From assembly GCA_002787535.1 (NCBI GenBank), contig PCXB01000041.1, positions 57,100 through 121,099 of the forward strand: a stretch of DNA of 64,000 nt, written 5' to 3'. Below, piece by piece: positions 1-64,000 of this stretch (position 1 is its first letter; every line of letters starts with the position of its first letter). A program made the translations under genes and the position numbers. The stretch comes from Deltaproteobacteria bacterium CG11_big_fil_rev_8_21_14_0_20_45_16. Its GTDB lineage: Bacteria; Bdellovibrionota; UBA2394. A model generated the notes under the pieces. That model saw nothing but the letters and a program-made list of their open reading frames with translations, was not told the DNA's origin and did not search any database.

Positions 1-561
1 ATCAAAAATTGTTTCGATCAATAAAATGTCCGCGCTTCCATCCACAAGGCCGGACATCTGCTCGTGATAGGCGTCCACAAGTTGGTCAAAGTCCACGGCA
101 CGATATTCAGGATGTGAAACATCCGGAGAAAGCGAGGAGGTGCGATTAGTCGGTCCAATCGAGCCCGCCAAATAGCACACACGTTCCGGATGCTTCTTAA
201 GAAAATCCACAATTTCAGCCCGGGCAACAATCGCGGCGGACTTGTTGACCTCATAGCATATATCTTCAAGTCCATAATCAGATTGAGAAATGCGAGTAGA
301 GTTAAAAGTGTTGGTTTGGATAATCTCGGCACCGGCTTCTAAGTACTGTCGGTGAATCTGCGCGAGCTTCTTAGGTTGAGTTAAACTGATGAGATCATTG
401 TTTCCCTTTAGGTCTTTAGGGTGATTCTTAAATCTCTCACCTCGAAAGTCTTCTTCACTAAGTCTATAGTTCTGGATCATTGTGCCTAGCGGCCCTCCAT
501 AGTAAACAATGCGCTTAGATAGAATCTCGCGAAGTTCCTTTTCAATAGATAGAGAGGTCAT
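1..561 (-). CDS. metH: Homocysteine S-methyltransferase domain, N-terminal part of cobalamin-dependent methionine synthase (truncated by window edge)
   Basis: Reverse-strand reading from ATG at 561: MTSLSIEKELREILSKRIVYYGGPLGTMIQNYRLSEEDFRGERF...LKGNNDLISLTQP..IHRQYLEAGAEIIQTNTFNSTRISQSDYGLE; typical MetH N-terminus. Not in the ORF track because it runs off the window. Confidence 0.88.
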   Translation of the reverse strand, partial: MTSLSIEKELREILSKRIVYYGGPLGTMIQNYRLSEEDFRGERFKNHPKDLKGNNDLISLTQPKKLAQIHRQYLEAGAEIIQTNTFNSTRISQSDYGLEDICYEVNKSAAIVARAEIVDFLKKHPERVCYLAGSIGPTNRTSSLSPDVSHPEYRAVDFDQLVDAYHEQMSGLVDGSADILLIETIFD

Positions 562-611
562 AGACGTAGGCTAGCCCTAAAGCTGTGGGTTTTTCAATGA
601 TGGGGCAGGCT

Positions 612-3041
612 CTATTTGAGGCGCCAAAGCCATGCCGGGAGGAAAACAATGGCACTTAATAGGCAGCAGAAGAGCCCAATAACCGCTACATTTCCGATAG
701 AATTGACGCCACCATGAGAGGCAAAGAGCATTCCCCCATAGCCCAAAATGGACGTGATGGTACAAGTAACAATTGAGGGAATCACGGAGTAGCTTGCCCA
801 GCGTCCTGGATTGTCTTTTGATTTGGAGCGAAAATCCAAATAGCGGTGATAAAGATGGATGCTGTTATCGACCACCATAGAGCCCAGCGAAGCCAAGGCG
901 ACCATATTGTAAAAATTCACTTTAATGCCCAGTGAAGCGAGAACGGATCCTGCCATTAAGAACCCATAGATTACAGGAACCAGGGTTACAATCGCATCCT
1001 TGATATTTCTAAAATCCAGCCAACAACTTAAAAACACCAGCACAAACATGCCAAGAACCAACCACGGTCCTTCACTAACAACCCTTCTTACGACATCGGC
1101 AAAAATAATCTCGGGTCCTGATACGAGTGGCGCCAACTCGCTGTCATCCATGAACTGACTAACCGAAGCTGAGAACTTCATAGCCTTTCTACCATCTGTG
1201 TCGCCGCCAATGTCAAAAATATAGGTCATAACATCGCCTGATCCGTCCGATGCCATGAATGGTTCCTTTAGTTCCACGGGTACTTCATCCAGGCTGTACG
1301 GTTTATAATCATAGGCACGTTCTTGGATTTCTCTCATGACTCGTCTGATTTCAGGATCATCAAATTTTTTAATCCAATTGGGATCAACGCTATCGGCAAT
1401 TTCTTGAAGCTTCCTGATTCGAGTTTCTTGATCGAGGGGGAAGAAAGTGGAAAGCCCGGTCATCAAAGCAATATCTGGATATTTTGATTCGTTCTTACGA
1501 AAATAATCCAAGAAACTAGCGGCCTCTTTCATATTATGAAAGACAGCAATCGCCGAAGGTTTTAGTCGTTCATTAAAAATTTTGCCAATGGCCCAGTAAC
1601 TCTGAGGCTCATCCGTCAATTTGACGTCTTCATCGAACTTGTAATCGAATTTCAAAAAAGAAAGGCAAAGTACAGCAAGAATCGGAAGGGAGAAAACAAA
1701 AATTAAACGTAAGGCCTTGGCCACAATTCCTGCGCGAGGCGATTCAGGCTTGTTGACTCGTTCATAAATCAAGTCCGATAGACTTGGGCGCCACATTCTT
1801 CCTGATCGGAACCTTTCGGTGGCGATGAGCCAAGCCGGTGTAAAGATCAAAAAGGCTCCTGCCGTTGAGGCAAGTAGAACAATGGCAACTCGTCCAAACT
1901 GTGCAAAACCTTGAAATGAAGAAAGGGTAAGAAGGGCAAAGCCCACCAAGAGAGCGGCTGCGGAAGTAATAGTCGCGCGACCGGTGCTAGACCAAGTTTC
2001 TAATAGGCTCTCCCTTAATGAATTGAATTTTCTTTCCTGTAAGTAACGCGCGAACAAATGAATTCCAAACTCAATACCCACGCCGAATACAACAAGCACA
2101 AGAAAGACTGCAATGGTGTTGAGGCGCCCTTCCATAAACCTAACAATGCTCAAGCCCGTAAACAGTCCAGTCAATAGGGGGGGCACCAACACAAGAAGAG
2201 ACCATGCTGTTTGAAAATAAATACTAACGACGAGCATGATTAAAAGAATCCCCCAACCCCCAAAGGACACATCCTTAACGATGGCACTGTAACGTTTGAG
2301 CTGCCGGTAAATGCTCCCATAAACATCGACTTTGATCTCTGGATCGAAGCGCTGAAAGTCAAAGAACTCAATCAGATTTTCCATTTGCTTTATGAGCATT
2401 CGATTCTTATTCATATCCAAGCTCTCGGCATTGGGGATGACTCGAATCGCAAGATACTTCCCGTCTTCGCTAGAATAAAGAGGGCGCATCGTATCAAGAC
2501 GATTCAATAAATCCTTCGCTTTCTTCATTTTCTCTTCTGTATCGGCTTCTGACGTTGGGGGGATCTCAGCTTTCGTTTTATTTTCTTCCTCGATAACGCT
2601 CTCAAGACCTAAAGGGTCAGTAACTTCAGAATGTTCTTTCCTCTTTTTTTCAACCTCTTGAAGAAGTGAATCCAGAGCGTCAGTCGGGACAAAAACGTAT
2701 TTGTGATTTTCGAAAAAATCCTTCGGAGTCCGATATCGAGCAGAACGAATGATGTCCGGGCGCGACAGCAAATATTTTGTAAACTCATCTGTGGCCACGA
2801 GGCGATTTTCTGGGCTGCCGCCATAAACCATCAATATCATGTCATTACTCGCACCAGCCTTGGGGCCAATAATATTCGAATTTTTTACGCTCTCAGCATT
2901 TTGAGGAAGTAGGCTTTTTAGGTCCGTATCAAGACCCAATTTTCGGGCAAACCAGAGCCCGCTAAAGCTTAAACATAGACTAAGCAAAATAATGAAAGGG
3001 TAGTGCTTTAGATTAAGGTCAATAAATCGAGTTAGCCGCAC
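612..3041 (-). CDS. MMPL/RND-superfamily exporter (SSD-like, two sets of TM segments)
   Basis: 809 aa with two blocks of TM helices separated by large periplasmic loops; VFGVGIEFGIHLFARYLQER and LGSMVVDNSIHLYHRYLDF motifs typical of the RND/MMPL family. Confidence 0.85.
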   Translation of the reverse strand: MRLTRFIDLNLKHYPFIILLSLCLSFSGLWFARKLGLDTDLKSLLPQNAESVKNSNIIGPKAGASNDMILMVYGGSPENRLVATDEFTKYLLSRPDIIRSARYRTPKDFFENHKYVFVPTDALDSLLQEVEKKRKEHSEVTDPLGLESVIEEENKTKAEIPPTSEADTEEKMKKAKDLLNRLDTMRPLYSSEDGKYLAIRVIPNAESLDMNKNRMLIKQMENLIEFFDFQRFDPEIKVDVYGSIYRQLKRYSAIVKDVSFGGWGILLIMLVVSIYFQTAWSLLVLVPPLLTGLFTGLSIVRFMEGRLNTIAVFLVLVVFGVGIEFGIHLFARYLQERKFNSLRESLLETWSSTGRATITSAAALLVGFALLTLSSFQGFAQFGRVAIVLLASTAGAFLIFTPAWLIATERFRSGRMWRPSLSDLIYERVNKPESPRAGIVAKALRLIFVFSLPILAVLCLSFLKFDYKFDEDVKLTDEPQSYWAIGKIFNERLKPSAIAVFHNMKEAASFLDYFRKNESKYPDIALMTGLSTFFPLDQETRIRKLQEIADSVDPNWIKKFDDPEIRRVMREIQERAYDYKPYSLDEVPVELKEPFMASDGSGDVMTYIFDIGGDTDGRKAMKFSASVSQFMDDSELAPLVSGPEIIFADVVRRVVSEGPWLVLGMFVLVFLSCWLDFRNIKDAIVTLVPVIYGFLMAGSVLASLGIKVNFYNMVALASLGSMVVDNSIHLYHRYLDFRSKSKDNPGRWASYSVIPSIVTCTITSILGYGGMLFASHGGVNSIGNVAVIGLFCCLLSAIVFLPAWLWRLK

Positions 3042-3105
3042 CGGATCAGCTTCACATGACTTTGCTTTCGTGACAACAAAAGAGGCCTCTTGTAGAAATT
3101 AGTTT

Positions 3106-4470
3106 ATGAAGGAAATTAAGGCTTTTATTGGCCCTTTTTCAAAAGCAACTTACAAGAAACGACGAATCGATTTAGCGCGGGGCCTGGCCAAGCTTGATCC
3201 CAAAGGTCTTTGTATTATATGGAGCGGTTCGGAACAAGTGCGCAACTATGATTCCAATTTTCGTTTTCGAGCCCATTCAGACTTTATATATTTAACGGGG
3301 TTTTCTGAGCCCGACTCCATTCTTATTATAAGTTGGGATGCTGGCAAAATTAGATCCTATTTAGGCCTTCGACCGAGAGATCTTTCAACGGAAAGAGGTA
3401 GTGAGGTTTGGGATGGAGAGCGAGTTGGGGTAGAGCGGGCGTCAAAGATTTTAGGCGTCGACGAAGCCTTTGATATTCATCAGAAAGCCGAGTTTTTAAA
3501 AAAGCGCTTTAGAGAAACGACAGTCATCTATTGGCGATTTGGAGACTTTGAAAAACTAGATCGTGAATGGATTAAACTTGGCACTTCGATTCGTAACCAG
3601 AGGCGTAGTTCAGATGCGATTTTGGCCTGGAAAGACCCGGGGGTTGTTTTGCACGAGATGCGTAAGATTAAATCCAAAGAGGAAATTGAATGGATGCGAA
3701 AAAGCGCACAGATCGCCTCGCAGGGGCATATGCGAGCCATGGTTGCGGTTCGTCCCGGCCAATATGAATATCAAGTAGCCGCCGAGGCCGAAAAGGTTTT
3801 CTTTAAACAGGGATCGCAAGCTACGGCCTATACGACGATTTGTGCGGCTGGCGATCACGCATGCACGCTTCACTATATTCTTAACAATTCTATCATTCAA
3901 AAGGGTGATTTAATTTTGATGGATGCGGGAGCGGAGGTAGATGGTTATGCTTCCGATATCACTCGATGCTTTCCCGCAAGCGGGCGGTTTACTGAGGCTC
4001 AAAAGGAAGTCTACAATTGGGTCCTTAAGGCTCAAGTGGCCGCAGTGAAAGCCGTTCGACCGGGAGCTCCGTTTCGTAAGCCTCATGAAGTAGCCTGTAG
4101 AATTCTCTCGGAGGGCTTGTCCAAAATGAGAATCATCAAGAAATCGGGAGCCGAAATTTATAAAAAGGAACTCTACAAAAAGTATATGCCGCATGGAACC
4201 AGTCATTGGTTGGGACTCGACGTTCATGACTCGGGTATCTATTATGATGAGAATACGAAACCAGTGAAGCTTCGTCCTGGCCATGCTCTTACGATAGAGC
4301 CGGGGCTGTATTTTAGAAAAAATGATAAAAGTGTGCCGGCCAAATACAGAGGAATCGGCGTAAGAATCGAGGATGATGTCGTCGTGACAAGGTCGGCGCC
4401 AGATGTATTAACCAAGGATTGTCCAAAATCCATTCCGCAAATTGAAGCTTTGCGCGCTCCTAGGCTATGA
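3106..4470 (+). CDS. pepP: Xaa-Pro aminopeptidase (M24B)
   Basis: AMP_N-like N-terminus (FRAHSDFIYLTGFSEPDS) and M24 metal-site motifs (MDAGAEVDGYASDITRCFP, HGTSHWLGLDVHD, TIEPGLYF, IGVRIEDDVVVT). Confidence 0.93.
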   Translation: MKEIKAFIGPFSKATYKKRRIDLARGLAKLDPKGLCIIWSGSEQVRNYDSNFRFRAHSDFIYLTGFSEPDSILIISWDAGKIRSYLGLRPRDLSTERGSEVWDGERVGVERASKILGVDEAFDIHQKAEFLKKRFRETTVIYWRFGDFEKLDREWIKLGTSIRNQRRSSDAILAWKDPGVVLHEMRKIKSKEEIEWMRKSAQIASQGHMRAMVAVRPGQYEYQVAAEAEKVFFKQGSQATAYTTICAAGDHACTLHYILNNSIIQKGDLILMDAGAEVDGYASDITRCFPASGRFTEAQKEVYNWVLKAQVAAVKAVRPGAPFRKPHEVACRILSEGLSKMRIIKKSGAEIYKKELYKKYMPHGTSHWLGLDVHDSGIYYDENTKPVKLRPGHALTIEPGLYFRKNDKSVPAKYRGIGVRIEDDVVVTRSAPDVLTKDCPKSIPQIEALRAPRL

Positions 4471-5303
4471 AGCAAGATTTTCGTTATCAGTCTTTTCTGC
4501 GCGTGTATTCGTTTAAGGATTTAGTCAAACAAAAGCGAAGTAATGTTGTCTTACTTTGCTATCCGGATGATGAGGGCGTGAGAAATAATCATGGTCGTCC
4601 GGGAGCCGCTAAGGGGCCTGCTCAAATTTTGTACTATTTGGGAAAGCTCAATTCGCAGACGAAAGCGGCTCGATCAATTGCGGTGATGAAAGAGAAGCCT
4701 GTTGGAAAATCCATCGCCTTGCGGCACCGATGGGCTGAAGAAAAAGTTCATGCCTTGTTGAGAAAATCCTATCGGGTCATTACCTTGGGTGGCGGCCACG
4801 ACTATGCCTTCCCCGATGCTTCTGCATTTTATCAAATATATAAGGGAAAGATTCTGAACATTGACGCGCATCTTGACGTTCGGTCTATGCTGAATTCGAA
4901 GATCAATTCCGGTACGGCATTTTCGCGCTTTTCAGAAAAATTTGGGGGCTCGTCGATTGTTCAGTGGGGTATTCAGCCTCAGGCAAACTCTCTTGAACTT
5001 TTTAGCTATGCTAAAAAAAACAAAATGAAAGTTCTAAGTGATTTAGATGCAATGCCAAGGATTAAGGGAAAGCTAGGTTTGTCCATTTGCTTAGATGCCG
5101 TGGCGACTATCAGAGGTGTATCGGCCCCCGCAATCCTTGGACTTGAGCCGCGGCAGATCGTCGAAGCCGTTGCGTACTATGCGAAGGTATCACCGTGGAT
5201 GGGGATCTATGAGTCTGCGCCTTGTTATGACCCGGTCAATGAAGATTCAGCACGCCTTGGGGCATTGCTTATCTTCCATTATCTTCATCGCCTCGAGCTA
5301 TGA
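4467..5303 (+). CDS. hutG: Arginase/formimidoylglutamase family protein
   Basis: GGGHDYAFPD, NIDAHLDVR, GVSAPAILGLEP motifs; 4-bp overlap with pepP (ATGA). Confidence 0.72.
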   Translation: MKQDFRYQSFLRVYSFKDLVKQKRSNVVLLCYPDDEGVRNNHGRPGAAKGPAQILYYLGKLNSQTKAARSIAVMKEKPVGKSIALRHRWAEEKVHALLRKSYRVITLGGGHDYAFPDASAFYQIYKGKILNIDAHLDVRSMLNSKINSGTAFSRFSEKFGGSSIVQWGIQPQANSLELFSYAKKNKMKVLSDLDAMPRIKGKLGLSICLDAVATIRGVSAPAILGLEPRQIVEAVAYYAKVSPWMGIYESAPCYDPVNEDSARLGALLIFHYLHRLEL

Positions 5304-5391
5304 ACGCTTTGCATAGGTCTTGCCGGAATGCCTCGATCTAGGCCCTAGAGGGCCCTATTTTGTGGCATAGAAGTTGTAGTTTTCGGCACCA

Positions 5392-7137
5392 ATGTCCTCG
5401 GAACCTAGTTTCAGTACAATCAGCGAAACTCTCACGGAGCGCGCCGCTCACCCCGTCGCGTTGTTCTTACTGGCTTGTGGTTTACAAAAGTCTCAGTTTC
5501 CGACGGTTAGACTCATCGTCGAGACGGGCGATACGTATCTGCAGCAGAATCCGGTATTCGTGCCACTTAGAATTCCAGGTAGATCCGGATTTGTTTACGA
5601 AACATATTTTAGGGTGATTCGGGTAGTCGAGGTTCCCCATCCTCAGGAATCGCAACATCGTAGATTTTACGAGATTGAATGGAAGATTCAAGAGGCCCCC
5701 CTTCTCGAAAGTGAGTACCACAAATTATTTTCTTTCATTTCAGGAGAAGTTGAGTGCCCTGATTGTCGATTGTTGTTCATACCGGATCCAGTCATGATTG
5801 ACTCCGATGCGTTGCGCATAAGTTGTCCAAGCTGCTTGGAGAACTGGACACTCCAACTGAGTGCCAGCAAAAGACGTCAGCAAGCAAAGCTCATTACGGA
5901 TTCTTATTATTCTGACCCCTCATCACTACGTAGGGCGATGGAACTTTGGGCCAGCCCTTTTGAAGTAAAGAGCGAGAACAACTATCAGGACTATTTTCCT
6001 TTGGAGTTCGAAGCCTGGGGTGAAGCAGGTTCACACGAATGGGTCTTTGGAGACAACCCTGGCTTCCGCCTAAAATTATCTTCCGAAGTGACGACATTGG
6101 AGAATGTAGCCAGATCTTTGATTAATCATTTTGCGCTCAAGTATTTTTCGAACCGATCTCATTTGAGACCCAGTTCAAAGCTCGAGACGACTGAAGTGCA
6201 GCGAAAGTCTCGCGTAGAAATAAAGACGAGAATGGAAGCGCAGTTTGCGCAGGATTTTTTGATTCCAGACGATGCTATCACGGTGGGGGCATCGACTGAA
6301 GCAGCTTCGAAAGAGGCTTCATCACTTGATGCACATACGATGTTCGAGCGCCAATCGACGATAGGCGTGCGGCAGCGTGATGAGACCTCTTCCGCGAAGG
6401 AAATTACGGTGATCACGGCCGTACCGATTTTGGATTCGCGACCCCTAAAAACGGCGCGCGTGCCCTCCCAACTTTTGATTCTAACTGTTTCTTTCTTTTT
6501 GAGCTTGAGTTTGATCGCGGGGATTTTATCCTATTTTATTGTTACGCGTTCGCCCCGCGAGGAATCCATGAAGGACAACTCAGCAACTCCAGTAAACGAA
6601 CGGAAGGCTCAAAGTATCATTGAAGTAGCTCGGCCTACGGCGGCCGTTGACGAAGCCTTGAAGCCAGAAACCTCAACAGATGAGGCGGCCCAAGACGCGA
6701 AAGCTCAGGACTCGGTGGTTGTAGAAAGCCAAGTTCCGGCGAGACTGGAGGAAGAAGCTTTACCCACTCCCAAAATAATCGAGTCGGCTCCAGTGGCAGA
6801 TTCCGTGATCGATTCAGTCGAGGTGGAGAAACCAAGTTCGCCAAATTTTGCAAAAATGGCCCTTATTGATGCAGGTTTTCGCCAAGCGATGCTTCACTTA
6901 AAGCTTCAGCAGTCCAAAGAAGCGATTGTTGAGTTTGAAAAGGTTATTGATCTAGATCCTCGTCACAAGACAGCCTTCCGAAATCTTGGAGTAGCCTATG
7001 TATACGAAAAAAGATTTCCAGAGGCTATCAAGACATTTGAGCGTTACTTAGCTTTAACGACTGGTTCTACGGATCCCGATCGCGAAGAAGTTCGAACGAT
7101 CGTAAGTTCATTAAAAGAACGCATTCAAGATCATTAA
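5392..7137 (+). CDS. Zinc-ribbon / single-TM / TPR protein
   Basis: CPDC...CPSC pair, TM segment LLILTVSFFLSLSLIAGILSYFIV, C-terminal TPR (AMLHLKLQQSKEAIVEFEKVIDLDPRHKTAFRNLGVAYVYEKRFPEAIKTFERYL). Confidence 0.65.
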   Translation: MSSEPSFSTISETLTERAAHPVALFLLACGLQKSQFPTVRLIVETGDTYLQQNPVFVPLRIPGRSGFVYETYFRVIRVVEVPHPQESQHRRFYEIEWKIQEAPLLESEYHKLFSFISGEVECPDCRLLFIPDPVMIDSDALRISCPSCLENWTLQLSASKRRQQAKLITDSYYSDPSSLRRAMELWASPFEVKSENNYQDYFPLEFEAWGEAGSHEWVFGDNPGFRLKLSSEVTTLENVARSLINHFALKYFSNRSHLRPSSKLETTEVQRKSRVEIKTRMEAQFAQDFLIPDDAITVGASTEAASKEASSLDAHTMFERQSTIGVRQRDETSSAKEITVITAVPILDSRPLKTARVPSQLLILTVSFFLSLSLIAGILSYFIVTRSPREESMKDNSATPVNERKAQSIIEVARPTAAVDEALKPETSTDEAAQDAKAQDSVVVESQVPARLEEEALPTPKIIESAPVADSVIDSVEVEKPSSPNFAKMALIDAGFRQAMLHLKLQQSKEAIVEFEKVIDLDPRHKTAFRNLGVAYVYEKRFPEAIKTFERYLALTTGSTDPDREEVRTIVSSLKERIQDH

Positions 7138-7138
7138 T

Positions 7139-7732
7139 TCATTGGTTTTTTAAGAGGTACTTCAGCATCAGCCGCGAAGCATGCGCGCGATGGGAGATCA
7201 AATTCTTTTCTTGCGGATCTAGCTCAGCAAAAGTCCGATTGTAAGAGTCCGGAACAAACAAGGGATCATAGCCAAATCCTTTGGCTCCACTTTCTTCAGT
7301 TGTAAGAGCTCCATCTACTTTTCCTGAAAAGCTCATGCAGGATAGCTCTTGTGGTAGATAGAGAGCGATCACGCAAACAAAGCGCGCTTTCCGGTTGGGC
7401 TCAGCCCCCAGTTTTTGAAGGATTCGTTGCCGAAGATCCTCGGGTCTTGATAGCCCCTCATAACGCGCTGAATGAATGCCGGGCTCGTTATTGAGAGCTT
7501 CGACTTCGAGGCCTGAATCATCTGCGAAGCAGAGTCGCTGTGTGTGAAGGCCTACGAATTCAGCTTTAAGGTGGGCGTTCTCAACGTAGGTTTTTCCACT
7601 CTCTTCTGGGAGCGGCAGCTTAAATTCTATATCGGAAAGACTGAGTATTTTAAAGGCTTCGCCTAGAATATCTTCAAATTCCTTTTTCTTATCGGGATTC
7701 GACGAGGCAAATATTAGTTCGATAGTTCCCAT
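7139..7732 (-). CDS. rdgB: XTP/dITP diphosphatase (HAM1/RdgB)
   Basis: FASSNPDKKKEFEDIL, ENAHLKAE, DDSGLEVEALNNEPGIHSARY, GAKGFGYDPLF, KNLISHRAHA. Confidence 0.95.
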   Translation of the reverse strand: MGTIELIFASSNPDKKKEFEDILGEAFKILSLSDIEFKLPLPEESGKTYVENAHLKAEFVGLHTQRLCFADDSGLEVEALNNEPGIHSARYEGLSRPEDLRQRILQKLGAEPNRKARFVCVIALYLPQELSCMSFSGKVDGALTTEESGAKGFGYDPLFVPDSYNRTFAELDPQEKNLISHRAHASRLMLKYLLKNQ

Positions 7733-8454
7733 TGTCGTAAGGTCTCTTCTTGAATCTTAAATATTTTTTCGCAAGCTACCGTGGCCACATCAAGCAAACG
7801 GTTCCATTCATCTCTTGAAAAAGAACCTTTTTCGGCAGTGCCTTGAAGTTCAATAAACTGGCCGCGAGCGTTCATTACAATATTGGCGTCGAGTTCTGCT
7901 TTAGAGTCTTCAATATAATTTAAATCTACACAAATTTCTCCATTAACGCGGCCAACCGATACAGCGGCAACGGGGACAAATTCTGGAATCCGGGAAATAA
8001 TTTTACGTTTCTTAAGATTTTCAAACGCCAGTCGAAGCGCGAGGTAAGTGCCTGTTATTGAGGCAACACGAGTGCCGCCGTCAGCTTGCATAACGTCACA
8101 GTCTATTAAGAAACTACGCGGCCCCAGGCTTTCGAGGGTAACACAAGCGCGAAGACTACGGCCAATGAGTCGCTGTATTTCTTGGGTGCGTCCGTTCGTT
8201 CGAACTCGATCACGCTGAATGCGACGATCAGAGCTCCCTGGAAGCATAGAATATTCTGCGGTAATCCACCCACGTCCTTCTGAGGAGCTCATCCAGGGAG
8301 GGAGTTTTTCCTCGACATTAACAGCGCAAATGACCTTTGTGTGGCCCCATTCAATAAGTACGCTGCCAGCCGGATCTCTTTGAGGGCTTTGATGAAATTG
8401 AATTGGTCTTAAATCTTCTAAGTTTCGTCCATCAGGTCGTGACATAGAGGACAT
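7714..8454 (-). CDS. rph: Ribonuclease PH (likely ATG of MSRPDGR at about 8445)
   Basis: RPDGRNLEDLRPI, GWITAEYSMLPGSSDRR, EIQRLIGRSLRA, DCDVMQADGGTRVASITG. Confidence 0.95.
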   Translation of the reverse strand: MSSMSRPDGRNLEDLRPIQFHQSPQRDPAGSVLIEWGHTKVICAVNVEEKLPPWMSSSEGRGWITAEYSMLPGSSDRRIQRDRVRTNGRTQEIQRLIGRSLRACVTLESLGPRSFLIDCDVMQADGGTRVASITGTYLALRLAFENLKKRKIISRIPEFVPVAAVSVGRVNGEICVDLNYIEDSKAELDANIVMNARGQFIELQGTAEKGSFSRDEWNRLLDVATVACEKIFKIQEETLRQWELSN

Positions 8455-8551
8455 CCTACGAATCTATGGCTATCGATGTCCATGGATGTCTGGCCAATGA
8501 GTCGATCTTTCTTATATAGAGTGTGACTATAAAATGTGATGTAATCTTTCT

Positions 8552-9970
8552 ATGTTGTGGAACAGCCTAGTTGCCCTTTACTTAACATCCAGTTCTGTTT
8601 TTGCTCAGCCGGCCCAAGATTTTAAGTTAAAGATGAACCTTGAGGCCGTTAAAAAACGCCTCGTTGCCTATGGCCCCAATGTTGGATTCTCACTACGTGA
8701 GTTAGATGGGACCGAATTATTTGAGTACCAATCTAATCTGGCATTTCCTCCGGCCAGTGTGGCCAAGCTAATATCTACAGCATGCAGTCTCGAAGAGTTG
8801 GGCCCGGACTTTCAATTGACGACAGAGTTTAGCTACAGTGGTCAGATTCAAAATGGCGTGCTTAATGGAGACTTGGTCGTTGTGGCAGGTGGCGATTTCA
8901 GCTTTGTTGTCGAAGACCTAAAGATGCTTATTGAAAAAATTCGTTTTGTTCATCAGATCAAAGAAATTACCGGAAAAATAATTATCGACACTTCCTATCT
9001 AACGTCTCCGACCCTTTCTGGATTCAATGGTTTTGAGGGTGACAATGGTAGATCATTCTCGGCCAAACTTTCGGCGCTTCCTATTAATCACAATTCTTTT
9101 GAGATATGGATCGTTCCCTTAAGCGATAAAACGGCTCGAGTTGAAATTCAGCCATACGGAGCCGTGGATCTTAAAATTATTAATCAGCTTAAAGTCATCC
9201 CAGGTCGTTGGGGAGGAAGTCGAACAAATTTGGATTATCGTCCGAGCGAGAAGAAGCTTATTTTGACGGGACATATCGGTGAGGGAGACGAGCCTAAAGT
9301 TTATTATCGCGCTTTGGATGATCCGTATGATTCTTTCATTCGCTTGTTCAGTGTTAATTTTGCCGCCTTAGGTGGCAAGTGGGCGCCTCGATATGTGATA
9401 GCCGCGAAGCCAGCTGGATCTCGGCCGCTATTGACCCACCGTTCAAGGGCAGTTAGTCGACTGCTAATTGATATCAACAAGCTTTCCACAAATCTTGGTG
9501 CAGAAATGGTTTTGATGGCTGCAGCGGCTCATAAGTTTGGGAAGCCGACGAGTGAAGAAAAATCTCGAGCATTGCTTCAGGATTGTATTCGAAACTTCGG
9601 AATCGGCGCGGAAGACATTTTGTTGGAGAACGCGTCGGGACTTAGCCGTCTATCAAAAGTAAAACCTGGAGCCTTGTCGCGATTTCTGTCGAAAATGAGT
9701 ATGAAAGTCTATTTTCCCGAACTTCTCGTGACGCTTTCGGTCTTGGGCCGGGATGGAACAACCCGCTCAAGATTAAAGGATTTGGAAGCTCGAGCCCGAT
9801 TGAAGACCGGAAGTTTGTCAGACGTTCGAGCACTGGCAGGTTATGTCTCCCCAGCTCCTGGACGAGCTTGGAGTATGGTCCTTTTCTTTAATTGCAAATC
9901 CTGCGATTTGCAGAAGTGGCATGATGTAGAGGACGGTATTCTGAGGCTACTTATAGAGGGCAAGAGCTAA
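8552..9970 (+). CDS. dacB: D-alanyl-D-alanine carboxypeptidase/endopeptidase (PBP4, S13)
   Basis: SVAKLIS (SxxK), DLVVVAGGD, SGLSRLSKVKPGALSRFL, ARLKTGSLSDVRALAGYV (KTG). Confidence 0.9.
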   Translation: MLWNSLVALYLTSSSVFAQPAQDFKLKMNLEAVKKRLVAYGPNVGFSLRELDGTELFEYQSNLAFPPASVAKLISTACSLEELGPDFQLTTEFSYSGQIQNGVLNGDLVVVAGGDFSFVVEDLKMLIEKIRFVHQIKEITGKIIIDTSYLTSPTLSGFNGFEGDNGRSFSAKLSALPINHNSFEIWIVPLSDKTARVEIQPYGAVDLKIINQLKVIPGRWGGSRTNLDYRPSEKKLILTGHIGEGDEPKVYYRALDDPYDSFIRLFSVNFAALGGKWAPRYVIAAKPAGSRPLLTHRSRAVSRLLIDINKLSTNLGAEMVLMAAAAHKFGKPTSEEKSRALLQDCIRNFGIGAEDILLENASGLSRLSKVKPGALSRFLSKMSMKVYFPELLVTLSVLGRDGTTRSRLKDLEARARLKTGSLSDVRALAGYVSPAPGRAWSMVLFFNCKSCDLQKWHDVEDGILRLLIEGKS

Positions 9971-10019
9971 AGCAAAGCTTGCCTCGAGGCTTTCGTGCTC
10001 GGTATCATAACAATGTATT

Positions 10020-10868
10020 ATGTCTTCTGTAGATATCTATAGCTATTTGAACTATCGAGATTTCTGTAGAGATTTTTATGTTTTTCGAAAAAAAACAGAT
10101 TCTAATTTTTCTTATCGTTACTTTGCGCGCAAGGCTGAAGTCGCGCCCGCCTACCTCAAGCATGTGATTGATGGAAAACGTAACCTCTCGCCCGAGATGA
10201 GTGTGCGATTTGGTTATGGGATGGATTTGAGCGAGAAGGAAGTCGAATACTTCGAGAACTTGGTGCGATTTAATCAGGCGACAAGCCTAGAGGATAAAAC
10301 AACTTACTTAGAGCGATTGAGAAGGAAGCGGACGCGAAGTTTGCGAAGCCTCAGCATGGCGGAAGCCGCTTTGCTCTTGAGCCATTGGTATGTCGTTGCG
10401 ATTAAGGAATTGGTCGTCAATCTTAACACGATAGAAGTTGAAAGAATCCAAGCAGCTCTGAGAAGAAAACTTCCTGAAGGTCTCATCGAAAGAACGCTGG
10501 AAGATCTTATGACTATGGGATGGTTGGAGCAGGTTGATGGTCAGTGGCGATCGCAGGTTTCGCAGATTAAATTTCCGGATGAAGTTAAAAGTTATGTGGT
10601 ACGATCCTTTCATCGTCAGATGTTAGAGCTTGCGCAAGAGGCTCTTGAGGATGAATTGGATCGCCGTGAGTTTGGCGCGGCTGTATTTAGTTTTCCGACT
10701 CATCGCTACCCTGAGCTCAAATCCAAAATCAAAGAACTACAAGCGGAGTTGGTCAGCTATGTTCAGGATATTACAGATTCTCATATTCGAGAGAACTCTG
10801 CAGATGTGCAGAAGATTTATTTCTTTGGTGTTCAATGTTTCAGCCTTCAAAATGAGGAGTCAAAATGA
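10020..10868 (+). CDS. TIGR02147-family protein (putative regulator)
   Basis: DIYSYLNYRDFCRDFYVFRKKT...FSYRYFARKAEVAPAYLKHVIDGKRNLSPEM...MDLSEKEVEYFENLVRFNQA: signature N-terminal region of this family. Confidence 0.82.
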   Translation: MSSVDIYSYLNYRDFCRDFYVFRKKTDSNFSYRYFARKAEVAPAYLKHVIDGKRNLSPEMSVRFGYGMDLSEKEVEYFENLVRFNQATSLEDKTTYLERLRRKRTRSLRSLSMAEAALLLSHWYVVAIKELVVNLNTIEVERIQAALRRKLPEGLIERTLEDLMTMGWLEQVDGQWRSQVSQIKFPDEVKSYVVRSFHRQMLELAQEALEDELDRREFGAAVFSFPTHRYPELKSKIKELQAELVSYVQDITDSHIRENSADVQKIYFFGVQCFSLQNEESK

Positions 10869-12499
10869 AAATTAAATTTTATTTATCAGCGTTATCTTTA
10901 CTTTCTTTAGTTTCCGTTGGCTGTGTAGAAGAGCCGCAAAACCCTACGAAGCCCGAAGGAGATATTGTATGGGTGGGCAATGGGCTGTCCGGTTCTCAAG
11001 ATTTGAAGTGGGCCTTTAACCAAGGTTTTGTCGTTGATCTCAAGAAGTCTGATGGCGTGGTTTACACGATGAGTTTGGGTGCCGATGGCGTGCACGAAGT
11101 CGTGACAAACACGAAGGATGAAGCCGTATTGGTTAGACTAGATTGGCTGACGAAGGGTGAAAACGACGAAGAGATTGTCAAACTACAGGTTCATAAAACT
11201 GCGGAGCAAAAGCCTTGTCGTCACTATGAATCAAAGGAAGATGGCATTCTGGTGTGCCGACAAGATCTTGAGAATCTCTCTATCCATCCTGACTTCGCCC
11301 CCGAATTTTTGGCGGATGGTAGCGTATTGTACGTGAACGATAGCAGGGACTTGCATTTGAAGGCTGAAGCTGGGGATCGACTTTTAGAAGCCTCCATTGG
11401 TTCCTATTTATTGGATGGATCTCAGAGGTTATTTGTTAAGAATCAATTTTCATCCAGTTGGCATTTGATAGATTGGAATTCCACTTCGAATAATGAGCCG
11501 GTAGTGACGGAGAATGATTTTGTGACCAAAGCTTCTCATTACTCCTTCGAGTTTACAGCCTTTAGAGTCTTTCTTGGTGAACAAAAGGAAATTATTGTGC
11601 TGATGTTGGGAGATATGCCTGGTTTATATAAATTGCAGGCAGAAAGTAATGCCTTCGATCTCGTTCAGGCTTGGCCCGAGAGCTTAGATTTAATCGAAGA
11701 TGCAACCGATCAACGCCTCGAAGGAAACCCACTGGTATTGAAAGCTTTGGATAGGAGTCTTAAGCAGCCGAGCGAGAGCCTCTATCAAATTACTGAGAGC
11801 GGGATTGTCTTAGTTGTTGAAGAAGCCACTTCAACACCCATTAATGAGCCAGCCCTTGTTGAGAATACAAGCCTTAGTTCGGCTATCTCGACAATGGCCG
11901 TTCAGAGTAATGAATCGAGTCTTCTTTATATGGATGAAGTTGATGGAAGGAAATCCGTTCAATTTTGCGACCGCCAAATGAGCGACTCAGTTACTGAAGA
12001 ATCGATGACTTTTGGCTCTAATAGGCAAGATGAGAGCTTGGCGATGAGTTGTCAGCCAGTTTTGATCGAAGATGATTTTTTGGTTGAAGAAGTTGTCTTG
12101 CTGGATAGAGGGCATTTTTTGGCGATTGGCCGTTTGGAAAATCAAGAGCCTTCTGAACTAGAAATTGATCCCACGACAGCTTCGGACTTCAGTGCAGATC
12201 CAATTGTGGCGGCTGACTCAACTACAGAAGCCGTTGAGTCTAGGCAAAGCGTAATTGTCTATTCTGTAGAACGAGCGAAGCGCGGCTTCGAACTTAAGGT
12301 TGTGTCGGTCTATGATCTTCCGGATAACATGCTTGGCTTCCGTTACGTTGAATTGTCAAAGAATGTGGAGCTAATTCCAGACGAGAGTCGAGCTCCAGAA
12401 GAAACTCCTAGCGCTCCATCGGAGGATCGGAAGCCTTCAAGTGAAAATCCTAAGGAGGAGCTTAAAACTGGTAACCAATCCCAACATTTGCCTCGATAG
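10865..12499 (+). CDS. Putative secreted lipoprotein of unknown function
   Basis: MKIKFYLSALSLLSLVSVGC lipobox; 4-bp overlap with the upstream regulator; no recognised domain. Confidence 0.65.
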   Translation: MKIKFYLSALSLLSLVSVGCVEEPQNPTKPEGDIVWVGNGLSGSQDLKWAFNQGFVVDLKKSDGVVYTMSLGADGVHEVVTNTKDEAVLVRLDWLTKGENDEEIVKLQVHKTAEQKPCRHYESKEDGILVCRQDLENLSIHPDFAPEFLADGSVLYVNDSRDLHLKAEAGDRLLEASIGSYLLDGSQRLFVKNQFSSSWHLIDWNSTSNNEPVVTENDFVTKASHYSFEFTAFRVFLGEQKEIIVLMLGDMPGLYKLQAESNAFDLVQAWPESLDLIEDATDQRLEGNPLVLKALDRSLKQPSESLYQITESGIVLVVEEATSTPINEPALVENTSLSSAISTMAVQSNESSLLYMDEVDGRKSVQFCDRQMSDSVTEESMTFGSNRQDESLAMSCQPVLIEDDFLVEEVVLLDRGHFLAIGRLENQEPSELEIDPTTASDFSADPIVAADSTTEAVESRQSVIVYSVERAKRGFELKVVSVYDLPDNMLGFRYVELSKNVELIPDESRAPEETPSAPSEDRKPSSENPKEELKTGNQSQHLPR

Positions 12500-13214
12500 G
12501 TTCGATGTAGAGAGTTTGTTGCACAAACAGTCCTTCAAAGAGTGGCCAATATGACGAAACGCCGTTTCGAATGAATATATGGCTTTCGCTTGGATTCGTG
12601 TCGGTAAGTTGAGTATAACTTACTTGAAAAATATAGGAAATCTGTGCCCATAAAAGTCTATGATAAGCGCCAATCAATAGTGAGGATGTGAGGCCATACA
12701 TGGCTGGACCATCGACAATGTAGTTGGCTCCGACATTAACACTCACCGCTGGAATCATGTCCGTATAAACGATATTTGCAAAATCCAAGATTTGAAAACC
12801 GAGATTTCCAAATACCGAAGAAGCGCTTAGAGAATTTAGAATATAGCTAAAACCACCATCGAGATAAAAGCCGTATGGGAAGCCAGCCCCCGCCTTAAGC
12901 GAAATTGATTTTAAAGAATCAGGCGCGAAGCGATCGGAAGTGGCCAGTGCCACTTGGCTATCATTCAAGTCAAAGATGTCGCCTTCGGTTTCAAAGAATA
13001 GTTTATAGGGTCCTGGTAGCTTGCTTCGGTTTAAGGGGCGATGAAGGCTAAACTGAAGCGCTTCCATCGTATAATTCATAATTTTTTCATAGGTATCGCG
13101 ATTGCCCGTCTTGATGGCGGTAAGGCTTGAGTTATTAAAATCAAACTCATTCGCATAGACGAAAGACAACGAAAAGGGGCAGAATATTAAGAATAACAAT
13201 AGCTTAGACTTCAT
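12462..13214 (-). CDS. Putative outer-membrane beta-barrel protein
   Basis: Signal peptide MKSKLLLFLIFCPFSLSFVYA, alternating beta-type sequence, C-terminal ...IEANVGIGYQF (terminal Phe, beta-signal-like); AGGAGG Shine-Dalgarno upstream. Confidence 0.62.
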   Translation of the reverse strand: MKSKLLLFLIFCPFSLSFVYANEFDFNNSSLTAIKTGNRDTYEKIMNYTMEALQFSLHRPLNRSKLPGPYKLFFETEGDIFDLNDSQVALATSDRFAPDSLKSISLKAGAGFPYGFYLDGGFSYILNSLSASSVFGNLGFQILDFANIVYTDMIPAVSVNVGANYIVDGPAMYGLTSSLLIGAYHRLLWAQISYIFQVSYTQLTDTNPSESHIFIRNGVSSYWPLFEGLFVQQTLYIEPIEANVGIGYQF

Positions 13215-13232
13215 GGGAGATTCCTCCTGTAA

Positions 13233-13252
13233 CTTATGGTTTAAACCATAAG
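13233..13252. promoter_or_regulatory. 20-bp perfect palindrome CTTATGGTTTAAACCATAAG in divergent intergenic region (candidate operator)
   Basis: Direct reading: CTTATGGTTT / AAACCATAAG are exact reverse complements. Confidence 0.6.
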
Positions 13253-13287
13253 GTTCTCTGTTATACAGACTAGCGAAGGAGTCGCGA

Positions 13288-14331
13288 GTGAGAAACCAAA
13301 AAGTAAATATCGCTGTAGTTGGGGCGACGGGGATGGTCGGCCGAGAAATGCTTCGAGTTTTGGAAGATCGAGATTTTCCAATCGATCAGCTATTTGTTTT
13401 TGCTTCAGAGAGAAGCGAGGGCGAAATCGTCGCTTTTAACGGCAAGGACTATCGAATCGAGGCCTTGAAACCAGAGGCCTTTGAGGGCAAGTCCATTGAT
13501 TTTGCTTTGTTTGCGACCGATGCGGCGATTTCGGCGGAGTATGCGCCTCGGGCGGCTGCTGCAGGCGCTGTCGTAATTGATAATTCGAGTCATTTTCGAA
13601 TGCAAAACGACATTCCTCTTATTGTTCCCGAAGTGAATCCGGACGAGATTTCCAAAGCCGCTCAACATGGGATTATCGCCAATCCCAATTGCTCCACGAT
13701 TCAGATGGTTGTTTGTTTGAAAGCACTTAATGATTCGGTACCGATCAAGCGAGTGGTGGTTTCCACTTACCAATCGGTTTCCGGAGCCGGTTTGGATGCT
13801 ATGAATGAATTACAAACTCAGGTGGGCGAATTATTTGCTGGTCGCGACGTCAATGCCAAAATTTTTCCTCATCGTATTGCCTTTAATTGCATTCCTCATA
13901 TTGATACCTTTTTGGAAAATGGCATGACTAAGGAAGAGATGAAGATGATCAATGAAACTCGAAAAATCTTAAATCTTCCCAACCTCCTGATTACGGCTAC
14001 GGCCGTTCGAGTTCCGGTATTTATTGGTCATTGTGAGAGTCTGAATATAGAATTTAATTCAGATTTTAGCGCGGAAGAAGCGCGTGAAGTCTTGCATAAT
14101 ACACCGGGACTTGTCGTCATGGATGATCCAGGATCTCGCTTGTATCCAACGGCCTTTGATTCGGCCGGACAGGACGAAATTCTTGTGGGTCGAATTCGCA
14201 AAGATGAGTCAGTGCCTTTCGGACTTCATCTGTGGATCGCCGCTGACAACATCAGAAAAGGGGCCGCTACCAATGCCGTTCAAATTGCCGAACTTTGTTT
14301 GGAAAAAAACTTTAGCCGCGTTGCTGCTTAG
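13288..14331 (+). CDS. asd: Aspartate-semialdehyde dehydrogenase
   Basis: VGATGMVGREML, DNSSHFRM, PEVNPDEI, IANPNCSTIQMVVCLK, VSTYQSVSGAG, GHCESLNIEF; GTG start with AAGGAG SD. Confidence 0.95.
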   Translation: MRNQKVNIAVVGATGMVGREMLRVLEDRDFPIDQLFVFASERSEGEIVAFNGKDYRIEALKPEAFEGKSIDFALFATDAAISAEYAPRAAAAGAVVIDNSSHFRMQNDIPLIVPEVNPDEISKAAQHGIIANPNCSTIQMVVCLKALNDSVPIKRVVVSTYQSVSGAGLDAMNELQTQVGELFAGRDVNAKIFPHRIAFNCIPHIDTFLENGMTKEEMKMINETRKILNLPNLLITATAVRVPVFIGHCESLNIEFNSDFSAEEAREVLHNTPGLVVMDDPGSRLYPTAFDSAGQDEILVGRIRKDESVPFGLHLWIAADNIRKGAATNAVQIAELCLEKNFSRVAA

Positions 14332-16339
14332 TGCTTTCTTCCTTTCGCCAGCTAAGGCGATTGAAGATGACGTCTTTTCTTTGAAGGGGCAAGTTCAGGG
14401 GCTTCGAGGGGTTAACGTTCAGCATATGGCTTTGCGTTCAGATGGACGTTATCTTTTCTATTCAACGGGTGGGGCAAGCTGGAATGTGATCGATCTTCTC
14501 GATATGGTGACGAAGGCTGCCGAAGATGTGGCCGTAGATGCCAGCGTTCAGGGACTTTTTTTGGATGGGGACAGGCGCTTGATTGTAGCGACGACAGAAG
14601 GCGCACAATATTTTGATGTCACAGAGGTTTTTGAGCCTGAAGAGGAAACTAAAAATGGGGCGGCTGATAAATATGTTCGACCCACTTCAGCACAAACGAG
14701 TGTCGAATCGGTCTGTATGAATGCAGCCAAGACGCTGTACTTTTTAGAAATATCCTCGATCGAGAACCGATATAACATTATTCGCTCGGTTGCCGATAAA
14801 AAGGATGTGGATGAAGTAGAGTGGGCGACCTTGTTTCCTTCCTTTCCCAATCGATTAACACCTGATGGAATTATTCGATGTGCGGCCAATGAGATTCTCT
14901 TGGGGGCTGAAGATTTGGAAGAAGCGGATTTCAATCTTACGATAGCACGCATGGCCTATTCGAGTTTTGGATCTTCGGCGGAGACCTATGTCATTCCGGA
15001 TGATGCTTTGGGAGTACTCAAAACTGATGTGGAGCTCTTTGATATTAAGGACTTTGTATTGTCGCCAGCTAAAGACAGGGCGTTTTTGATGTTCAATGCC
15101 GCCCTGGAAAGCTTTCAAGATAAGGCCTCCCATACTCAAATCTTGTCTTTGCCAACGAGCTTATCGGGTGATTTTAGTATCGGCATGGGAGCTGCGGGAG
15201 CGGCTATTGCCGCCTATCGCTTAAGTGAAACCGATTACCTCTCCTTTTTTATGGGGCTTAATTATTTTGATAGTGTGCTCAATCCAGATGCCGACCAATT
15301 GCTAACTTTGCCGATGGCTTCCTTCAGTTCGTCGCTACCGAGTAATGTTTTCGGCGACGATGAAGATAGGGGTGAGGCAGTATATGGATCTTCTTCTATT
15401 GGCAGCGTAATGGGATCCGAATGGCTTTCTACCAAGAATGATCAGTATGTTTATGGTCTAAGCGAGAGCTCAGGAGTTAGTCTTTTAACGAAGGGGCCTT
15501 CGCTTGAGTTTTCGGTTTCGCCTGGATCGACTCTGACCAGCTCACAACCGTTGAGTTTTGGATTGATTTCGGATCGTGAGGTTAAAGTTGAGATTCGTTA
15601 TGATCCGGATGCGGACCCGAAGGGAGATTCTGGTGGTTTGGATTTTGAAAAGGGACGATTGATCAAGTCGCTGTATCTTACGAAGGATACGGCTCAAAAT
15701 ATTCAAATTACAGCTAGCGAATTGTCGATTTCCAAGAATGGCGATCAGGGCATCACGATATTCGCTCAACCCAAAGAAGTTCTAGATGGTTCCCAGACCG
15801 CACGTTTGGGTGCGACATTTAGTTATGATCCTCCGCCAAAAGCTGTGACAGGATTTCGACTCGGTGCTGGCGATCAAAGTATCCATGTCTACTTTTCGAC
15901 CAATCTTAGTTCGGATGATATCCGCGAAGTTCAAGTTTATTTTAGTTATACCGCTTCGGATCTCGACACTCTCCCTACTTCAGATATTGAGAAAGTCGCC
16001 TGGTCCCGAACTGTAACGGGAGTCGGCAGTCGAAGTCTCACATCTCCTACGGTTCTTCCCAGCTCTGGGTCTTTGGGAAAACATGTGATCGCTCCCATCG
16101 AAAATAATCAGGATATTTGCGTTCGCGTTTTGGTAGTCGATACTTCCGGACAGTATAGCGATACCAATCCTGCAGCCCTTTGTGATTCACCCGTGAAGAC
16201 TCGAAGTTTAGCTGCGGCCTTTGGGGGAACGAATTCGTGTGCGATGACTCCATTAGGTTCCATGCCAGTGGTGTTTTTGTTCTTTCTATTGCTTGTCTCC
16301 CGGTACCGGTGGATTAGAAGTCAGAGATTTCTGCCCTAG
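14273..16339 (+). CDS. Secreted/cell-surface protein with a C-terminal Cys-TM-basic tail (possible sorting signal)
   Basis: In-frame ATG at 14273 gives signal peptide MPFKLPNFVWKKTLAALLLSAFFLSPAKA; Fn3-like region (PPKAVTGFRLGAGDQSIHVYFSTN); C-terminus GGTNSCAMTPLGSMPVVFLFFLLLVSRYRWIRSQRFLP. The track start at 14084 lies deep inside asd and is unlikely. Confidence 0.68.
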   Translation: MPFKLPNFVWKKTLAALLLSAFFLSPAKAIEDDVFSLKGQVQGLRGVNVQHMALRSDGRYLFYSTGGASWNVIDLLDMVTKAAEDVAVDASVQGLFLDGDRRLIVATTEGAQYFDVTEVFEPEEETKNGAADKYVRPTSAQTSVESVCMNAAKTLYFLEISSIENRYNIIRSVADKKDVDEVEWATLFPSFPNRLTPDGIIRCAANEILLGAEDLEEADFNLTIARMAYSSFGSSAETYVIPDDALGVLKTDVELFDIKDFVLSPAKDRAFLMFNAALESFQDKASHTQILSLPTSLSGDFSIGMGAAGAAIAAYRLSETDYLSFFMGLNYFDSVLNPDADQLLTLPMASFSSSLPSNVFGDDEDRGEAVYGSSSIGSVMGSEWLSTKNDQYVYGLSESSGVSLLTKGPSLEFSVSPGSTLTSSQPLSFGLISDREVKVEIRYDPDADPKGDSGGLDFEKGRLIKSLYLTKDTAQNIQITASELSISKNGDQGITIFAQPKEVLDGSQTARLGATFSYDPPPKAVTGFRLGAGDQSIHVYFSTNLSSDDIREVQVYFSYTASDLDTLPTSDIEKVAWSRTVTGVGSRSLTSPTVLPSSGSLGKHVIAPIENNQDICVRVLVVDTSGQYSDTNPAALCDSPVKTRSLAAAFGGTNSCAMTPLGSMPVVFLFFLLLVSRYRWIRSQRFLP

Positions 16340-16405
16340 CCTTTGGAATCCCAAGGTTTTTCCGGGGAGTTCCCGTATTTAGAATTCGAGATAAAATATA
16401 TATTC

Positions 16406-17002
16406 ATGACAGCATTGGTCGAACCAGAGCTACGGGCGCCCTCCCTTAAGCAAGTAAAGGAAGTGTGCGCGAATCTCAATAAGGCAGCTATCGTAACCGG
16501 CATCGCCTTCCTTGGTCTTCAGATAATCGTTGAGCTGCTCAAGACCTGGAGATATATGGAGTTCGTAAGTGTCTTTGAAAGTCTGTTTAATTTAGCAATT
16601 TCTACTGGCGTCTCCATTACGGTTTGTGCCGTTGCAATCATGGTTCAAAGAGTTTTGCTAAGCAAATGGTCAGATAGACAGAAGCAGCTTATCCAAATGG
16701 GGAAGGTCGTTGAGGTTAAAATTATCGGGAGTCAGATGGGACATATGGATGGCGACTTAGGAATCAGGGAATGGGATCTCAAGATGGTTCTTAATATCGC
16801 CTTTAGCATAATGAAATTTATGCAAAACTGGGTGCCGACCTATAGCTTTCAATTTGAAGTTGTGCTCCCCAATGGAAGAAAATTCAAGCGCTACCAACAC
16901 TGGATGTATCGCGAGCAGCAACCCCTTAAGTTCGAAGCGGATAAATCTTACGCTTTTGTCGATCCCCGTAAGCCCGAAAATTCTCGTCTGATTTTTGGTT
17001 AA
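16406..17002 (+). CDS. Hypothetical membrane protein (2 TM)
   Basis: ORF 16343..17002; ATG at 16406 preferred over TTG at 16343, which falls in a hairpin after the upstream stop. Confidence 0.5.
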   Translation: MTALVEPELRAPSLKQVKEVCANLNKAAIVTGIAFLGLQIIVELLKTWRYMEFVSVFESLFNLAISTGVSITVCAVAIMVQRVLLSKWSDRQKQLIQMGKVVEVKIIGSQMGHMDGDLGIREWDLKMVLNIAFSIMKFMQNWVPTYSFQFEVVLPNGRKFKRYQHWMYREQQPLKFEADKSYAFVDPRKPENSRLIFG

Positions 17003-17024
17003 ATTCATTTAAAAATTCAAAACT

Positions 17025-17051
17025 GATCTCGATAAAGAGATCTTGTTTTTT
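17025..17051 (+). terminator. Rho-independent terminator, possibly bidirectional
   Basis: GATCTC-GATAAA-GAGATC followed by TTGTTTTTT just after the stop at 17002. Confidence 0.7.
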
Positions 17052-17083
17052 ATCTGGATGTTTTGTTGAAAAAGTTTGAGGAC

Positions 17084-17168
17084 AAAAAAATTGGGCCTAG
17101 CGTTTGAGAAATCGGAGGGGAGGGGATTGAGATCTTTTGGCGCCAGGCCCAAACTCTTAATAACTTGT
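17084..17168 (-). ncRNA. Candidate sRNA: hairpin with C-rich loop ending in an intrinsic terminator
   Basis: Minus strand: 12-bp stem UUGGGCCUGGCG/CGCUAGGCCCAA (one G-U) followed by U7; loop contains AAUC-CCCUCCCCUCC-GAUU; upstream TTGACA-N17-TATTTA (17203-17175). Confidence 0.5.
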
Positions 17169-17233
17169 TCCCTGTAAATATGACCGATGGCGCAGATTGT
17201 CAAAATAAAAAGTTAAGATTTTGTTGGGACGCG

Positions 17234-18907
17234 TCAAACCGCATAAATATGAGGAATTACTACGGGTTTTAGTCCATTTTCTCGTCTTAGATAGCGTTTG
17301 ACCTGAAGGCTGATCTCCTCTTCAAGGGACTCAAAGTCTACATCTGAGTCGCCCCTATACTCGGACAAAAGTTCCTCAAGGCTTTGCTCTAATTCAATCC
17401 AATCGATTTCGCCAGGTAGGCCTAAGCTTTCAAGTTCAAGCCGCATAAGAGGCTTAAAATCCTTGCGTCTGACAACGGCACTTACCAGCACTATGCCTTG
17501 CGATCCCATCTTTCGTCGAAACTTTATCGTTTCTTCTGGCACAAGATTTCGAGCTTCATCCAAGAATAACTTTCCTGCCGTCACACGTTCTGCCAACTTT
17601 CGAAAAACTTTATCGGAAAGCTCAACAACATCGCCATTCTCAGCCACAAAAGTCTTTGTGTTTGGGATAGTGTTCTTCGCAAGTTCATAATGTTTGCATA
17701 GCATTCGATACTCACCGTGCACGGGTAAAAAGTTTTGAGGACGAACCCACTCAAAAATGGTTTTGAGCTCATCCTGTCGCGCGTGACCCGATACGTGGAC
17801 AAAGGCATCACGAAAATCAATGACCTTGGCGCCCAACCGATGCAGGTTGTTCATCAGAAGTGAAATGCGCTTTTCATTTCCAGGAATATGTCGGGATGAA
17901 AAAATGATCGTATCGCCTTCGTCGATATCAACATCAGGATGCGTGCCGTGACTCATTTTAGAAAGTGCTGAGCGAGCTTCGGCCTGTGTTCCCGTGGACA
18001 AAACCATGATTTTGTTGGAAGGGATATCGTCAATTTCTCGAGACGTAATCAATTGCGACCAATCATAACTCAAATGTCCGTGCTGCCGAGCGAGATCCAC
18101 ATTGCTTAATACCGAACGACCACAGAGCATTAAGCGCCGCCCAACTTTGGCAGCTATATCCATTAAAATTTGAATGCGATGGATATTGGACGAAAATAAG
18201 CTGACTATGATTTTCCCCGTCTTAACGGAGCCAATAAGTTGCTCGAGGGATTCACTCAGGGCTTTTTCCGACAGACTCCAGCCAGGACTTTCGACATTAG
18301 TTGAATCTGACATCAAAAGCCGAACACCTTGATCTCCAAGTTCTCTAAAGCGTTGCTCATCAAACTGCCAATTATCAATAGGATCGTGATCAATCTTAAA
18401 ATCACCAGTATGCACGAGCATTCCTTGAGGCGTTTGGATAGCCAAACCGACGCAGTCCACTAAACTGTGGGTAACGCGCAGTGGTTCAATCTCAAATACT
18501 CCAGCTTTGAACTTCTTCCCTGGTGTGATTTTATTAATTTTCTTTTCGGGATATTTGCCAGCCTCTTTCATTCGAGGTTCCAGCATCGCTAACGTAAAGT
18601 CCGTGCCATAAATCGGCGGACTACCGATCTTATGATGAAGGTAACCGACGGCGCCAAGGTGATCTTCGTGCGAATGAGTCAAAACGAGAGCATCCACATC
18701 AATGTCGTATTCGTGAAAAAAATCAATTTTTGGCATGATAAGATCCACCCCTGGTAAATACGCATCCGGAAAGCTCACACCGCAATCAATCACCATGCAG
18801 CGGCCGCGATGAACCAGGGCCATCATATTCATTCCAATTTCGGAAAGGCCTCCCAAGGGCACTAAGAAAAGCGATGGGGAGTCATGGAAGAGGCGCTTTA
18901 AATTCAC
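17234..18907 (-). CDS. rnj: Ribonuclease J
   Basis: LGGLSEIGMNMMAL, LTHSHEDHLGAVGYL, THSLVDCVGLAIQTPQG.VHTGDFKID, HVSGHARQDEL, FLPVHGEYRML. Confidence 0.95.
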   Translation of the reverse strand: MNLKRLFHDSPSLFLVPLGGLSEIGMNMMALVHRGRCMVIDCGVSFPDAYLPGVDLIMPKIDFFHEYDIDVDALVLTHSHEDHLGAVGYLHHKIGSPPIYGTDFTLAMLEPRMKEAGKYPEKKINKITPGKKFKAGVFEIEPLRVTHSLVDCVGLAIQTPQGMLVHTGDFKIDHDPIDNWQFDEQRFRELGDQGVRLLMSDSTNVESPGWSLSEKALSESLEQLIGSVKTGKIIVSLFSSNIHRIQILMDIAAKVGRRLMLCGRSVLSNVDLARQHGHLSYDWSQLITSREIDDIPSNKIMVLSTGTQAEARSALSKMSHGTHPDVDIDEGDTIIFSSRHIPGNEKRISLLMNNLHRLGAKVIDFRDAFVHVSGHARQDELKTIFEWVRPQNFLPVHGEYRMLCKHYELAKNTIPNTKTFVAENGDVVELSDKVFRKLAERVTAGKLFLDEARNLVPEETIKFRRKMGSQGIVLVSAVVRRKDFKPLMRLELESLGLPGEIDWIELEQSLEELLSEYRGDSDVDFESLEEEISLQVKRYLRRENGLKPVVIPHIYAV

Positions 18908-18975
18908 CCTGAAACTCTACGATCAGCCCCTTCTTTGGTCTAGAAAGATATGGAGAAGCTGTTAAACTTAGCTCG

Positions 18976-19674
18976 ATGATCCGCCTTTATGTGGACGAAG
19001 ACTTTGAGCCTGGCAAGTGCTTGGAGCTTCCCAAATCCGAACTTCATTATTTTAAGTCTGTTCGACGTGGGAAGGGAGACGAAATTCTCGAGTTATTCAA
19101 TCGAAAAGGGCAAGTCGCAAGAGCAAGCTTTAAAGATAAGGCCCTCAAGGTTTCAGAGGTCATTGAAATGGAACCAGCCCGCCATCGCATACGTATAGCA
19201 TTAGGATTGCCCGATACCAGTGTGGCCAAAAAAGTCTTGGCGGCGGTCTCGGAATTGGGTGTTGAGGAGTTAATTTTTTTTGCAGCGGGCCGCAGTCAAG
19301 CTGCAAAAAAGAGGCTGGAGAAACTTGAAGATTGGGACAAATTTAGCATCGAGTCCGCTCGTCAATGCGGTAGAGCGCGGCCCCTAAAAATTTCAAGCCT
19401 ATCTCTGAATAAGATTCTAGATCTATGTGTAAAAAATCGAATCGTTTTGGACGAAGTTAATTCTGAGACAGGTGTATACTTTGATCTGGGCGAGCCACGC
19501 GATTTCTTACTATTGGTTGGCCCCGAAGGCGGATGGACTGCAGAAGAGCGTAGCAAAATTTATGAATCTGGTTTTCAAAGCTTACATTTTCCGACTCCAA
19601 TTTTAAAAGTAGAAACAGCGTGCACAGCAGCCTGTGTTTGGGCCTTGATGCCCAGTTTGTTACTTAATCGCTAA
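18976..19674 (+). CDS. rsmE: 16S rRNA (uracil1498-N3)-methyltransferase
   Basis: ELHYFKSVRRGKGDEI, ALGLPDTSVAKKVLAAVSELGVEELIFF, LLVGPEGGWTAEE. Confidence 0.9.
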   Translation: MIRLYVDEDFEPGKCLELPKSELHYFKSVRRGKGDEILELFNRKGQVARASFKDKALKVSEVIEMEPARHRIRIALGLPDTSVAKKVLAAVSELGVEELIFFAAGRSQAAKKRLEKLEDWDKFSIESARQCGRARPLKISSLSLNKILDLCVKNRIVLDEVNSETGVYFDLGEPRDFLLLVGPEGGWTAEERSKIYESGFQSLHFPTPILKVETACTAACVWALMPSLLLNR

Positions 19675-19865
19675 GCTTGTCAGACGACTCAACAGGACCT
19701 TGCAAGATTTGAGATATTGCTTTGCGCTAAAGTCAGAATTGCGGCGGAGCAGCTGAATCACATAAAATTAATGGGCTCATTCGTTTGAACATTAAGGGAG
19801 GGCGCCAAATAGTCTCAGATTGGGAAATCGCGAGAGTTTTCCGGGGCTAAATATTCAGCGGCTTA

Positions 19866-19894
19866 TTGACCCTTTTGACAAGGCTTCCTAGAAT
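19866..19894 (+). promoter_or_regulatory. Sigma70-like promoter TTGACC-N17-TAGAAT
   Basis: Read directly, immediately upstream of GTG at 19901. Confidence 0.5.
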
Positions 19895-19900
19895 AAGAAG

Positions 19901-21484
19901 GTGATAAACATCAGGATTTTGGGTCTTTTGGTGCTCGGCGTGGCTGGCTTCTTTTTGCAGGCCTGTTCGAGCAAATCAAATTCGGTTGCGGTTCAAGAAT
20001 CCAGCATTTGGACAGAAAACGATTTAGAAAATCCCGTCATTCTTGAGGAGGAGTTGGAGGCGAAATCAAAGGGGGAGCTTCCTCGCTTTGATATTCCAAT
20101 CGTTCGCAATCCAAAAGTTGAGACATGGATCAACTATTTTCAAGGACGGGGTCGCAAGTGGTATGGCATTTGGCTGGAGCGTTCCGGTCGATACATTCCT
20201 TTCATGAGAAAAATTCTAAGGGAGCACGGCCTTCCAGAGGATCTTGTTTACTTAGCGATGATTGAGTCAGGGTTTAATCATAAAGCTTACTCACGCGCTC
20301 GAGCTGCAGGTTACTGGCAGTTTATTTACAGCACCGGTCGACTTTATGGTTTGCAAGTAGATTTTTGGCGAGATGAGAGACGAGACCCTGAAAAGGCGAC
20401 GATTGCAGCGGCCAGACATTTGAAGGATCTCTATGATAAGTTTCAAGATTGGAAATTGGCGGCCGCCGCCTACAATGCGGGGCAAGGTAAAGTAACTCGT
20501 GCCATCAACCGTTATCAAACCGAAGATTTCTGGGAGCTCACAAAGCATAGCTACTTGAAGAACGAAACCAAGAACTATGTGCCCAAACTTATTGCTGCGG
20601 CTTTGATAGCAAAAGAGCCTGGAAAGTATGGATTTAACGACATCAGTTACCAAGACCCACTGTCATACGACAAAATTATCTTGCGTAAGCCCGTTAATTT
20701 AAAAACTTTGACTAATAAAACAAGTTATTCGCTAGATGACTTAGTCCGACTCAATCCAGAACTCAATCATCCGGTAACGCCACCCCATATTAAGGAGTAT
20801 GAGCTTCGCGTTCCTTATGGGAGATCTCAAGAGTTCATTGAGGCGTACAATAATTTGGGCCCGGCTGAATTATTTCAATATGCGTCTCATACGATTCGTC
20901 GGGGCGATACCATTTCTCAAATTGCTCGTCATTACAGGATCCCCCAGTCAGAGATTATGCGGTTGAATAAAATTAAGTCGGCTCGCTCTCTTCGACTAGG
21001 CCAAACTCTTTTATTGCCTGTTCCACAGGGTACAGAAATCAAAAAGGCTTACGAACAGAAAGCTGTTCAATCGAGACCTACGGTTCGGAAGGCTGCTGTG
21101 CCTCGAAAACCTCTTTCGGTGTCTGATGGTGTGGAGACAACCTATCGCATTCGGAGAGGGGATAATCTTTGGGCGATTGCAAATCGGTTTGGGCTTAGTC
21201 TTTACGAAATTAAAAATGCCAACAACCTATCGAGTGATCGGGTTTTCGTAGGTCAGGAGATCGTTGTTCCGTCATCCGGCCGGAGTGGGCCCGCTTCAGT
21301 TCGCGTCGCAACCAAAGTGGATAGTGACTTAGCAAGTCCAACGGTTCATGTGGTTCAGTCAGGAGAGTCCTTATGGAGTATTTCGCAGCAATACGGAACA
21401 TCAATTGGGGATATCAAGCGGCATAATAAACTGAGGCGAAATACGATTTGGCCCGGCAAGCGACTCTTGATTCCATCTACCTGA
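19901..21484 (+). CDS. mltD: MltD-like lytic transglycosylase lipoprotein with three LysM repeats
   Basis: Lipobox [14 protein letters not shown] motifs ([42 protein letters not shown]); LysM repeats ([54 protein letters not shown]). Confidence 0.92.
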
Positions 21485-21532
21485 CTGACTACTGACTCAA
21501 AGCCTATTGAGGAAGAGTCGCCTGACGATCCA

Positions 21533-22138
21533 TCAGAAGAAAACTGAGAACTCTTTAGCTAATGATTCAAACTCTTGTTGGGTCAGAGCATCAAACCCAT
21601 TGGCGCTAGCGCAATCAATATCAATTTCTGCGACCGCTTCATTGAGCTGATTGAAAATGGGAACCACCAGCTCGCTCTTAGTTTTTAAGCTGCAGGAGAG
21701 ATAGCGAGCATCGCTTTTGACATTTGGAATATTCAAACTTCGCCCTTCATAAATGGCAGCGCCACAAATTCCACGATCAAGTGGAATGCGAATATGTGGC
21801 GTCGGTTCCCCAATGAAGGCCGACACGATCAACTCTTGAGGTTTGATTGGATCACGACGATAGATTCCGATCCAGTTAAAGTCCGGGCGTTCTTTTACCC
21901 ACGCTTCAAAAGAAGTGAGGATTTTAGATTTTGCGCTAAGACCAAGTTCCTCCCCGTTTTCCAAAGCGCCGAGGGTTTGGGACAGATTTTGAAGGGCCTT
22001 TTTTGTAGTTTTCGATTCAAAATCTAAGGCTTCAACAAATCCCAAATTTTGACTTTCAAACTGAATGGGAAACCTTTGAGTTGAAGCTCCGCTGAAATCA
22101 CCGCATTCAAGCCGAATATTTTTTGTTTCAACTTTCAC
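21533..22138 (-). CDS. GAF-domain protein (revised start: GTG at 22138)
   Basis: FNWIGIYRRDPIKPQELIVSAFIGEPTPHIRIPLDRGICGAAIYEGRSLNIPNVKSDARYLSC...ELVVPIFN; the track start (22249) overlaps rpsD and spans its terminator. Confidence 0.72.
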   Translation of the reverse strand: MKVETKNIRLECGDFSGASTQRFPIQFESQNLGFVEALDFESKTTKKALQNLSQTLGALENGEELGLSAKSKILTSFEAWVKERPDFNWIGIYRRDPIKPQELIVSAFIGEPTPHIRIPLDRGICGAAIYEGRSLNIPNVKSDARYLSCSLKTKSELVVPIFNQLNEAVAEIDIDCASANGFDALTQQEFESLAKEFSVFF

Positions 22139-22162
22139 GAAAGATAGGGACTGCGAAATAAA

Positions 22163-22188
22163 AAGCGGGTCTAGATAGACCCGCTTTA
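22163..22188 (-). terminator. Intrinsic terminator of rpsD
   Basis: Perfect 12-bp inverted repeat AAAGCGGGTCTA-GA-TAGACCCGCTTT; on the minus strand followed by TTATTT. Confidence 0.8.
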
Positions 22189-22214
22189 CAATTGAATTAA
22201 AATTTTCGTTAAGA

Positions 22215-22838
22215 CTACTTCTTACCTCTTGTCGCATAATACTCAGCAATCAAGCGATCTTGATAATTGAATGGGACATCTGCCGTTGTTGGTTCGGCAA
22301 CAATTTTACCCTTCAAGGCTTCATTCTTCTCTAAGTAACTTGGCAAATCCAGTCGTGGGGTGCTTTGGGTTTGCAAAACAGATGTATGTTCTTTAGCAGC
22401 CTCTTTGACTGATACTTCATCGCCGACTTTAAGCACCATGGAGCCGATGCTTGCTGTTTTACCATTCACTTGGATGTGGCCGTGTCGAACCATTTGTCGA
22501 GCTGCCCGAACGGATGGCGCCATTTGAAATCGGAAAACCAAATTATCAAGACGCATCTCTAACCGCCGAGAAAGCTCCTCAATCCAGTTAACGCCAGCTC
22601 GATTTGAATCACGAACGAATCTTTGAAGCTGTCGTTCACGAAGCTGGTAGTGGGCCAAAAGCTTTTGCTTTTCCATTAACCGAAGGCCGTACTCGGAGGG
22701 TTTTCGTCGAGAATTGCCGTGCTGGCCTGGTCCATAGGGGCGTCGGTCCAAGGCTCCTGGCTTACCTAGTCCTGGCAAATCGCAATTGAGTCTTCTTTGG
22801 ACTCTAAATTTTTTAGTAACACTTCGTCCTGATTTCAT
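22215..22838 (-). CDS. rpsD: 30S ribosomal protein S4 (lacks the N-terminal zinc Cys cluster)
   Basis: RRPYGPGQHGNSRRKPSEYGLRLMEKQKL, RLDNLVFRFQMAPSVRAARQMVRHGHIQVNGK; N-terminus NCDLPGLGKPGALDRRPYGPGQHG. Confidence 0.95.
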   Translation of the reverse strand: MKSGRSVTKKFRVQRRLNCDLPGLGKPGALDRRPYGPGQHGNSRRKPSEYGLRLMEKQKLLAHYQLRERQLQRFVRDSNRAGVNWIEELSRRLEMRLDNLVFRFQMAPSVRAARQMVRHGHIQVNGKTASIGSMVLKVGDEVSVKEAAKEHTSVLQTQSTPRLDLPSYLEKNEALKGKIVAEPTTADVPFNYQDRLIAEYYATRGKK

Positions 22839-22951
22839 AATCTTTCCGTTTTCTGCCCCCGTCTTGGACTGTCCAAGCTAGCCCGCGGGAATCAATTGGT
22901 TTTTCCAAAAAACTATTTCAGCAAGCCTGCGTTTTAGATAAGACTCAGACG

Positions 22952-24019
22952 ATGATCAATAAAATTTCTGGTATTAAAGATATTCAAAATATCCTCGAAT
23001 CGGAGGCTAGTTTGCTTGAATATCGCTGTAAAGGCATTTCAGCCAAAGATCTGCATCTGCCAGGCCCGGATTTTGTAGACCGAGTTTGGCTTGCAAGTGA
23101 CCGAAACCTCAGAGTTTTGGGGGCTTTGCAGGGCCTTTTTAATCATGGGCGTTTAGGTGGCACTGGCTATCTCTCAATACTTCCAGTTGATCAAGGCATT
23201 GAGCATTCTGCGGGGGCATCTTTTGCGCTTAACTCTGAATACTTCGATTCCGAGAATATCGTTCGTTTAGCAATTGAAGGAGGATGTAATGCCGTGGCAT
23301 CGACTTATGGGGTTTTGGGCTCGGTAGCTCGAAAATACGCCCATAAAATTCCATTTTTGCTAAAGCTTAACCATAACGAATTTCTGAGTTATCCCAATGC
23401 GCATGATCAGGTGTTTTTTGCCCAAGTGGAGGCTGCCTACGATATGGGCTGCACTGGGGTAGGTGCGACGATCTATTTCGGCTCGCCTGAATCTCGACGG
23501 CAAATTCAGGAAGTCTCCTTGGCCTTTCGAAGGGCGCATGAGTTGGGAATGTTTACAGTTCTTTGGTGTTATCTTCGAAATCCCGCCTTCAAAACGGACA
23601 AAGTTGACTATCATTTGGCGGCGGATTTGAGTTCTCAGGCTAATCATTTGGGCGTGACCATAGAAGCGGACATCATCAAGCAAAAAATGCCCGAAAATAA
23701 TGGCGGCTTCAAAGCCCTTAAGTTTGGAAAGACGCATGACAAGGTTTATACCGAGCTATGTCCAGACCATCCGATCGAATGGACTCGATTTCAAGTTGCC
23801 AATTGCTATATGGGTCGAGTCGGATTGATTAACTCGGGCGGGGCGAGTGGTGCGAATGATTTCAAAGACGCGATTACGACGGCTGTCATTAACAAGAGAG
23901 CCGGTGGGATGGGACTGATTAGTGGGCGAAAAGCTTTCCAGCGCCCGATGAAAGATGGTGTGGCTTTGCTGCACGCGATCCAGGATGTTTATGCCTGCAA
24001 AGAAGTTACAATTGCTTAG
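22952..24019 (+). CDS. Class I fructose-bisphosphate aldolase (FbaB/DhnA-like)
   Basis: [72 protein letters not shown]. Confidence 0.9.
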
Positions 24020-24576
24020 CTTGGCTTTCTTAAGCTTCTTGTAAAGAGGATGAAGCCGATCATCATTTGTTCCATAAGCTGCTGAATGAAATCCTCCTTT
24101 GGCTTTCCGTTTTCGTCGATGCTTTTATCCACGGCGGGAATAAAAATCCGTTCGGGGAAGATAAAAGCGTTGCGGTAACCAAAAATTTGCTGCATATGTT
24201 CGACGGAACGTAGGCTTCCAAATCGACCTGAGCTCAGCCCAACAAAAGCACATGGAATTTTTTGTAAGCTTTGTGGAAACGGAAGCATATCCAAAAAATA
24301 CTTGAAAACACCGGGAGCCGAGCCATTGTATTCTGGGAGAACGCTAATGACAGCATCGGCTTTCAAAACGGCCTCTCGAAACGAATCAAATGAACTGGGC
24401 TTGCTGGCATAGGCGCTGGGAGCAAAAATCTCGAGGGGAAGATTCTGTAAATCAAGGACTGCTACATTTTCATTTTGATCCCTAAGATTTGTTTTTAAGA
24501 GGCCGGCGAGGTGATTCGAGACTTTTAAGGTATTGGATTGCGGACGGTTGGTTCCTGATATTATTAGCCAATTCAT
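24016..24576 (-). CDS. NADPH-dependent FMN reductase
   Basis: [62 protein letters not shown]. Confidence 0.88.
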
Positions 24577-24685
24577 AGATGTTCAAAACCTAGCGTTTGT
24601 TTGCGTTTGCGCAAAGCGAATCCCTTATTAAATTTTCTCGTGAATTTATTCAAAGAGGGCTACTTTTTGGAAGCGTCCCTAATTT

Positions 24686-25348
24686 ATGCTGAAATCAAAT
24701 TCAAATAACAATCGCCGCAGGAGATTTTGGTCTCATTTGATGATGCGTATTCGGCATGGCGAAAAGAAGATTTTGATCGCTTGGATTCGATTTGCTCGAG
24801 CTCATCGTGAGTCGCGACGGCTACCAATTTTTTTGACCTTACTGTTATTCTTAGATGCTTTTGTCATCATTATTCCGAGCATTCTTTTGACGTGTGCAGC
24901 CATTACGATAACTCCAAGGCGATGGATGCTGTTTATCGGTTGTTTTGTTTTGGCGGTGATGGCCAATAACTTGGTTGCCTATGAAATTGGTAGATTTTTT
25001 CCAGCCCGTGACATTCATTACATTGTTAATTTTTTGGGTGTTCAAAATCTTTGGGAATCTGCAGAAGCTGCCATTCGTCAATATGGAAAGTTTGCGACCT
25101 TCATCGGAGCTTTGGCTGGACTTCCAACGCAGCTAATTACGATAATGATTGGAATCGCCGATGCTCAAGCCCTTCTCCTTAATCGATCTGAGCCCCCCTC
25201 TATCGGAGCGGCGATATTGTTTTGCGGCGTTGGCCACGGCATAAAAATGTTCTTAATCGGAGGCCTTGTACGCTTCGGTTGGGTCAAACTCGAACGTAAA
25301 GTAGCGAAGGATGTCGGAGCAAGTTTGCTTCAGCCGCTTAAAAAATAA
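24686..25348 (+). CDS. Membrane protein, YqaA/DedA-like
   Basis: Multiple TM helices; VLAVMANNLVAYEIGRF...FATFIGALAGLPTQLITIMIG region. Confidence 0.5.
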   Translation: MLKSNSNNNRRRRFWSHLMMRIRHGEKKILIAWIRFARAHRESRRLPIFLTLLLFLDAFVIIIPSILLTCAAITITPRRWMLFIGCFVLAVMANNLVAYEIGRFFPARDIHYIVNFLGVQNLWESAEAAIRQYGKFATFIGALAGLPTQLITIMIGIADAQALLLNRSEPPSIGAAILFCGVGHGIKMFLIGGLVRFGWVKLERKVAKDVGASLLQPLKK

Positions 25349-25350
25349 TT

Positions 25351-26172
25351 CTATTTTTTGCCGAGCCCGCCAAAAAATTGCTGACTTAAGGAGGCCGCCG
25401 ATTTCTGCTGAGCCTTCAAAACTTCGATCTGCGCTTGTTGTAAAAACTTTTGCTTACTCAAATTTGAAAGTTCCGAAGCATAATCGGTATCAGCGATTTG
25501 AGACTGCGCAGCGGCTAGGTTCTCTTGTTGAACCGCATTGGCGTTGGATCGAAATTCTAAAGCATTCTGTTGGGCGCCTATGCTGGCTGAGGCCGAGTTC
25601 ACTTGCTCAAGAGCTGAATCAATGGCTGATAGGGCATCTTGCGCAGAAGCTTGGGTGGCAACGCCTTCATCGGCGATTCCGAGATCGGTGGTCGAGACGC
25701 CATCAACGGTGACGGTTTGATTTTCTCCTGCGTTGGCGCCGGTTTGAACTTGTTGTGAGAAGCTTCCATCGAGAAGCGAAGTGCTTCCGAATTTGGTGTT
25801 TTGAGCCAAGCTGTTTACGTTCTCTTGAAGTTGTTCAAATTCATTTTGTAGATTGGATCGATCCGATTGGCTTAAGGTTCCATTGGAAGCCTGAAGCGCT
25901 ATCTCGCGCATGCGTTGCAAGTTGTTTCGAACTTCGCCGAGTCCGCCTTCAGCCGTTGTCAGCGCGGACTGAGTATAATCGATGCCTCGATTCACGGTTG
26001 ATAGACTTGAAGATTGCGTCTGAAGGCTGGAGGCAATCGCTAATCCAGCGGGGTCGCTTTTTGAAGTGACACTTTGGCCAGTGGATAGAGCCGAAAAGCT
26101 GTCTCTAAGCTTCTTCTGAGTCTTTAGAAGGTTATTTAGTATTCCAAGATTGCTTCCAATATTACCAACCAT
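25351..26172 (-). CDS. fliC: Flagellin (ATG at 26172 rather than TTG at 26178)
   Basis: N-terminus (NLKKTQKKLRDSFSALSTGQSVTSKSDPAGLAIASSLQTQ...LTTAEGGLGEVRNNLQRMREIALQASNGTLS) and C-terminus (IADTDYASELSNLSKQKFLQQAQIEVLKAQQKS) canonical; SD TTTAGGAG. Confidence 0.95.
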   Translation of the reverse strand: MVGNIGSNLGILNNLLKTQKKLRDSFSALSTGQSVTSKSDPAGLAIASSLQTQSSSLSTVNRGIDYTQSALTTAEGGLGEVRNNLQRMREIALQASNGTLSQSDRSNLQNEFEQLQENVNSLAQNTKFGSTSLLDGSFSQQVQTGANAGENQTVTVDGVSTTDLGIADEGVATQASAQDALSAIDSALEQVNSASASIGAQQNALEFRSNANAVQQENLAAAQSQIADTDYASELSNLSKQKFLQQAQIEVLKAQQKSAASLSQQFFGGLGKK

Positions 26173-26193
26173 AATCAATCACTCCTAAAGCCA

Positions 26194-26221
26194 CTTTCGG
26201 CGGGGCGTCACCATTACTTGA
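26194..26221 (-). promoter_or_regulatory. FliA(sigma28)-like promoter TCAAGTAA-N12-GCCGAAAG
   Basis: Compared with consensus TAAAGTTT-N11-GCCGATAA; 11/16 matches, spacer longer by one; directly upstream of fliC. Confidence 0.42.
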
Positions 26222-26394
26222 GCGGAATTTCGAAATACCTCAAAAATGCCATGATTTTAGGGATTTGGAGGCCCTATGACTTTGACAGAATTCGGGCTCT
26301 TGGGCTTGAATGACGACTACCAATTGCGGTAAATGTTACGAATCCTTATTAATGCGAATCCCTTAAATCAGAAAGAAACGGAAAGAGTATAGAC

Positions 26395-28515
26395 ATGTCA
26401 GTAGCGCAGCAAAAATCTGAGAAAACTAAATTAGATCGAATCGATCGGATCAGAAATATTGGAATTTCTGCTCATATTGACTCCGGAAAGACCACCCTTA
26501 CCGAGCGAATTCTGTTTTATACGGGAAAAATTCATCGAATCGAAGAGGTAAAGGGTAAGTCGGGTATTGGTGCGACCATGGATTATATGGACTTGGAGCG
26601 TGAAAAAGGCATTACGATCCAATCAGCCGCTACTTTTTGTGAATGGGGTGATTACAATATCAACATCATTGATACGCCCGGTCACGTGGACTTTACGATC
26701 GAGGTGGAACGTGCTCTCAGAGTTCTGGACGGCGCGGTTCTGGTTTTGTGTGGCGTTGCGGGTGTTCAGTCACAGTCGATTACTGTTGACCGACAGATGA
26801 AGCGCTATGGTGTGCCACGATTGGCTTTTGTTAATAAATTAGACCGGCAGGGGGCCAATCCTTTTCGTGTTAAAGATATGCTCCGCGAAAAGTTGGGATT
26901 GAATTCTGTTATGTATCAAATTCCCATTGGTCTTGAAGATCAGCATCAGGGTTCTGTGGATTTGATTAAAATGAAGGCGTTCTTCTTTGACGGTGACAAT
27001 GGAGAAAACATTCGTGAAGAAGAAATTCCTGACAATCTAAAGGCTCAGGCTTCAGAGTATCGAGAGAAAATGATCGAAACGCTGGCTGACGTTAATGACG
27101 AAATTGCGGAGAAGTTTTTGAACGGTCAAGCCGTCACCAATGACGAAATTATCGCGGCAACTCGAAAGGCCGTCATTGCTTTGAAAATCGTACCAGTTTA
27201 TTGCGGTTCGGCTTATAAAAATAAAGGCGTTCAACTCTTGTTGGATGCCGTCGCAACATTTTTGCCTTCTCCGAGAGAGAGAACGAATATTGCTTTTGAC
27301 CAAGAAAATAAGGAGGCGCAAGTTACGCTGTCTGCGGAATCGGATAAGCCATTCGTTGGCCTTGCGTTTAAGTTGGAGGACGGTCGATACGGACAATTGA
27401 CTTACCTACGTGTGTATCAAGGCTCTCTCAAGAAGGGTGAGTTTATTTACAATGTCCAGCGGGACAATCGCGTTAAAGTAGGTCGGCTGGTTCGTATGCA
27501 TGCCGATAAAATGGTGGACATCGATTCTTGTGAAGGCGGGGACATCGTCGCCATGTTTGGTATCGATTGTTATACGGGTGATACTTTTTGTAATGAAGAC
27601 ATTCGTTATTCGCTGACTCAGATGTTTGTTCCGGATCCGGTTGTAAAGTTGGCCGTAAAACCAAAAGAGAAATCGATGGTCAATAATTTTTCGAAAGGCT
27701 TGAATCGGTTTTCAAAAGAAGATCCTACGTTTAAAGTTAGTCTCGATCCGGAAAGTAATGAAACCTTGATAGCGGGTATGGGCGAGCTTCATCTGGAAGT
27801 TTATGTTGAAAGGTTGAAGCGAGAGTACCAAGTTGAATGTGAAACAGGCATGCCTCAGGTGGCGTATCGAGAGACGATTACAAAAGCAACGACATTCGAT
27901 TATACGCACAAAAAGCAAACAGGTGGTCAGGGACAATTTGCAAAAATTGTTGGTTTGATTGAGCCAGGAGAGCAAAATTATGAATTCGTGGATGAAATCG
28001 TGGGAGGAAGAATTCCTCGAGAGTTTATTCCCGCCGTTGATAAGGGATTTGCCGAGCAGGTTCAAAAGGGAAGCTTGATTGGCTTCCCGGTCGTCAACGT
28101 ACGCTTTCGACTTCAAGATGGAGCTTTCCATGAAGTGGATTCATCCGAAATGGCTTTTAGAATTTGTGCGATGGCAGCCTTTCGTGAGGCTTATCCGACA
28201 GCCAATCCGGTTATCCTTGAGCCTATTATGAAAGTTGAATGTGAAACCCCTGAAGAATTTCAGGGCTCCGTGCTGGGCGGCTTGAATCAACGGCGAGGCA
28301 TGATTCAGGGCAGTACCTCTGAGAATACGATTGCAACGATTACGGCGGAGGTTCCACTTTCGGAAATGTTTGGATATGCGAATGACATTCGTTCTTCTAC
28401 CCAGGGTAAGGCTACCTTTACGATGGAGTTTTCGAAGTACGCACCTGTACCTCGTCAGAAGCAAGAAGAACTTGTGAAAAAATACCAAGAAAAGCGAGCC
28501 GCGGAGAATAAATAG
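26395..28515 (+). CDS. fusA: Elongation factor G, spd/mitochondrial EFG1-like subtype
   Basis: [60 protein letters not shown]...[50 protein letters not shown]. Confidence 0.95.
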
Positions 28516-28523
28516 TCGGAATT

Positions 28524-28982
28524 TTATTCCTCCGACATTTTACAGATTACTTCAAATTCCTGCTTTGACAGTGGAGTAATCGACAATCGATTGCCTGGGC
28601 GCAAAATAAGCATGTTCTTGCATGCTTTGTTGTCCCGCATTTCTTGAATAGATACAACGCGCTTAAATTTCGATCTAAATTTGACGACTTGGCAAAACCA
28701 ACGAGGCTTCTCTTTTGTGGCTTTCGCATCAAAGTACTTGGACTTCTTATCAAACTGAGTCTCATCGGCGATAGCCGGACCTTGGATACGAAGAATGCCC
28801 GCAGCGCCCGAGGGCTCCGCATTGCTATGATAAAAAATACCGAGATCGCCCGGGGCCATTTCATCACGCATAAAATTACGGGCTTGATAATTTCGAACGC
28901 CCGTCCAGGCTGTAGATTTATCTTTAGCGAGATCGTCGATGCAGTAGTCGCTGACCTCATTTTTCATGAGCCAGTATTTCAT
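28524..28982 (-). CDS. EVE-domain protein
   Basis: MKYWLMKNEVSDYCIDDL...WTGVRNYQARNFMRDEMAPGDLGIFYHSNAEPSGAAGILRI. Confidence 0.9.
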   Translation of the reverse strand: MKYWLMKNEVSDYCIDDLAKDKSTAWTGVRNYQARNFMRDEMAPGDLGIFYHSNAEPSGAAGILRIQGPAIADETQFDKKSKYFDAKATKEKPRWFCQVVKFRSKFKRVVSIQEMRDNKACKNMLILRPGNRLSITPLSKQEFEVICKMSEE

Positions 28983-29014
28983 GGCTCATGAAATCTCGTT
29001 TATCCCTTCATCTG

Positions 29015-29785
29015 TCAATCGGGAATTATACGATCATCCGGATTCATAACGAGGTAGTCGACCTTATTAAATGATCCGCCATTCATGGTGCGGATATGAA
29101 ACAAATACCGACCTGTTTTGATTTCGCGCTCCCCTTCAAAGTCTGGGATTGCCTGGTGAACCAAGAAAGGAGTGTCCTTTTCTTGGCAATCACCCTCATT
29201 CATTCTAACGACCGGCAAGACCTCAATCAGATTATTTCGTGTTTTGGCGATTGTTATGCTTTCGATATCAAGGCAAGTGTTCGTAAAAGTTCCCGACAAG
29301 GTAATCATTCGTCGAAGTCCAAGGGGATCTTTTTGAATAATCATGCTGTCGACTGGCGCATAGGTGTTGTCGTCAATTCTTGAACTTTTTGCCTGTCTTA
29401 CGCGAAGATCTGAAAACTCGCGCGAGAGTTCATTATAGGAACGAATCTTGTAGTTACCTTCAGGCAAGATACCAACATCGACTACTTTAATTTGGCGATT
29501 GAGAACTTGAAGGCAGAAGCCCTCTCGTTTATGAGCTTCGATATAGACCATAAGGACATTGGGTTCTTGGTCGTGCGGAATGATGGCTGCTCGTCCGATT
29601 TCTTCGCAGGTGTCTTTAAATTCAACTTCAATAATGACCTGTGCCAAGTCGTTATCGTCAAACCCGTAAGGTACGTAAACTTCTTTAATTGGCGGATTGA
29701 AGCGCTCGTCCGCGTTCCAATTCATCGGATCCTGAAAAAATTGTCCTGTTAGCATTAAAAATAGGCCGCCCCAAATGATCTCCAT
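29015..29785 (-). CDS. Hypothetical exported protein
   Basis: ORF 29015..29800; ATG at 29785 gives MEIIWGGLFLMLTGQFFQ signal-like start. Confidence 0.5.
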   Translation of the reverse strand: MEIIWGGLFLMLTGQFFQDPMNWNADERFNPPIKEVYVPYGFDDNDLAQVIIEVEFKDTCEEIGRAAIIPHDQEPNVLMVYIEAHKREGFCLQVLNRQIKVVDVGILPEGNYKIRSYNELSREFSDLRVRQAKSSRIDDNTYAPVDSMIIQKDPLGLRRMITLSGTFTNTCLDIESITIAKTRNNLIEVLPVVRMNEGDCQEKDTPFLVHQAIPDFEGEREIKTGRYLFHIRTMNGGSFNKVDYLVMNPDDRIIPD

Positions 29786-29930
29786 AAATTTCCCCTCCAC
29801 TGTTCAATCTACAGGGAAGGCCCTAGTCTGCGTCATCAGTTTTTTGGCTAACTTAGGTCGAATTTGATAACGCAGCGCGTTGATTTGAGATATATGTTGA
29901 TCAAAATTTTTAGCGTAAGAGGAAGTTTAA

Positions 29931-30347
29931 ATGAGTACTGAATGGCCCGAGTCAGCAAAGTCCTTACTAGAGAAGCGATATGAATGTTTCACCAAGGGAG
30001 ATGTCGATTTTATTTTAGAGTCCCACCATCCCGAAACAAAGGAACAGATTCAGCGTCAGGCCGTTGAAGAGTGGAGCAAGAATTCTAAATGGCATGGCCT
30101 CAAAGTAGATTCTGTCGATGAAAAATCCGATAAGACCGTTATCGATTTTACAGTAATTTATGAACGGGATTTCGAGAAACGCTTTCATCGCGAAATTGCC
30201 GAGTTCAAAAAGCATGAGGGAAAATGGTTTTATTTTGATTCAAGTTTTCCCAAACCTGAGACAATTCGGAATGATCAGAAAATAGGACGCAATGATCCTT
30301 GCACTTGTGGTTCAGGGAAAAAATTTAAAAAATGTCATGGAGCTTGA
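29931..30347 (+). CDS. YchJ-like NTF2 fold + SEC-C motif protein
   Basis: C-terminal [21 protein letters not shown] (SEC-C); N-terminal YchJ-like region. Confidence 0.82.
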
Positions 30348-30473
30348 TTGGGACAAAATCTAACGCGCTTTGGCAGTTCTTTTCTGCTCTTCTTTAAATC
30401 AGTTTCCAAGCTTGAAGCAATCTAACGCATAGCTCCAGACTTAAGAAGACTGACCATTATCCGATGGGTAACT

Positions 30474-31538
30474 ATGTTTCTTCCCGTGGGATCCAATCTC
30501 CCGTACTTTCGATTTCCAGTCATTTGCTTTTGCTGGCTAGCTCTTGCGAGTCTGATTTTTTTTGGTTTGAGTATGCATGAGTTGGAGGGGCTCCGAACAG
30601 GAGAACTGACTTCATGGCAAACGACTATGACTTATGCGATGGCGATTGTTCCTGCTGAAGACAATCCCTATTGGAAATTTTTTAGCTATCAACTCTTCCA
30701 TGCTTCGGCGATGCATTTACTTTCAAATATGTGGTACCTCATTGTTTTTGGGTGGATCTTAGAAAACGCGTTGGGTTCTGCAGGATTTTTACTTCTAAGT
30801 CTTTTGGGCGGAGCTTTTGCCGTAATGCCAGAATTTATTTTTCAAGCGGATCGATCTCTTCCGATCGTCGGGGCTTCTGGGTCGGTGGCTGTAATGATGG
30901 GAGCGGCGATGGCGATGTTTCCCCGAGCTAAGATTCGATTACTATTCTTGCTCATTCCGCTACCGAACACGCCCGCGAGTTTTTTTGTACCTCTTCGCTA
31001 CTTGATTTACTTCTGGCTACTTATGCAGGCTTCCGGCTTGGCGATGCATGTTTGGTTGGAGCCCAAACCGGTAGCCTATGCGACCCATTTAGCAGGCTTT
31101 GGTTTCGGTTTGCTCGTCGGGTTGGGGATTTATCTTTATAGGTTTCGCAAACGGAATTTTTTTGATGTTGATCTTAGTGGAAGAGAGCTGCGAGATTTCT
31201 ACAGAAGTTGCGAATCGTTAAAAGCTCAAAAGTTTGAAGAGGCAGGAAGACTTATTCGGAAGATTAGTGAGGCCAATCCCTGGCTTGTTCAGTTGCAATT
31301 TCAGCTCACAGAATTGGCTTTGAAGTTCGAACAAAAGGAGCTGGCCGAGCAGGTTTGGAGAACGAGCCTCCCCGCCATTCTGGCGTTCAAAAAAGCTCGA
31401 GAGGCAGATTCCATTTTGAGGACATTTTTGACAGAATTTGGGGAGCTTCCAAGGCTTGAACTTCAGGAGCGGGTCCGTTTGGACGAAATCTTGAGCAAAG
31501 CGCGTTATCCCAAGCTGGAAGGCAGTCGCCAGGCCTGA
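30474..31538 (+). CDS. Rhomboid-family intramembrane serine protease with C-terminal cytosolic extension
   Basis: HASAMHLLSNMWYLIVFG, VGASGSVAVMMGA (GxSG), ATHLAGFGFGLLVGLG; about 110-aa helical extension. Confidence 0.88.
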   Translation: MFLPVGSNLPYFRFPVICFCWLALASLIFFGLSMHELEGLRTGELTSWQTTMTYAMAIVPAEDNPYWKFFSYQLFHASAMHLLSNMWYLIVFGWILENALGSAGFLLLSLLGGAFAVMPEFIFQADRSLPIVGASGSVAVMMGAAMAMFPRAKIRLLFLLIPLPNTPASFFVPLRYLIYFWLLMQASGLAMHVWLEPKPVAYATHLAGFGFGLLVGLGIYLYRFRKRNFFDVDLSGRELRDFYRSCESLKAQKFEEAGRLIRKISEANPWLVQLQFQLTELALKFEQKELAEQVWRTSLPAILAFKKAREADSILRTFLTEFGELPRLELQERVRLDEILSKARYPKLEGSRQA

Positions 31539-31565
31539 GCTTCTCAGGTAAAATATTAAAATCAC

Positions 31566-34079
31566 ATGAGTTCTCAGCTGAAACAATATCTGGGGCGCCA
31601 AAAGAAGCGCTTGGAATTCTATGCTGCCTTAAGGTTGTTGGGTTGGCTGTTATTAACCGGAGCCGTTAGCTATCAGCTGCTTGAGAATCTTGAATTTTAT
31701 TCGATTTATATAAAGGCCGCCCATTCATTGAGCGTGATTTGGCCGTCGTTAAAGATTGGGATCGTTTCAATTATTGCTGGGTTAGTTTTGTGGCGGGCAA
31801 GAAAAACTCTTTTTTCGTCTGATTTAATGGGAGCAGCTTCGCGTATCGAAGAGGAATCAGATTATTTTGAGAGTCAGAAACAATTTAAAACTGAGCTTAC
31901 GACAGCTGCGGCCTTTCTTTTAAAATCTGAATCGGTGATGGCGGAGTTTGAGAAAGCGCATATCGATATTTGGTCAAAGCGGTTGGGCGCGTATTTTGTT
32001 GAGATTCGCCCCCGCGTTTTGGACGTTGGGGTTCTTATTGTTGGAGCTTTAAGTCTTTTGGCGGTTAGTTCAGTAACCGGACAAAGAGTCTATCATCTAC
32101 CAGGTCGTGTCGAGGCGTGGAGTATGAGCTCCTACGAGGAGAGACTTCCGTATGCTGAGGCAGATTGGACGCATAAGTCTGGAAGCTTAAATGTCGTTAG
32201 CGGTTCCAAGATTCGCTTTACCGCTCCTGACTTTGGAATTTGGCAAAGCTTTTTTTATGTTCAAGAGGAAGGTGGCCCTTGGACCTATAAAATTTGTAAT
32301 GAATATTGTGAATGGGAAGTTGAAAAAAATGCTCAGTACGCGGTGGGCAGTCTCTGGCATCGCTCCGCAAAGTTTCCTCTGCTTGCGATACCCGACGAAG
32401 CGCCCAAGGCAGTATTGTTCGTCCTCGAGGGCGACGAACTCATTCCGAGTGCCGTTGTTAAAGTTGAAAATAAAAAGTCACTAAACATCCAACTTTTGGC
32501 GTCGGACGATATTCGGCTTCGGTCTTTTAGACTTTTGCATCGCTTTGAGGAAGCCGACGAAGTTTTGTCAGAATCAGAGGTTCATTCTAAACATTTTCGC
32601 ATGGATTATTTGTTGAGTATGGAAGAATGGAAGGGCGGTAAGCATGAAATTATTCTAAAGGTTAAAGACGATCGCCTGGAGACGGAATCCTTACCGCTAA
32701 CTGTGTATTATGCTGACGAAGAATTTATGCGCGAGCAGAGGATTCAGAATTTGAGGGCGCTTGTAGACGAATGGGTTCATATATTGGGTGATTTGATAGA
32801 GACGAACGAGGATCAAAGAATTTTTTCGGAGCTTCCTGCTCGATTGAAATCTCTCAGCTACTCGGAAGATATGGGCGAAGGATTGATCGCGGTATATGTT
32901 GAAGAACTCAAACGTTTGTCTCAGCGGATCGAGAATGAGCTGATTGAATCTGGTCGAATGAGTTTGCTTCCGGAATTGATTAAAGAAACAGAAAAACAGA
33001 TTTTGTATGGGCTTTCTTTGATCTTTCGAGAAAAGGCTGGAGACCTTCAGTCAAGCACGCAAGGCCTGGATGAAAGTCGAAAGAGTCTTGGAGACCTCAT
33101 TCAGAAGTTGCGAGATGGAAAAGAAAAATTAAGCTCCGAAAAGATTCAAAAGGCCTTTGAAGATCTACTATCTAAGATTGAAGATTTGCAAAATAAAATC
33201 AAAAATTTACCCCAAGGTCCCCAGGACGAAATGCTCAATCGAGAGGCTTTAGACGAACAGTTAAGCGAGAGTGAGGCCTTAGAAGAGCGGATTGCTGAAA
33301 TCCAGGAGATGATTGCAAATGGACAAGAGGAAAAGGCAATCAAGGAGCTTGAGTCTTTAATGAATCAATTGGGAATTCTTTCTAAAGAGGTGGAGCGTTC
33401 CATGGATCAATGGCAAGAGAACTTTGATCAAGGTGCGATGCAAGCATCGGAGAAGTTTCAGAACTCATTAAAAGAAATACGTGAGCAGCAGGAAGCACTT
33501 GCTGAAAAAACAGAGTCTTTGAAGAACAAACAGCAAAACCTCGAGGCAAAGAGCCAGGAGGATTGGAAGCCAATGGATGAAAAGGATAAAGAAGGATTGG
33601 ATAAAGAATTCCAAGAGATTTCTAAGGAGCAATCAAAATTACAGGACAAATTTCAGAAGATAACAGAGAGTTTTGATAAGGCCGTGCAGGGCTCAGATTG
33701 GGAGCAAGTTTTCAGATCTCAGGAGGCAAAGGATACCGAGACGCGAATTTTAGATCGGATGGGTGAGGCGACAGAAAAGTTAAACGAGCAACGGGCTCAC
33801 GATTCGCTAACTTCCGAGCAGGAAGCCGTCGATCTCTTGAAAAAGGCTGAGAGCAATCAACAGAAAATGCGTGAGCAAGTTCAGAAACAAAGTGAGATGC
33901 AAATGGGCGCCGGTGGATCGCGCTCGAGGGACGTGCACGAAGAAATTGAGCTTCTTGATTCCGAAGGACGCGGTCAAAAAGAAAGACGACAAAAAATTAT
34001 GAACTCCTTAAGGCAAAAAGTGGAAGATCGATTCCAGGGTAGTCATGAGCGTTATTTTGAGGATTTGTTACAGCGATGA
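31566..34079 (+). CDS. DUF4175-like membrane/coiled-coil protein
   Basis: N-terminal TM segments, central beta-rich region, long Glu/Lys/Gln-rich coiled coil. Confidence 0.55.
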   Translation: MSSQLKQYLGRQKKRLEFYAALRLLGWLLLTGAVSYQLLENLEFYSIYIKAAHSLSVIWPSLKIGIVSIIAGLVLWRARKTLFSSDLMGAASRIEEESDYFESQKQFKTELTTAAAFLLKSESVMAEFEKAHIDIWSKRLGAYFVEIRPRVLDVGVLIVGALSLLAVSSVTGQRVYHLPGRVEAWSMSSYEERLPYAEADWTHKSGSLNVVSGSKIRFTAPDFGIWQSFFYVQEEGGPWTYKICNEYCEWEVEKNAQYAVGSLWHRSAKFPLLAIPDEAPKAVLFVLEGDELIPSAVVKVENKKSLNIQLLASDDIRLRSFRLLHRFEEADEVLSESEVHSKHFRMDYLLSMEEWKGGKHEIILKVKDDRLETESLPLTVYYADEEFMREQRIQNLRALVDEWVHILGDLIETNEDQRIFSELPARLKSLSYSEDMGEGLIAVYVEELKRLSQRIENELIESGRMSLLPELIKETEKQILYGLSLIFREKAGDLQSSTQGLDESRKSLGDLIQKLRDGKEKLSSEKIQKAFEDLLSKIEDLQNKIKNLPQGPQDEMLNREALDEQLSESEALEERIAEIQEMIANGQEEKAIKELESLMNQLGILSKEVERSMDQWQENFDQGAMQASEKFQNSLKEIREQQEALAEKTESLKNKQQNLEAKSQEDWKPMDEKDKEGLDKEFQEISKEQSKLQDKFQKITESFDKAVQGSDWEQVFRSQEAKDTETRILDRMGEATEKLNEQRAHDSLTSEQEAVDLLKKAESNQQKMREQVQKQSEMQMGAGGSRSRDVHEEIELLDSEGRGQKERRQKIMNSLRQKVEDRFQGSHERYFEDLLQR

Positions 34080-35380
34080 GATATGTTGTGGTGGCCTCTC
34101 TTTTTTTTAGTGCGGCAGTCGAAGCCCAAGAGTTTGGATCGCTTCAAAAGTATGCAGAGTATTTTGGAAATTCTTCATTCGGTCCTGTCCAAACGAAGGA
34201 GAGCACTCATTTCAAAGTAAGTTGGGTTCATCCACGAGATGGTCTGATTGCCAAAAGACTACTAGAGTATATGGAGGCTGCCCGCGAAAGTCTTAAATCG
34301 AAATTTTCTATGGCCATGAGTGAAACAAGAAAAGCTCCTATCGAAATCTATCCAAACCTGAAGTCCTTTTCCGAGGTGTCTCAACTTGCGCTTTCGCGCT
34401 TTCGCGCGACTGGCACGATTGCGCTTACTCTGGACCAGAGATTGATGATTCTATCACCACGTAATTTGGCTGGGGGTTATTCCTGGGCGGAAACCGTTGT
34501 TCATGAATATGCACACTATATGATTCGAGAAATCACCGCCTCCTATATACCTATTTGGCTGCATGAGGGAGTGGCTCAGCTGTTTCAGGAGTATCCTCGA
34601 AACCTCGTTGCCAAGCTGAAACCCTCTCAATGGGGTCTTTTTAAAAAACGACGTAAGGCTCATTCTTTATTGAGCCTGAAAACGCTTCAAGAACCTTTTC
34701 CATATCGAGAGACTCCAGAAGAAGCGGAGCTGGCGTATATTCAAGCTCTTTTATTTGTTCAATGGCTGGATCAAAAGTGTGGGGCCGTCAATTTGATTGT
34801 TACGGCGAAGAAAATGAAAAGTATTGAAAAAGCTTTAGGAAGTTGTAGTGGTATGAGCTACGAAAGCTTGGAGAGCAGTTTCGTACCAAAGATCATGGAT
34901 AATGTTAGCGTACCGACAAGTTCGGATGTTGAGTTTTATGCCCGCAGCTTTGATCAATCAGATCCGATGGAGTTCGAAGGTCGAAAGGCAGATAAAACGG
35001 CACAGAATTTAGCGCAATTATCTGAAGAGCTCTTCAATCAAGGTCGGTACCGTGCTTCGGGAATAGAAATGAACAAGGCCTTGCAGGCCACTGTTGTCAG
35101 CCCGCCAAGCTGGAGACGTCATCTGGCACTGAGCCTTAACAAATCAGGTCAAGCAAAAAAGACAAAAGAAGTTTTAGAGGCCCTGCTTAAGGACTACCCA
35201 ACCGATGCGGCAGCTTGGATGTTGATGGGAGAGTTAGATCTTAAGAAGCAAGATGAGAAGGCGGCCTATTTGGCCTTTCTTGAAGCCTTTTATCAAAATC
35301 CATTCCTGGAAGGTCTAGAATCCAGCATGGGCCAGCTCTCTCAAAAGTATCCCGATTTCGAGAAGATCATTATTCCGTGA
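34076..35380 (+). CDS. Peptidase MA-like (HExxH) protein with TPR-like C-terminus
   Basis: Signal peptide; AETVVHEYAHYMIREITASYIPIWLHEGVAQLFQ; C-terminal TPR repeats. Confidence 0.78.
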   Translation: MRYVVVASLFFSAAVEAQEFGSLQKYAEYFGNSSFGPVQTKESTHFKVSWVHPRDGLIAKRLLEYMEAARESLKSKFSMAMSETRKAPIEIYPNLKSFSEVSQLALSRFRATGTIALTLDQRLMILSPRNLAGGYSWAETVVHEYAHYMIREITASYIPIWLHEGVAQLFQEYPRNLVAKLKPSQWGLFKKRRKAHSLLSLKTLQEPFPYRETPEEAELAYIQALLFVQWLDQKCGAVNLIVTAKKMKSIEKALGSCSGMSYESLESSFVPKIMDNVSVPTSSDVEFYARSFDQSDPMEFEGRKADKTAQNLAQLSEELFNQGRYRASGIEMNKALQATVVSPPSWRRHLALSLNKSGQAKKTKEVLEALLKDYPTDAAAWMLMGELDLKKQDEKAAYLAFLEAFYQNPFLEGLESSMGQLSQKYPDFEKIIIP

Positions 35381-35442
35381 CACTTCGCGGAACTGATCTT
35401 TCGAAATAGATTTTTGGATCAATCTCCACGAAAATAGAACTT

Positions 35443-36426
35443 ATGAATTCAGGATCTCAGAGCGACTTAAAGTTACAGAATCAATGCGTAGAAAGTTTTT
35501 CAAAAGTTCGAGAGTCCATGCATCAGCGAATCGTTGGGATGGATAGAGTCATCGATGCGCTATTCTGGACTCTCCTGGGTAGGGGGCATGCTTTATTTAT
35601 TGGAGTTCCTGGTTTGGCTAAGACTTTGTTGATTTCGACTCTTTCGGAGTTAGTTGGCCTCAAGTTCAATAGAATTCAATTTACGCCGGACATGATGCCG
35701 AGCGATTTAATTGGATCTGAAATTTTGGAAGAAGACAAGTCAACCGGTAGGCGTAGTTTTCAATTCAGAAAAGGTCCAATTTTCTGTCAGTTACTTTTGG
35801 CGGATGAGATCAACCGAACGCCACCCAAAACTCAATCTGCACTTCTGCAAGCCATGCAAGAGAATCGCGTCAGCTATGCGGGTCAAAATTATGATTTTGA
35901 TTTGCCCTTCGCCGTTTTTGCGACTCAAAATCCCATCGAGTCTGAAGGAACCTATCCTTTGCCTGAAGCTCAGTTGGATAGATTTTTATTTTCTATTCCG
36001 ATTCATTATCCTTCCAAGGAAGATGAAATGGATATTGTTCGCAGAACCAACTTGGGTTTTGATAAGCCTCTTGAGGCTGTGCTTTCTGCTGCGGAGTTGT
36101 TGAGTTATCAAGATCTTGTGCGACGAGTGCCTATTGAGGAGACCTTGATCAGTCTTGTTGTCGAAATTGTCCGGAAAACTCGTCCAGGCGAATCTATGCC
36201 TGAGAGTTTGAGGGAGCAAATACGGTTTGGGGCGGGTCCCCGTGCCTCGCAGGCCCTGGCGCTTGGCGCGAAAGCTCGAGCACTCTTGTCGGGTCGGTTT
36301 GCTGTTCGAGAGGAAGATGTCATCAGTGTGGCGCCTTATGTTCTCGAGCATAGGGTAGTCTTAAGGCGACTAAGACAGAAGGATGCCTCGTCGGTGATTG
36401 AATCTTTATTATCAGCAGGCGTGTAG
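35443..36426 (+). CDS. moxR: MoxR-family AAA+ ATPase
   Basis: GVPGLAKTLLISTL, RIQFTPDMMPSDLIGSEIL, LLADEINRTPPKTQSALLQAMQE, FATQNPIESEGTYPLPEAQLDRFLF. Confidence 0.95.
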   Translation: MNSGSQSDLKLQNQCVESFSKVRESMHQRIVGMDRVIDALFWTLLGRGHALFIGVPGLAKTLLISTLSELVGLKFNRIQFTPDMMPSDLIGSEILEEDKSTGRRSFQFRKGPIFCQLLLADEINRTPPKTQSALLQAMQENRVSYAGQNYDFDLPFAVFATQNPIESEGTYPLPEAQLDRFLFSIPIHYPSKEDEMDIVRRTNLGFDKPLEAVLSAAELLSYQDLVRRVPIEETLISLVVEIVRKTRPGESMPESLREQIRFGAGPRASQALALGAKARALLSGRFAVREEDVISVAPYVLEHRVVLRRLRQKDASSVIESLLSAGV

Positions 36427-36428
36427 GG

Positions 36429-37229
36429 ATGAGCCTTCGTTTTAACGAGGCCGACCTTATTGAATTTGCAAAAACCGTCGAGCTAATAGCCAGCAAAATT
36501 TTGGATGGTCTACATGAATCTCGGCGCGGGGGAGAGGGGCTCGAATTTCATAGTTCCTTACCCTATGCCGAGGGAGAGGATGTCAGGCGGATCGATTGGA
36601 AGCGTATGGCTTCTAGTGATCGAGTTTATGTGAGAAAGTTTGATCGAGAAGAAAAGACAGCTTGGTCGATTCTTTTGGATTCATCTCCTAGCATGGCTTA
36701 TGGAGAGAAAAAACTTCAAAGCCGGCTGTGGGTGGCGGTAATTGGTTTTTTGGCAAAATGTTGGGGTGATAAATTTCGCGTTCTTCCCGAGGACTATCAG
36801 CCACTGGATGAAGTATTTGAAGGCTTGCTTCAGTCGAAACTGGGAATTCCACCGGAGGCCTTTGATCAGATTGAGCCGGAGCCGGAATCGAGACTTCTTG
36901 TGATTTCCGATTTTTTTCAAGATTCGTCCTTTTTGGAAAATTGCCTTGAGACATGGCATGAACATTATAAAGAGATTCACTTTATTCAGATCTTGGATCC
37001 CAAGGAGAAATTCTTTGATTTTAAGGACGTCATTCGATTTGAAGATATGGAGTCAAGCGCGCGCCTTGTGCTTGACTCGGGAGTTGTCAAAAAACGCTAT
37101 CAGGCTGAATTTGAGCATCACCAAAACGAAGTTCGTCGTCTTCTGAGTCAAAATGGAGTATTTTTTGAATCGGTTTCCGGTATGCAAGCCATTGAATTAC
37201 AGATTCAAGGATTTTTTGAAAGCCTGTGA
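36429..37229 (+). CDS. DUF58-domain protein
   Basis: HESRRGGEGLEFHSSLPYAEGEDVRRIDWKRMASSDRVYVRKFDREEKTAWSILLDSSPSM. Confidence 0.93.
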   Translation: MSLRFNEADLIEFAKTVELIASKILDGLHESRRGGEGLEFHSSLPYAEGEDVRRIDWKRMASSDRVYVRKFDREEKTAWSILLDSSPSMAYGEKKLQSRLWVAVIGFLAKCWGDKFRVLPEDYQPLDEVFEGLLQSKLGIPPEAFDQIEPEPESRLLVISDFFQDSSFLENCLETWHEHYKEIHFIQILDPKEKFFDFKDVIRFEDMESSARLVLDSGVVKKRYQAEFEHHQNEVRRLLSQNGVFFESVSGMQAIELQIQGFFESL

Positions 37230-39673
37230 GTTTTTTTGCGATCACATTTCTGTGGACTGGTATATTCATAGGGATCCCGATTCTCATAGCATTTTGGAAT
37301 CGAAAAAAAATACGCAAAGAGAAATTTGGCGGCTACTTTTTACTGAGAAAGCTTGCTGAGAGCACAAAGAGACGAATTCAAATCCTTCAGATTTTAAAGC
37401 TGCTCAATCGAATTCTTCTATTCCTTCTAATTATTTTCTGTTTTGCAGAACCCTTGGTAACGAGAGAGCGGTTTAGCGGCGCGGGCGAGGGTTTTGCTCT
37501 CATTTTGGATGTTGGACGCGCCATGCAGGGCGCAGGTCCCGGGGGCAGCTTGATTGAACAACAAAGAAGAAAATTTATAGAGATATTATCCGGCATGCCT
37601 TCGGAAGCCCAAGGCTTGATCCTATTTGCCTCTGATCGTTGTGAGACTTTAAGTTTGGCTGAAGGTCGCGTAACAGCTTCTTCAGAAGACTGGCTTGATT
37701 TTCTACGACCAGAGAGAATCGCTTATACCAATGAGCTGACAACGATTAGCGGGTTGAGTCAGTGTCGACAGCGAGCCAAGCAGATCTTTTCTGATCGCAA
37801 TGTTTTTGTGGGGTTTATTTCGGCATTGCCAGACAGTCTTGACAAGGAGCAACTGTCAAAAATGAATTTGAATATTTTTGCTTTAGAAGCTGAGCCGGTG
37901 CGTACTGTCGATTCGGTGGAGTTGACACAGGAAATTCAGCAGAATAGTGTTCGAGTTTTTTCTGATAAGGCCGCTGATCGTGATTGGAACGTGATTCAGC
38001 AAACGGGTCTCGTCGAAAAGCTGGGTAAAGTTGGGCGGGGTGTAGATCTTTTGCCCAGCAAGGGGAGTTGGTTGTGGATTAATCATGAGGAAAAACTAGA
38101 CCCATGGGTTGGACAAGACTTTATTAGACTGCAATCGTTGGCAGCCAAGAGAATTACGCTTTGGAGTGAAAAAGAATCGGAGGGCTATCTTTCTTTGTTG
38201 GCAGCGCTGCGAAGCCATTCTGAAATTCAAGTCGTACGTCAAATAGGGAGTCATCCTGTGGGGGAGGCCGTCATTATCTATGGAACGTATACGGGAAGTT
38301 TTGATGGGATGCCTTACGTTTGGGTGTTCGGCTCTCCAAACTCTGCCAGTGCGTTTAAGATTCGAGATAAAAAGCAGTGGATGGCCTCTGACTTGAGTGG
38401 AGACGTTCGGAAATCATTTTTAATTGAAACCGAGGACGGAGAAATCTTTGTTAAAGCCTACAATCTTTTTGATTTGGATAATTTTGAGGTCATGGAGTCT
38501 TTTGAGGACGGGGCTCCATCACTTCTGGAATATAAAAACTCACAATCCAAAATTTGGGTGACTCCCTTTGATCTCGAAGATCTTACAACGGACCTTGCTT
38601 TGGAGCCGGTTTTTATTCCTTATCTTTATCGACGCCTTGAGAGGTGGTTGACTTCAGATAATTTGGAATCTCATGATGATCTCATGAAGCCCATTTGGCT
38701 TTTGCCGGGACGTGTCAAGCCCTTGGATTCAGTTTTAGCTCGACATGCCTGGCCGGGAATTTATGGAACGGATCAAAGAACTTTGGCCGTAGCGCCCGTA
38801 GCGGCGCCGATGGCGTACCTTCAGATGGAAAACATTGTGCCCTCTGAAAAATCGGAGTTAGAAAAACTTTCCTTGCGAGACAAACTTTTGCCATGGGCCA
38901 TTGTGTCTGCTGCTTTGGAGCTCCTACTTTGCGCTGTTTCGGCCCAGTGGGGACTTCTGCTTTCGCTTATCGTGGCCCTTAGCCTCGTTTCAGGAAATAC
39001 GCTGGAGGCTCAGGATGTAGCGCAGAGGACATCACTTGGAGTCATGCCTGGTACGGATCCGGATCGTTTGCGAGCGCTCAATCAATTTATTCGTGACATG
39101 GAGTCCTTATGTAATTTGGATTTCGCAACGGCTGAAGTTGTGCAGGCCAAAGACTACTGGAAATATGCTTTGATTTTCTCAAGTTCGACCGCCGCCTTAC
39201 CAGACTTTTCGGAAGCCGAAGTCGTGAAGATCCGCGATTATTTGGATCGAGGAGGGCTGCTTATTTTTGACGAACCGCTTGCTAGTATCGATACGGTGTT
39301 TGGGCGCTCCGTCGTCGAGCGCTTGAAAAAGATTTTTCCAGGACGCTTTTTAGAAAACATTCCCAAAGATGATGTTTTGTTCAGGACTTTTTATCTGTTG
39401 AATGAGGTTTCTGGACGGAGATTGGCTTCTCCAAATTTGCAGGGAATAAAGATTGACCAGCGTTGGGTCGTCGTCTTTTCGTCCAATGATCTTCTCGGTG
39501 CCGTATTAAAATCAGAAACAGGGGATTATGCCTTGTCCGTCAGTCCCTATGGAATTATGCAAAGGCGATTGGCAAGTCGTCAGCTTCTTAATCTCTTTAT
39601 GTACAGTGTTACAGTTGACTACAAGGATGACGCAATTCATCTACCGCACATTCTACAAAAGAGAGTGAAATAA
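37226..39673 (+). CDS. BatA-like / DUF4159-like membrane protein with degenerate vWA
   Basis: N-terminal BatA double-TM arrangement; FALILDVGRAMQ at the vWA position; C-terminal DUF4159-like region (YALIFSSSTAALPDFSEAEVVKIRDYLDRGGLLIFDEPL). Confidence 0.7.
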   Translation: MSFFAITFLWTGIFIGIPILIAFWNRKKIRKEKFGGYFLLRKLAESTKRRIQILQILKLLNRILLFLLIIFCFAEPLVTRERFSGAGEGFALILDVGRAMQGAGPGGSLIEQQRRKFIEILSGMPSEAQGLILFASDRCETLSLAEGRVTASSEDWLDFLRPERIAYTNELTTISGLSQCRQRAKQIFSDRNVFVGFISALPDSLDKEQLSKMNLNIFALEAEPVRTVDSVELTQEIQQNSVRVFSDKAADRDWNVIQQTGLVEKLGKVGRGVDLLPSKGSWLWINHEEKLDPWVGQDFIRLQSLAAKRITLWSEKESEGYLSLLAALRSHSEIQVVRQIGSHPVGEAVIIYGTYTGSFDGMPYVWVFGSPNSASAFKIRDKKQWMASDLSGDVRKSFLIETEDGEIFVKAYNLFDLDNFEVMESFEDGAPSLLEYKNSQSKIWVTPFDLEDLTTDLALEPVFIPYLYRRLERWLTSDNLESHDDLMKPIWLLPGRVKPLDSVLARHAWPGIYGTDQRTLAVAPVAAPMAYLQMENIVPSEKSELEKLSLRDKLLPWAIVSAALELLLCAVSAQWGLLLSLIVALSLVSGNTLEAQDVAQRTSLGVMPGTDPDRLRALNQFIRDMESLCNLDFATAEVVQAKDYWKYALIFSSSTAALPDFSEAEVVKIRDYLDRGGLLIFDEPLASIDTVFGRSVVERLKKIFPGRFLENIPKDDVLFRTFYLLNEVSGRRLASPNLQGIKIDQRWVVVFSSNDLLGAVLKSETGDYALSVSPYGIMQRRLASRQLLNLFMYSVTVDYKDDAIHLPHILQKRVK

Positions 39674-39674
39674 A

Positions 39675-41693
39675 ATGGATGGATTTTTTGCTAATCCATG
39701 GATGGGGCTGGTCGCGATTCCTTTTGCGACTCTTTTGCTATGGGAACTTGTCAAGCGCCGGCGACCGCCGTGGTTGATTCTTCCCCGCTTACTCTGGATA
39801 TCGGGATGTATCCTATTGGCAATGAATTGGTACTTTAATTTGTCAACGGAGTGGAGTCGGTCTGGTACAATTTATGTCTTCGTTGACGAGTCAGATTCGG
39901 TCGTAAAGGTTGATTCGCGTCGTGAATATTTGAAGCAATTTCTTGAGGAGATAAACACTTGGGCGAAGGAGCATTCACAGCCTATTCAGGTATTTGCTTT
40001 TGCAGAGCAGCTTAGATCCTTTGCTGCCACCGACGGGGCGCGGGGAGGTGAAGCAAGCCGTTTGTCAAGTTTGGAAGGGATCAGCCTTGATAATGAATCT
40101 ACTGTTGTTGTCGTAAGCGATGGAAATTGGGATCGAAATATTCGGCTCAAAACTAGGAGCTTCGTAGTGGGACTGGACGAGGCCGAAAGCAAGGATGTTT
40201 GGATCGAAACACCCCAACCCGTTATGACAGCGTTTCTAAAGAATAGATTGAGTATCCCTATTGAAGTCTTGCAAAAGGGTTTTGACTCTCAATCGGTTCG
40301 AGTCGGTCTCTATTTGGGCCAGGAATTGTTAGCGGAAAAGAAAGTCGGGCTGGAGTCGGAACGAGTGGGAGTGGAAATGCCTTATTTTCCAGAGAAAATG
40401 GGCGAGCAAATTTTAAGCGTAAGAGTGGAGGGACTTGAAGGCGAGTTAAGTCCGCTCAATAATACGAGCGCAATCAGGGTAAGAACCGTCCGAGACAAAA
40501 TGAGAATTTTACATATTGGCGGCAAGCCGAGCGTAGATTTAAAAGCTTGGCGTTTGTTTTTAACTCGTCAGCCGGATGTTGACCTGGTTAGTTTTTATAT
40601 TCTTCGGTCTTTGGATGACGATCCTTTGGCCAAGAACAGCGAACTAAGTTTAATTCCATTTCCATATGATGAACTTTTTACGACGGAACTCGAAAAGTTT
40701 GATGTGGTTATATTGCAGAATTTTAATTTCAACCTCTATTTTCAGCCCTTTTATTTGTCCAACCTGGCGAGATTCGTGGAAAGAGGCGGCGCCGTTTTGA
40801 TGATTGGAGGGGATCAAAGTTTTCATCGCTATGTCTTTTCGCCCCTTGAGGGGGTTATGCCCTTTGATTTTCCGCCCTATATGGCTCGATTCGAGACGGG
40901 CAGTTATCGAGCAAGCGCGGCAATACAGCAGCACCCTATTTTAGAAGGACTCGCATGGGCTTTTGAGATTCCTCTCTGGTCTCGGCGGCATCTTATTTCT
41001 AAAAATAAAAATTCGGATGATATTGTTAAGTATAAGGACGGGGTTCCATTTGTAAGTCTTCGTCAGCTTGGTCAGGGTCGGATTTTGGCAATTAACTCGG
41101 ATGAATCCTGGAGATTGCAAATGCAAGAGTATGGAAAATTTATTCCCTTCAACAGATTCGCTCGACGTGTTCTTCGATATCTCACGTTTGATCCCGAGAT
41201 GGATCCAAAAAATCTTACGAGTGGAACATGGAAGTCTGGTGAAGTCGTGAGCTTGTCGGTTCATGGCGGAAAGCGGGAAGATTGGACGATCACACCTTCG
41301 CTTTATCCAGGTGCCGAAACAAAGTTTAGTGGCCTATCTTCGATAGAATTTTTGATTCCCACGCCTAACATCTACGAAGTGAAACTTTCCTCGTCAGCTC
41401 TCAGTTATTTTTTTGAGACCGAAGAGACTCCCTGGCATCTTGAGTGGAAAAATCTTTTACCTCAAGAAGATCGAATGAGAGAGCTTGCGAAGATAAATCG
41501 TGGCGAATACTTTTCGTTTGAAGATAGGCAGAAGATTTTTGAGAAAAAACTTTCCGGAAAGCAAATTATTTCATCCGTGCAAAGCCCATGGAATCGAGAG
41601 GCTAAGGGGCTCTCGTGGCTGTATTTGGTGGCACTAATAACGACACTTTGTCTCGACTTTTTTCTACGTAAAAGATTTCAGTGGGATCTCTAG
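39675..41693 (+). CDS. Membrane protein with vWA-like and GATase1-like regions
   Basis: N-terminal TMs, IYVFVDESDSVVKVDSRREYL (DxSxS), VVILQNFNFNLYF..FVERGGAVLMIGGDQSF, C-terminal TM. Confidence 0.7.
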   Translation: MDGFFANPWMGLVAIPFATLLLWELVKRRRPPWLILPRLLWISGCILLAMNWYFNLSTEWSRSGTIYVFVDESDSVVKVDSRREYLKQFLEEINTWAKEHSQPIQVFAFAEQLRSFAATDGARGGEASRLSSLEGISLDNESTVVVVSDGNWDRNIRLKTRSFVVGLDEAESKDVWIETPQPVMTAFLKNRLSIPIEVLQKGFDSQSVRVGLYLGQELLAEKKVGLESERVGVEMPYFPEKMGEQILSVRVEGLEGELSPLNNTSAIRVRTVRDKMRILHIGGKPSVDLKAWRLFLTRQPDVDLVSFYILRSLDDDPLAKNSELSLIPFPYDELFTTELEKFDVVILQNFNFNLYFQPFYLSNLARFVERGGAVLMIGGDQSFHRYVFSPLEGVMPFDFPPYMARFETGSYRASAAIQQHPILEGLAWAFEIPLWSRRHLISKNKNSDDIVKYKDGVPFVSLRQLGQGRILAINSDESWRLQMQEYGKFIPFNRFARRVLRYLTFDPEMDPKNLTSGTWKSGEVVSLSVHGGKREDWTITPSLYPGAETKFSGLSSIEFLIPTPNIYEVKLSSSALSYFFETEETPWHLEWKNLLPQEDRMRELAKINRGEYFSFEDRQKIFEKKLSGKQIISSVQSPWNREAKGLSWLYLVALITTLCLDFFLRKRFQWDL

Positions 41694-41884
41694 GCGATTG
41701 ACCTTCCCTAAAAGCTCTGTTAACCATCTAAGTGTCGAGAGGTTGTTGACTTCATAAGGGTAAGAAATAACAGGCGATTTTTAAAATTAGGTTTTCAAAT
41801 TCGTATTTTAAATTCGCAAACGCTATGTCTGCTGGGTTGTTAGCAGTCAGGGCTAAATGACGGCTGGTATGGGAGGACGTGGGT

Positions 41885-42247
41885 ATGACGGATACAGGGG
41901 AAGCGCTTGGACCTTGGAAACGACGGCATCAACGGCGCAAAGTGGAAGCTTTGATCAAGGTGCGCAATATTGATGGAAAAGTTTATGGATGCCGAAATCG
42001 TGATATATCATCTGGTGGGATATTTGTTGTGGCCAGTCCGAGGGTCATGACTCTTACAGTAGGCTCAACGATCAGTATGAATATAAAGTTTGGCACGAAC
42101 CCTACGGCTTTTAGGGCTGAAGGTCGAGTGGCACGGATGACTCGCGAGAATTCTGTGGAGGCAAAGATGTTTAAGCCTGGATATGGAATTGAATTTACGC
42201 GTGTTGACGCCGCGGGCAAGAAGCTGTTTTCTATGCTTCTCAAGTGA
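41885..42247 (+). CDS. PilZ-domain protein
   Basis: RRHQRRKVEALIKV...NRDISSGGIFVVA (R.. and DxSxxG signatures); GGAGG SD supports ATG at 41885. Confidence 0.85.
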   Translation: MTDTGEALGPWKRRHQRRKVEALIKVRNIDGKVYGCRNRDISSGGIFVVASPRVMTLTVGSTISMNIKFGTNPTAFRAEGRVARMTRENSVEAKMFKPGYGIEFTRVDAAGKKLFSMLLK

Positions 42248-43446
42248 TTAAAGAGTTTATTGCGGATGAAATTGTTACATCGTCTTCCTCCAGACAGGGG
42301 AAGCTTATCCGCTATAGACCTGGCCGTTTAAGGGTTTCCAATTCAACAGGTAAAATTCTTTCGCTTGAGTCCTTTTCGAAGTCCAAAACTTCTTTGGTAG
42401 CTCGCTCAAAAAAGCGACTTCGATGTATCATTCCCGGTCTTATTGACCCCCATACTCATTTGGTTTTTGGTGGTGCCCGCTCGGATGAATGGTCGCAACG
42501 ATTGGAAGGTACATCCTATCAAGACATTGCTGCCAAAGGCGGAGGAATCAAGCGAAGCGTTCGGTCGACAAGGGAACTTAGCGAGACGGAACTGTTGGCG
42601 AGTTCCAAAAAGCGTTTGGAGGCCTTTGGTCGATTTGGAGTGACGAGTCTTGAAATCAAATCGGGTTATGGTCTGAATCTTGAGACCGAGCTCAAGTTAC
42701 TTAAATGCATAAAGGAATTAAAGCGGCACACACAATTATCGATCTTTTCTACTTTCATGGGCGCGCATGCTCTTCCTCCCGAGTTTGATTCTAGCGAGTC
42801 CTATGTGGAGCATTTAATAAAAGTTATTTTGCCGCGGATTAGGCATCTGGCCGATTTCCAAGATGTATTTGTTGAGCGCGGGTATTTCGGTGTGAAAGAG
42901 TCCATTCGCCTTTTGAAAGCAGGAAGAGAGCTTGGTCTCATCCCTCGAGTTCATGCTCATGAATTCGGCAGAACAGGCGGCGTTCTCGTTGCAGCAAGGG
43001 TTCGGGCGGCCTCAGCGGATCATCTTCAATATATTAATGATGATGACATACGGCGCCTTAAAAAGGCTCAAGTCGTTCCGGTTATCCTTCCGGGCACTAG
43101 TTTTTTCTTGGGGGCCAAAAAGTTTTCTCCTGCAAAAAAATTGTGGAAAGCTGGGTTGCCGGTGGCAATTGCTAGCGATTTTAATCCCGGAACAAATCCG
43201 TCATATAATTTTCCATTGTTTGGAACTTTTGCGGCTGTCTTTGCCGGCTTAAGTTTAGATCAGATATTGGTTGCTCAAACCTGGCATGCTGCCCAGGCTC
43301 TGCAAAGATCAGATTGCGGTCGTTTAGCCAAGGGCATGCGAGCGGACTTTGTGTCGCTTGATGCGGATCGATATGAAGATATGTATTACCATTACGGCTG
43401 CTCCCTCGTTCGGGACGTCTTTGTGGCTGGAAAGAAAATATTTTGA
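42244..43446 (+). CDS. hutI: Imidazolonepropionase
   Basis: GLIDPHTHLVFGGARSDEWSQRLEGTSYQDIAAKGGGI, IKSGYGLNLETELK, FMGAHALPPEF, VHAHEFG, ASDFNPGTNPS. Confidence 0.93.
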   Translation: MIKEFIADEIVTSSSSRQGKLIRYRPGRLRVSNSTGKILSLESFSKSKTSLVARSKKRLRCIIPGLIDPHTHLVFGGARSDEWSQRLEGTSYQDIAAKGGGIKRSVRSTRELSETELLASSKKRLEAFGRFGVTSLEIKSGYGLNLETELKLLKCIKELKRHTQLSIFSTFMGAHALPPEFDSSESYVEHLIKVILPRIRHLADFQDVFVERGYFGVKESIRLLKAGRELGLIPRVHAHEFGRTGGVLVAARVRAASADHLQYINDDDIRRLKKAQVVPVILPGTSFFLGAKKFSPAKKLWKAGLPVAIASDFNPGTNPSYNFPLFGTFAAVFAGLSLDQILVAQTWHAAQALQRSDCGRLAKGMRADFVSLDADRYEDMYYHYGCSLVRDVFVAGKKIF

Positions 43447-44300
43447 TGGCGGCCCGGGAACTTTTTGTTTTTGATTTGGACGGAACTTTGGTCCACGACG
43501 GGGAACGAGGGAGGCGTGAGATTCCGAATGAGTTGATGAGAACTCTGGAGTGCCTGTCATTGAAGGCCGATATCGTTATTGCGACGGGAAGACGTTATCG
43601 AACGGCTAAGCCTATTATTGAAAGTCTTCCAAAAATGCCTTTTAAGATTCTGAACAATGGCATCATTATTCGTAATTCGAATCACGAAGTTGTCTTTAAG
43701 AAGAATTTTGATTCCAAGCTGGCCTTCGAGATATGCAAACAAATCGATGGGTGGGGCTATCTTCCGGTTCTGGTTATGGATGGAGATCGAGACGAAATGG
43801 ATTTCGTTATTTGGAGCCAAAAGCCTGGCTTCAGTAGATTGAGCATAGCGGAAGTCGTTTTGAAGAAGGCTAAAAAATCGGCGATGATGATTCATTCCTT
43901 AGCTTCGTTGAGTGCTTCACTTCATCCCCATATTATTGAAGTTGCAAGTATCGGTGTTTATGAGGATTTATTGGAACTGCGCAAAAGGTTGAACACGATT
44001 TTGCCACCGGATCTTCGGGCCATTGTTGTCAAGAATTGCGGTTATGAGTCGCTTAGTGTTTTGGAGATTTTTGATAAGAAATGTTCCAAATGGAGTGGGG
44101 TGGAGTATGTTCGTAGCTTGATGGAGCCAAGTCGAGTCATCGCTATAGGGGATGATGAAAATGACTATGAGATGTTGAAATCAGCGGATGTATCAGTTGT
44201 CATGGATCATGCTCTAGAACATATTCGTGTGTTAGGACATGAGGTTGTCTCTGGACCGCAAGGCCTTGTAGAATATTTAAGGGGGAACTGGTTAGAGTGA
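43443..44300 (+). CDS. HAD-superfamily hydrolase (Cof-like)
   Basis: FVFDLDGTLVHDGE, VIATGRRY, VIAIGDDENDYEML. Confidence 0.88.
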   Translation: MMAARELFVFDLDGTLVHDGERGRREIPNELMRTLECLSLKADIVIATGRRYRTAKPIIESLPKMPFKILNNGIIIRNSNHEVVFKKNFDSKLAFEICKQIDGWGYLPVLVMDGDRDEMDFVIWSQKPGFSRLSIAEVVLKKAKKSAMMIHSLASLSASLHPHIIEVASIGVYEDLLELRKRLNTILPPDLRAIVVKNCGYESLSVLEIFDKKCSKWSGVEYVRSLMEPSRVIAIGDDENDYEMLKSADVSVVMDHALEHIRVLGHEVVSGPQGLVEYLRGNWLE

Positions 44301-44977
44301 AGAAGGTAGATCGACTCCGATATAATACATGGCTGTTTCAGGCGGCCGAAAATTTCTACGAACGTGGAAATTTTGAAAAGGCTTTGAAATATTTTGAGCG
44401 CTTAAACCGTCAACACGGAAAATTTTTAGAGCCTTCCATGCGAGCGGATTGCTACGCTTATATGGGCGATATTTATCTATTCAATGAAGACTATACTAAG
44501 GCAATCGATTATTTAACCAAGGCCATCGGGATCGATGATAGTTTTCCTCACTACTACTATTTATTGGGGATGGTTTATCAGACGCAGGAGAATTGGCGTC
44601 GGTCGATCGAAGAATTTGAGGCAGCGGCAAAACTCGAGCCGAAGAATTCTATTTATATTGAAGAATTGGGTCGAACCTATGTATTTACAGGAAATTTGGC
44701 TGAAGGTGAGAAGCTTTTAAAAAAAGCATGGAAGCTCGACCATGAAAACGTCGGCGCGGGAGTAGAGCTTGCCGGCGTGATGTTCTCAGTTGGAAAGTAT
44801 CGTGACTGTGTGGAGATTATCGATGAGATCGTCAAATCAAATGAAAATCTTCACGATGGAATCGTCGAATATCTCGAAAGTTTGCGTGCGGACTGCATGA
44901 TGGGGATGGACGAAAAGGCCAAAAAAAGACGTCGAGGCCGTAAGAAAAAGAAGCGAGCCAAGAAAAAAGACAGTTAA
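44297..44977 (+). CDS. TPR protein with basic C-terminus
   Basis: Several TPR units; KKRRRGRKKKKRAKKKDS tail; 4-bp overlap with upstream gene. Confidence 0.78.
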   Translation: MKKVDRLRYNTWLFQAAENFYERGNFEKALKYFERLNRQHGKFLEPSMRADCYAYMGDIYLFNEDYTKAIDYLTKAIGIDDSFPHYYYLLGMVYQTQENWRRSIEEFEAAAKLEPKNSIYIEELGRTYVFTGNLAEGEKLLKKAWKLDHENVGAGVELAGVMFSVGKYRDCVEIIDEIVKSNENLHDGIVEYLESLRADCMMGMDEKAKKRRRGRKKKKRAKKKDS

Positions 44978-45060
44978 TTCAGTGGGCTAGCCCGTATTCT
45001 CGAACTTGTCCGTATCGTTCATAATAATATTTGTGTGTGGAGATTCCGAGTACTGCCATC

Positions 45061-46383
45061 ATGAGGGAGTGGTGGGGAGGAAAATCCTTGGAATATCGGA
45101 AGTTAGGTCGATTTCATATAGAAGGATCTATTGCTCGTGGGGGCATGGGTGAAATAGTGCGTTCCGTGGACGATGCTGGACGTCCCATTGTCCTTAAGAC
45201 GATTCTTGATTCATTCCAAGATGATGAGCGCTTCCAGGATCTCTTCATTCGAGAGGCAGAGATCACCTTTCAACTTCGACATCCAAATATTGTCCGTGCT
45301 TATCGATTTGATCGCGTTGGAAAGCGACTCGTTTTAGCCTTGGAGTATTTGGATGGTATAAATCTTAAAGAATTACTGAGAAAAATTTACGACCAGAAAC
45401 TTCATTTACCTCTTATGGTGGCTTGGGCAATTGCTCAGCGAGTTTTGAAAGGTCTTGATTACGCTCACAAAAAGAAGGGATCGGAGGGAGATCACTTAGG
45501 GATCATTCATCGTGATATCAATCCTTCGAATATTTTTTTAACCTATGCTGGAGAAGTGAAGGTTCTAGATTTTGGGATCAGCAAAGCTACGAATTTGGAA
45601 GTTCACCAACTGACACCCAAAAATGAACTAAGGGGAAAGATTTGCTATTTGGCTCCAGAACAAATTCAATCCAAACCCATCGATCATCGAGCGGATATAT
45701 TTTCGTTTGGAATTGTCCTTTGGGAAATGTTGGCGGGACGCCCACTTTTTGTTCGACCATCGGATGGTGAAGTGATGGAAGCTATTGTTCAAAATAGTTA
45801 TGAGTCCTTAAAGACATTTCGGCCGGATGTGCCAGAGGAGCTTGAAGGTGTTATCCGTCGGGCTCTCTCTAAAAATGCGAACAATCGTTTTGAAGACTGT
45901 CGAGAATTTGAAGAAGCCTTAGAATCGGCCTTCTACAAAGCAATCATGCCCGGTGCCTCGGAAGAAGAGATATCGGTGTTTGTGCGCAGCTTGTTTGGAC
46001 AGGCACAGGCCCAGCAAGACCCACAGTTTCTATCAGGATACGCATTTTTGATGGCTCAAGCGCCTGGACACGAAAGTCGAGGATTAAAATTGGCAGCGGA
46101 GCTAGCCGAAGAGTATCCGACTCGTCCTTTCATTCAATTGAATTATGCAAGAGCCTTGCTGTTAAAAGGGGATCGAAACCTGGGACTTAGAATGATGCGA
46201 AAACTTGCCCGTGTCGACAGTTTGGAATCTAGTATTCAAGACATCTTGGAATGGATAGGGGTTCGGAGGCGTCCCCCACTCGCAAGTTTAAGCCGCTCCC
46301 ATCCTTTGAATTATGTTCTAGGCAAAATTCGTCATCGGTTGATGGGGCCGACCGCCTATCAAGAACAGTTTCTAACCGCTTAA
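45061..46383 (+). CDS. Serine/threonine protein kinase
   Basis: IARGGMGEIVRSV, VLKTI, IIHRDINPSNIFLTYAGEVKVLDFGISKA, YLAPEQ. Possible upstream GTG at 45031. Confidence 0.93.
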   Translation: MREWWGGKSLEYRKLGRFHIEGSIARGGMGEIVRSVDDAGRPIVLKTILDSFQDDERFQDLFIREAEITFQLRHPNIVRAYRFDRVGKRLVLALEYLDGINLKELLRKIYDQKLHLPLMVAWAIAQRVLKGLDYAHKKKGSEGDHLGIIHRDINPSNIFLTYAGEVKVLDFGISKATNLEVHQLTPKNELRGKICYLAPEQIQSKPIDHRADIFSFGIVLWEMLAGRPLFVRPSDGEVMEAIVQNSYESLKTFRPDVPEELEGVIRRALSKNANNRFEDCREFEEALESAFYKAIMPGASEEEISVFVRSLFGQAQAQQDPQFLSGYAFLMAQAPGHESRGLKLAAELAEEYPTRPFIQLNYARALLLKGDRNLGLRMMRKLARVDSLESSIQDILEWIGVRRRPPLASLSRSHPLNYVLGKIRHRLMGPTAYQEQFLTA

Positions 46384-46958
46384 ACGTTTCGAGAAGATCG
46401 TCGGTAAAACCTGTAAGCTAGCAAAGCCATGCCGCATTTAACGATATCTCCAGGAAGAAATGGCAAGAAGCCTAGCTTTAGAGTTTGTTGAATGCTTGTC
46501 CCAGTCCACACTTTAAGCCATAAAACACCGGGCAGGAAAATAAACATCGAAGCGAGCAAGATCAAGGCGTACTCTTTGATCCATCCTTGCGGAAAAATAT
46601 TTTGAGCCATCCAGCCAACCAAAAAAGCACAAAACACAAAGCCGATAATGAAGCCCCCGGTTGGTCCCAATAAAACTACAATACCTGGAAGTGCTCTTGC
46701 GAAAACTGGGAAACCAGCCAAGCCCCAAGCGATCAGGACCACTTGGGAAGCAGCCCCTTTCCAGGGTCCCAAAAATAGACCTGCGGAGATGACGACCAAG
46801 CTTTGAAGGCTTATAGGAACCGGACTGAAAATAAGTTCAACACTAAATTTTGAACTAACAGCTGTTAGTAAGCTAAAAACAATAATCTGAGTCGCGGCAA
46901 GCGAGGCCTGAAGCAAGCGGCTGTTAATCCGTATGTCCCCAAATAATCCAGTGCGCAT
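46380..46958 (-). CDS. bioY: Biotin transporter BioY
   Basis: KFSVELIFSPVPISLQSLVVISAGLFLGPWKGAASQVVLIAWGLAGFPVFA..GPTGGFIIGFVFCAFLVGWM. Confidence 0.93.
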   Translation of the reverse strand: MRTGLFGDIRINSRLLQASLAATQIIVFSLLTAVSSKFSVELIFSPVPISLQSLVVISAGLFLGPWKGAASQVVLIAWGLAGFPVFARALPGIVVLLGPTGGFIIGFVFCAFLVGWMAQNIFPQGWIKEYALILLASMFIFLPGVLWLKVWTGTSIQQTLKLGFLPFLPGDIVKCGMALLAYRFYRRSSRNV

Positions 46959-46962
46959 GGCC

Positions 46963-47700
46963 CTATATTGCCCGGCTGGCCATTGGGGTCAACATACTTT
47001 GGTTCGATGTTTTCCGGCCCTTTTGGGATGCCTCAAACGGAAGGTTGAACTGGTTCCTATTGCTGAGGCCATCCATTTCCCATTTAATGATAGCTAGGAT
47101 TTGACGAAGGTCTTCAGCCGAATTCACAAAATCCAATTTTGAAACATCAATCGAAATGAGCGGTCCATGGCGGTAATCTTCAGCCCAAGCCTCGTAGGTT
47201 TCATTCAAGCTTTGAAGATAGCTCTGCGGTATCCGCGTCTCATAGCTTCTATTGCGCGCCGCAATCCGCGTATTAAGAACATCAACATTGGAACGAAGAT
47301 AAATCATTAAATCAGGGGCTCGCAAATAATCGCTCAAAAGCTCAAAGTGATCGACATAGGTTTTAAAATCTCTTTCGGACATGAAGCCTCTCACAAAAAG
47401 ATTTTTGGCAAAAACTTCCGCGTCTTCATAAATACTTCGATCCTGCACGACGCTATCTTCTGTCGCGAGAATTTCTCTCAAATGTTGAAAACGTTTGGTC
47501 AAAAAGAATATCTGCGTATGAAAACTCCAATTTTTCATATCGGCATAAAAATCCGCTAAATACGGATTCGTTTCGACTATTTCGTAATAAGCTCTGGATT
47601 TTAGGTGGTGCGAGAGAAGTGTGGTCAGGCTGGATTTGCCGCTTCCAATATTTCCTGCGATAGCGATAAAAAGTGGTCGAGGAGCTTCAGATTGTTGCAT
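46963..47700 (-). CDS. Deoxynucleoside kinase
   Basis: FIAIAGNIGSGKSSLTTLLS (P-loop), VVQDRSIYEDAEVFA, PDLMIYLRSNVDVLNTRIAARNR. Confidence 0.92.
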   Translation of the reverse strand: MQQSEAPRPLFIAIAGNIGSGKSSLTTLLSHHLKSRAYYEIVETNPYLADFYADMKNWSFHTQIFFLTKRFQHLREILATEDSVVQDRSIYEDAEVFAKNLFVRGFMSERDFKTYVDHFELLSDYLRAPDLMIYLRSNVDVLNTRIAARNRSYETRIPQSYLQSLNETYEAWAEDYRHGPLISIDVSKLDFVNSAEDLRQILAIIKWEMDGLSNRNQFNLPFEASQKGRKTSNQSMLTPMASRAI

Positions 47701-48394
47701 GTTTTGTCTCTATTTTTAATTGTTGAAGTGGAGGCTTACGTTTTCCGTTTAGACGATCTTCGATTAGACATACAATCCTTTCTAGATCATTCGAGTCGGT
47801 AACAAAATCCAAGCTTGCGCAAGGAATTTTCAATACCGGAGCCTTAGTATAAAAACTAAAAAAATGATAATAGCGCTGAATCAGGGCTTCCAAGTGGTCT
47901 GGCGAGAGTGATTTATCGAACTTCGGATTTTTGAGATAATTTCGTCTAAGCAGTGTCTCAAGGTCAGCCTGAAGCAGAAGCACAAGATCAGGAGCAGGAA
48001 CTTCGTCGACAAGTGAATCGTAGACCCGCTGAAAGATCGGCAAATCAGCTTCAGGCAAATTCATCTGGGCAAATATCCAGCTCTTGCCAAAGAGGTAATT
48101 GCTAATTTTAAGTCCATTGGCTTCACAAACATCCCGTTGCTGTCGAAATCTTGTTAGTAAATAGAAGAGCTCCCTATCAAAAGCTCTAGAGTCTTGGCCG
48201 ACAAATGGATCTTCGATGCTTTCGAAGCAGGCTTTTCCACCCCATCTATCGGACAGAAGCCGGGCCAATGCGGCTTTACCCACACCCATAACACCCTCTA
48301 TCGCAATATGGAGGGATCGGCCTTCAAACAAGCTGCTGAGATGGGATTTAAATCCCGCCATTTCCATAAAATTCTTTCGTGTCTCTTCGGTCAT
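47687..48394 (-). CDS. Deoxynucleoside kinase-like protein, variant P-loop
   Basis: IAIEGVMGVGKAALARLLSDRW, ISNYLFGKSWIFAQMNL, PDLVLLLQADLETLLRRNYL; overlaps its paralog by 14 bp. Confidence 0.85.
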   Translation of the reverse strand: MTEETRKNFMEMAGFKSHLSSLFEGRSLHIAIEGVMGVGKAALARLLSDRWGGKACFESIEDPFVGQDSRAFDRELFYLLTRFRQQRDVCEANGLKISNYLFGKSWIFAQMNLPEADLPIFQRVYDSLVDEVPAPDLVLLLQADLETLLRRNYLKNPKFDKSLSPDHLEALIQRYYHFFSFYTKAPVLKIPCASLDFVTDSNDLERIVCLIEDRLNGKRKPPLQQLKIETKHATI

Positions 48395-48460
48395 CGTGTT
48401 AAGAAAACTTAATAAGCCAAGAGAAGACTTGAAAAGCTTTTTCTCGAAAACCTTTCGTTT

Positions 48461-50245
48461 TTGGGAATGAGGTGGGCAATATGGCGCAGTGAGTTTGAAA
48501 AAATGCTAGATAGACGATTGACATACTTTTCAGAATTAGAGCGATTCATCCGTGAATGGGATGAAGTCTGTCAAGCGGTTGTATTTCAAGCGGCTCCCGA
48601 TTTGGAAAATGAAAAAAGTTTTGATTTAGCCATCCCTTGTTTTCAGTGGTCGAAAGTTAAAAAGCTTCCTCCAGCAAAAATTTCTGAAGCTCTCGCGGCA
48701 GCTCTCGAGCTTGCCAAGGATCATCTTGGCTTGGATGCTGTTGAGTCCTTAAATGCGTACGTTAATATTCGATTTCGTTCGGACATATTGCAGCGGGAAT
48801 TGGCAGCTCGAGAAGATGATCCCCTTCGGGCTTCTCGAGAAGCTCTTGCGGGGGAACGAATTGCAATTGATTTTTCCTCTCCTAATATTGCTAAGCCTTT
48901 CGGTTTTGGTCATTTGCGATCGACCAATATAGGAGCCGCGATATGTCGGATCTATCAGTCCTTGGGCGCGGAAGTAGTCCGCATCAATCATTTAGGTGAT
49001 TGGGGCACTCAGTTCGGTAAATTGATCACCGCCTATAAACATTTTGGGAATGCTGATTTTGTGAAGGGGGATCCAATTAACAACCTTTATGCTCTTTATG
49101 TAAAATTTCATGAAGAAGAGCAGAAGGACCCAGCCTTAATGGATGAGGCTAGAGAGTGGTTCGTAAAGTTAGAACAAGGAAATGAGGAGGCCAGGGAATT
49201 ATGGACTTGGTTTCGAGATGTTAGCTTTCATGAATTTAAGAAGATTTATGATCGCTTGGGCGTAAGCTTCGATTATGTAACGGGTGAAAGCTTTTACAAT
49301 GAATTGATGGAGGCCAGCGTTAGTCTAATTGAGTCCAAATCTCTTTTAAAGGAATCCGAGGGAGCACAAGTTGTTGACCTCGAGAGCTATGGGATGCCGC
49401 CTTGTTTGATTCGGAAGGCTGATGGATCAACTTTGTATGCCACCCGCGATATCGCTACGGCTGAATATCGAATGAAAACTTTTGAGCCCACCAAGCTAGT
49501 GTATGTTGTGGGTTCCGAGCAAAAGTTGCACTTTCGGCAAGTTTTTAAAGTTTTGGAATTGATGGGTTACCCATGGGGTGAAAGGTGGGTGCACGTCGAT
49601 TTTGGTTTGATCAAATCAGACCAGGGAAAGATGTCGACTCGAAAGGGTAATATCATTTTGCTTGAAGATGTTTTGAATCAAGCGGAAGAGCGGGCGCTTC
49701 AGATTATTGAGGAAAAGGAACTGACTAAGCCGGAGGAGCGTAGGTTGACACCTGCCGAGAAGAAAGAAGTCGCGAAGCTGGTGGGCCTTGGCGCGGTAAT
49801 ATTTTTTGATCTTAAGGCGAAGCGGACGAAAGATATTATTTTTAGTTGGGAAGATATTTTAAATTTTGAAGGCGATACGGGACCTTACCTGCAATATTCT
49901 TATGTAAGATTGGGTTCTTTATTGGAGCGCGCTAAGGCGGAATCGATTAAGTGGAGCAAAGCGGATTGGCCGCTTTTGGCTGTCGAAGAAGAGCGAGACC
50001 TTGTGCGGCATATTCTAAACTTTCCAGCGGCCGTCGAAGCCGCGGCTAAAGAGTTTGAACCCTCAGTAATCTCTCATGAGCTTTTGGAGCTAGCCGGAAG
50101 TTTTAACCGGTTTTATATGAAAGTTCCCATTCTTAAGGGTGAATCCGATCAGGTCGCTGGAAGGATGCATCTGATTGAAATGACCCGAAAGTTGTTGCGC
50201 CAAGGCTTGGAGCTCTTTGGTATCCAATGCCCTGATCGAATGTAG
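48461..50245 (+). CDS. argS: Arginyl-tRNA synthetase (start uncertain: TTG 48461 / ATG 48467 / ATG 48503)
   Basis: IDFSSPNIAKPFGFGHLRSTNIG, INHLGDWGTQFGKLI, GKMSTRKGNIILLEDVL, anticodon-binding C-terminus ending FGIQCPDRM. Confidence 0.95.
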   Translation: MGMRWAIWRSEFEKMLDRRLTYFSELERFIREWDEVCQAVVFQAAPDLENEKSFDLAIPCFQWSKVKKLPPAKISEALAAALELAKDHLGLDAVESLNAYVNIRFRSDILQRELAAREDDPLRASREALAGERIAIDFSSPNIAKPFGFGHLRSTNIGAAICRIYQSLGAEVVRINHLGDWGTQFGKLITAYKHFGNADFVKGDPINNLYALYVKFHEEEQKDPALMDEAREWFVKLEQGNEEARELWTWFRDVSFHEFKKIYDRLGVSFDYVTGESFYNELMEASVSLIESKSLLKESEGAQVVDLESYGMPPCLIRKADGSTLYATRDIATAEYRMKTFEPTKLVYVVGSEQKLHFRQVFKVLELMGYPWGERWVHVDFGLIKSDQGKMSTRKGNIILLEDVLNQAEERALQIIEEKELTKPEERRLTPAEKKEVAKLVGLGAVIFFDLKAKRTKDIIFSWEDILNFEGDTGPYLQYSYVRLGSLLERAKAESIKWSKADWPLLAVEEERDLVRHILNFPAAVEAAAKEFEPSVISHELLELAGSFNRFYMKVPILKGESDQVAGRMHLIEMTRKLLRQGLELFGIQCPDRM

Positions 50246-50265
50246 GCGCTAAGTCTCTAATTTTC

Positions 50266-51003
50266 TTGCCTATAATCATAAAAATGCTGCGGTCTGACGT
50301 TAGTTGGGCTATATTGCGAGTCAGAACGGGTTTTGAGGATAGGAAATTGAAGGGGTTAATAAGAGTTACATTTATATTTTCCTGCACTTTGTATCTGGTC
50401 TTTAGTTCGGATGTGATGCCTTCGGCGGTATCGACGGCGAGCTCTTGGTGTCGGTGGGGCTTCATTCGACTTCATAAGGGAGCTAAGCGCGGCCAATCAT
50501 CCATTGATCTGACGGATTTTGAGTCTCGAGAAATCGAAAAATTCGTTCAAGCAGCATTAAGTGTGCACTTGAAAACGTTTGATGTCGCACTTCGCTCGAT
50601 GGGTTTGAAGCTTGGTGATGTCAATCGCATTGGGTTGCCTGTCGTTCAGGCTGTTGAGGGTGAGGAGAATACGGAAGGTCCCTTTGGCGATGCGATAGCT
50701 GGATACGGGATCTTGATAAAAGTTGGGCTCTATTCAGGTCATGGAGACTTTAGGCATAACTTAGAAAGTTTTGAGACGCAAATGGAGTCCATCAATGAAA
50801 GACTCAGAAAACCCCGTAAGTGGCACTGGAGAGGCTTTCGTCCTTACCATGTCTTTGTCGATCTTTCGCATGGTCTTGTGATTGGGGTTCGAGATGTCGC
50901 TACCGGTAAAGTCGTGGTCGCTGCGCCTGTCGAAGGCACCGAGGCGATTTCACCTCAGACCAATGATTGGATCTTAAGGAATCTTTTAAAGATCACTCCT
51001 TAG
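50266..51003 (+). CDS. Hypothetical protein
   Basis: Long ORF after argS with coding-like composition; no recognised domain. Confidence 0.42.
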   Translation: MPIIIKMLRSDVSWAILRVRTGFEDRKLKGLIRVTFIFSCTLYLVFSSDVMPSAVSTASSWCRWGFIRLHKGAKRGQSSIDLTDFESREIEKFVQAALSVHLKTFDVALRSMGLKLGDVNRIGLPVVQAVEGEENTEGPFGDAIAGYGILIKVGLYSGHGDFRHNLESFETQMESINERLRKPRKWHWRGFRPYHVFVDLSHGLVIGVRDVATGKVVVAAPVEGTEAISPQTNDWILRNLLKITP

Positions 51004-51453
51004 CTAATCTTTCTTTTTTGATTCACAACATGTTTCAACAAATTGATTGAAAAGCTCTGCAAGCTCGTGAAAGGCATCGGTCTTTCTAAATTTTAATTTT
51101 TTATCAGGGAGACTGCGATTATGAATCGCTTTTTCAAGAGCCTTTTGCATCTTAAAAATGGGTCCAGTTAAGCGGTGGGTGTAGACCATCATATAAACCC
51201 ACATCAGTATTCCAAAAACGACACAGATTCCACCAAACCAAATGGCCAAATCCTTTGCCTGATCTATAAGCAAAAGTTTCGTGGCAAGTTGATCGTGAAT
51301 TCTAAACTCCGAGGTTCGGTCAGCGACCTCTGCAAATCGAAGAAAGAAAATACTGATACAGGCAGTCAAAAACACAATAAACCAAAGCATGAAAGTCGAA
51401 GCGATTTTCATTTGAAGCTTCTTGTGGGTGAAAACTCGAAACCGAATGAACAT
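51004..51453 (-). CDS. Two-TM protein ending in a HAMP-like segment
   Basis: TM helices IASTFMLWFIVFLTACISIFFL and AIWFGGICVVFGILMWVYMMVY followed by HRLTGPIFKMQKALEKA. Confidence 0.6.
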   Translation of the reverse strand: MFIRFRVFTHKKLQMKIASTFMLWFIVFLTACISIFFLRFAEVADRTSEFRIHDQLATKLLLIDQAKDLAIWFGGICVVFGILMWVYMMVYTHRLTGPIFKMQKALEKAIHNRSLPDKKLKFRKTDAFHELAELFNQFVETCCESKKKD

Positions 51454-51504
51454 ACCGTTAGTTTGAAGAATCTCTGGCCACGCGTAAAGCCGGGATTGAT
51501 AGGC

Positions 51505-53364
51505 TCAAATTTCAACTAGATGGGCGCGATATAGATCAGTTTCGCCTTTTACGGGAATGGCGATCTCCTGGGTTTGGATCTCGGAAAATACGAGATTCCT
51601 GGTTTCGGAGCCAATGAGAATTCGGCCTCTTGGGCAGGCTGCTTCGAGGCGTTGAGTAAAATTCACGGTCGCTCCAAGAACTGTATAGTTAAAATGCTTT
51701 GAGCTGCCTGTATTGCCGATCATGATGGGTCCGGAGTTTACGCCGATACGTATATCAATTTTTCTTCTAAGACCAAAGACCAATGGATCGTCATTCTGAA
51801 TCTTCGCAATCCAATTTTGTATTTGTACGGCCGAGCGAACGGCTGACAGGGCTGCTAACTTGGGATCGTCCTTTTCTTCATAGTCGCCGAAAAAAGCTAA
51901 AAGCCCATCGCCTGTCTTCTTGTCGATCGTACCTCCGTTTGCAAAAATAATGGGATCAATGGCGGAGAAAAACTTTTTGACGAACGCAAAGACGCGTTCC
52001 GGGCCAAGTTCTTCAGAGATCTTCGAGAAACCTTCGATATCCAAAAGTAAGGTTGTCATTTGTCGCATTCTTCCGCTCAAGTCGAGTTGTTCCTTTCGCT
52101 TGAGTAGTCTTTTGAGTCGATCCCCACTCACATAGCCAGTAAGAGCTCGCTCCATAAGGTTTCGATCCTCAAAATCCAGTTTTACTCGAGTGCCGATACC
52201 CGTAAGGGCTAAAAAGAAAAGCGCGGTGAACTCCTCGATAGGCGTAGTACGTGTATTCCAAAACAAACTTAACAATATATCTATGCCCAGATAGGCCACA
52301 AGAACTCCAATGGCAGCAGCGAAACAGGTTAAAGCACGGGCATTCCACGCGATCAAGAGCATGAGGCTGGCCAAAGCGCCAAAAAGACAAAGCTCTAAAA
52401 GATCAAGTCGAGTCGATGACCATGGAGAATGGTTTTCCAGCATATTACTAATGGCGGTAGCGACGAGTCGTCCCCATGTAAGTCGTTTGCCATCGTAACT
52501 AGAAATATAGGAGGAGGAGTCAATGATATTAACAATCAGAATTTTCGATGATGGCTCTAGTTCTTCGATCTTGGAAAGGGTCAAGAAATCGTTCTTATAA
52601 AAAAATAAATCTAAGGGGTTGCTCCATTCGATTTGCTGACCGGACTCCAACAGGCAGGCAACTCTTTTTTTGCGAATCAACTTAAATGCTGTGCAGAGAT
52701 GGACGGCTTTCATAGCACTTAAGCCAATGCTGGGCAAGTAGTAGCGCGAAGCCTGAAGGGCGAGTGGGTAGGTCGAGACAAATTGAGCTGCAGCGGTAGC
52801 GACGTCTTGGGTGTAAAACAGATTTCCAAAAAGCGCCGGGGGCTCATAGTAATCTGGGGATGATGGTTCCAAGCGCACAAAGCGACTCAGAAATGTTGGT
52901 TCGGGTTGTGGGAGAGCGCGAGCCGCGATGACCTCTGCAGTCTTGGGACCCGTGTCACCCTCTTGCTCACTATAGGGTCGAATAAAATTGGGGTGGTCTA
53001 AGAGAGCTTTCAAATATTTGGAGCTGATTAGTTCATTGGGGTCAAGATTGGCGACAATGGGACCCGGGTATTGAAGAAGCTTCTTTGTAAGGCCTTCCTG
53101 GAGCGCTTCGTCCATCCAGATTCGGCTCCGATATGACAACTCCAGTTCGAGTAGTTGAACTTTTGAGGAGGCTCGCATCTTCACGGGCGACCAGTTTTGC
53201 TGTAACGATTGCTTCACACCCAGCCAATGCCGATCTAAGAAATTGAAAATACTAGGTTTTTCAATTTCAAATTGAGCGTCAAAAAACTGCCAGCCCGCAA
53301 GAGTGCAACTGAGGCTTATAGCAAGGCCCCATAAACCCCCGAATTTCTTAAGGCTCCGTGGCAT
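51505..53364 (-). CDS. CHASE2-like sensor plus class III adenylate/guanylate cyclase
   Basis: TTLLLDIEGFSKISEELGPERVFAFVKKFFSAIDPIIFANGGTIDKKTGDGLLAFFGD, IDIRIGVNSGPIMIGNTGSSKHFNYTVLGATVNFTQRLEA; N-terminal extracytoplasmic region and three TMs. Confidence 0.9.
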   Translation of the reverse strand: MPRSLKKFGGLWGLAISLSCTLAGWQFFDAQFEIEKPSIFNFLDRHWLGVKQSLQQNWSPVKMRASSKVQLLELELSYRSRIWMDEALQEGLTKKLLQYPGPIVANLDPNELISSKYLKALLDHPNFIRPYSEQEGDTGPKTAEVIAARALPQPEPTFLSRFVRLEPSSPDYYEPPALFGNLFYTQDVATAAAQFVSTYPLALQASRYYLPSIGLSAMKAVHLCTAFKLIRKKRVACLLESGQQIEWSNPLDLFFYKNDFLTLSKIEELEPSSKILIVNIIDSSSYISSYDGKRLTWGRLVATAISNMLENHSPWSSTRLDLLELCLFGALASLMLLIAWNARALTCFAAAIGVLVAYLGIDILLSLFWNTRTTPIEEFTALFFLALTGIGTRVKLDFEDRNLMERALTGYVSGDRLKRLLKRKEQLDLSGRMRQMTTLLLDIEGFSKISEELGPERVFAFVKKFFSAIDPIIFANGGTIDKKTGDGLLAFFGDYEEKDDPKLAALSAVRSAVQIQNWIAKIQNDDPLVFGLRRKIDIRIGVNSGPIMIGNTGSSKHFNYTVLGATVNFTQRLEAACPRGRILIGSETRNLVFSEIQTQEIAIPVKGETDLYRAHLVEI

Positions 53365-53628
53365 TTATCTCTCCTCTCCGTGTCAAAAGTACAACGCTCT
53401 GCAGGCGACTTGACAGACACTTTGCATGATATTATCAGATGTTGCCTGGCCTGTAACTTTTGTTCCATTCATTTTAATGAACAATTTTAGCATCTTATAA
53501 CTGTATTGCTGCGTGGCCATTACTTTCGTTTCTTTGGCATCAGTTTTGCAACTACCAGAAATGCGTCAGGCGATTGGCTGAAAAAAGAGCTTATAAAATA
53601 AATTGGAACCTAAGGAGAGGACGGTCTT

Positions 53629-53991
53629 ATGAGTAAAAAAATAGTAATTAAAAAGTATCCTAATAGAAAACTTTATAACACGGATACCGCTAGCTACATC
53701 TCTTACAAAGATATTGTTGAGATGATCAAAGCTGGCCACAGCGTGATGGTTGTCGATAATCGAACGAAGCAAGACATCACACGATTTACTTTAACTCAGA
53801 TTCTTTTCCAAAAAGAGCGAGAGTTCTTGAAGAGCTTACCAGAGAGTACTCTTGAAACTGCGATCAAACAAGAAACTGGTCTTATCTCGAATAGCTTAAC
53901 TCAGTTTGGTTCGGGTTCTGCTGGTGGCAATGCTGATACTGGAAGCGCCGCAGCAGCGGGTGCCGGTTCTGGCTCTGTCGTAAACAACTAA
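53629..53991 (+). CDS. PHA/PHB accumulation regulator DNA-binding domain protein
   Basis: IVIKKYPNRKLYNTDTASYISYKDIVEMIKAGHSVMVVDNRTKQDITRFTLTQIL; Gly/Ala/Ser-rich tail. Confidence 0.9.
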   Translation: MSKKIVIKKYPNRKLYNTDTASYISYKDIVEMIKAGHSVMVVDNRTKQDITRFTLTQILFQKEREFLKSLPESTLETAIKQETGLISNSLTQFGSGSAGGNADTGSAAAAGAGSGSVVNN

Positions 53992-54023
53992 TTTTCCAGT
54001 GATACCTTGATATCCTTAATCCC

Positions 54024-54058
54024 AGGGGGCTGAGCGAAAGTTCAGTCCCCTTTTTTTT
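54024..54058 (+). terminator. Rho-independent terminator
   Basis: AGGGGGCTGA-loop-TCAGTCCCCT followed by T8, after the stop at 53991. Confidence 0.85.
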
Positions 54059-54115
54059 GCAACGCAGCAAGGATCCTGATAAAAATTTGTGTTAGTATTT
54101 GTTAAGGGGGTATCA

Positions 54116-55084
54116 ATGAGGAGGGGATTTGCATTTTTCGGTTGCCTGTCATTTTCTGCGGGGCTTATAGCGCATGAAGTAAATTCATTAGATATCCCGC
54201 TTCCACACTCTTACGCGGCGCTTGGAGATAGCATGACGGAAGCTTTGCTATCTGACTACAGCGTCGAGACTGGTATTCCGAATGCTGAACTTGTTCGGAT
54301 GATGAAGTTTCTAGAGATCAGCGATCCGACTGAGAGACTGGTAAGCTTTCGATCGAATTATGCGGCGCTCGACAAGTCATGGGCCACTGGCGGTGACGAG
54401 GAAAACTTAGTTGTTTCACATTTCGAAAGGCTGAAAGCTTATGTTCCGAATATCGAAGCTTTCAATTTCTCAGTAACAGGAGCGGAATCGGTGGACCTTG
54501 CGCATCAAGTTGATGCGGTACTTAGTTATCAAGACGGTCAGAATTTTTTATTTGATTATATAACAATCATGATCGGCGCCAATGATATTGGCAGTGAGAC
54601 ATTAGACGGTATTACGGCCGCGCCCATTTTTGTGGGTAGAATTGAATCCGCCCTTCGACGTCTCTTGAATCAGAATCCTGAGCTTGAGGCGCTTATTGTT
54701 GGTGTTCCGGATATTCAATCGGTGTTTAGAGAGACGGAAGGTCTTGTGGTCAAGCGAGTGCTCGGAAATGATCTAAGCTGCGGATTTATTCGGCGAACCA
54801 TCTATGGAGATTTTGCTGTTTTCAAAGTTGAGGATGAAGAGCTTACTCGACAAGTTAGCGAAATTTTGTCTCAGTATCGGACCGGAACGATCGAGATGGT
54901 TGCTCGACTTCAAGAAGAATTTCCATCCTCTTATCTTAAAACCATTCAAAATTTGCGAAGTAAGCAGTTAACCAAAAAACTTGTCAGTGTGGATTGCTTT
55001 CATCCTTCTGAGTGGGGTCAGGCCGAATTGGCTGAAAAGACTTGGTTAGGCGGTTTTTGGCCCACTATGGGGATCGAATTTTAG
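54116..55084 (+). CDS. SGNH/GDSL-family hydrolase
   Basis: YAALGDSMTEAL (GDS block), TIMIGANDIG, VDCFHPSEWGQ; SD AAGGGGG before ATG at 54116. Confidence 0.85.
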   Translation: MRRGFAFFGCLSFSAGLIAHEVNSLDIPLPHSYAALGDSMTEALLSDYSVETGIPNAELVRMMKFLEISDPTERLVSFRSNYAALDKSWATGGDEENLVVSHFERLKAYVPNIEAFNFSVTGAESVDLAHQVDAVLSYQDGQNFLFDYITIMIGANDIGSETLDGITAAPIFVGRIESALRRLLNQNPELEALIVGVPDIQSVFRETEGLVVKRVLGNDLSCGFIRRTIYGDFAVFKVEDEELTRQVSEILSQYRTGTIEMVARLQEEFPSSYLKTIQNLRSKQLTKKLVSVDCFHPSEWGQAELAEKTWLGGFWPTMGIEF

Positions 55085-55489
55085 TCATCCTGTTGTTTCG
55101 GGCTTTCGACGATTGGATTTTTTGTCGCTTTGACGATGCTTTTCTTGAAGCATCTTTTCTTTAGCGCGTTTTGATCGTTTGCGTTTTTGTCGCCGAATCT
55201 TTTCAATGGCCTGTTGTTTTTCGGAAGCCCGCTTGTTTTGAATTTGATCCATTTTGTCGCAGAGAATTTGTCGCGCCAAATAGCGATTGTCTTGCTGGGA
55301 TCTGGTTTTCTGGCATTTAACCTCGAGGCCACTGGGGTTGTGTTTGAGGTAAACGCAGGAACTAACTTTATTGACGTTTTGACCGCCCTTTCCTGAGCTG
55401 CGGATAAACTTTTCTTGAAGATCATGCTCGTAAAGTCCAAGTTGGGCCATTTGTTCTTCAAGTTTTTTCCATTTGTCAGGGCGAATCAT
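55085..55489 (-). CDS. Release-factor-like protein (GGQ domain, ArfB/mtRF-R type)
   Basis: EKFIRSSGKGGQNVNKVSSCVYLKHNPSGLEVKCQKTRSQQDNRYLARQIL, Lys/Arg-rich C-terminus. Confidence 0.9.
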   Translation of the reverse strand: MIRPDKWKKLEEQMAQLGLYEHDLQEKFIRSSGKGGQNVNKVSSCVYLKHNPSGLEVKCQKTRSQQDNRYLARQILCDKMDQIQNKRASEKQQAIEKIRRQKRKRSKRAKEKMLQEKHRQSDKKSNRRKPETTG

Positions 55490-55506
55490 TGATCTATTAT
55501 GCAGCC

Positions 55507-56010
55507 ATGGCTGGTATTTGGAGAAGATGTAGTTCTTGTAAGTCCGAGATTTTGCAGGGGACGCCCTACTATGTTTGTTCCGTGTCGACGTGTCAGCAGA
55601 AGCGAACTAACTACGCTTTTTGCAGCGTCGAGTGCTGGGATCAGCATATCCCGGTTGAGCGGCATCGAGGCGATTCGGTTTCAGCCAATGAAAAAAGGGC
55701 ACCGATGGTGGATGAGTCTCAAGAGTCCGTTTCCACTGGTCCAAATCCGCCCGCTCAGAGGCGAACGATTGTGACAAGTGGGGGCGCGAATTCTGCACCG
55801 CCCCCCTCCAGCTCCAGCACGAGTGTTGATGGCGAGATTTTGGTAGTAGCTTCAAAAGTGAAAAAATACATATCGGATCGCTCGGGAATGAATACGAGTG
55901 CCAGCGCGTTTGAGGGTCTTACGGATCGAATCCGCTGGCTCTGCGATAAGGCGATCGAAAAGGCTCGTGAGGACGGTCGAAAAACCGTTATGGATCGAGA
56001 TATTCCCTGA
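55507..56010 (+). CDS. Zinc finger-bacterial histone-fold fusion protein
   Basis: N-terminal Cx2C-x12-Cx4C-x9-Cx3C-x3-H-x5-H; C-terminal EILVVASKVKKYISDRSGMNTSASAFEGLTDRIRWLCDKAIEKAREDGRKTVMDRDIP resembles Bdellovibrio-type histone folds. ATG at 55507 preferred over TTG 55489. Confidence 0.8.
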   Translation: MAGIWRRCSSCKSEILQGTPYYVCSVSTCQQKRTNYAFCSVECWDQHIPVERHRGDSVSANEKRAPMVDESQESVSTGPNPPAQRRTIVTSGGANSAPPPSSSSTSVDGEILVVASKVKKYISDRSGMNTSASAFEGLTDRIRWLCDKAIEKAREDGRKTVMDRDIP

Positions 56011-56067
56011 GTTGTGTCCCTTCGAATTTAGATTGAAGCCTAAGCCGGGCTTCGTTAAAGGTTTGAG

Positions 56068-56604
56068 ATGCGTTTTTTTAGTACGATCGCTTGTTTTTTG
56101 GTTTTTGATATATTTTCAGGTAGTCAAGTCAAAGCTTCCGAAACCTGGTCCTTTGGTGCAGAACTCGGAGGCTTTCATTTTCGAGATGAGGACTTCCTTT
56201 CAAATCTCGATGTGAGTTCCGGTGCGTACCTGGGATTCAAAATTAGTATGAAATTGAACGAAGACTTTTCACTATCTCTTAGGGCTGTGAGTCATGCGAG
56301 TACAGAGGAGCTTGGAAGTGTTCGTGAGTATATATTCAATAATTTTGTTGGCCTGATAGGCGAGTATCACTTTTGGGATCCATTTTATATAAGGCTTGGT
56401 CCAGGGATTGTGGCGGCCTACAACACGCTTAGAAATTCAGATCCCCGCTTTGGTTTTGGAAGCGATATCGGGTTGGGTTGGACTTTTTGGCAATCTACGG
56501 CGATTGCCATGGATTGGAATCTTTCTATTTTACCGCAGTGGTATCAAAGTGATGATGGCGGTATGGCGTATCTAGTAGCGACTGGCATTGGTTTTAACTT
56601 TTAA
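56068..56604 (+). CDS. Putative outer-membrane beta-barrel protein
   Basis: Signal peptide, amphipathic beta pattern, C-terminal ...YLVATGIGFNF. Confidence 0.65.
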   Translation: MRFFSTIACFLVFDIFSGSQVKASETWSFGAELGGFHFRDEDFLSNLDVSSGAYLGFKISMKLNEDFSLSLRAVSHASTEELGSVREYIFNNFVGLIGEYHFWDPFYIRLGPGIVAAYNTLRNSDPRFGFGSDIGLGWTFWQSTAIAMDWNLSILPQWYQSDDGGMAYLVATGIGFNF

Positions 56605-56626
56605 AAAAGGGCGAGGGAGTTATCTG

Positions 56627-57058
56627 ATGGAAATTAAATTTAAAAAACTCAATCAAGCTGCACAAATTCCAAGTTATCAATCCAAGGGTGCGTCAGGTTT
56701 TGATTTTCATAGTGTTGAAGATGTCATTTTGCACCCGGGACAAGTCCATTTGGTTTCCACAGGACTTAGCGTGGAAATGCCAGAAGGCTATGAGCTTCAG
56801 GTTCGCGCGCGTTCTGGTCTGGCTGCTAAGAAGGGCGTTTTTCTGGTCAATGGTATTGGAACGATTGATTCGGATTATCGAGGCGAAATCAAAATCATTC
56901 TTTCGACCTGCCAACGCTCGCCTGTGGAGCTCAAGGCGGGTGAGAGAGTTGCTCAAGGTGTCGTTATGAAAATTGAGCAGGCTGCCATCGCGGAATCTGC
57001 AGAATTATCCGAGACACTTCGTGGAGTGGGTGGTTTTGGAAGTACGGGTGTTGCTTAA
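56627..57058 (+). CDS. dut: dUTP diphosphatase
   Basis: KGASGFDFHS, VRARSGLAAKKGVFLVNGIGTIDSDYRGEIKI, GERVAQGVV, LRGVGGFGSTG. Confidence 0.96.
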   Translation: MEIKFKKLNQAAQIPSYQSKGASGFDFHSVEDVILHPGQVHLVSTGLSVEMPEGYELQVRARSGLAAKKGVFLVNGIGTIDSDYRGEIKIILSTCQRSPVELKAGERVAQGVVMKIEQAAIAESAELSETLRGVGGFGSTGVA

Positions 57059-57073
57059 GATTCTACCTGGAAT

Positions 57074-58126
57074 TTACAATGCCATCAGAACCGAACCGCT
57101 AGATGCAGGGCCCTTGAGTGCGATCGCGAGTTCTTCCGCGAGGCTAACACCATTGAGGCGAGCACTCATTTGCTGAATGATCCGGGTTGCCGAGTAACAT
57201 CCAAGATAAGCTCGTTCCCTCAAACTCTTGTTCTTTGTAATTCCATACAAAACACCCGATGCAAAGAGGTCCCCCGCGCCAATCTTGTCGACAAGCTCAA
57301 CATCCCAGGTTGAAACATTTTCCTTAAGCTTGCCAAAGCCCTCACTCGCCAGTGCACCGCGTGGGCCTGTGCTAATGTAGCAATGATCACAAAGACTCGA
57401 CAGGCTTTCAAAGGCTTCCTGAACATTCTTTGTTTGAGCCGCCGACAAAGCTTCTGTTTCATTACAAAATAAATAATCTAAAGATTTAGATTTCAATAGC
57501 GCCATAAAATCGGCTCGATGGCGATCAACACAAAAAGCATCGCTAAAGCTCATAGCCACTTTCACATTATTTTCTCGAGCGATCTTCATTGCCACTTGGC
57601 AAGCCCTTCGAGCCGAGGGCGAATCCCACAAATAACCTTCGATATAAATTACGTTTGAGGACTTGATAAGTTCAGGATCAATGTCGGATTCAGCCAGCTC
57701 AATGGCAGCGCCCAAGGACGTCAGCATCGTTCTTTCGGCATCGGGAGTGATCAAAGCTAAGCATGATCCAGTTACGAGTTCTTTCTCCAGTCTTCCGTTA
57801 AAACTCACCCCGCATTTCTCGAGGTCTTGAACATAGGTTTTTCCATTTTCATCACTTCCGAGCTTTCCAATGAAAGCGGCTTTGCCACCAAAATTAGAAA
57901 AGCCTGCCAGAGTGTTGGCGGCCGAACCGCCCGAGCTAATGCTTATTGATTTATTAGCCTTTTCTTCTCGAAGAATGCTGAGGAGTTTGAGCTGATGCGT
58001 GGCTTCGACAAGTGTCATCGAGGCTTTTTTTACTTGAAATTCATCTAAAACGGCGTCCGTTACTTCAAGCTGAAAATCTAATAGTGCGTTACCTATGCCC
58101 ACTAAATCATACTTTTTCGATGACAT
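57074..58126 (-). CDS. PfkB-family carbohydrate/adenosine kinase
   Basis: DLVGIGNALLDFQ, SGGSAANTLAGFSNFGGKAAFIGKLGSDENG, STGPRGALA, DKIGAGDLFASGVLYG. Confidence 0.92.
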   Translation of the reverse strand: MSSKKYDLVGIGNALLDFQLEVTDAVLDEFQVKKASMTLVEATHQLKLLSILREEKANKSISISSGGSAANTLAGFSNFGGKAAFIGKLGSDENGKTYVQDLEKCGVSFNGRLEKELVTGSCLALITPDAERTMLTSLGAAIELAESDIDPELIKSSNVIYIEGYLWDSPSARRACQVAMKIARENNVKVAMSFSDAFCVDRHRADFMALLKSKSLDYLFCNETEALSAAQTKNVQEAFESLSSLCDHCYISTGPRGALASEGFGKLKENVSTWDVELVDKIGAGDLFASGVLYGITKNKSLRERAYLGCYSATRIIQQMSARLNGVSLAEELAIALKGPASSGSVLMAL

Positions 58127-58228
58127 CTTAAATTCCCTTCTAAAGTACTTATTGAAGCCAAAGCATGGTGGAAAAGTAAAGACTCATTCCCTTTGCAAAT
58201 GAATTTGGCCTTCGTTTAGGCTTATGAA

Positions 58229-59725
58229 ATGCAAATTAGGGACCACAAAATAGGCAGTCTTAAGGGAATCTCCGATCGGTCGGTTCAAACTTTGATCATT
58301 GTAGGAGAGCTGAAACATTTTGAAAAATCTCGTTCGTATCTAAAGCTGTTACCGATCGCTCTTCAGGCTCGATTGCGAGAAGCACATGAGGTGCAAAAGG
58401 AGGAATGGAAAGCTGGCCACCAGCTTTGGCTTCCCAGTTTTAAGAAAGATCAGCCAAACATTTTGGTTCTGACGCTTGGGGAGGAATTGAGCTCCTATGC
58501 GTTTTTGACGATGGCTCGGAAAGCTTTGAAGCAGTCATTGGTCTGGAGCCATCAGTGTTTAGGCCTGGTGTTTCTGGATGCCAAGCATGAAGAAAATTTG
58601 GCGGACGCATTTGGTGCGGCCTCATCGGCACGGGTTTTTGAGATGCCTCTTTACGGTAAGCGTGAAAAGGATCGAAAGAAATTTGCACTTAAAGAAGTTC
58701 ATCTTTTTGCGAGCCGAGCGATACAAAAATCTTTTTCTTATGGAATGGAAACAGGAGAGGGATCGAATTTGGTTCGCTATCTAGGAACGCTTCCGGGTAA
58801 TCGATTGCAGCCGGGTGAATATGGACGACGGATTCGAGAATTTTGTAAGAAATACAAGTTAGGGCTAAAATTTTATTCTAAATCAGAATTGAAGAAAATG
58901 GGCGCGGGCGGCTTTATAGCAGTTGATCAGGGCGATCCTGATTCGTACGGTGGCGTATACGAGATCACTTATTCCCCTAAAAAATCTAAAAATAAATCAG
59001 CGGTTGCTTTAGTTGGGAAAGGTGTTTGCTTTGACACTGGTGGTTACGATGTAAAAACGGGAGGGCATATGCTATCAATGAAGGGTGATATGCAGGGTTC
59101 AGCAGTGGCTTTGTCGAGTTTGCTAACTGCATCCCGCCTCAAGCTCCCGTTAAAGTTGAAAGCTTTTTTGGCCGTAACTGAAAATCATATTTCTCCGAAG
59201 GCCTATCATGCCGATGATGTCATCACGACGATGAATGGTGTGACCATTGAGGTCGTGAATACGGATGCCGAAGGTCGAATGGTGTTGGCGGATGCTTTGT
59301 GTTTGGCGTCTCGTGCCAAACCGGATCTGATTGTGGATTTCGCGACCCTTACGGGAATGGCAGTCTATTCTATTGGCACCACCTATTCGGCAGGTTTTTC
59401 AATTCCCGAAAAATTGCATGACAAAATAAAATCGGCTGGGGATTCCAGTGGTGAGCGAATCTGGACTTTTCCAATTCATAAAGATTTTGCCAAAGGACTT
59501 GAGTCCGATGTGGCGGATATTTTGCAATGTAGTAAAGGACGCGGTTGCGATCATATTTATGCCGCTTATTTTTTGAGTCAGTTTGTCGAAAAGGGAATCG
59601 ATTGGGTCCATATCGATCTTTCAGCTGCCGAAAATAAAGGTGGTTTGGCGCATACGGATTCAGAGTTTACTGGCTTTGGCGTCCGCTGGACTTTGGAATT
59701 TTTGAAGCAGCGTTATCGACTTTGA
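58229..59725 (+). CDS. M17 leucyl aminopeptidase
   Basis: LVGKGVCFDTGGYDVKTGGHMLSMKGDMQGSA, VNTDAEGRMVLADALCLA. Confidence 0.95.
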   Translation: MQIRDHKIGSLKGISDRSVQTLIIVGELKHFEKSRSYLKLLPIALQARLREAHEVQKEEWKAGHQLWLPSFKKDQPNILVLTLGEELSSYAFLTMARKALKQSLVWSHQCLGLVFLDAKHEENLADAFGAASSARVFEMPLYGKREKDRKKFALKEVHLFASRAIQKSFSYGMETGEGSNLVRYLGTLPGNRLQPGEYGRRIREFCKKYKLGLKFYSKSELKKMGAGGFIAVDQGDPDSYGGVYEITYSPKKSKNKSAVALVGKGVCFDTGGYDVKTGGHMLSMKGDMQGSAVALSSLLTASRLKLPLKLKAFLAVTENHISPKAYHADDVITTMNGVTIEVVNTDAEGRMVLADALCLASRAKPDLIVDFATLTGMAVYSIGTTYSAGFSIPEKLHDKIKSAGDSSGERIWTFPIHKDFAKGLESDVADILQCSKGRGCDHIYAAYFLSQFVEKGIDWVHIDLSAAENKGGLAHTDSEFTGFGVRWTLEFLKQRYRL

Positions 59726-59738
59726 CGCACCATATGTT

Positions 59739-60911
59739 CTAGTTACCTTCAGCGATATGATTGAGATGGTAGAGGCCAACACCGCCAGCGATCATCACGG
59801 CCAAAAATTGATCGATGATGGAACTTACGACAATCTGAGTCGAATAGACTTTCATTCGGGCAGCCATAATGTGATGTAGACGAATGCGTTCTGTTTCAGA
59901 AAGGCCATCTCCCATATCCAAAATATTTGAAATCTCATTTGTTGTGTTTTGACGTTCTTGAAGCTCTAGGAGTCGGTTAATAATTTGGCGACGAATCTTG
60001 GCCATCTGCGATTCAAGCTTGGCGTTTGAATCAAAGCGGATCAATTGATGCCATCTTCGCTTCCAGGCGGGAGCTCTTTGTTGGGATCGCTCGTGAAGGC
60101 TCGAGATTTTTTCGAGCAAACTTTGAAGCTGAGGATCATCCTTAGAAATATTCTGGAGCTCTAAAGAATTCTCGATAGGAAAGCGGGTCACGGAATATTC
60201 GAGCAGACCTAGTAAGATATGGTCGTCCAACTCGGAGATATTTAAATCATCCGCGCGCCTCCTGCCCGTTTCTTCCAGTGACTTCCAAAAATCAGGAAGT
60301 TCCGTTTTGAGAGTCTCGGAGAATTGAATATCTCTAAGGGCAGGGAGTTTTTTAAAGAGAATGGTTTTTGATGCTTGAAGGCTCGGGTAGACGATCGAAC
60401 AAAGGCCAATAGCCAGGGCACAATGACGAGGATTGATGGCGTAATTTCCGACGGGCAGCCCTTGGGTTTGTAAAAAATTATAGAGAGCCCAAAAGCCAAC
60501 TATTCCTCCAGTTCCGACGACAGTATTGATAGCGGCCCGCGCCCAAAAGGCGGCGCGGCCCTTTAGGTTTCGAAGACCCGGGGCCTCTGCCAATGAGTTG
60601 TAATGTGACACAATCGTAAGACCCAAATCCAAGGGGGCCGTAATCAAAAGCGCAGGTGTTAGATAAGTCGGGCTTGCAACTAGCTGCGTTCGAATGACCT
60701 GAGCAGCATTAAGCCAAGCAAAACCAGACACAAGAGTCGAAGGTAGGGATTCGTTAAAGATGTTACGGCTTGGTCGAAAGACTTCAGTCCCTAGAGTCGA
60801 TAGGGACCCAAAAAGACTCGGGCAGTCCTCCTTAGCATAAGTTAGCTTGGAAGTGGGGGTCGCGAATGCGGCGACTATGAATAAAATAATTTGAAATACG
60901 ATCTGCTTCAT
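59739..60911 (-). CDS. Hypothetical exported/membrane protein (paralog of next gene)
   Basis: Signal peptide, several TM segments, C-terminal EISNILDMGDGLSETERIRLHHIMAARM. Confidence 0.6.
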   Translation of the reverse strand: MKQIVFQIILFIVAAFATPTSKLTYAKEDCPSLFGSLSTLGTEVFRPSRNIFNESLPSTLVSGFAWLNAAQVIRTQLVASPTYLTPALLITAPLDLGLTIVSHYNSLAEAPGLRNLKGRAAFWARAAINTVVGTGGIVGFWALYNFLQTQGLPVGNYAINPRHCALAIGLCSIVYPSLQASKTILFKKLPALRDIQFSETLKTELPDFWKSLEETGRRRADDLNISELDDHILLGLLEYSVTRFPIENSLELQNISKDDPQLQSLLEKISSLHERSQQRAPAWKRRWHQLIRFDSNAKLESQMAKIRRQIINRLLELQERQNTTNEISNILDMGDGLSETERIRLHHIMAARMKVYSTQIVVSSIIDQFLAVMIAGGVGLYHLNHIAEGN

Positions 60912-61000
60912 CGTCCTATCGACCTTCTTTACGCGTACCTGCGAGGTTTCTGATTGTTTCCGATCGATGGTCGGAAAAATAAATTTTCTTTTAGCTACAG

Positions 61001-62404
61001 CTAATTATGAATGACTGCAACTGGAATATTTTCGGTAAAAAACCGAAGGACAACGGTTCCGAACAATCCAGTCCAGAGAAGGCGATCGTAAATAGAGAAG
61101 GCCGTTAACTGTTTGAATTTTGTATAGTTTCGGCTGACCATCAACTGATGAAACTCCATGCTTGATTCAACCGAGAAAGGTTCGCCAAGGTATAGAGCAT
61201 TTGAAATTTCTTCTCTAAACACGCCGGTTTCATAAAGACTTATGAGTTTTCTGATTAAGGCATTTCGATTGGAGCGAAGCTTAGCTTGTTGTTTGAGGAC
61301 TGCCTTTCGAGCTTTGGCATACTCCTCAGTTTCGGACACTAAGGTTGTGAGTTTTTCACGCATTAGTTGTAAGCGTCTGACCTGCGTCTCAACCTTGCTC
61401 ATTAATGCCCGAGCTCGCCAAAGATTGTACTTGGCCGAAAGAACTTCTCGGCCCTGCAGCTCAATAGGCAAATTTCCTGTGCGAATTGGATTGTCGGAAG
61501 CAATTCTCGCTTCAAAAGGAATTTCGGAAGTCATTACTTCAAATAGGTTCATCAAAAGGTGCTGGTAGCGCAAAGCTGCAGCATCGTTGGATTCCGCTGC
61601 TGAGTCGCCTAGCTCAGCCTTTTCAGCTTCTCTAATAATTGCGACAACTTGTTCCATGCCTAGGTTCGTAACTTTGTCTCGAGCCGCTTGTTCAAGCGCT
61701 TGAAGTTCGTCTCCGAGGCTTTCTCGCATTCGAGTATAAACCTGATGATCGCGCTCTTGAGGTTTTCGATCAAAGAGCCACATTTTCCAATAGGGGGCAA
61801 ACCGATAGGACCCGGCAAGAAACCCAACTGTTCCTGCGTACCAGCCCCAGTTCAGAACGCCATTATTGAGCCAAGCCGATATGGAACCTATGTCTGCTCC
61901 TCGATCAATCGCTCCCAACACCCACAATGGAGTTGCGATCGTCATAACCATTGCCGTATTGAGAAGCGCGCGTTTTGTATAACTAGCTCGAACATCAAAG
62001 AGTTTTCGAACGGCTTCGGGAACTCGTCCCATTGAAATTTGATGCGACATTACGGAAGCTCCGGTGTCGATGCTCGCGTTGGCAAAAAATGCACCATTAA
62101 AAGCAATAGACGAACCCGACGCCAAGCGAACGAGTTCGGAGAGAGCATGCCAACCTAGAGTCGCCTTTGTAATAGCACCCAAGGAAGATTCGGAATGTGA
62201 AAACAGACTTTGATCTGCGATGGCAATTTGACCAACAACGCTTGCGCAGCGATCGTTTGCAAAGTTTTTCGAGATCGGGGCGATGAAGAGCGCAAGAGAA
62301 ATCGTAAGAAAAGAAATGGATTTCAATAAATTATGAAAGGCCGACCAGCACCTTGGCTGTCGATGGCATCGCTCTAAAATTGCCACAAGTATTCCCCTTT
62401 TCAA
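61001..62404 (-). CDS. Hypothetical exported/membrane protein (paralog of previous gene)
   Basis: Signal-like segment, TM segments, C-terminal EISNALYLGEPFSVESSMEFHQLMVSRN; start uncertain. Confidence 0.6.
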   Translation of the reverse strand: MKRGILVAILERCHRQPRCWSAFHNLLKSISFLTISLALFIAPISKNFANDRCASVVGQIAIADQSLFSHSESSLGAITKATLGWHALSELVRLASGSSIAFNGAFFANASIDTGASVMSHQISMGRVPEAVRKLFDVRASYTKRALLNTAMVMTIATPLWVLGAIDRGADIGSISAWLNNGVLNWGWYAGTVGFLAGSYRFAPYWKMWLFDRKPQERDHQVYTRMRESLGDELQALEQAARDKVTNLGMEQVVAIIREAEKAELGDSAAESNDAAALRYQHLLMNLFEVMTSEIPFEARIASDNPIRTGNLPIELQGREVLSAKYNLWRARALMSKVETQVRRLQLMREKLTTLVSETEEYAKARKAVLKQQAKLRSNRNALIRKLISLYETGVFREEISNALYLGEPFSVESSMEFHQLMVSRNYTKFKQLTAFSIYDRLLWTGLFGTVVLRFFTENIPVAVIHN

Positions 62405-62423
62405 AAAACCCTAAAAAACAGAA

Positions 62424-62447
62424 CTCTTGGTCCCTTTTAACCAAGAG
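62424..62447 (-). promoter_or_regulatory. Leader stem-loop, 8-bp stem, followed by U-rich tract
   Basis: CTCTTGGT-loop-ACCAAGAG; on the minus strand followed by TTCTGTTTTTT, just upstream of the 61001..62404 gene. Confidence 0.4.
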
Positions 62448-62547
62448 ATTCAGGCACATTAGCAAGTTTATTTAAAAACTCAATACTAAACGAAAGCCGC
62501 CTAAACTCTTTATGTTTCTCGGATTCATGAGTTAGGCTTAGAACTTC

Positions 62548-63810
62548 ATGTTAAATTGGACGGTAGATCAGTCTAGGGCTAGGAATTTATTGGATAATTC
62601 CAAATCCAACTTGTTTTTAACGGGTACGCCAGGAACCGGCAAAAGCGCTTTAGTTCAGGACTTCATGGCAACTCAAGATCGAAAACGCGTTGTTGCCTTG
62701 GGCAGCACAGGCGCGGCGGCGATATTGATCGGAGGGCGCACTTTTCATAGTTATTTTGCGCTGGGAATCCTTCAGGGAGGAAAGCAAGCCGCGATCGAAA
62801 AGGCGAAGGGCAATCGTCAGCTTCGCTCGCGACTGCGAAAAACAGATTTAATTTTGATTGATGAGGTCTCGATGCTCTCTGGTGAGGTCTTGGATTGTGC
62901 CGAAACTTTGGCGCGCTTTCATCGCGAAAGCGATGAGCCTTGGGGTGGCATTCGGATTATTGCGGTAGGTGACTTTGCGCAGCTGCCGCCGGTGACTCGT
63001 TCGGGTTATGCGAAGGACTGGGCTTTTCGGTCAAAGGCCTGGGAGTTTGCGGAATTTGAAAATTTAGAGTTTCGCCAAGTTTGTCGAACTCAAGAACAAG
63101 ATTTTGTGGAGATATTGGATCAAATTCGTTGGGCCTACTGGTCGGACGAAGTGGAGAGTTTTTTGGGTTCCCATCAAAATGATCCTGATGAAGATGCGAG
63201 TCATATTTTTCCGAGGCGCTATCAAACAGAGTCTTTCAATCGGATGAGTTTAGAAAATCTCGAAGGCATGATGATGGAGTTTCCAACACGTTATTATGGA
63301 TCTCAAATATATATAGAGAAACTTCAGAAGGAAGCGCCGATTCCGGCCGTTCTCGAATTGAAGGAGGGCGCTCTAGTGATGTTGCGGGTCAATGATCCCA
63401 AGCAGAGGTTTGTAAATGGAAGTTTGGGAAAGATAGAAGTTTGTGAGCCACATCGTGTGTGCGTGAAGTTGTTGGATCGAAATCGGGTCGTGGAGATTGA
63501 TAAATTCTCGTTCTCTTTTATCAATGCGGACGGTGAAGAAGTGGCAGTCGCAGAGAATCTTCCGTTGAGTCTGGCTTATGCCAATACAATTCACAAAACC
63601 CAAGGCGCCACCTTGGATAAGATTCATGTGGATTTGGCCAGCCTTTGGGAGCCCGGCCAAGCTTATGTCGCCTTGTCGAGAGTGCGCTCGGCCGATGGTT
63701 TGACGATCGGGAGATGGAGTCGAGATGCTTTTCAGGCCGATCCCGAGGTGAAAGCCTTTTATCATGAAATTCGCCAGCGGCCCTCGGTTTTGGCGATGGG
63801 CCGATCTTGA
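62548..63810 (+). CDS. Pif1/RecD-like SF1B DNA helicase
   Basis: LFLTGTPGTGKSALV, GSTGAAAILIGGRTFHSYF, LILIDEVSMLSGEVLD, VGDFAQLPPV, ANTIHKTQGATLDKIHVDL, AYVALSRVRS. Confidence 0.93.
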   Translation: MLNWTVDQSRARNLLDNSKSNLFLTGTPGTGKSALVQDFMATQDRKRVVALGSTGAAAILIGGRTFHSYFALGILQGGKQAAIEKAKGNRQLRSRLRKTDLILIDEVSMLSGEVLDCAETLARFHRESDEPWGGIRIIAVGDFAQLPPVTRSGYAKDWAFRSKAWEFAEFENLEFRQVCRTQEQDFVEILDQIRWAYWSDEVESFLGSHQNDPDEDASHIFPRRYQTESFNRMSLENLEGMMMEFPTRYYGSQIYIEKLQKEAPIPAVLELKEGALVMLRVNDPKQRFVNGSLGKIEVCEPHRVCVKLLDRNRVVEIDKFSFSFINADGEEVAVAENLPLSLAYANTIHKTQGATLDKIHVDLASLWEPGQAYVALSRVRSADGLTIGRWSRDAFQADPEVKAFYHEIRQRPSVLAMGRS

Positions 63811-63856
63811 CAATTCTGGGGCGACCGAGTGAATTGTCCTTTCATTTACTGTATGC

Positions 63857-63933
63857 GGAGCCGTAGTTCAGCTGGTTAGAACGCCTGCCTGTCACGCAGG
63901 AGGCCGAGGGTTCGAGTCCCTTCGGCTCCGCCA
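63857..63933 (+). tRNA. tRNA-Asp (anticodon GTC), CCA encoded
   Basis: GGAGCCG...CGGCTCC acceptor stem, CCTGC-CTGTCAC-GCAGG anticodon arm, GGTTCGAGTCC T-arm, terminal GCCA. Confidence 0.97.
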
Positions 63934-64000
63934 TTTAAACATCTCTTTAAATTTTGTCGGGCTACCGCTGCGTGCATGTGCCTTCGCACACACATTCCGC

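Follow-up and report, generated by a model that had tools for sequence, protein, structure and literature searches.

A putative anti-Shine-Dalgarno small RNA encoded downstream of rnj in one bacterial family

Downstream of the ribonuclease J gene, rnj, in the 64,000-nt stretch of DNA analysed here (the window), the minus strand carries a promoter-like sequence, a large hairpin and a run of T. The question this locus raises is whether the hairpin simply ends the rnj transcript or belongs to a small RNA gene. With a probability of about two in three, the sequence points to a genuine, single-copy, family-restricted RNA of about 85 nt that acts in trans, its C-rich loop blocking the G-rich Shine-Dalgarno sites of many mRNAs, among which those for exported and outer-membrane proteins would be prominent. 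For this RNA, we infer transcription, pairing, repression, the regulon and any inducing signal.

The hairpin and its place after rnj

The window comes from a 2.44-Mb draft genome in 99 contigs. Within the window, the predicted RNA occupies 17084-17168 on the minus strand (100 bits with covariance model R1), with its start inferred from the position of the -10 hexamer and its end from the T-run. The initial annotation had described a TTGACA-N17-TATTTA promoter, a 12-bp stem with one G-U pair, a 38-nt loop and T7, and each of these is present on that strand. The -35 element TTGACA (17198-17203) follows a T-rich stretch and stands 17 nt from the putative -10 hexamer TATTTA (17175-17180). The stem pairs a 5' arm, TTGGGCCTGGCG (17141-17152), with a 3' arm, CGCTAGGCCCAA (17091-17102). 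The T7 tract (17084-17090) would serve as the tail of a Rho-independent terminator at which the RNA ends. Between the arms, the loop carries CCCUCCCCUCC / CCCCUCCCCUCC and would display the latter; it contains a 29-nt block, AGATCTCAATCCCCTCCCCTCCGATTTCT (17107-17135), and inside this block lies the C-rich anti-Shine-Dalgarno segment CCCCTCCCCTCC (17114-17125), all on the minus strand.

The choice of the minus strand as the RNA also stands, as the T-run follows the stem on this strand only. A plus-strand or bidirectional element was rejected, with no T-run on the plus strand and an R1 score of 18 bits there vs 100 bits on the minus strand. The element is not a small peptide gene either, because the reading frame is not kept: a 1-nt indel between relatives breaks it just before the invariant block.

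Folding of the 85-nt RNA gives an energy of -25.8 kcal/mol (z = -4.8), which none of 200 shuffled sequences equalled, and the same terminator hairpin is predicted for all five sequences from the family (z from -4.1 to -5.2). The 12 C-rich bases are predicted to be 92-100% unpaired, at an opening cost of 0.06 kcal/mol. An inner AAUC/GAUU helix had also been proposed; the pairing of AATC (17128-17125) with GATT (17113-17110), which presents CCCTCCCCTCC, is present, but a second inner pairing is nearly equivalent to it.

The upstream neighbour rnj (17234-18907, minus strand; Pfam RNase_J_b_CASP, RMMBL and RNase_J_C) is conserved together with the element. All five family genomes examined, which span five genera, have one copy of the element, always on the same strand as rnj and about 100-200 nt 3' of the rnj match, so that the gene order is fixed in 5/5. 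RNase J of the four other genomes is 45-53% identical to that of the window. In these four relatives the next gene is convergent and encodes a large protein that, by eye and from its translated C-terminus, resembles the product of 14084-16339 (plus strand) in the window. In all five genomes the C-terminus of this neighbour has an NSC/KSC-type motif, a hydrophobic stretch and basic residues, and by eye it recalls MYXO-CTERM-like sorting signals. Only in the window genome does an ORF of 219 amino acids without a Pfam match (16343-17002, plus strand) lie between the element and the convergent gene, which in the four relatives directly follows the element. On the other side, a predicted RNA methyltransferase gene (RsmE-like; 18976-19674, plus strand) is divergent to rnj, and a similar N-terminal sequence is divergent to rnj in the relatives.

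How the RNA would be made bears on its identity. The -35 element belongs to an 8-nt run, TTTTGACA, that is invariant in the five-genus alignment, and its conservation favours transcription from the RNA's own TTGACA promoter, which is probably how the RNA arises. The -10 hexamer is TATTTA in three of the five genomes, TACATA in one and TAGAAG in one; G004 has a poor -10, and a consensus promoter scan of the region called no promoter, the -10 being non-canonical. The initial annotation had offered a processed rnj 3' UTR fragment as the alternative, which would leave the anti-Shine-Dalgarno action in trans as it is. Such biogenesis is possible since no separate terminator was noticed between rnj and the element, which follows the rnj coding sequence at about 100-200 nt on the same strand in 5/5 genomes. 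The conserved TTGACA, set 17 nt from a TATTTA-like hexamer in most genomes, argues for a promoter instead and makes processing from the rnj mRNA unlikely.

Conservation of the loop

All five family genomes have a single, mismatch-free occurrence of the 18-nt loop core, CCCCTCCCCTCCGATTTC, which was absent, at up to one mismatch, from all 364 other genomes of the phylum that were searched. When rnj and the DNA downstream of it are aligned across the five genera, no stretch stays invariant over more columns than the loop block (28, or 29 in alignment A3). By comparison, invariant runs in the adjacent 1.67-kb rnj coding sequence (52-68% nucleotide identity) reach 8 nt at most. Further long invariant runs downstream of rnj are AGTTTGGG in the stem, TTTTGACA at the -35 and the T-run, which is kept in 5/5. 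The initial annotation had tied its proposal to conservation of the stem and the C-rich loop among relatives, and both were found in all five family genomes, with the loop invariant.

A covariance-model search of 369 genomes returned only the five family copies, at 93-104 bits, beside one 23-bit match (contig C184 of genome G003, locus L133) that was dismissed on inspection as a chance hairpin. Among the five sequences the stem accommodates exchanges of the types U-G/C-G/U-A, C-G/U-A and A-U/G-U, but only one double change relative to the commonest stem pair was seen, which is not statistically significant with n = 5. The inner helix, made up of AAUC/GAUU and AGA/UCU, does not vary over the same sequences. 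Other searches gave negative results: no C-rich terminator was evident downstream of rnj at 24 loci of other families (two of them ending at the contig end), the viral contigs searched gave no match, and the searched part of G001, a relative from the family, had no sibling copy with a significant R1 score. Among 263 T-run hairpins in G001, the loop occurs in one, the element itself. Contig C2 of G001 holds, on its minus strand, another T-run hairpin whose loop, ATCCTCCTC, is anti-Shine-Dalgarno-like.

An invariant loop could also be the mark of a protein ligand, with the RNA binding or titrating a C-rich RNA-binding protein, or RNase J itself, and pairing with no mRNA. Conservation covers the whole 29-nt block and, beyond the C-rich segment, takes in AGAUCUC and GAUUUCU, which is more than a short seed needs, and the locus is always beside rnj. 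The flanks of the loop are, however, explicable by the inner helices, and the invariant segment is complementary to G-rich ribosome-binding sites that recur before predicted targets and are kept in orthologues, leaving protein binding without mRNA pairing quite unlikely. On another view the element only ends the rnj transcript, or stabilises it as part of the 3' UTR, and its loop is incidental. The position directly downstream on the rnj strand, with no other terminator noticed in between, speaks for this view, but it is very improbable since a terminator needs a stem and a T-run, not an invariant 29-nt loop whose conservation far exceeds that of rnj, and since a -35 element separates rnj from the hairpin in 5/5 genomes.

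Relation to known RNAs with C-rich loops

RepG of Helicobacter pylori uses a C/U-rich terminator loop, and the cuckoo RNAs (CcsR) of Rhodobacter are small RNAs with C-rich loops. RepG is known chiefly for one variable G-repeat target, and its comparison with the present RNA was made by sequence through Rfam only. The initial annotation had likened the element to the cuckoo RNAs; the likeness holds for the C-rich loop only, and 6C/B11 and NfeR1, proven precedents for anti-Shine-Dalgarno action, are closer analogues. The cuckoo RNAs share a transcript with ccaF1, a gene for a DUF1127 protein, and RNase E matures them (PMC10253847), whereas the present RNA is a single copy after rnj.

In mycobacteria, the C-rich loops of 6C/B11 pair with the G tracts of ribosome-binding sites and repress several genes, including one for an ESX secretion component, without an identified Hfq or ProQ (PMC10470900). 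For the C-rich loop of the present RNA, pairing with G-rich ribosome-binding sites is predicted, and repression would follow from it. The present RNA differs in having a single such loop, placed inside the terminator hairpin, where 6C/B11 has two, and the 6C model does not match it. NfeR1/alpha-r14 of alphaproteobacteria keeps an ultraconserved anti-Shine-Dalgarno motif, CCUCCUCCC, unpaired while its stems vary, and its confirmed targets include periplasmic ABC-transporter components (PMC10746234). NfeR1 consists of three hairpins, each with CCUCCUCCC, whereas the present RNA is one hairpin with CCCCUCCCCUCC, at a different locus and with a different sequence (CCCUCCCCUCC). An Rfam covariance search of the present RNA, at the gathering threshold and at E up to 5, matched no family, 6C included.

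The trait common to this class, a conserved unpaired C-rich segment complementary to the Shine-Dalgarno sequence, is found here as well: the segment is invariant in five genera and predicted to be unpaired at a probability of at least 0.92. With one hairpin rather than two or three, another sequence and no model match, this putative anti-Shine-Dalgarno RNA is a new single-hairpin family of a known functional kind, outside 6C/B11 and NfeR1. No Hfq was found in the five family genomes, some of which are incomplete drafts. An RNA family that Rfam does not recognise, in a little-known lineage without detected Hfq, appears to add one more independent example to those of mycobacteria and rhizobia, in which C-rich loops serve an anti-Shine-Dalgarno strategy. 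It also indicates that a single observation on raw sequence could lead to a conserved RNA gene.

Predicted targets of the loop

By virtue of being open in advance, the loop could pair with G-rich Shine-Dalgarno sequences (GGAGGGG, GGGGAGG and GGGGG) of many mRNAs without a recognisable Hfq, and the pairing would stop binding of the 30S subunit; a prominent share of the targets would encode exported or outer-membrane proteins. Pairing was surveyed over 2.32 Mb of G001 (97% complete), in which a simple caller of our own gave 2,116 genes. The gene caller, the start rule and the signal-peptide predictor were all simple and purpose-made, and the p-values are not corrected for the 5- to 8-mer counts, the several energy cut-offs and the three loop-decoy sets that were examined.

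Pairing with the loop at -18 kcal/mol or better was predicted for 63 start regions vs 12 coding control stretches. The best pairing is with G-rich ribosome-binding sites, often before exported-protein genes. Thirty of the loop's best 50 genes are predicted to be exported, vs 27.6% of all genes (p 1e-6), and the 16S tail's best 50 include 15. Ten decoys with a random C/U order, however, place 25-29 exported genes in their best 50, almost matching the natural loop, so the enrichment mainly reflects G-rich ribosome-binding sites. Among the 66 orders of ten C and two U, the natural one comes first when ranked by the mean energy of its 50 best exported-gene sites; counting all strong sites puts it second, and counting only those in exported genes, fifth. 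When 6-mers were counted without reference to the loop, GGAGGG proved the most enriched before exported genes (22/581 vs 13/1524). Shine-Dalgarno sites of every type, classical ones included, are stronger before exported genes, and at matched 16S pairing energy their excess of GGGG is weak (p = 0.03-0.9). Two narrower ideas were rejected. A single perfectly matched target was not found, as the own genome holds no second exact copy of the 12-mer GGAGGGGAGGGG and the relatives share none; rnj as a target of the RNA gave only moderate, unremarkable duplexes.

Conservation of the sites was followed for eight exported targets, picked by hand from the high-scoring G001 list, whose N-terminal parts were searched in the other four genomes. 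An M14 peptidase, an OEP/TolC-like protein and an S41 peptidase are among the predicted targets. A G run precedes a plausible start in all 15 orthologue matches. Under one start-choosing rule, GGGG is present in 14/14 scored orthologues of these hand-picked targets vs 2/19 control orthologues (p 1.5e-7), the controls being drawn at random from exported genes that in G001 have an ordinary Shine-Dalgarno sequence and no GGGG. One control family, mostly without the G run, adjoins a target in the same gene cluster. Since GGGG is also found in 10/27 orthologues from outgroups without the RNA, nearly all of them M14 peptidases, the G-rich sites are in part older than the small RNA.

Taken with the pairing prediction, this conservation suggests, on sequence evidence, that trans-acting anti-Shine-Dalgarno repression, as the initial annotation had proposed, is the best-supported and most likely function, with exported proteins as the leading candidate targets. 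The conserved G-rich leaders offer a concrete list of testable targets. More tentatively, the RNA may regulate the exported proteome globally, specifically to this family and independently of Hfq. Its loop, a decoy anti-Shine-Dalgarno, would then set how strongly those envelope and secreted proteins are translated whose genes keep G-rich ribosome-binding sites, and its fixed place after rnj might link it to the activity of RNase J.

In the window itself, a pairing-energy comparison over 50 orthologue pairs gave no significant overall correlation. One candidate target there is the gene for a 256-amino-acid predicted exported protein (29015-29785, minus strand), which has GGAGGGG (29798-29792) before its ATG and GGAGGGGAAATTTATG in its leader. 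Its best G001 homologue likewise has a G-rich ribosome-binding site, and it ranks among the 20 best predicted targets of that genome. A possible further target is the gene for a kinase-like protein at 45088 (plus strand), where GGGGAGG precedes a TTG start and the G001 homologue also has GGGG.

Follow-up and report, generated by a model that had tools for sequence, protein, structure and literature searches.

Comparative analysis of a bacterial ZZ histone and of its separable finger module

Histones have only recently been established as chromatin proteins in bacteria. ZZ histones, in which a histone fold follows an N-terminal finger, are to our knowledge a group without known function. A gene of this layout lies at positions 55507..56010 of the forward strand in the 64,000-nucleotide stretch of DNA analyzed here (the window), and it raises the question of what the finger does and whether it depends on the histone to which it is joined. 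A preliminary description of the locus proposed that the finger may target the histone to a protein partner, RNA or a DNA structure, so that the protein would act as a specialised histone rather than a bulk chromatin protein.

Gene, protein layout and histone half

Translation of the open reading frame (ATG to TGA, stop included) confirmed a real two-part protein of 167 amino acids, in which an N-terminal finger precedes a bacterial histone. Homologues support the ATG at 55507 as the start rather than an in-frame TTG upstream at 55489, and the gene is single copy in its own 2.44-Mb, 99-contig Bdellovibrionota genome. Residues 1-66 (55507..55704, forward strand like all parts of the gene) make up a predicted two-zinc finger with the ligands C8, C11, C24, C29, C39, C43, H47 and H53, spaced exactly as in the eight-ligand array of the preliminary description (C8-x2-C11-x12-C24-x4-C29-x9-C39-x3-C43-x3-H47-x5-H53). 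Between finger and histone, likewise as described, lies a Ser/Pro-rich disordered linker (residues 67-108, 55705..55830) that contains RRTIV (55759..55773), a variant of the motif [RK]R[IV][IV]. The histone fold, of the bacterial-dimer type, occupies residues 109-167 (55831..56007) and stops right after the start of alpha3. In an AlphaFold2 model built from a 25-row alignment, finger and histone are confident (high pLDDT) and the linker has a pLDDT of about 50.

The suspicion that such proteins may already have been catalogued was right: Schwab et al. (2024; PMC11390915) defined "ZZ histones" by an N-terminal finger with C4 and C2H2 sites and a bacterial-dimer-like histone, and the 167-residue protein is a member of this family, its architecture thus not new. 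The same work reports a ZZ histone in B. bacteriovorus, where its expression is low (PMC11390915). In Hocher et al. (2023; PMC10627809), the second B. bacteriovorus histone is named Bd3044 and is present in 37% of Bdellovibrionota genomes; since the B. bacteriovorus genome has two histones, its ZZ histone is probably Bd3044. A review calls bd3044 essential (PMC11318664); the work it cites for this describes deletion attempts on bd0055 (PMC10627809).

Residues 109-166 match structures of HBb/Bd0055 (8cmp, 8fvx) in phmmer searches (E about 1e-12) and, more weakly, HLp (9qt0) and HTkC (9f2c), while Pfam and NCBIfam histone models cover loop2/alpha3 alone, below their own cut-offs. Foldseek with the full model returned HBb structures on top (HBb-DNA, 9ezz/9f0e), with the p62 ZZ domain tenth, bearing out the Bd0055-type fold that had been read into the C-terminus. 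The segment GRKTVMDRDI (55975..56004) maps to loop 2/alpha 3, as had been assigned, and would carry the R158-D165 clamp and the predicted DNA contacts K159, T160 and R164. Twelve HBb residues that contact DNA were named by Hu et al. (2024; PMC11317129) from a pair of crystal structures and from simulations, and we mapped them onto the 167-residue protein by the phmmer register (offset 107). Ten are kept (S9, K10, K12, N22, T23, S24, A25, K52, T53 and R57), as are the HBb clamp R51/D58 and the dimer core, and two are changed (T8 to A115, K16 to S123). Conservation of S116, K/R117, K/R119, N129, T130, S131, K159, T160 and K/R164 across 25 ZZ-histone homologues supports HBb-like DNA bending as a predicted property of the ZZ histone.

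The finger and its predicted fold

Seven of the eight finger ligands are invariant in the 25 diverse homologues and C39 is cysteine in 23 and aspartate in two; many non-ligand residues of the finger are conserved as well. A chance array of cysteines and histidines is ruled out by conservation of the finger in 139 genomes. The two fusion proteins with aspartate at the fifth ligand (L031 and L054) read FDSV there, and the aspartate is a possible alternative zinc ligand. Following Schwab et al. (PMC11390915), the ligands would pair into a C4 site (8, 11, 39, 43) and a C2H2 site (24, 29, 47, 53). That publication prints the sixth ligand two residues past the fifth (C51/C53; profile C41/C43), whereas the fifth-to-sixth spacing is four in all 25 aligned homologues (CxxxC; DxxxC in two); the printed spacing may be a misprint.

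Strands are predicted at residues 4-7, 14-16, 20-24 and 60-64 and a helix at 41-51. When the finger model alone was compared with the PDB, p62 ZZ-peptide complexes ranked best and MYND domains next, both as weak matches (best E 0.05, TM about 0.5), so the two-zinc character proposed for the array finds its nearest predicted likeness in two-zinc ZZ and MYND domains. The Pfam ZZ profile gave no match to the 167-residue protein at E values up to 10 and none among the 25 homologues at 0.1, a Pfam search returned no MYND match for the finger, and a finger-only profile search of PDB sequences returned no match. The finger reached zf-FLZ (PF04570) and VATC (PF18716) with E values of 0.0003 to 0.02, below the curated cut-offs.

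Both ZZ and MYND domains bind peptides. The reading we favor, with moderate confidence, is that of a DNA-bending histone dimer with two tethered fingers that dock a protein partner. The C-terminal histone fold would dimerise and bend DNA without sequence preference, like HBb; the dimer would bear two fingers, each on a linker of about 40 residues; and each finger, as an independently conserved, presumably zinc-loaded ZZ/MYND-like protein-docking module, would hold a partner protein, other than another histone, close to the histone-bound DNA. This reading is favored by the HBb match, by the conservation of DNA contacts and finger ligands and by the p62 peptide complexes at the head of the weak finger matches. 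Against it count the weakness of those matches, the failure to match Pfam ZZ, the replacement of HBb T8 and K16 and the published observation that ZZ histones do not conserve the residues of the peptide pocket in eukaryotic ZZ domains (PMC11390915).

The finger could instead provide a second surface for binding nucleic acids and so bias the histone towards RNA or a DNA structure, which we regard as unlikely but as deserving some weight. The finger's net charge of +3, its many conserved Arg/Lys residues and the conserved basic linker motif would suit such a surface, and a finger of this kind would not have to bind a histone when it occurs alone; the nearest folds, ZZ and MYND, are those of peptide binders. 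As to the linker, full-length homologues often carry the short motif [RK]R[IV][IV], and the broader pattern [RK][RK][ILV][ILV] is present in 63 of 123 distinct linkers, whereas 500 shuffles gave 1.0 on average and never more than 5. Because the sequences are related, these 63 occurrences count as conservation rather than as separate events.

A small protein with an RF-1 (release-factor-like) domain is encoded divergently on the reverse strand (55085..55489), its start codon 17 bp from that of the ZZ histone, so that any promoter must fall within the coding sequence of the facing gene. L003/L083 and L004/L078 retain the same two genes, separated by larger gaps. The RF-1 protein, dut, a PfkB kinase and a leucyl-aminopeptidase-like protein are linked to the ZZ histone in close relatives only, and gene-order comparison showed no conserved neighbor pointing to a finger partner beyond those relatives, which counts against docking. 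Because the linkage is limited to close relatives, an operon-based function was rejected and none is drawn from the neighbors.

Finger and histone together and apart

A profile of the finger found it in 139 of 291 Bdellovibrionota genomes, there almost always in single copy, and in 87 of 284 genomes in the phylum of a Myxococcota relative. With classes set by open-frame length and the extent of the match, 111 of the 139 carry the finger fused to a histone, 27 carry the finger only and one a degenerate fragment. Histone profile matches occur in 264 of the 291. Among the 111 fusion genomes, the fusion is the sole histone found in 31, while 55 have two histone matches, 24 have three and one has four; the source genome of the 167-residue protein encodes two short histones besides the fusion. 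A few Myxococcota genomes, e.g. L232 (1661-4189), L233 and L234, have a second, more divergent finger (CxxC...CxVASCNxGRxKLxFCSxxCWxxHxPTARHR), which in the latter two is a short protein without a histone. In a Myxococcota homologue (L222/L228, genome G368) finger and histone lie in overlapping different frames, which points to a frameshift in the gene or a fault in the assembly.

Six of the finger-only genomes, 83-98% complete, belong to genus g7 of family f3; their finger keeps all eight ligands and, with its tail, measures 66-68 residues. No histone was found in them by the histone profile at E 0.001 or by Pfam PF00808 at E 0.1. A finger whose tail ends in a VILRR-like motif, alongside a separate short histone, is encoded in 13 genomes of family f8 and in one genome each of f15, f17 and f25. 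Because the short histones of f8 mix with those of full-fusion genomes on a poorly resolved tree (64 columns), the tree weakly suggests that the stand-alone fingers of f8 more likely arose by loss of the histone half than by gene fission, which is weakly disfavored.

ZZ domains of p300, HERC2 and ZZZ3 read H3. By analogy the finger might read the tails of other histones, as its structural likeness to ZZ and the two other histones of the source genome would allow; we consider this very improbable, since six genomes keep the finger with no histone found, the ZZ histone is the only one found in 31 of the 111 fusion genomes, and Schwab et al., for whom the pocket residues are not conserved, judged histone-tail partners unlikely (PMC11390915).

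Genus g18 of family f12 has one syntenic locus at which some genomes carry the fusion and others a bare histone of 67-73 residues. The fusion is found there in L127 and L245 (named syntenic relatives L099, L117, L101 and L140) and the bare histone in four genomes (L063, L064, L243 and L244), each with a single histone and with no match to the finger profile. Both forms share an upstream GAF-GGDEF protein, a 526-residue protein without a Pfam match and a glycosyltransferase, with the SMC gene about 3 kb downstream; some flanks are cut by contig ends. Since the neighbors of L244 are most similar to those of L127, while the histone tree (poorly resolved, 64 columns) places L063 and L064 within the clade of fusions, the locus suggests at least two separate changes between fusion and bare histone, whose direction would be an inference. 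Of the two other histones of the source genome, one (L240, G000:C18, 2-5294) is encoded shortly downstream of a gene for an SRP54-type GTPase, probably ftsY, with an smc-like gene some 2.5 kb away; linkage to smc is seen also in f12. Histones are linked to smc in Leptospira as well (PMC12701072).

The swap of a bare histone into this syntenic position, together with the DNA-contact residues that homologues still conserve, speaks against a TAF-like state in which the histone fold is now a mere dimerisation domain, DNA organising has been lost and the finger does the work. The low expression in B. bacteriovorus (PMC11390915) and the occurrence of fingers alone would fit such a state, which we think improbable. 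For docking, the lone fingers of 27 genomes, six of them with no histone found, and the bare-histone swap in four are favorable.

From lone fingers and from the alternation of fusion and bare histone at one locus, the finger is, by comparative evidence, a module separable from the histone that comes and goes independently between related bacteria. Because it is kept without histones, histone reading cannot be its only job, and targeting of the histone by the finger is not the sole direction in which the earlier proposal can be read. The view of a specialised rather than bulk protein stands in part: it suits the low expression in B. bacteriovorus and perhaps the source genome with its two further short histones, but since the fusion can be a genome's sole histone and alternates with a bare one in g18, a minor specialised role does not hold for every ZZ histone. 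On balance, we consider it moderately probable that the finger constitutes its own family, an essentially single-copy, ZZ/MYND-like docking module of Bdellovibrionota and Myxococcota that has repeatedly been attached to and detached from a nucleoid histone and works with or without one, the [RK]R[IV][IV] linker motif or, in stand-alone forms, the VILRR C-terminal tail being a third functional element. Genomes with a finger and no histone, together with the g18 alternation, narrow the possible functions of the finger, and the g18 species, which differ in carrying the fusion or the bare form at the same position, offer a natural experiment.

Relation to known systems

Sequence likeness to zf-FLZ (PF04570) and VATC (PF18716) is sub-threshold, and by the curated cut-offs the finger is not a member of either. 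Its predicted two-zinc fold may resemble that of eukaryotic ZZ domains (p62, p300, HERC2) and MYND domains (ZMYND8/11, SMYD2), to which it has weak structural matches; it differs from them in ligand spacing and in matching neither Pfam family. HBb/Bd0055 (8cmp, 8fvx, 9ezz) is alike in the histone domain and in its DNA-contact and dimer residues; the ZZ histone has an additional N-terminal finger and linker, both of which HBb lacks. From the ZZ histones of PMC11390915 there is no essential difference: ligand order, finger sites, C-terminal histone and occurrence in Bdellovibrionota and Myxococcota are the same. What the present analysis adds to that known family is comparative and a modest new insight, namely that its two halves are gained or lost independently of each other.
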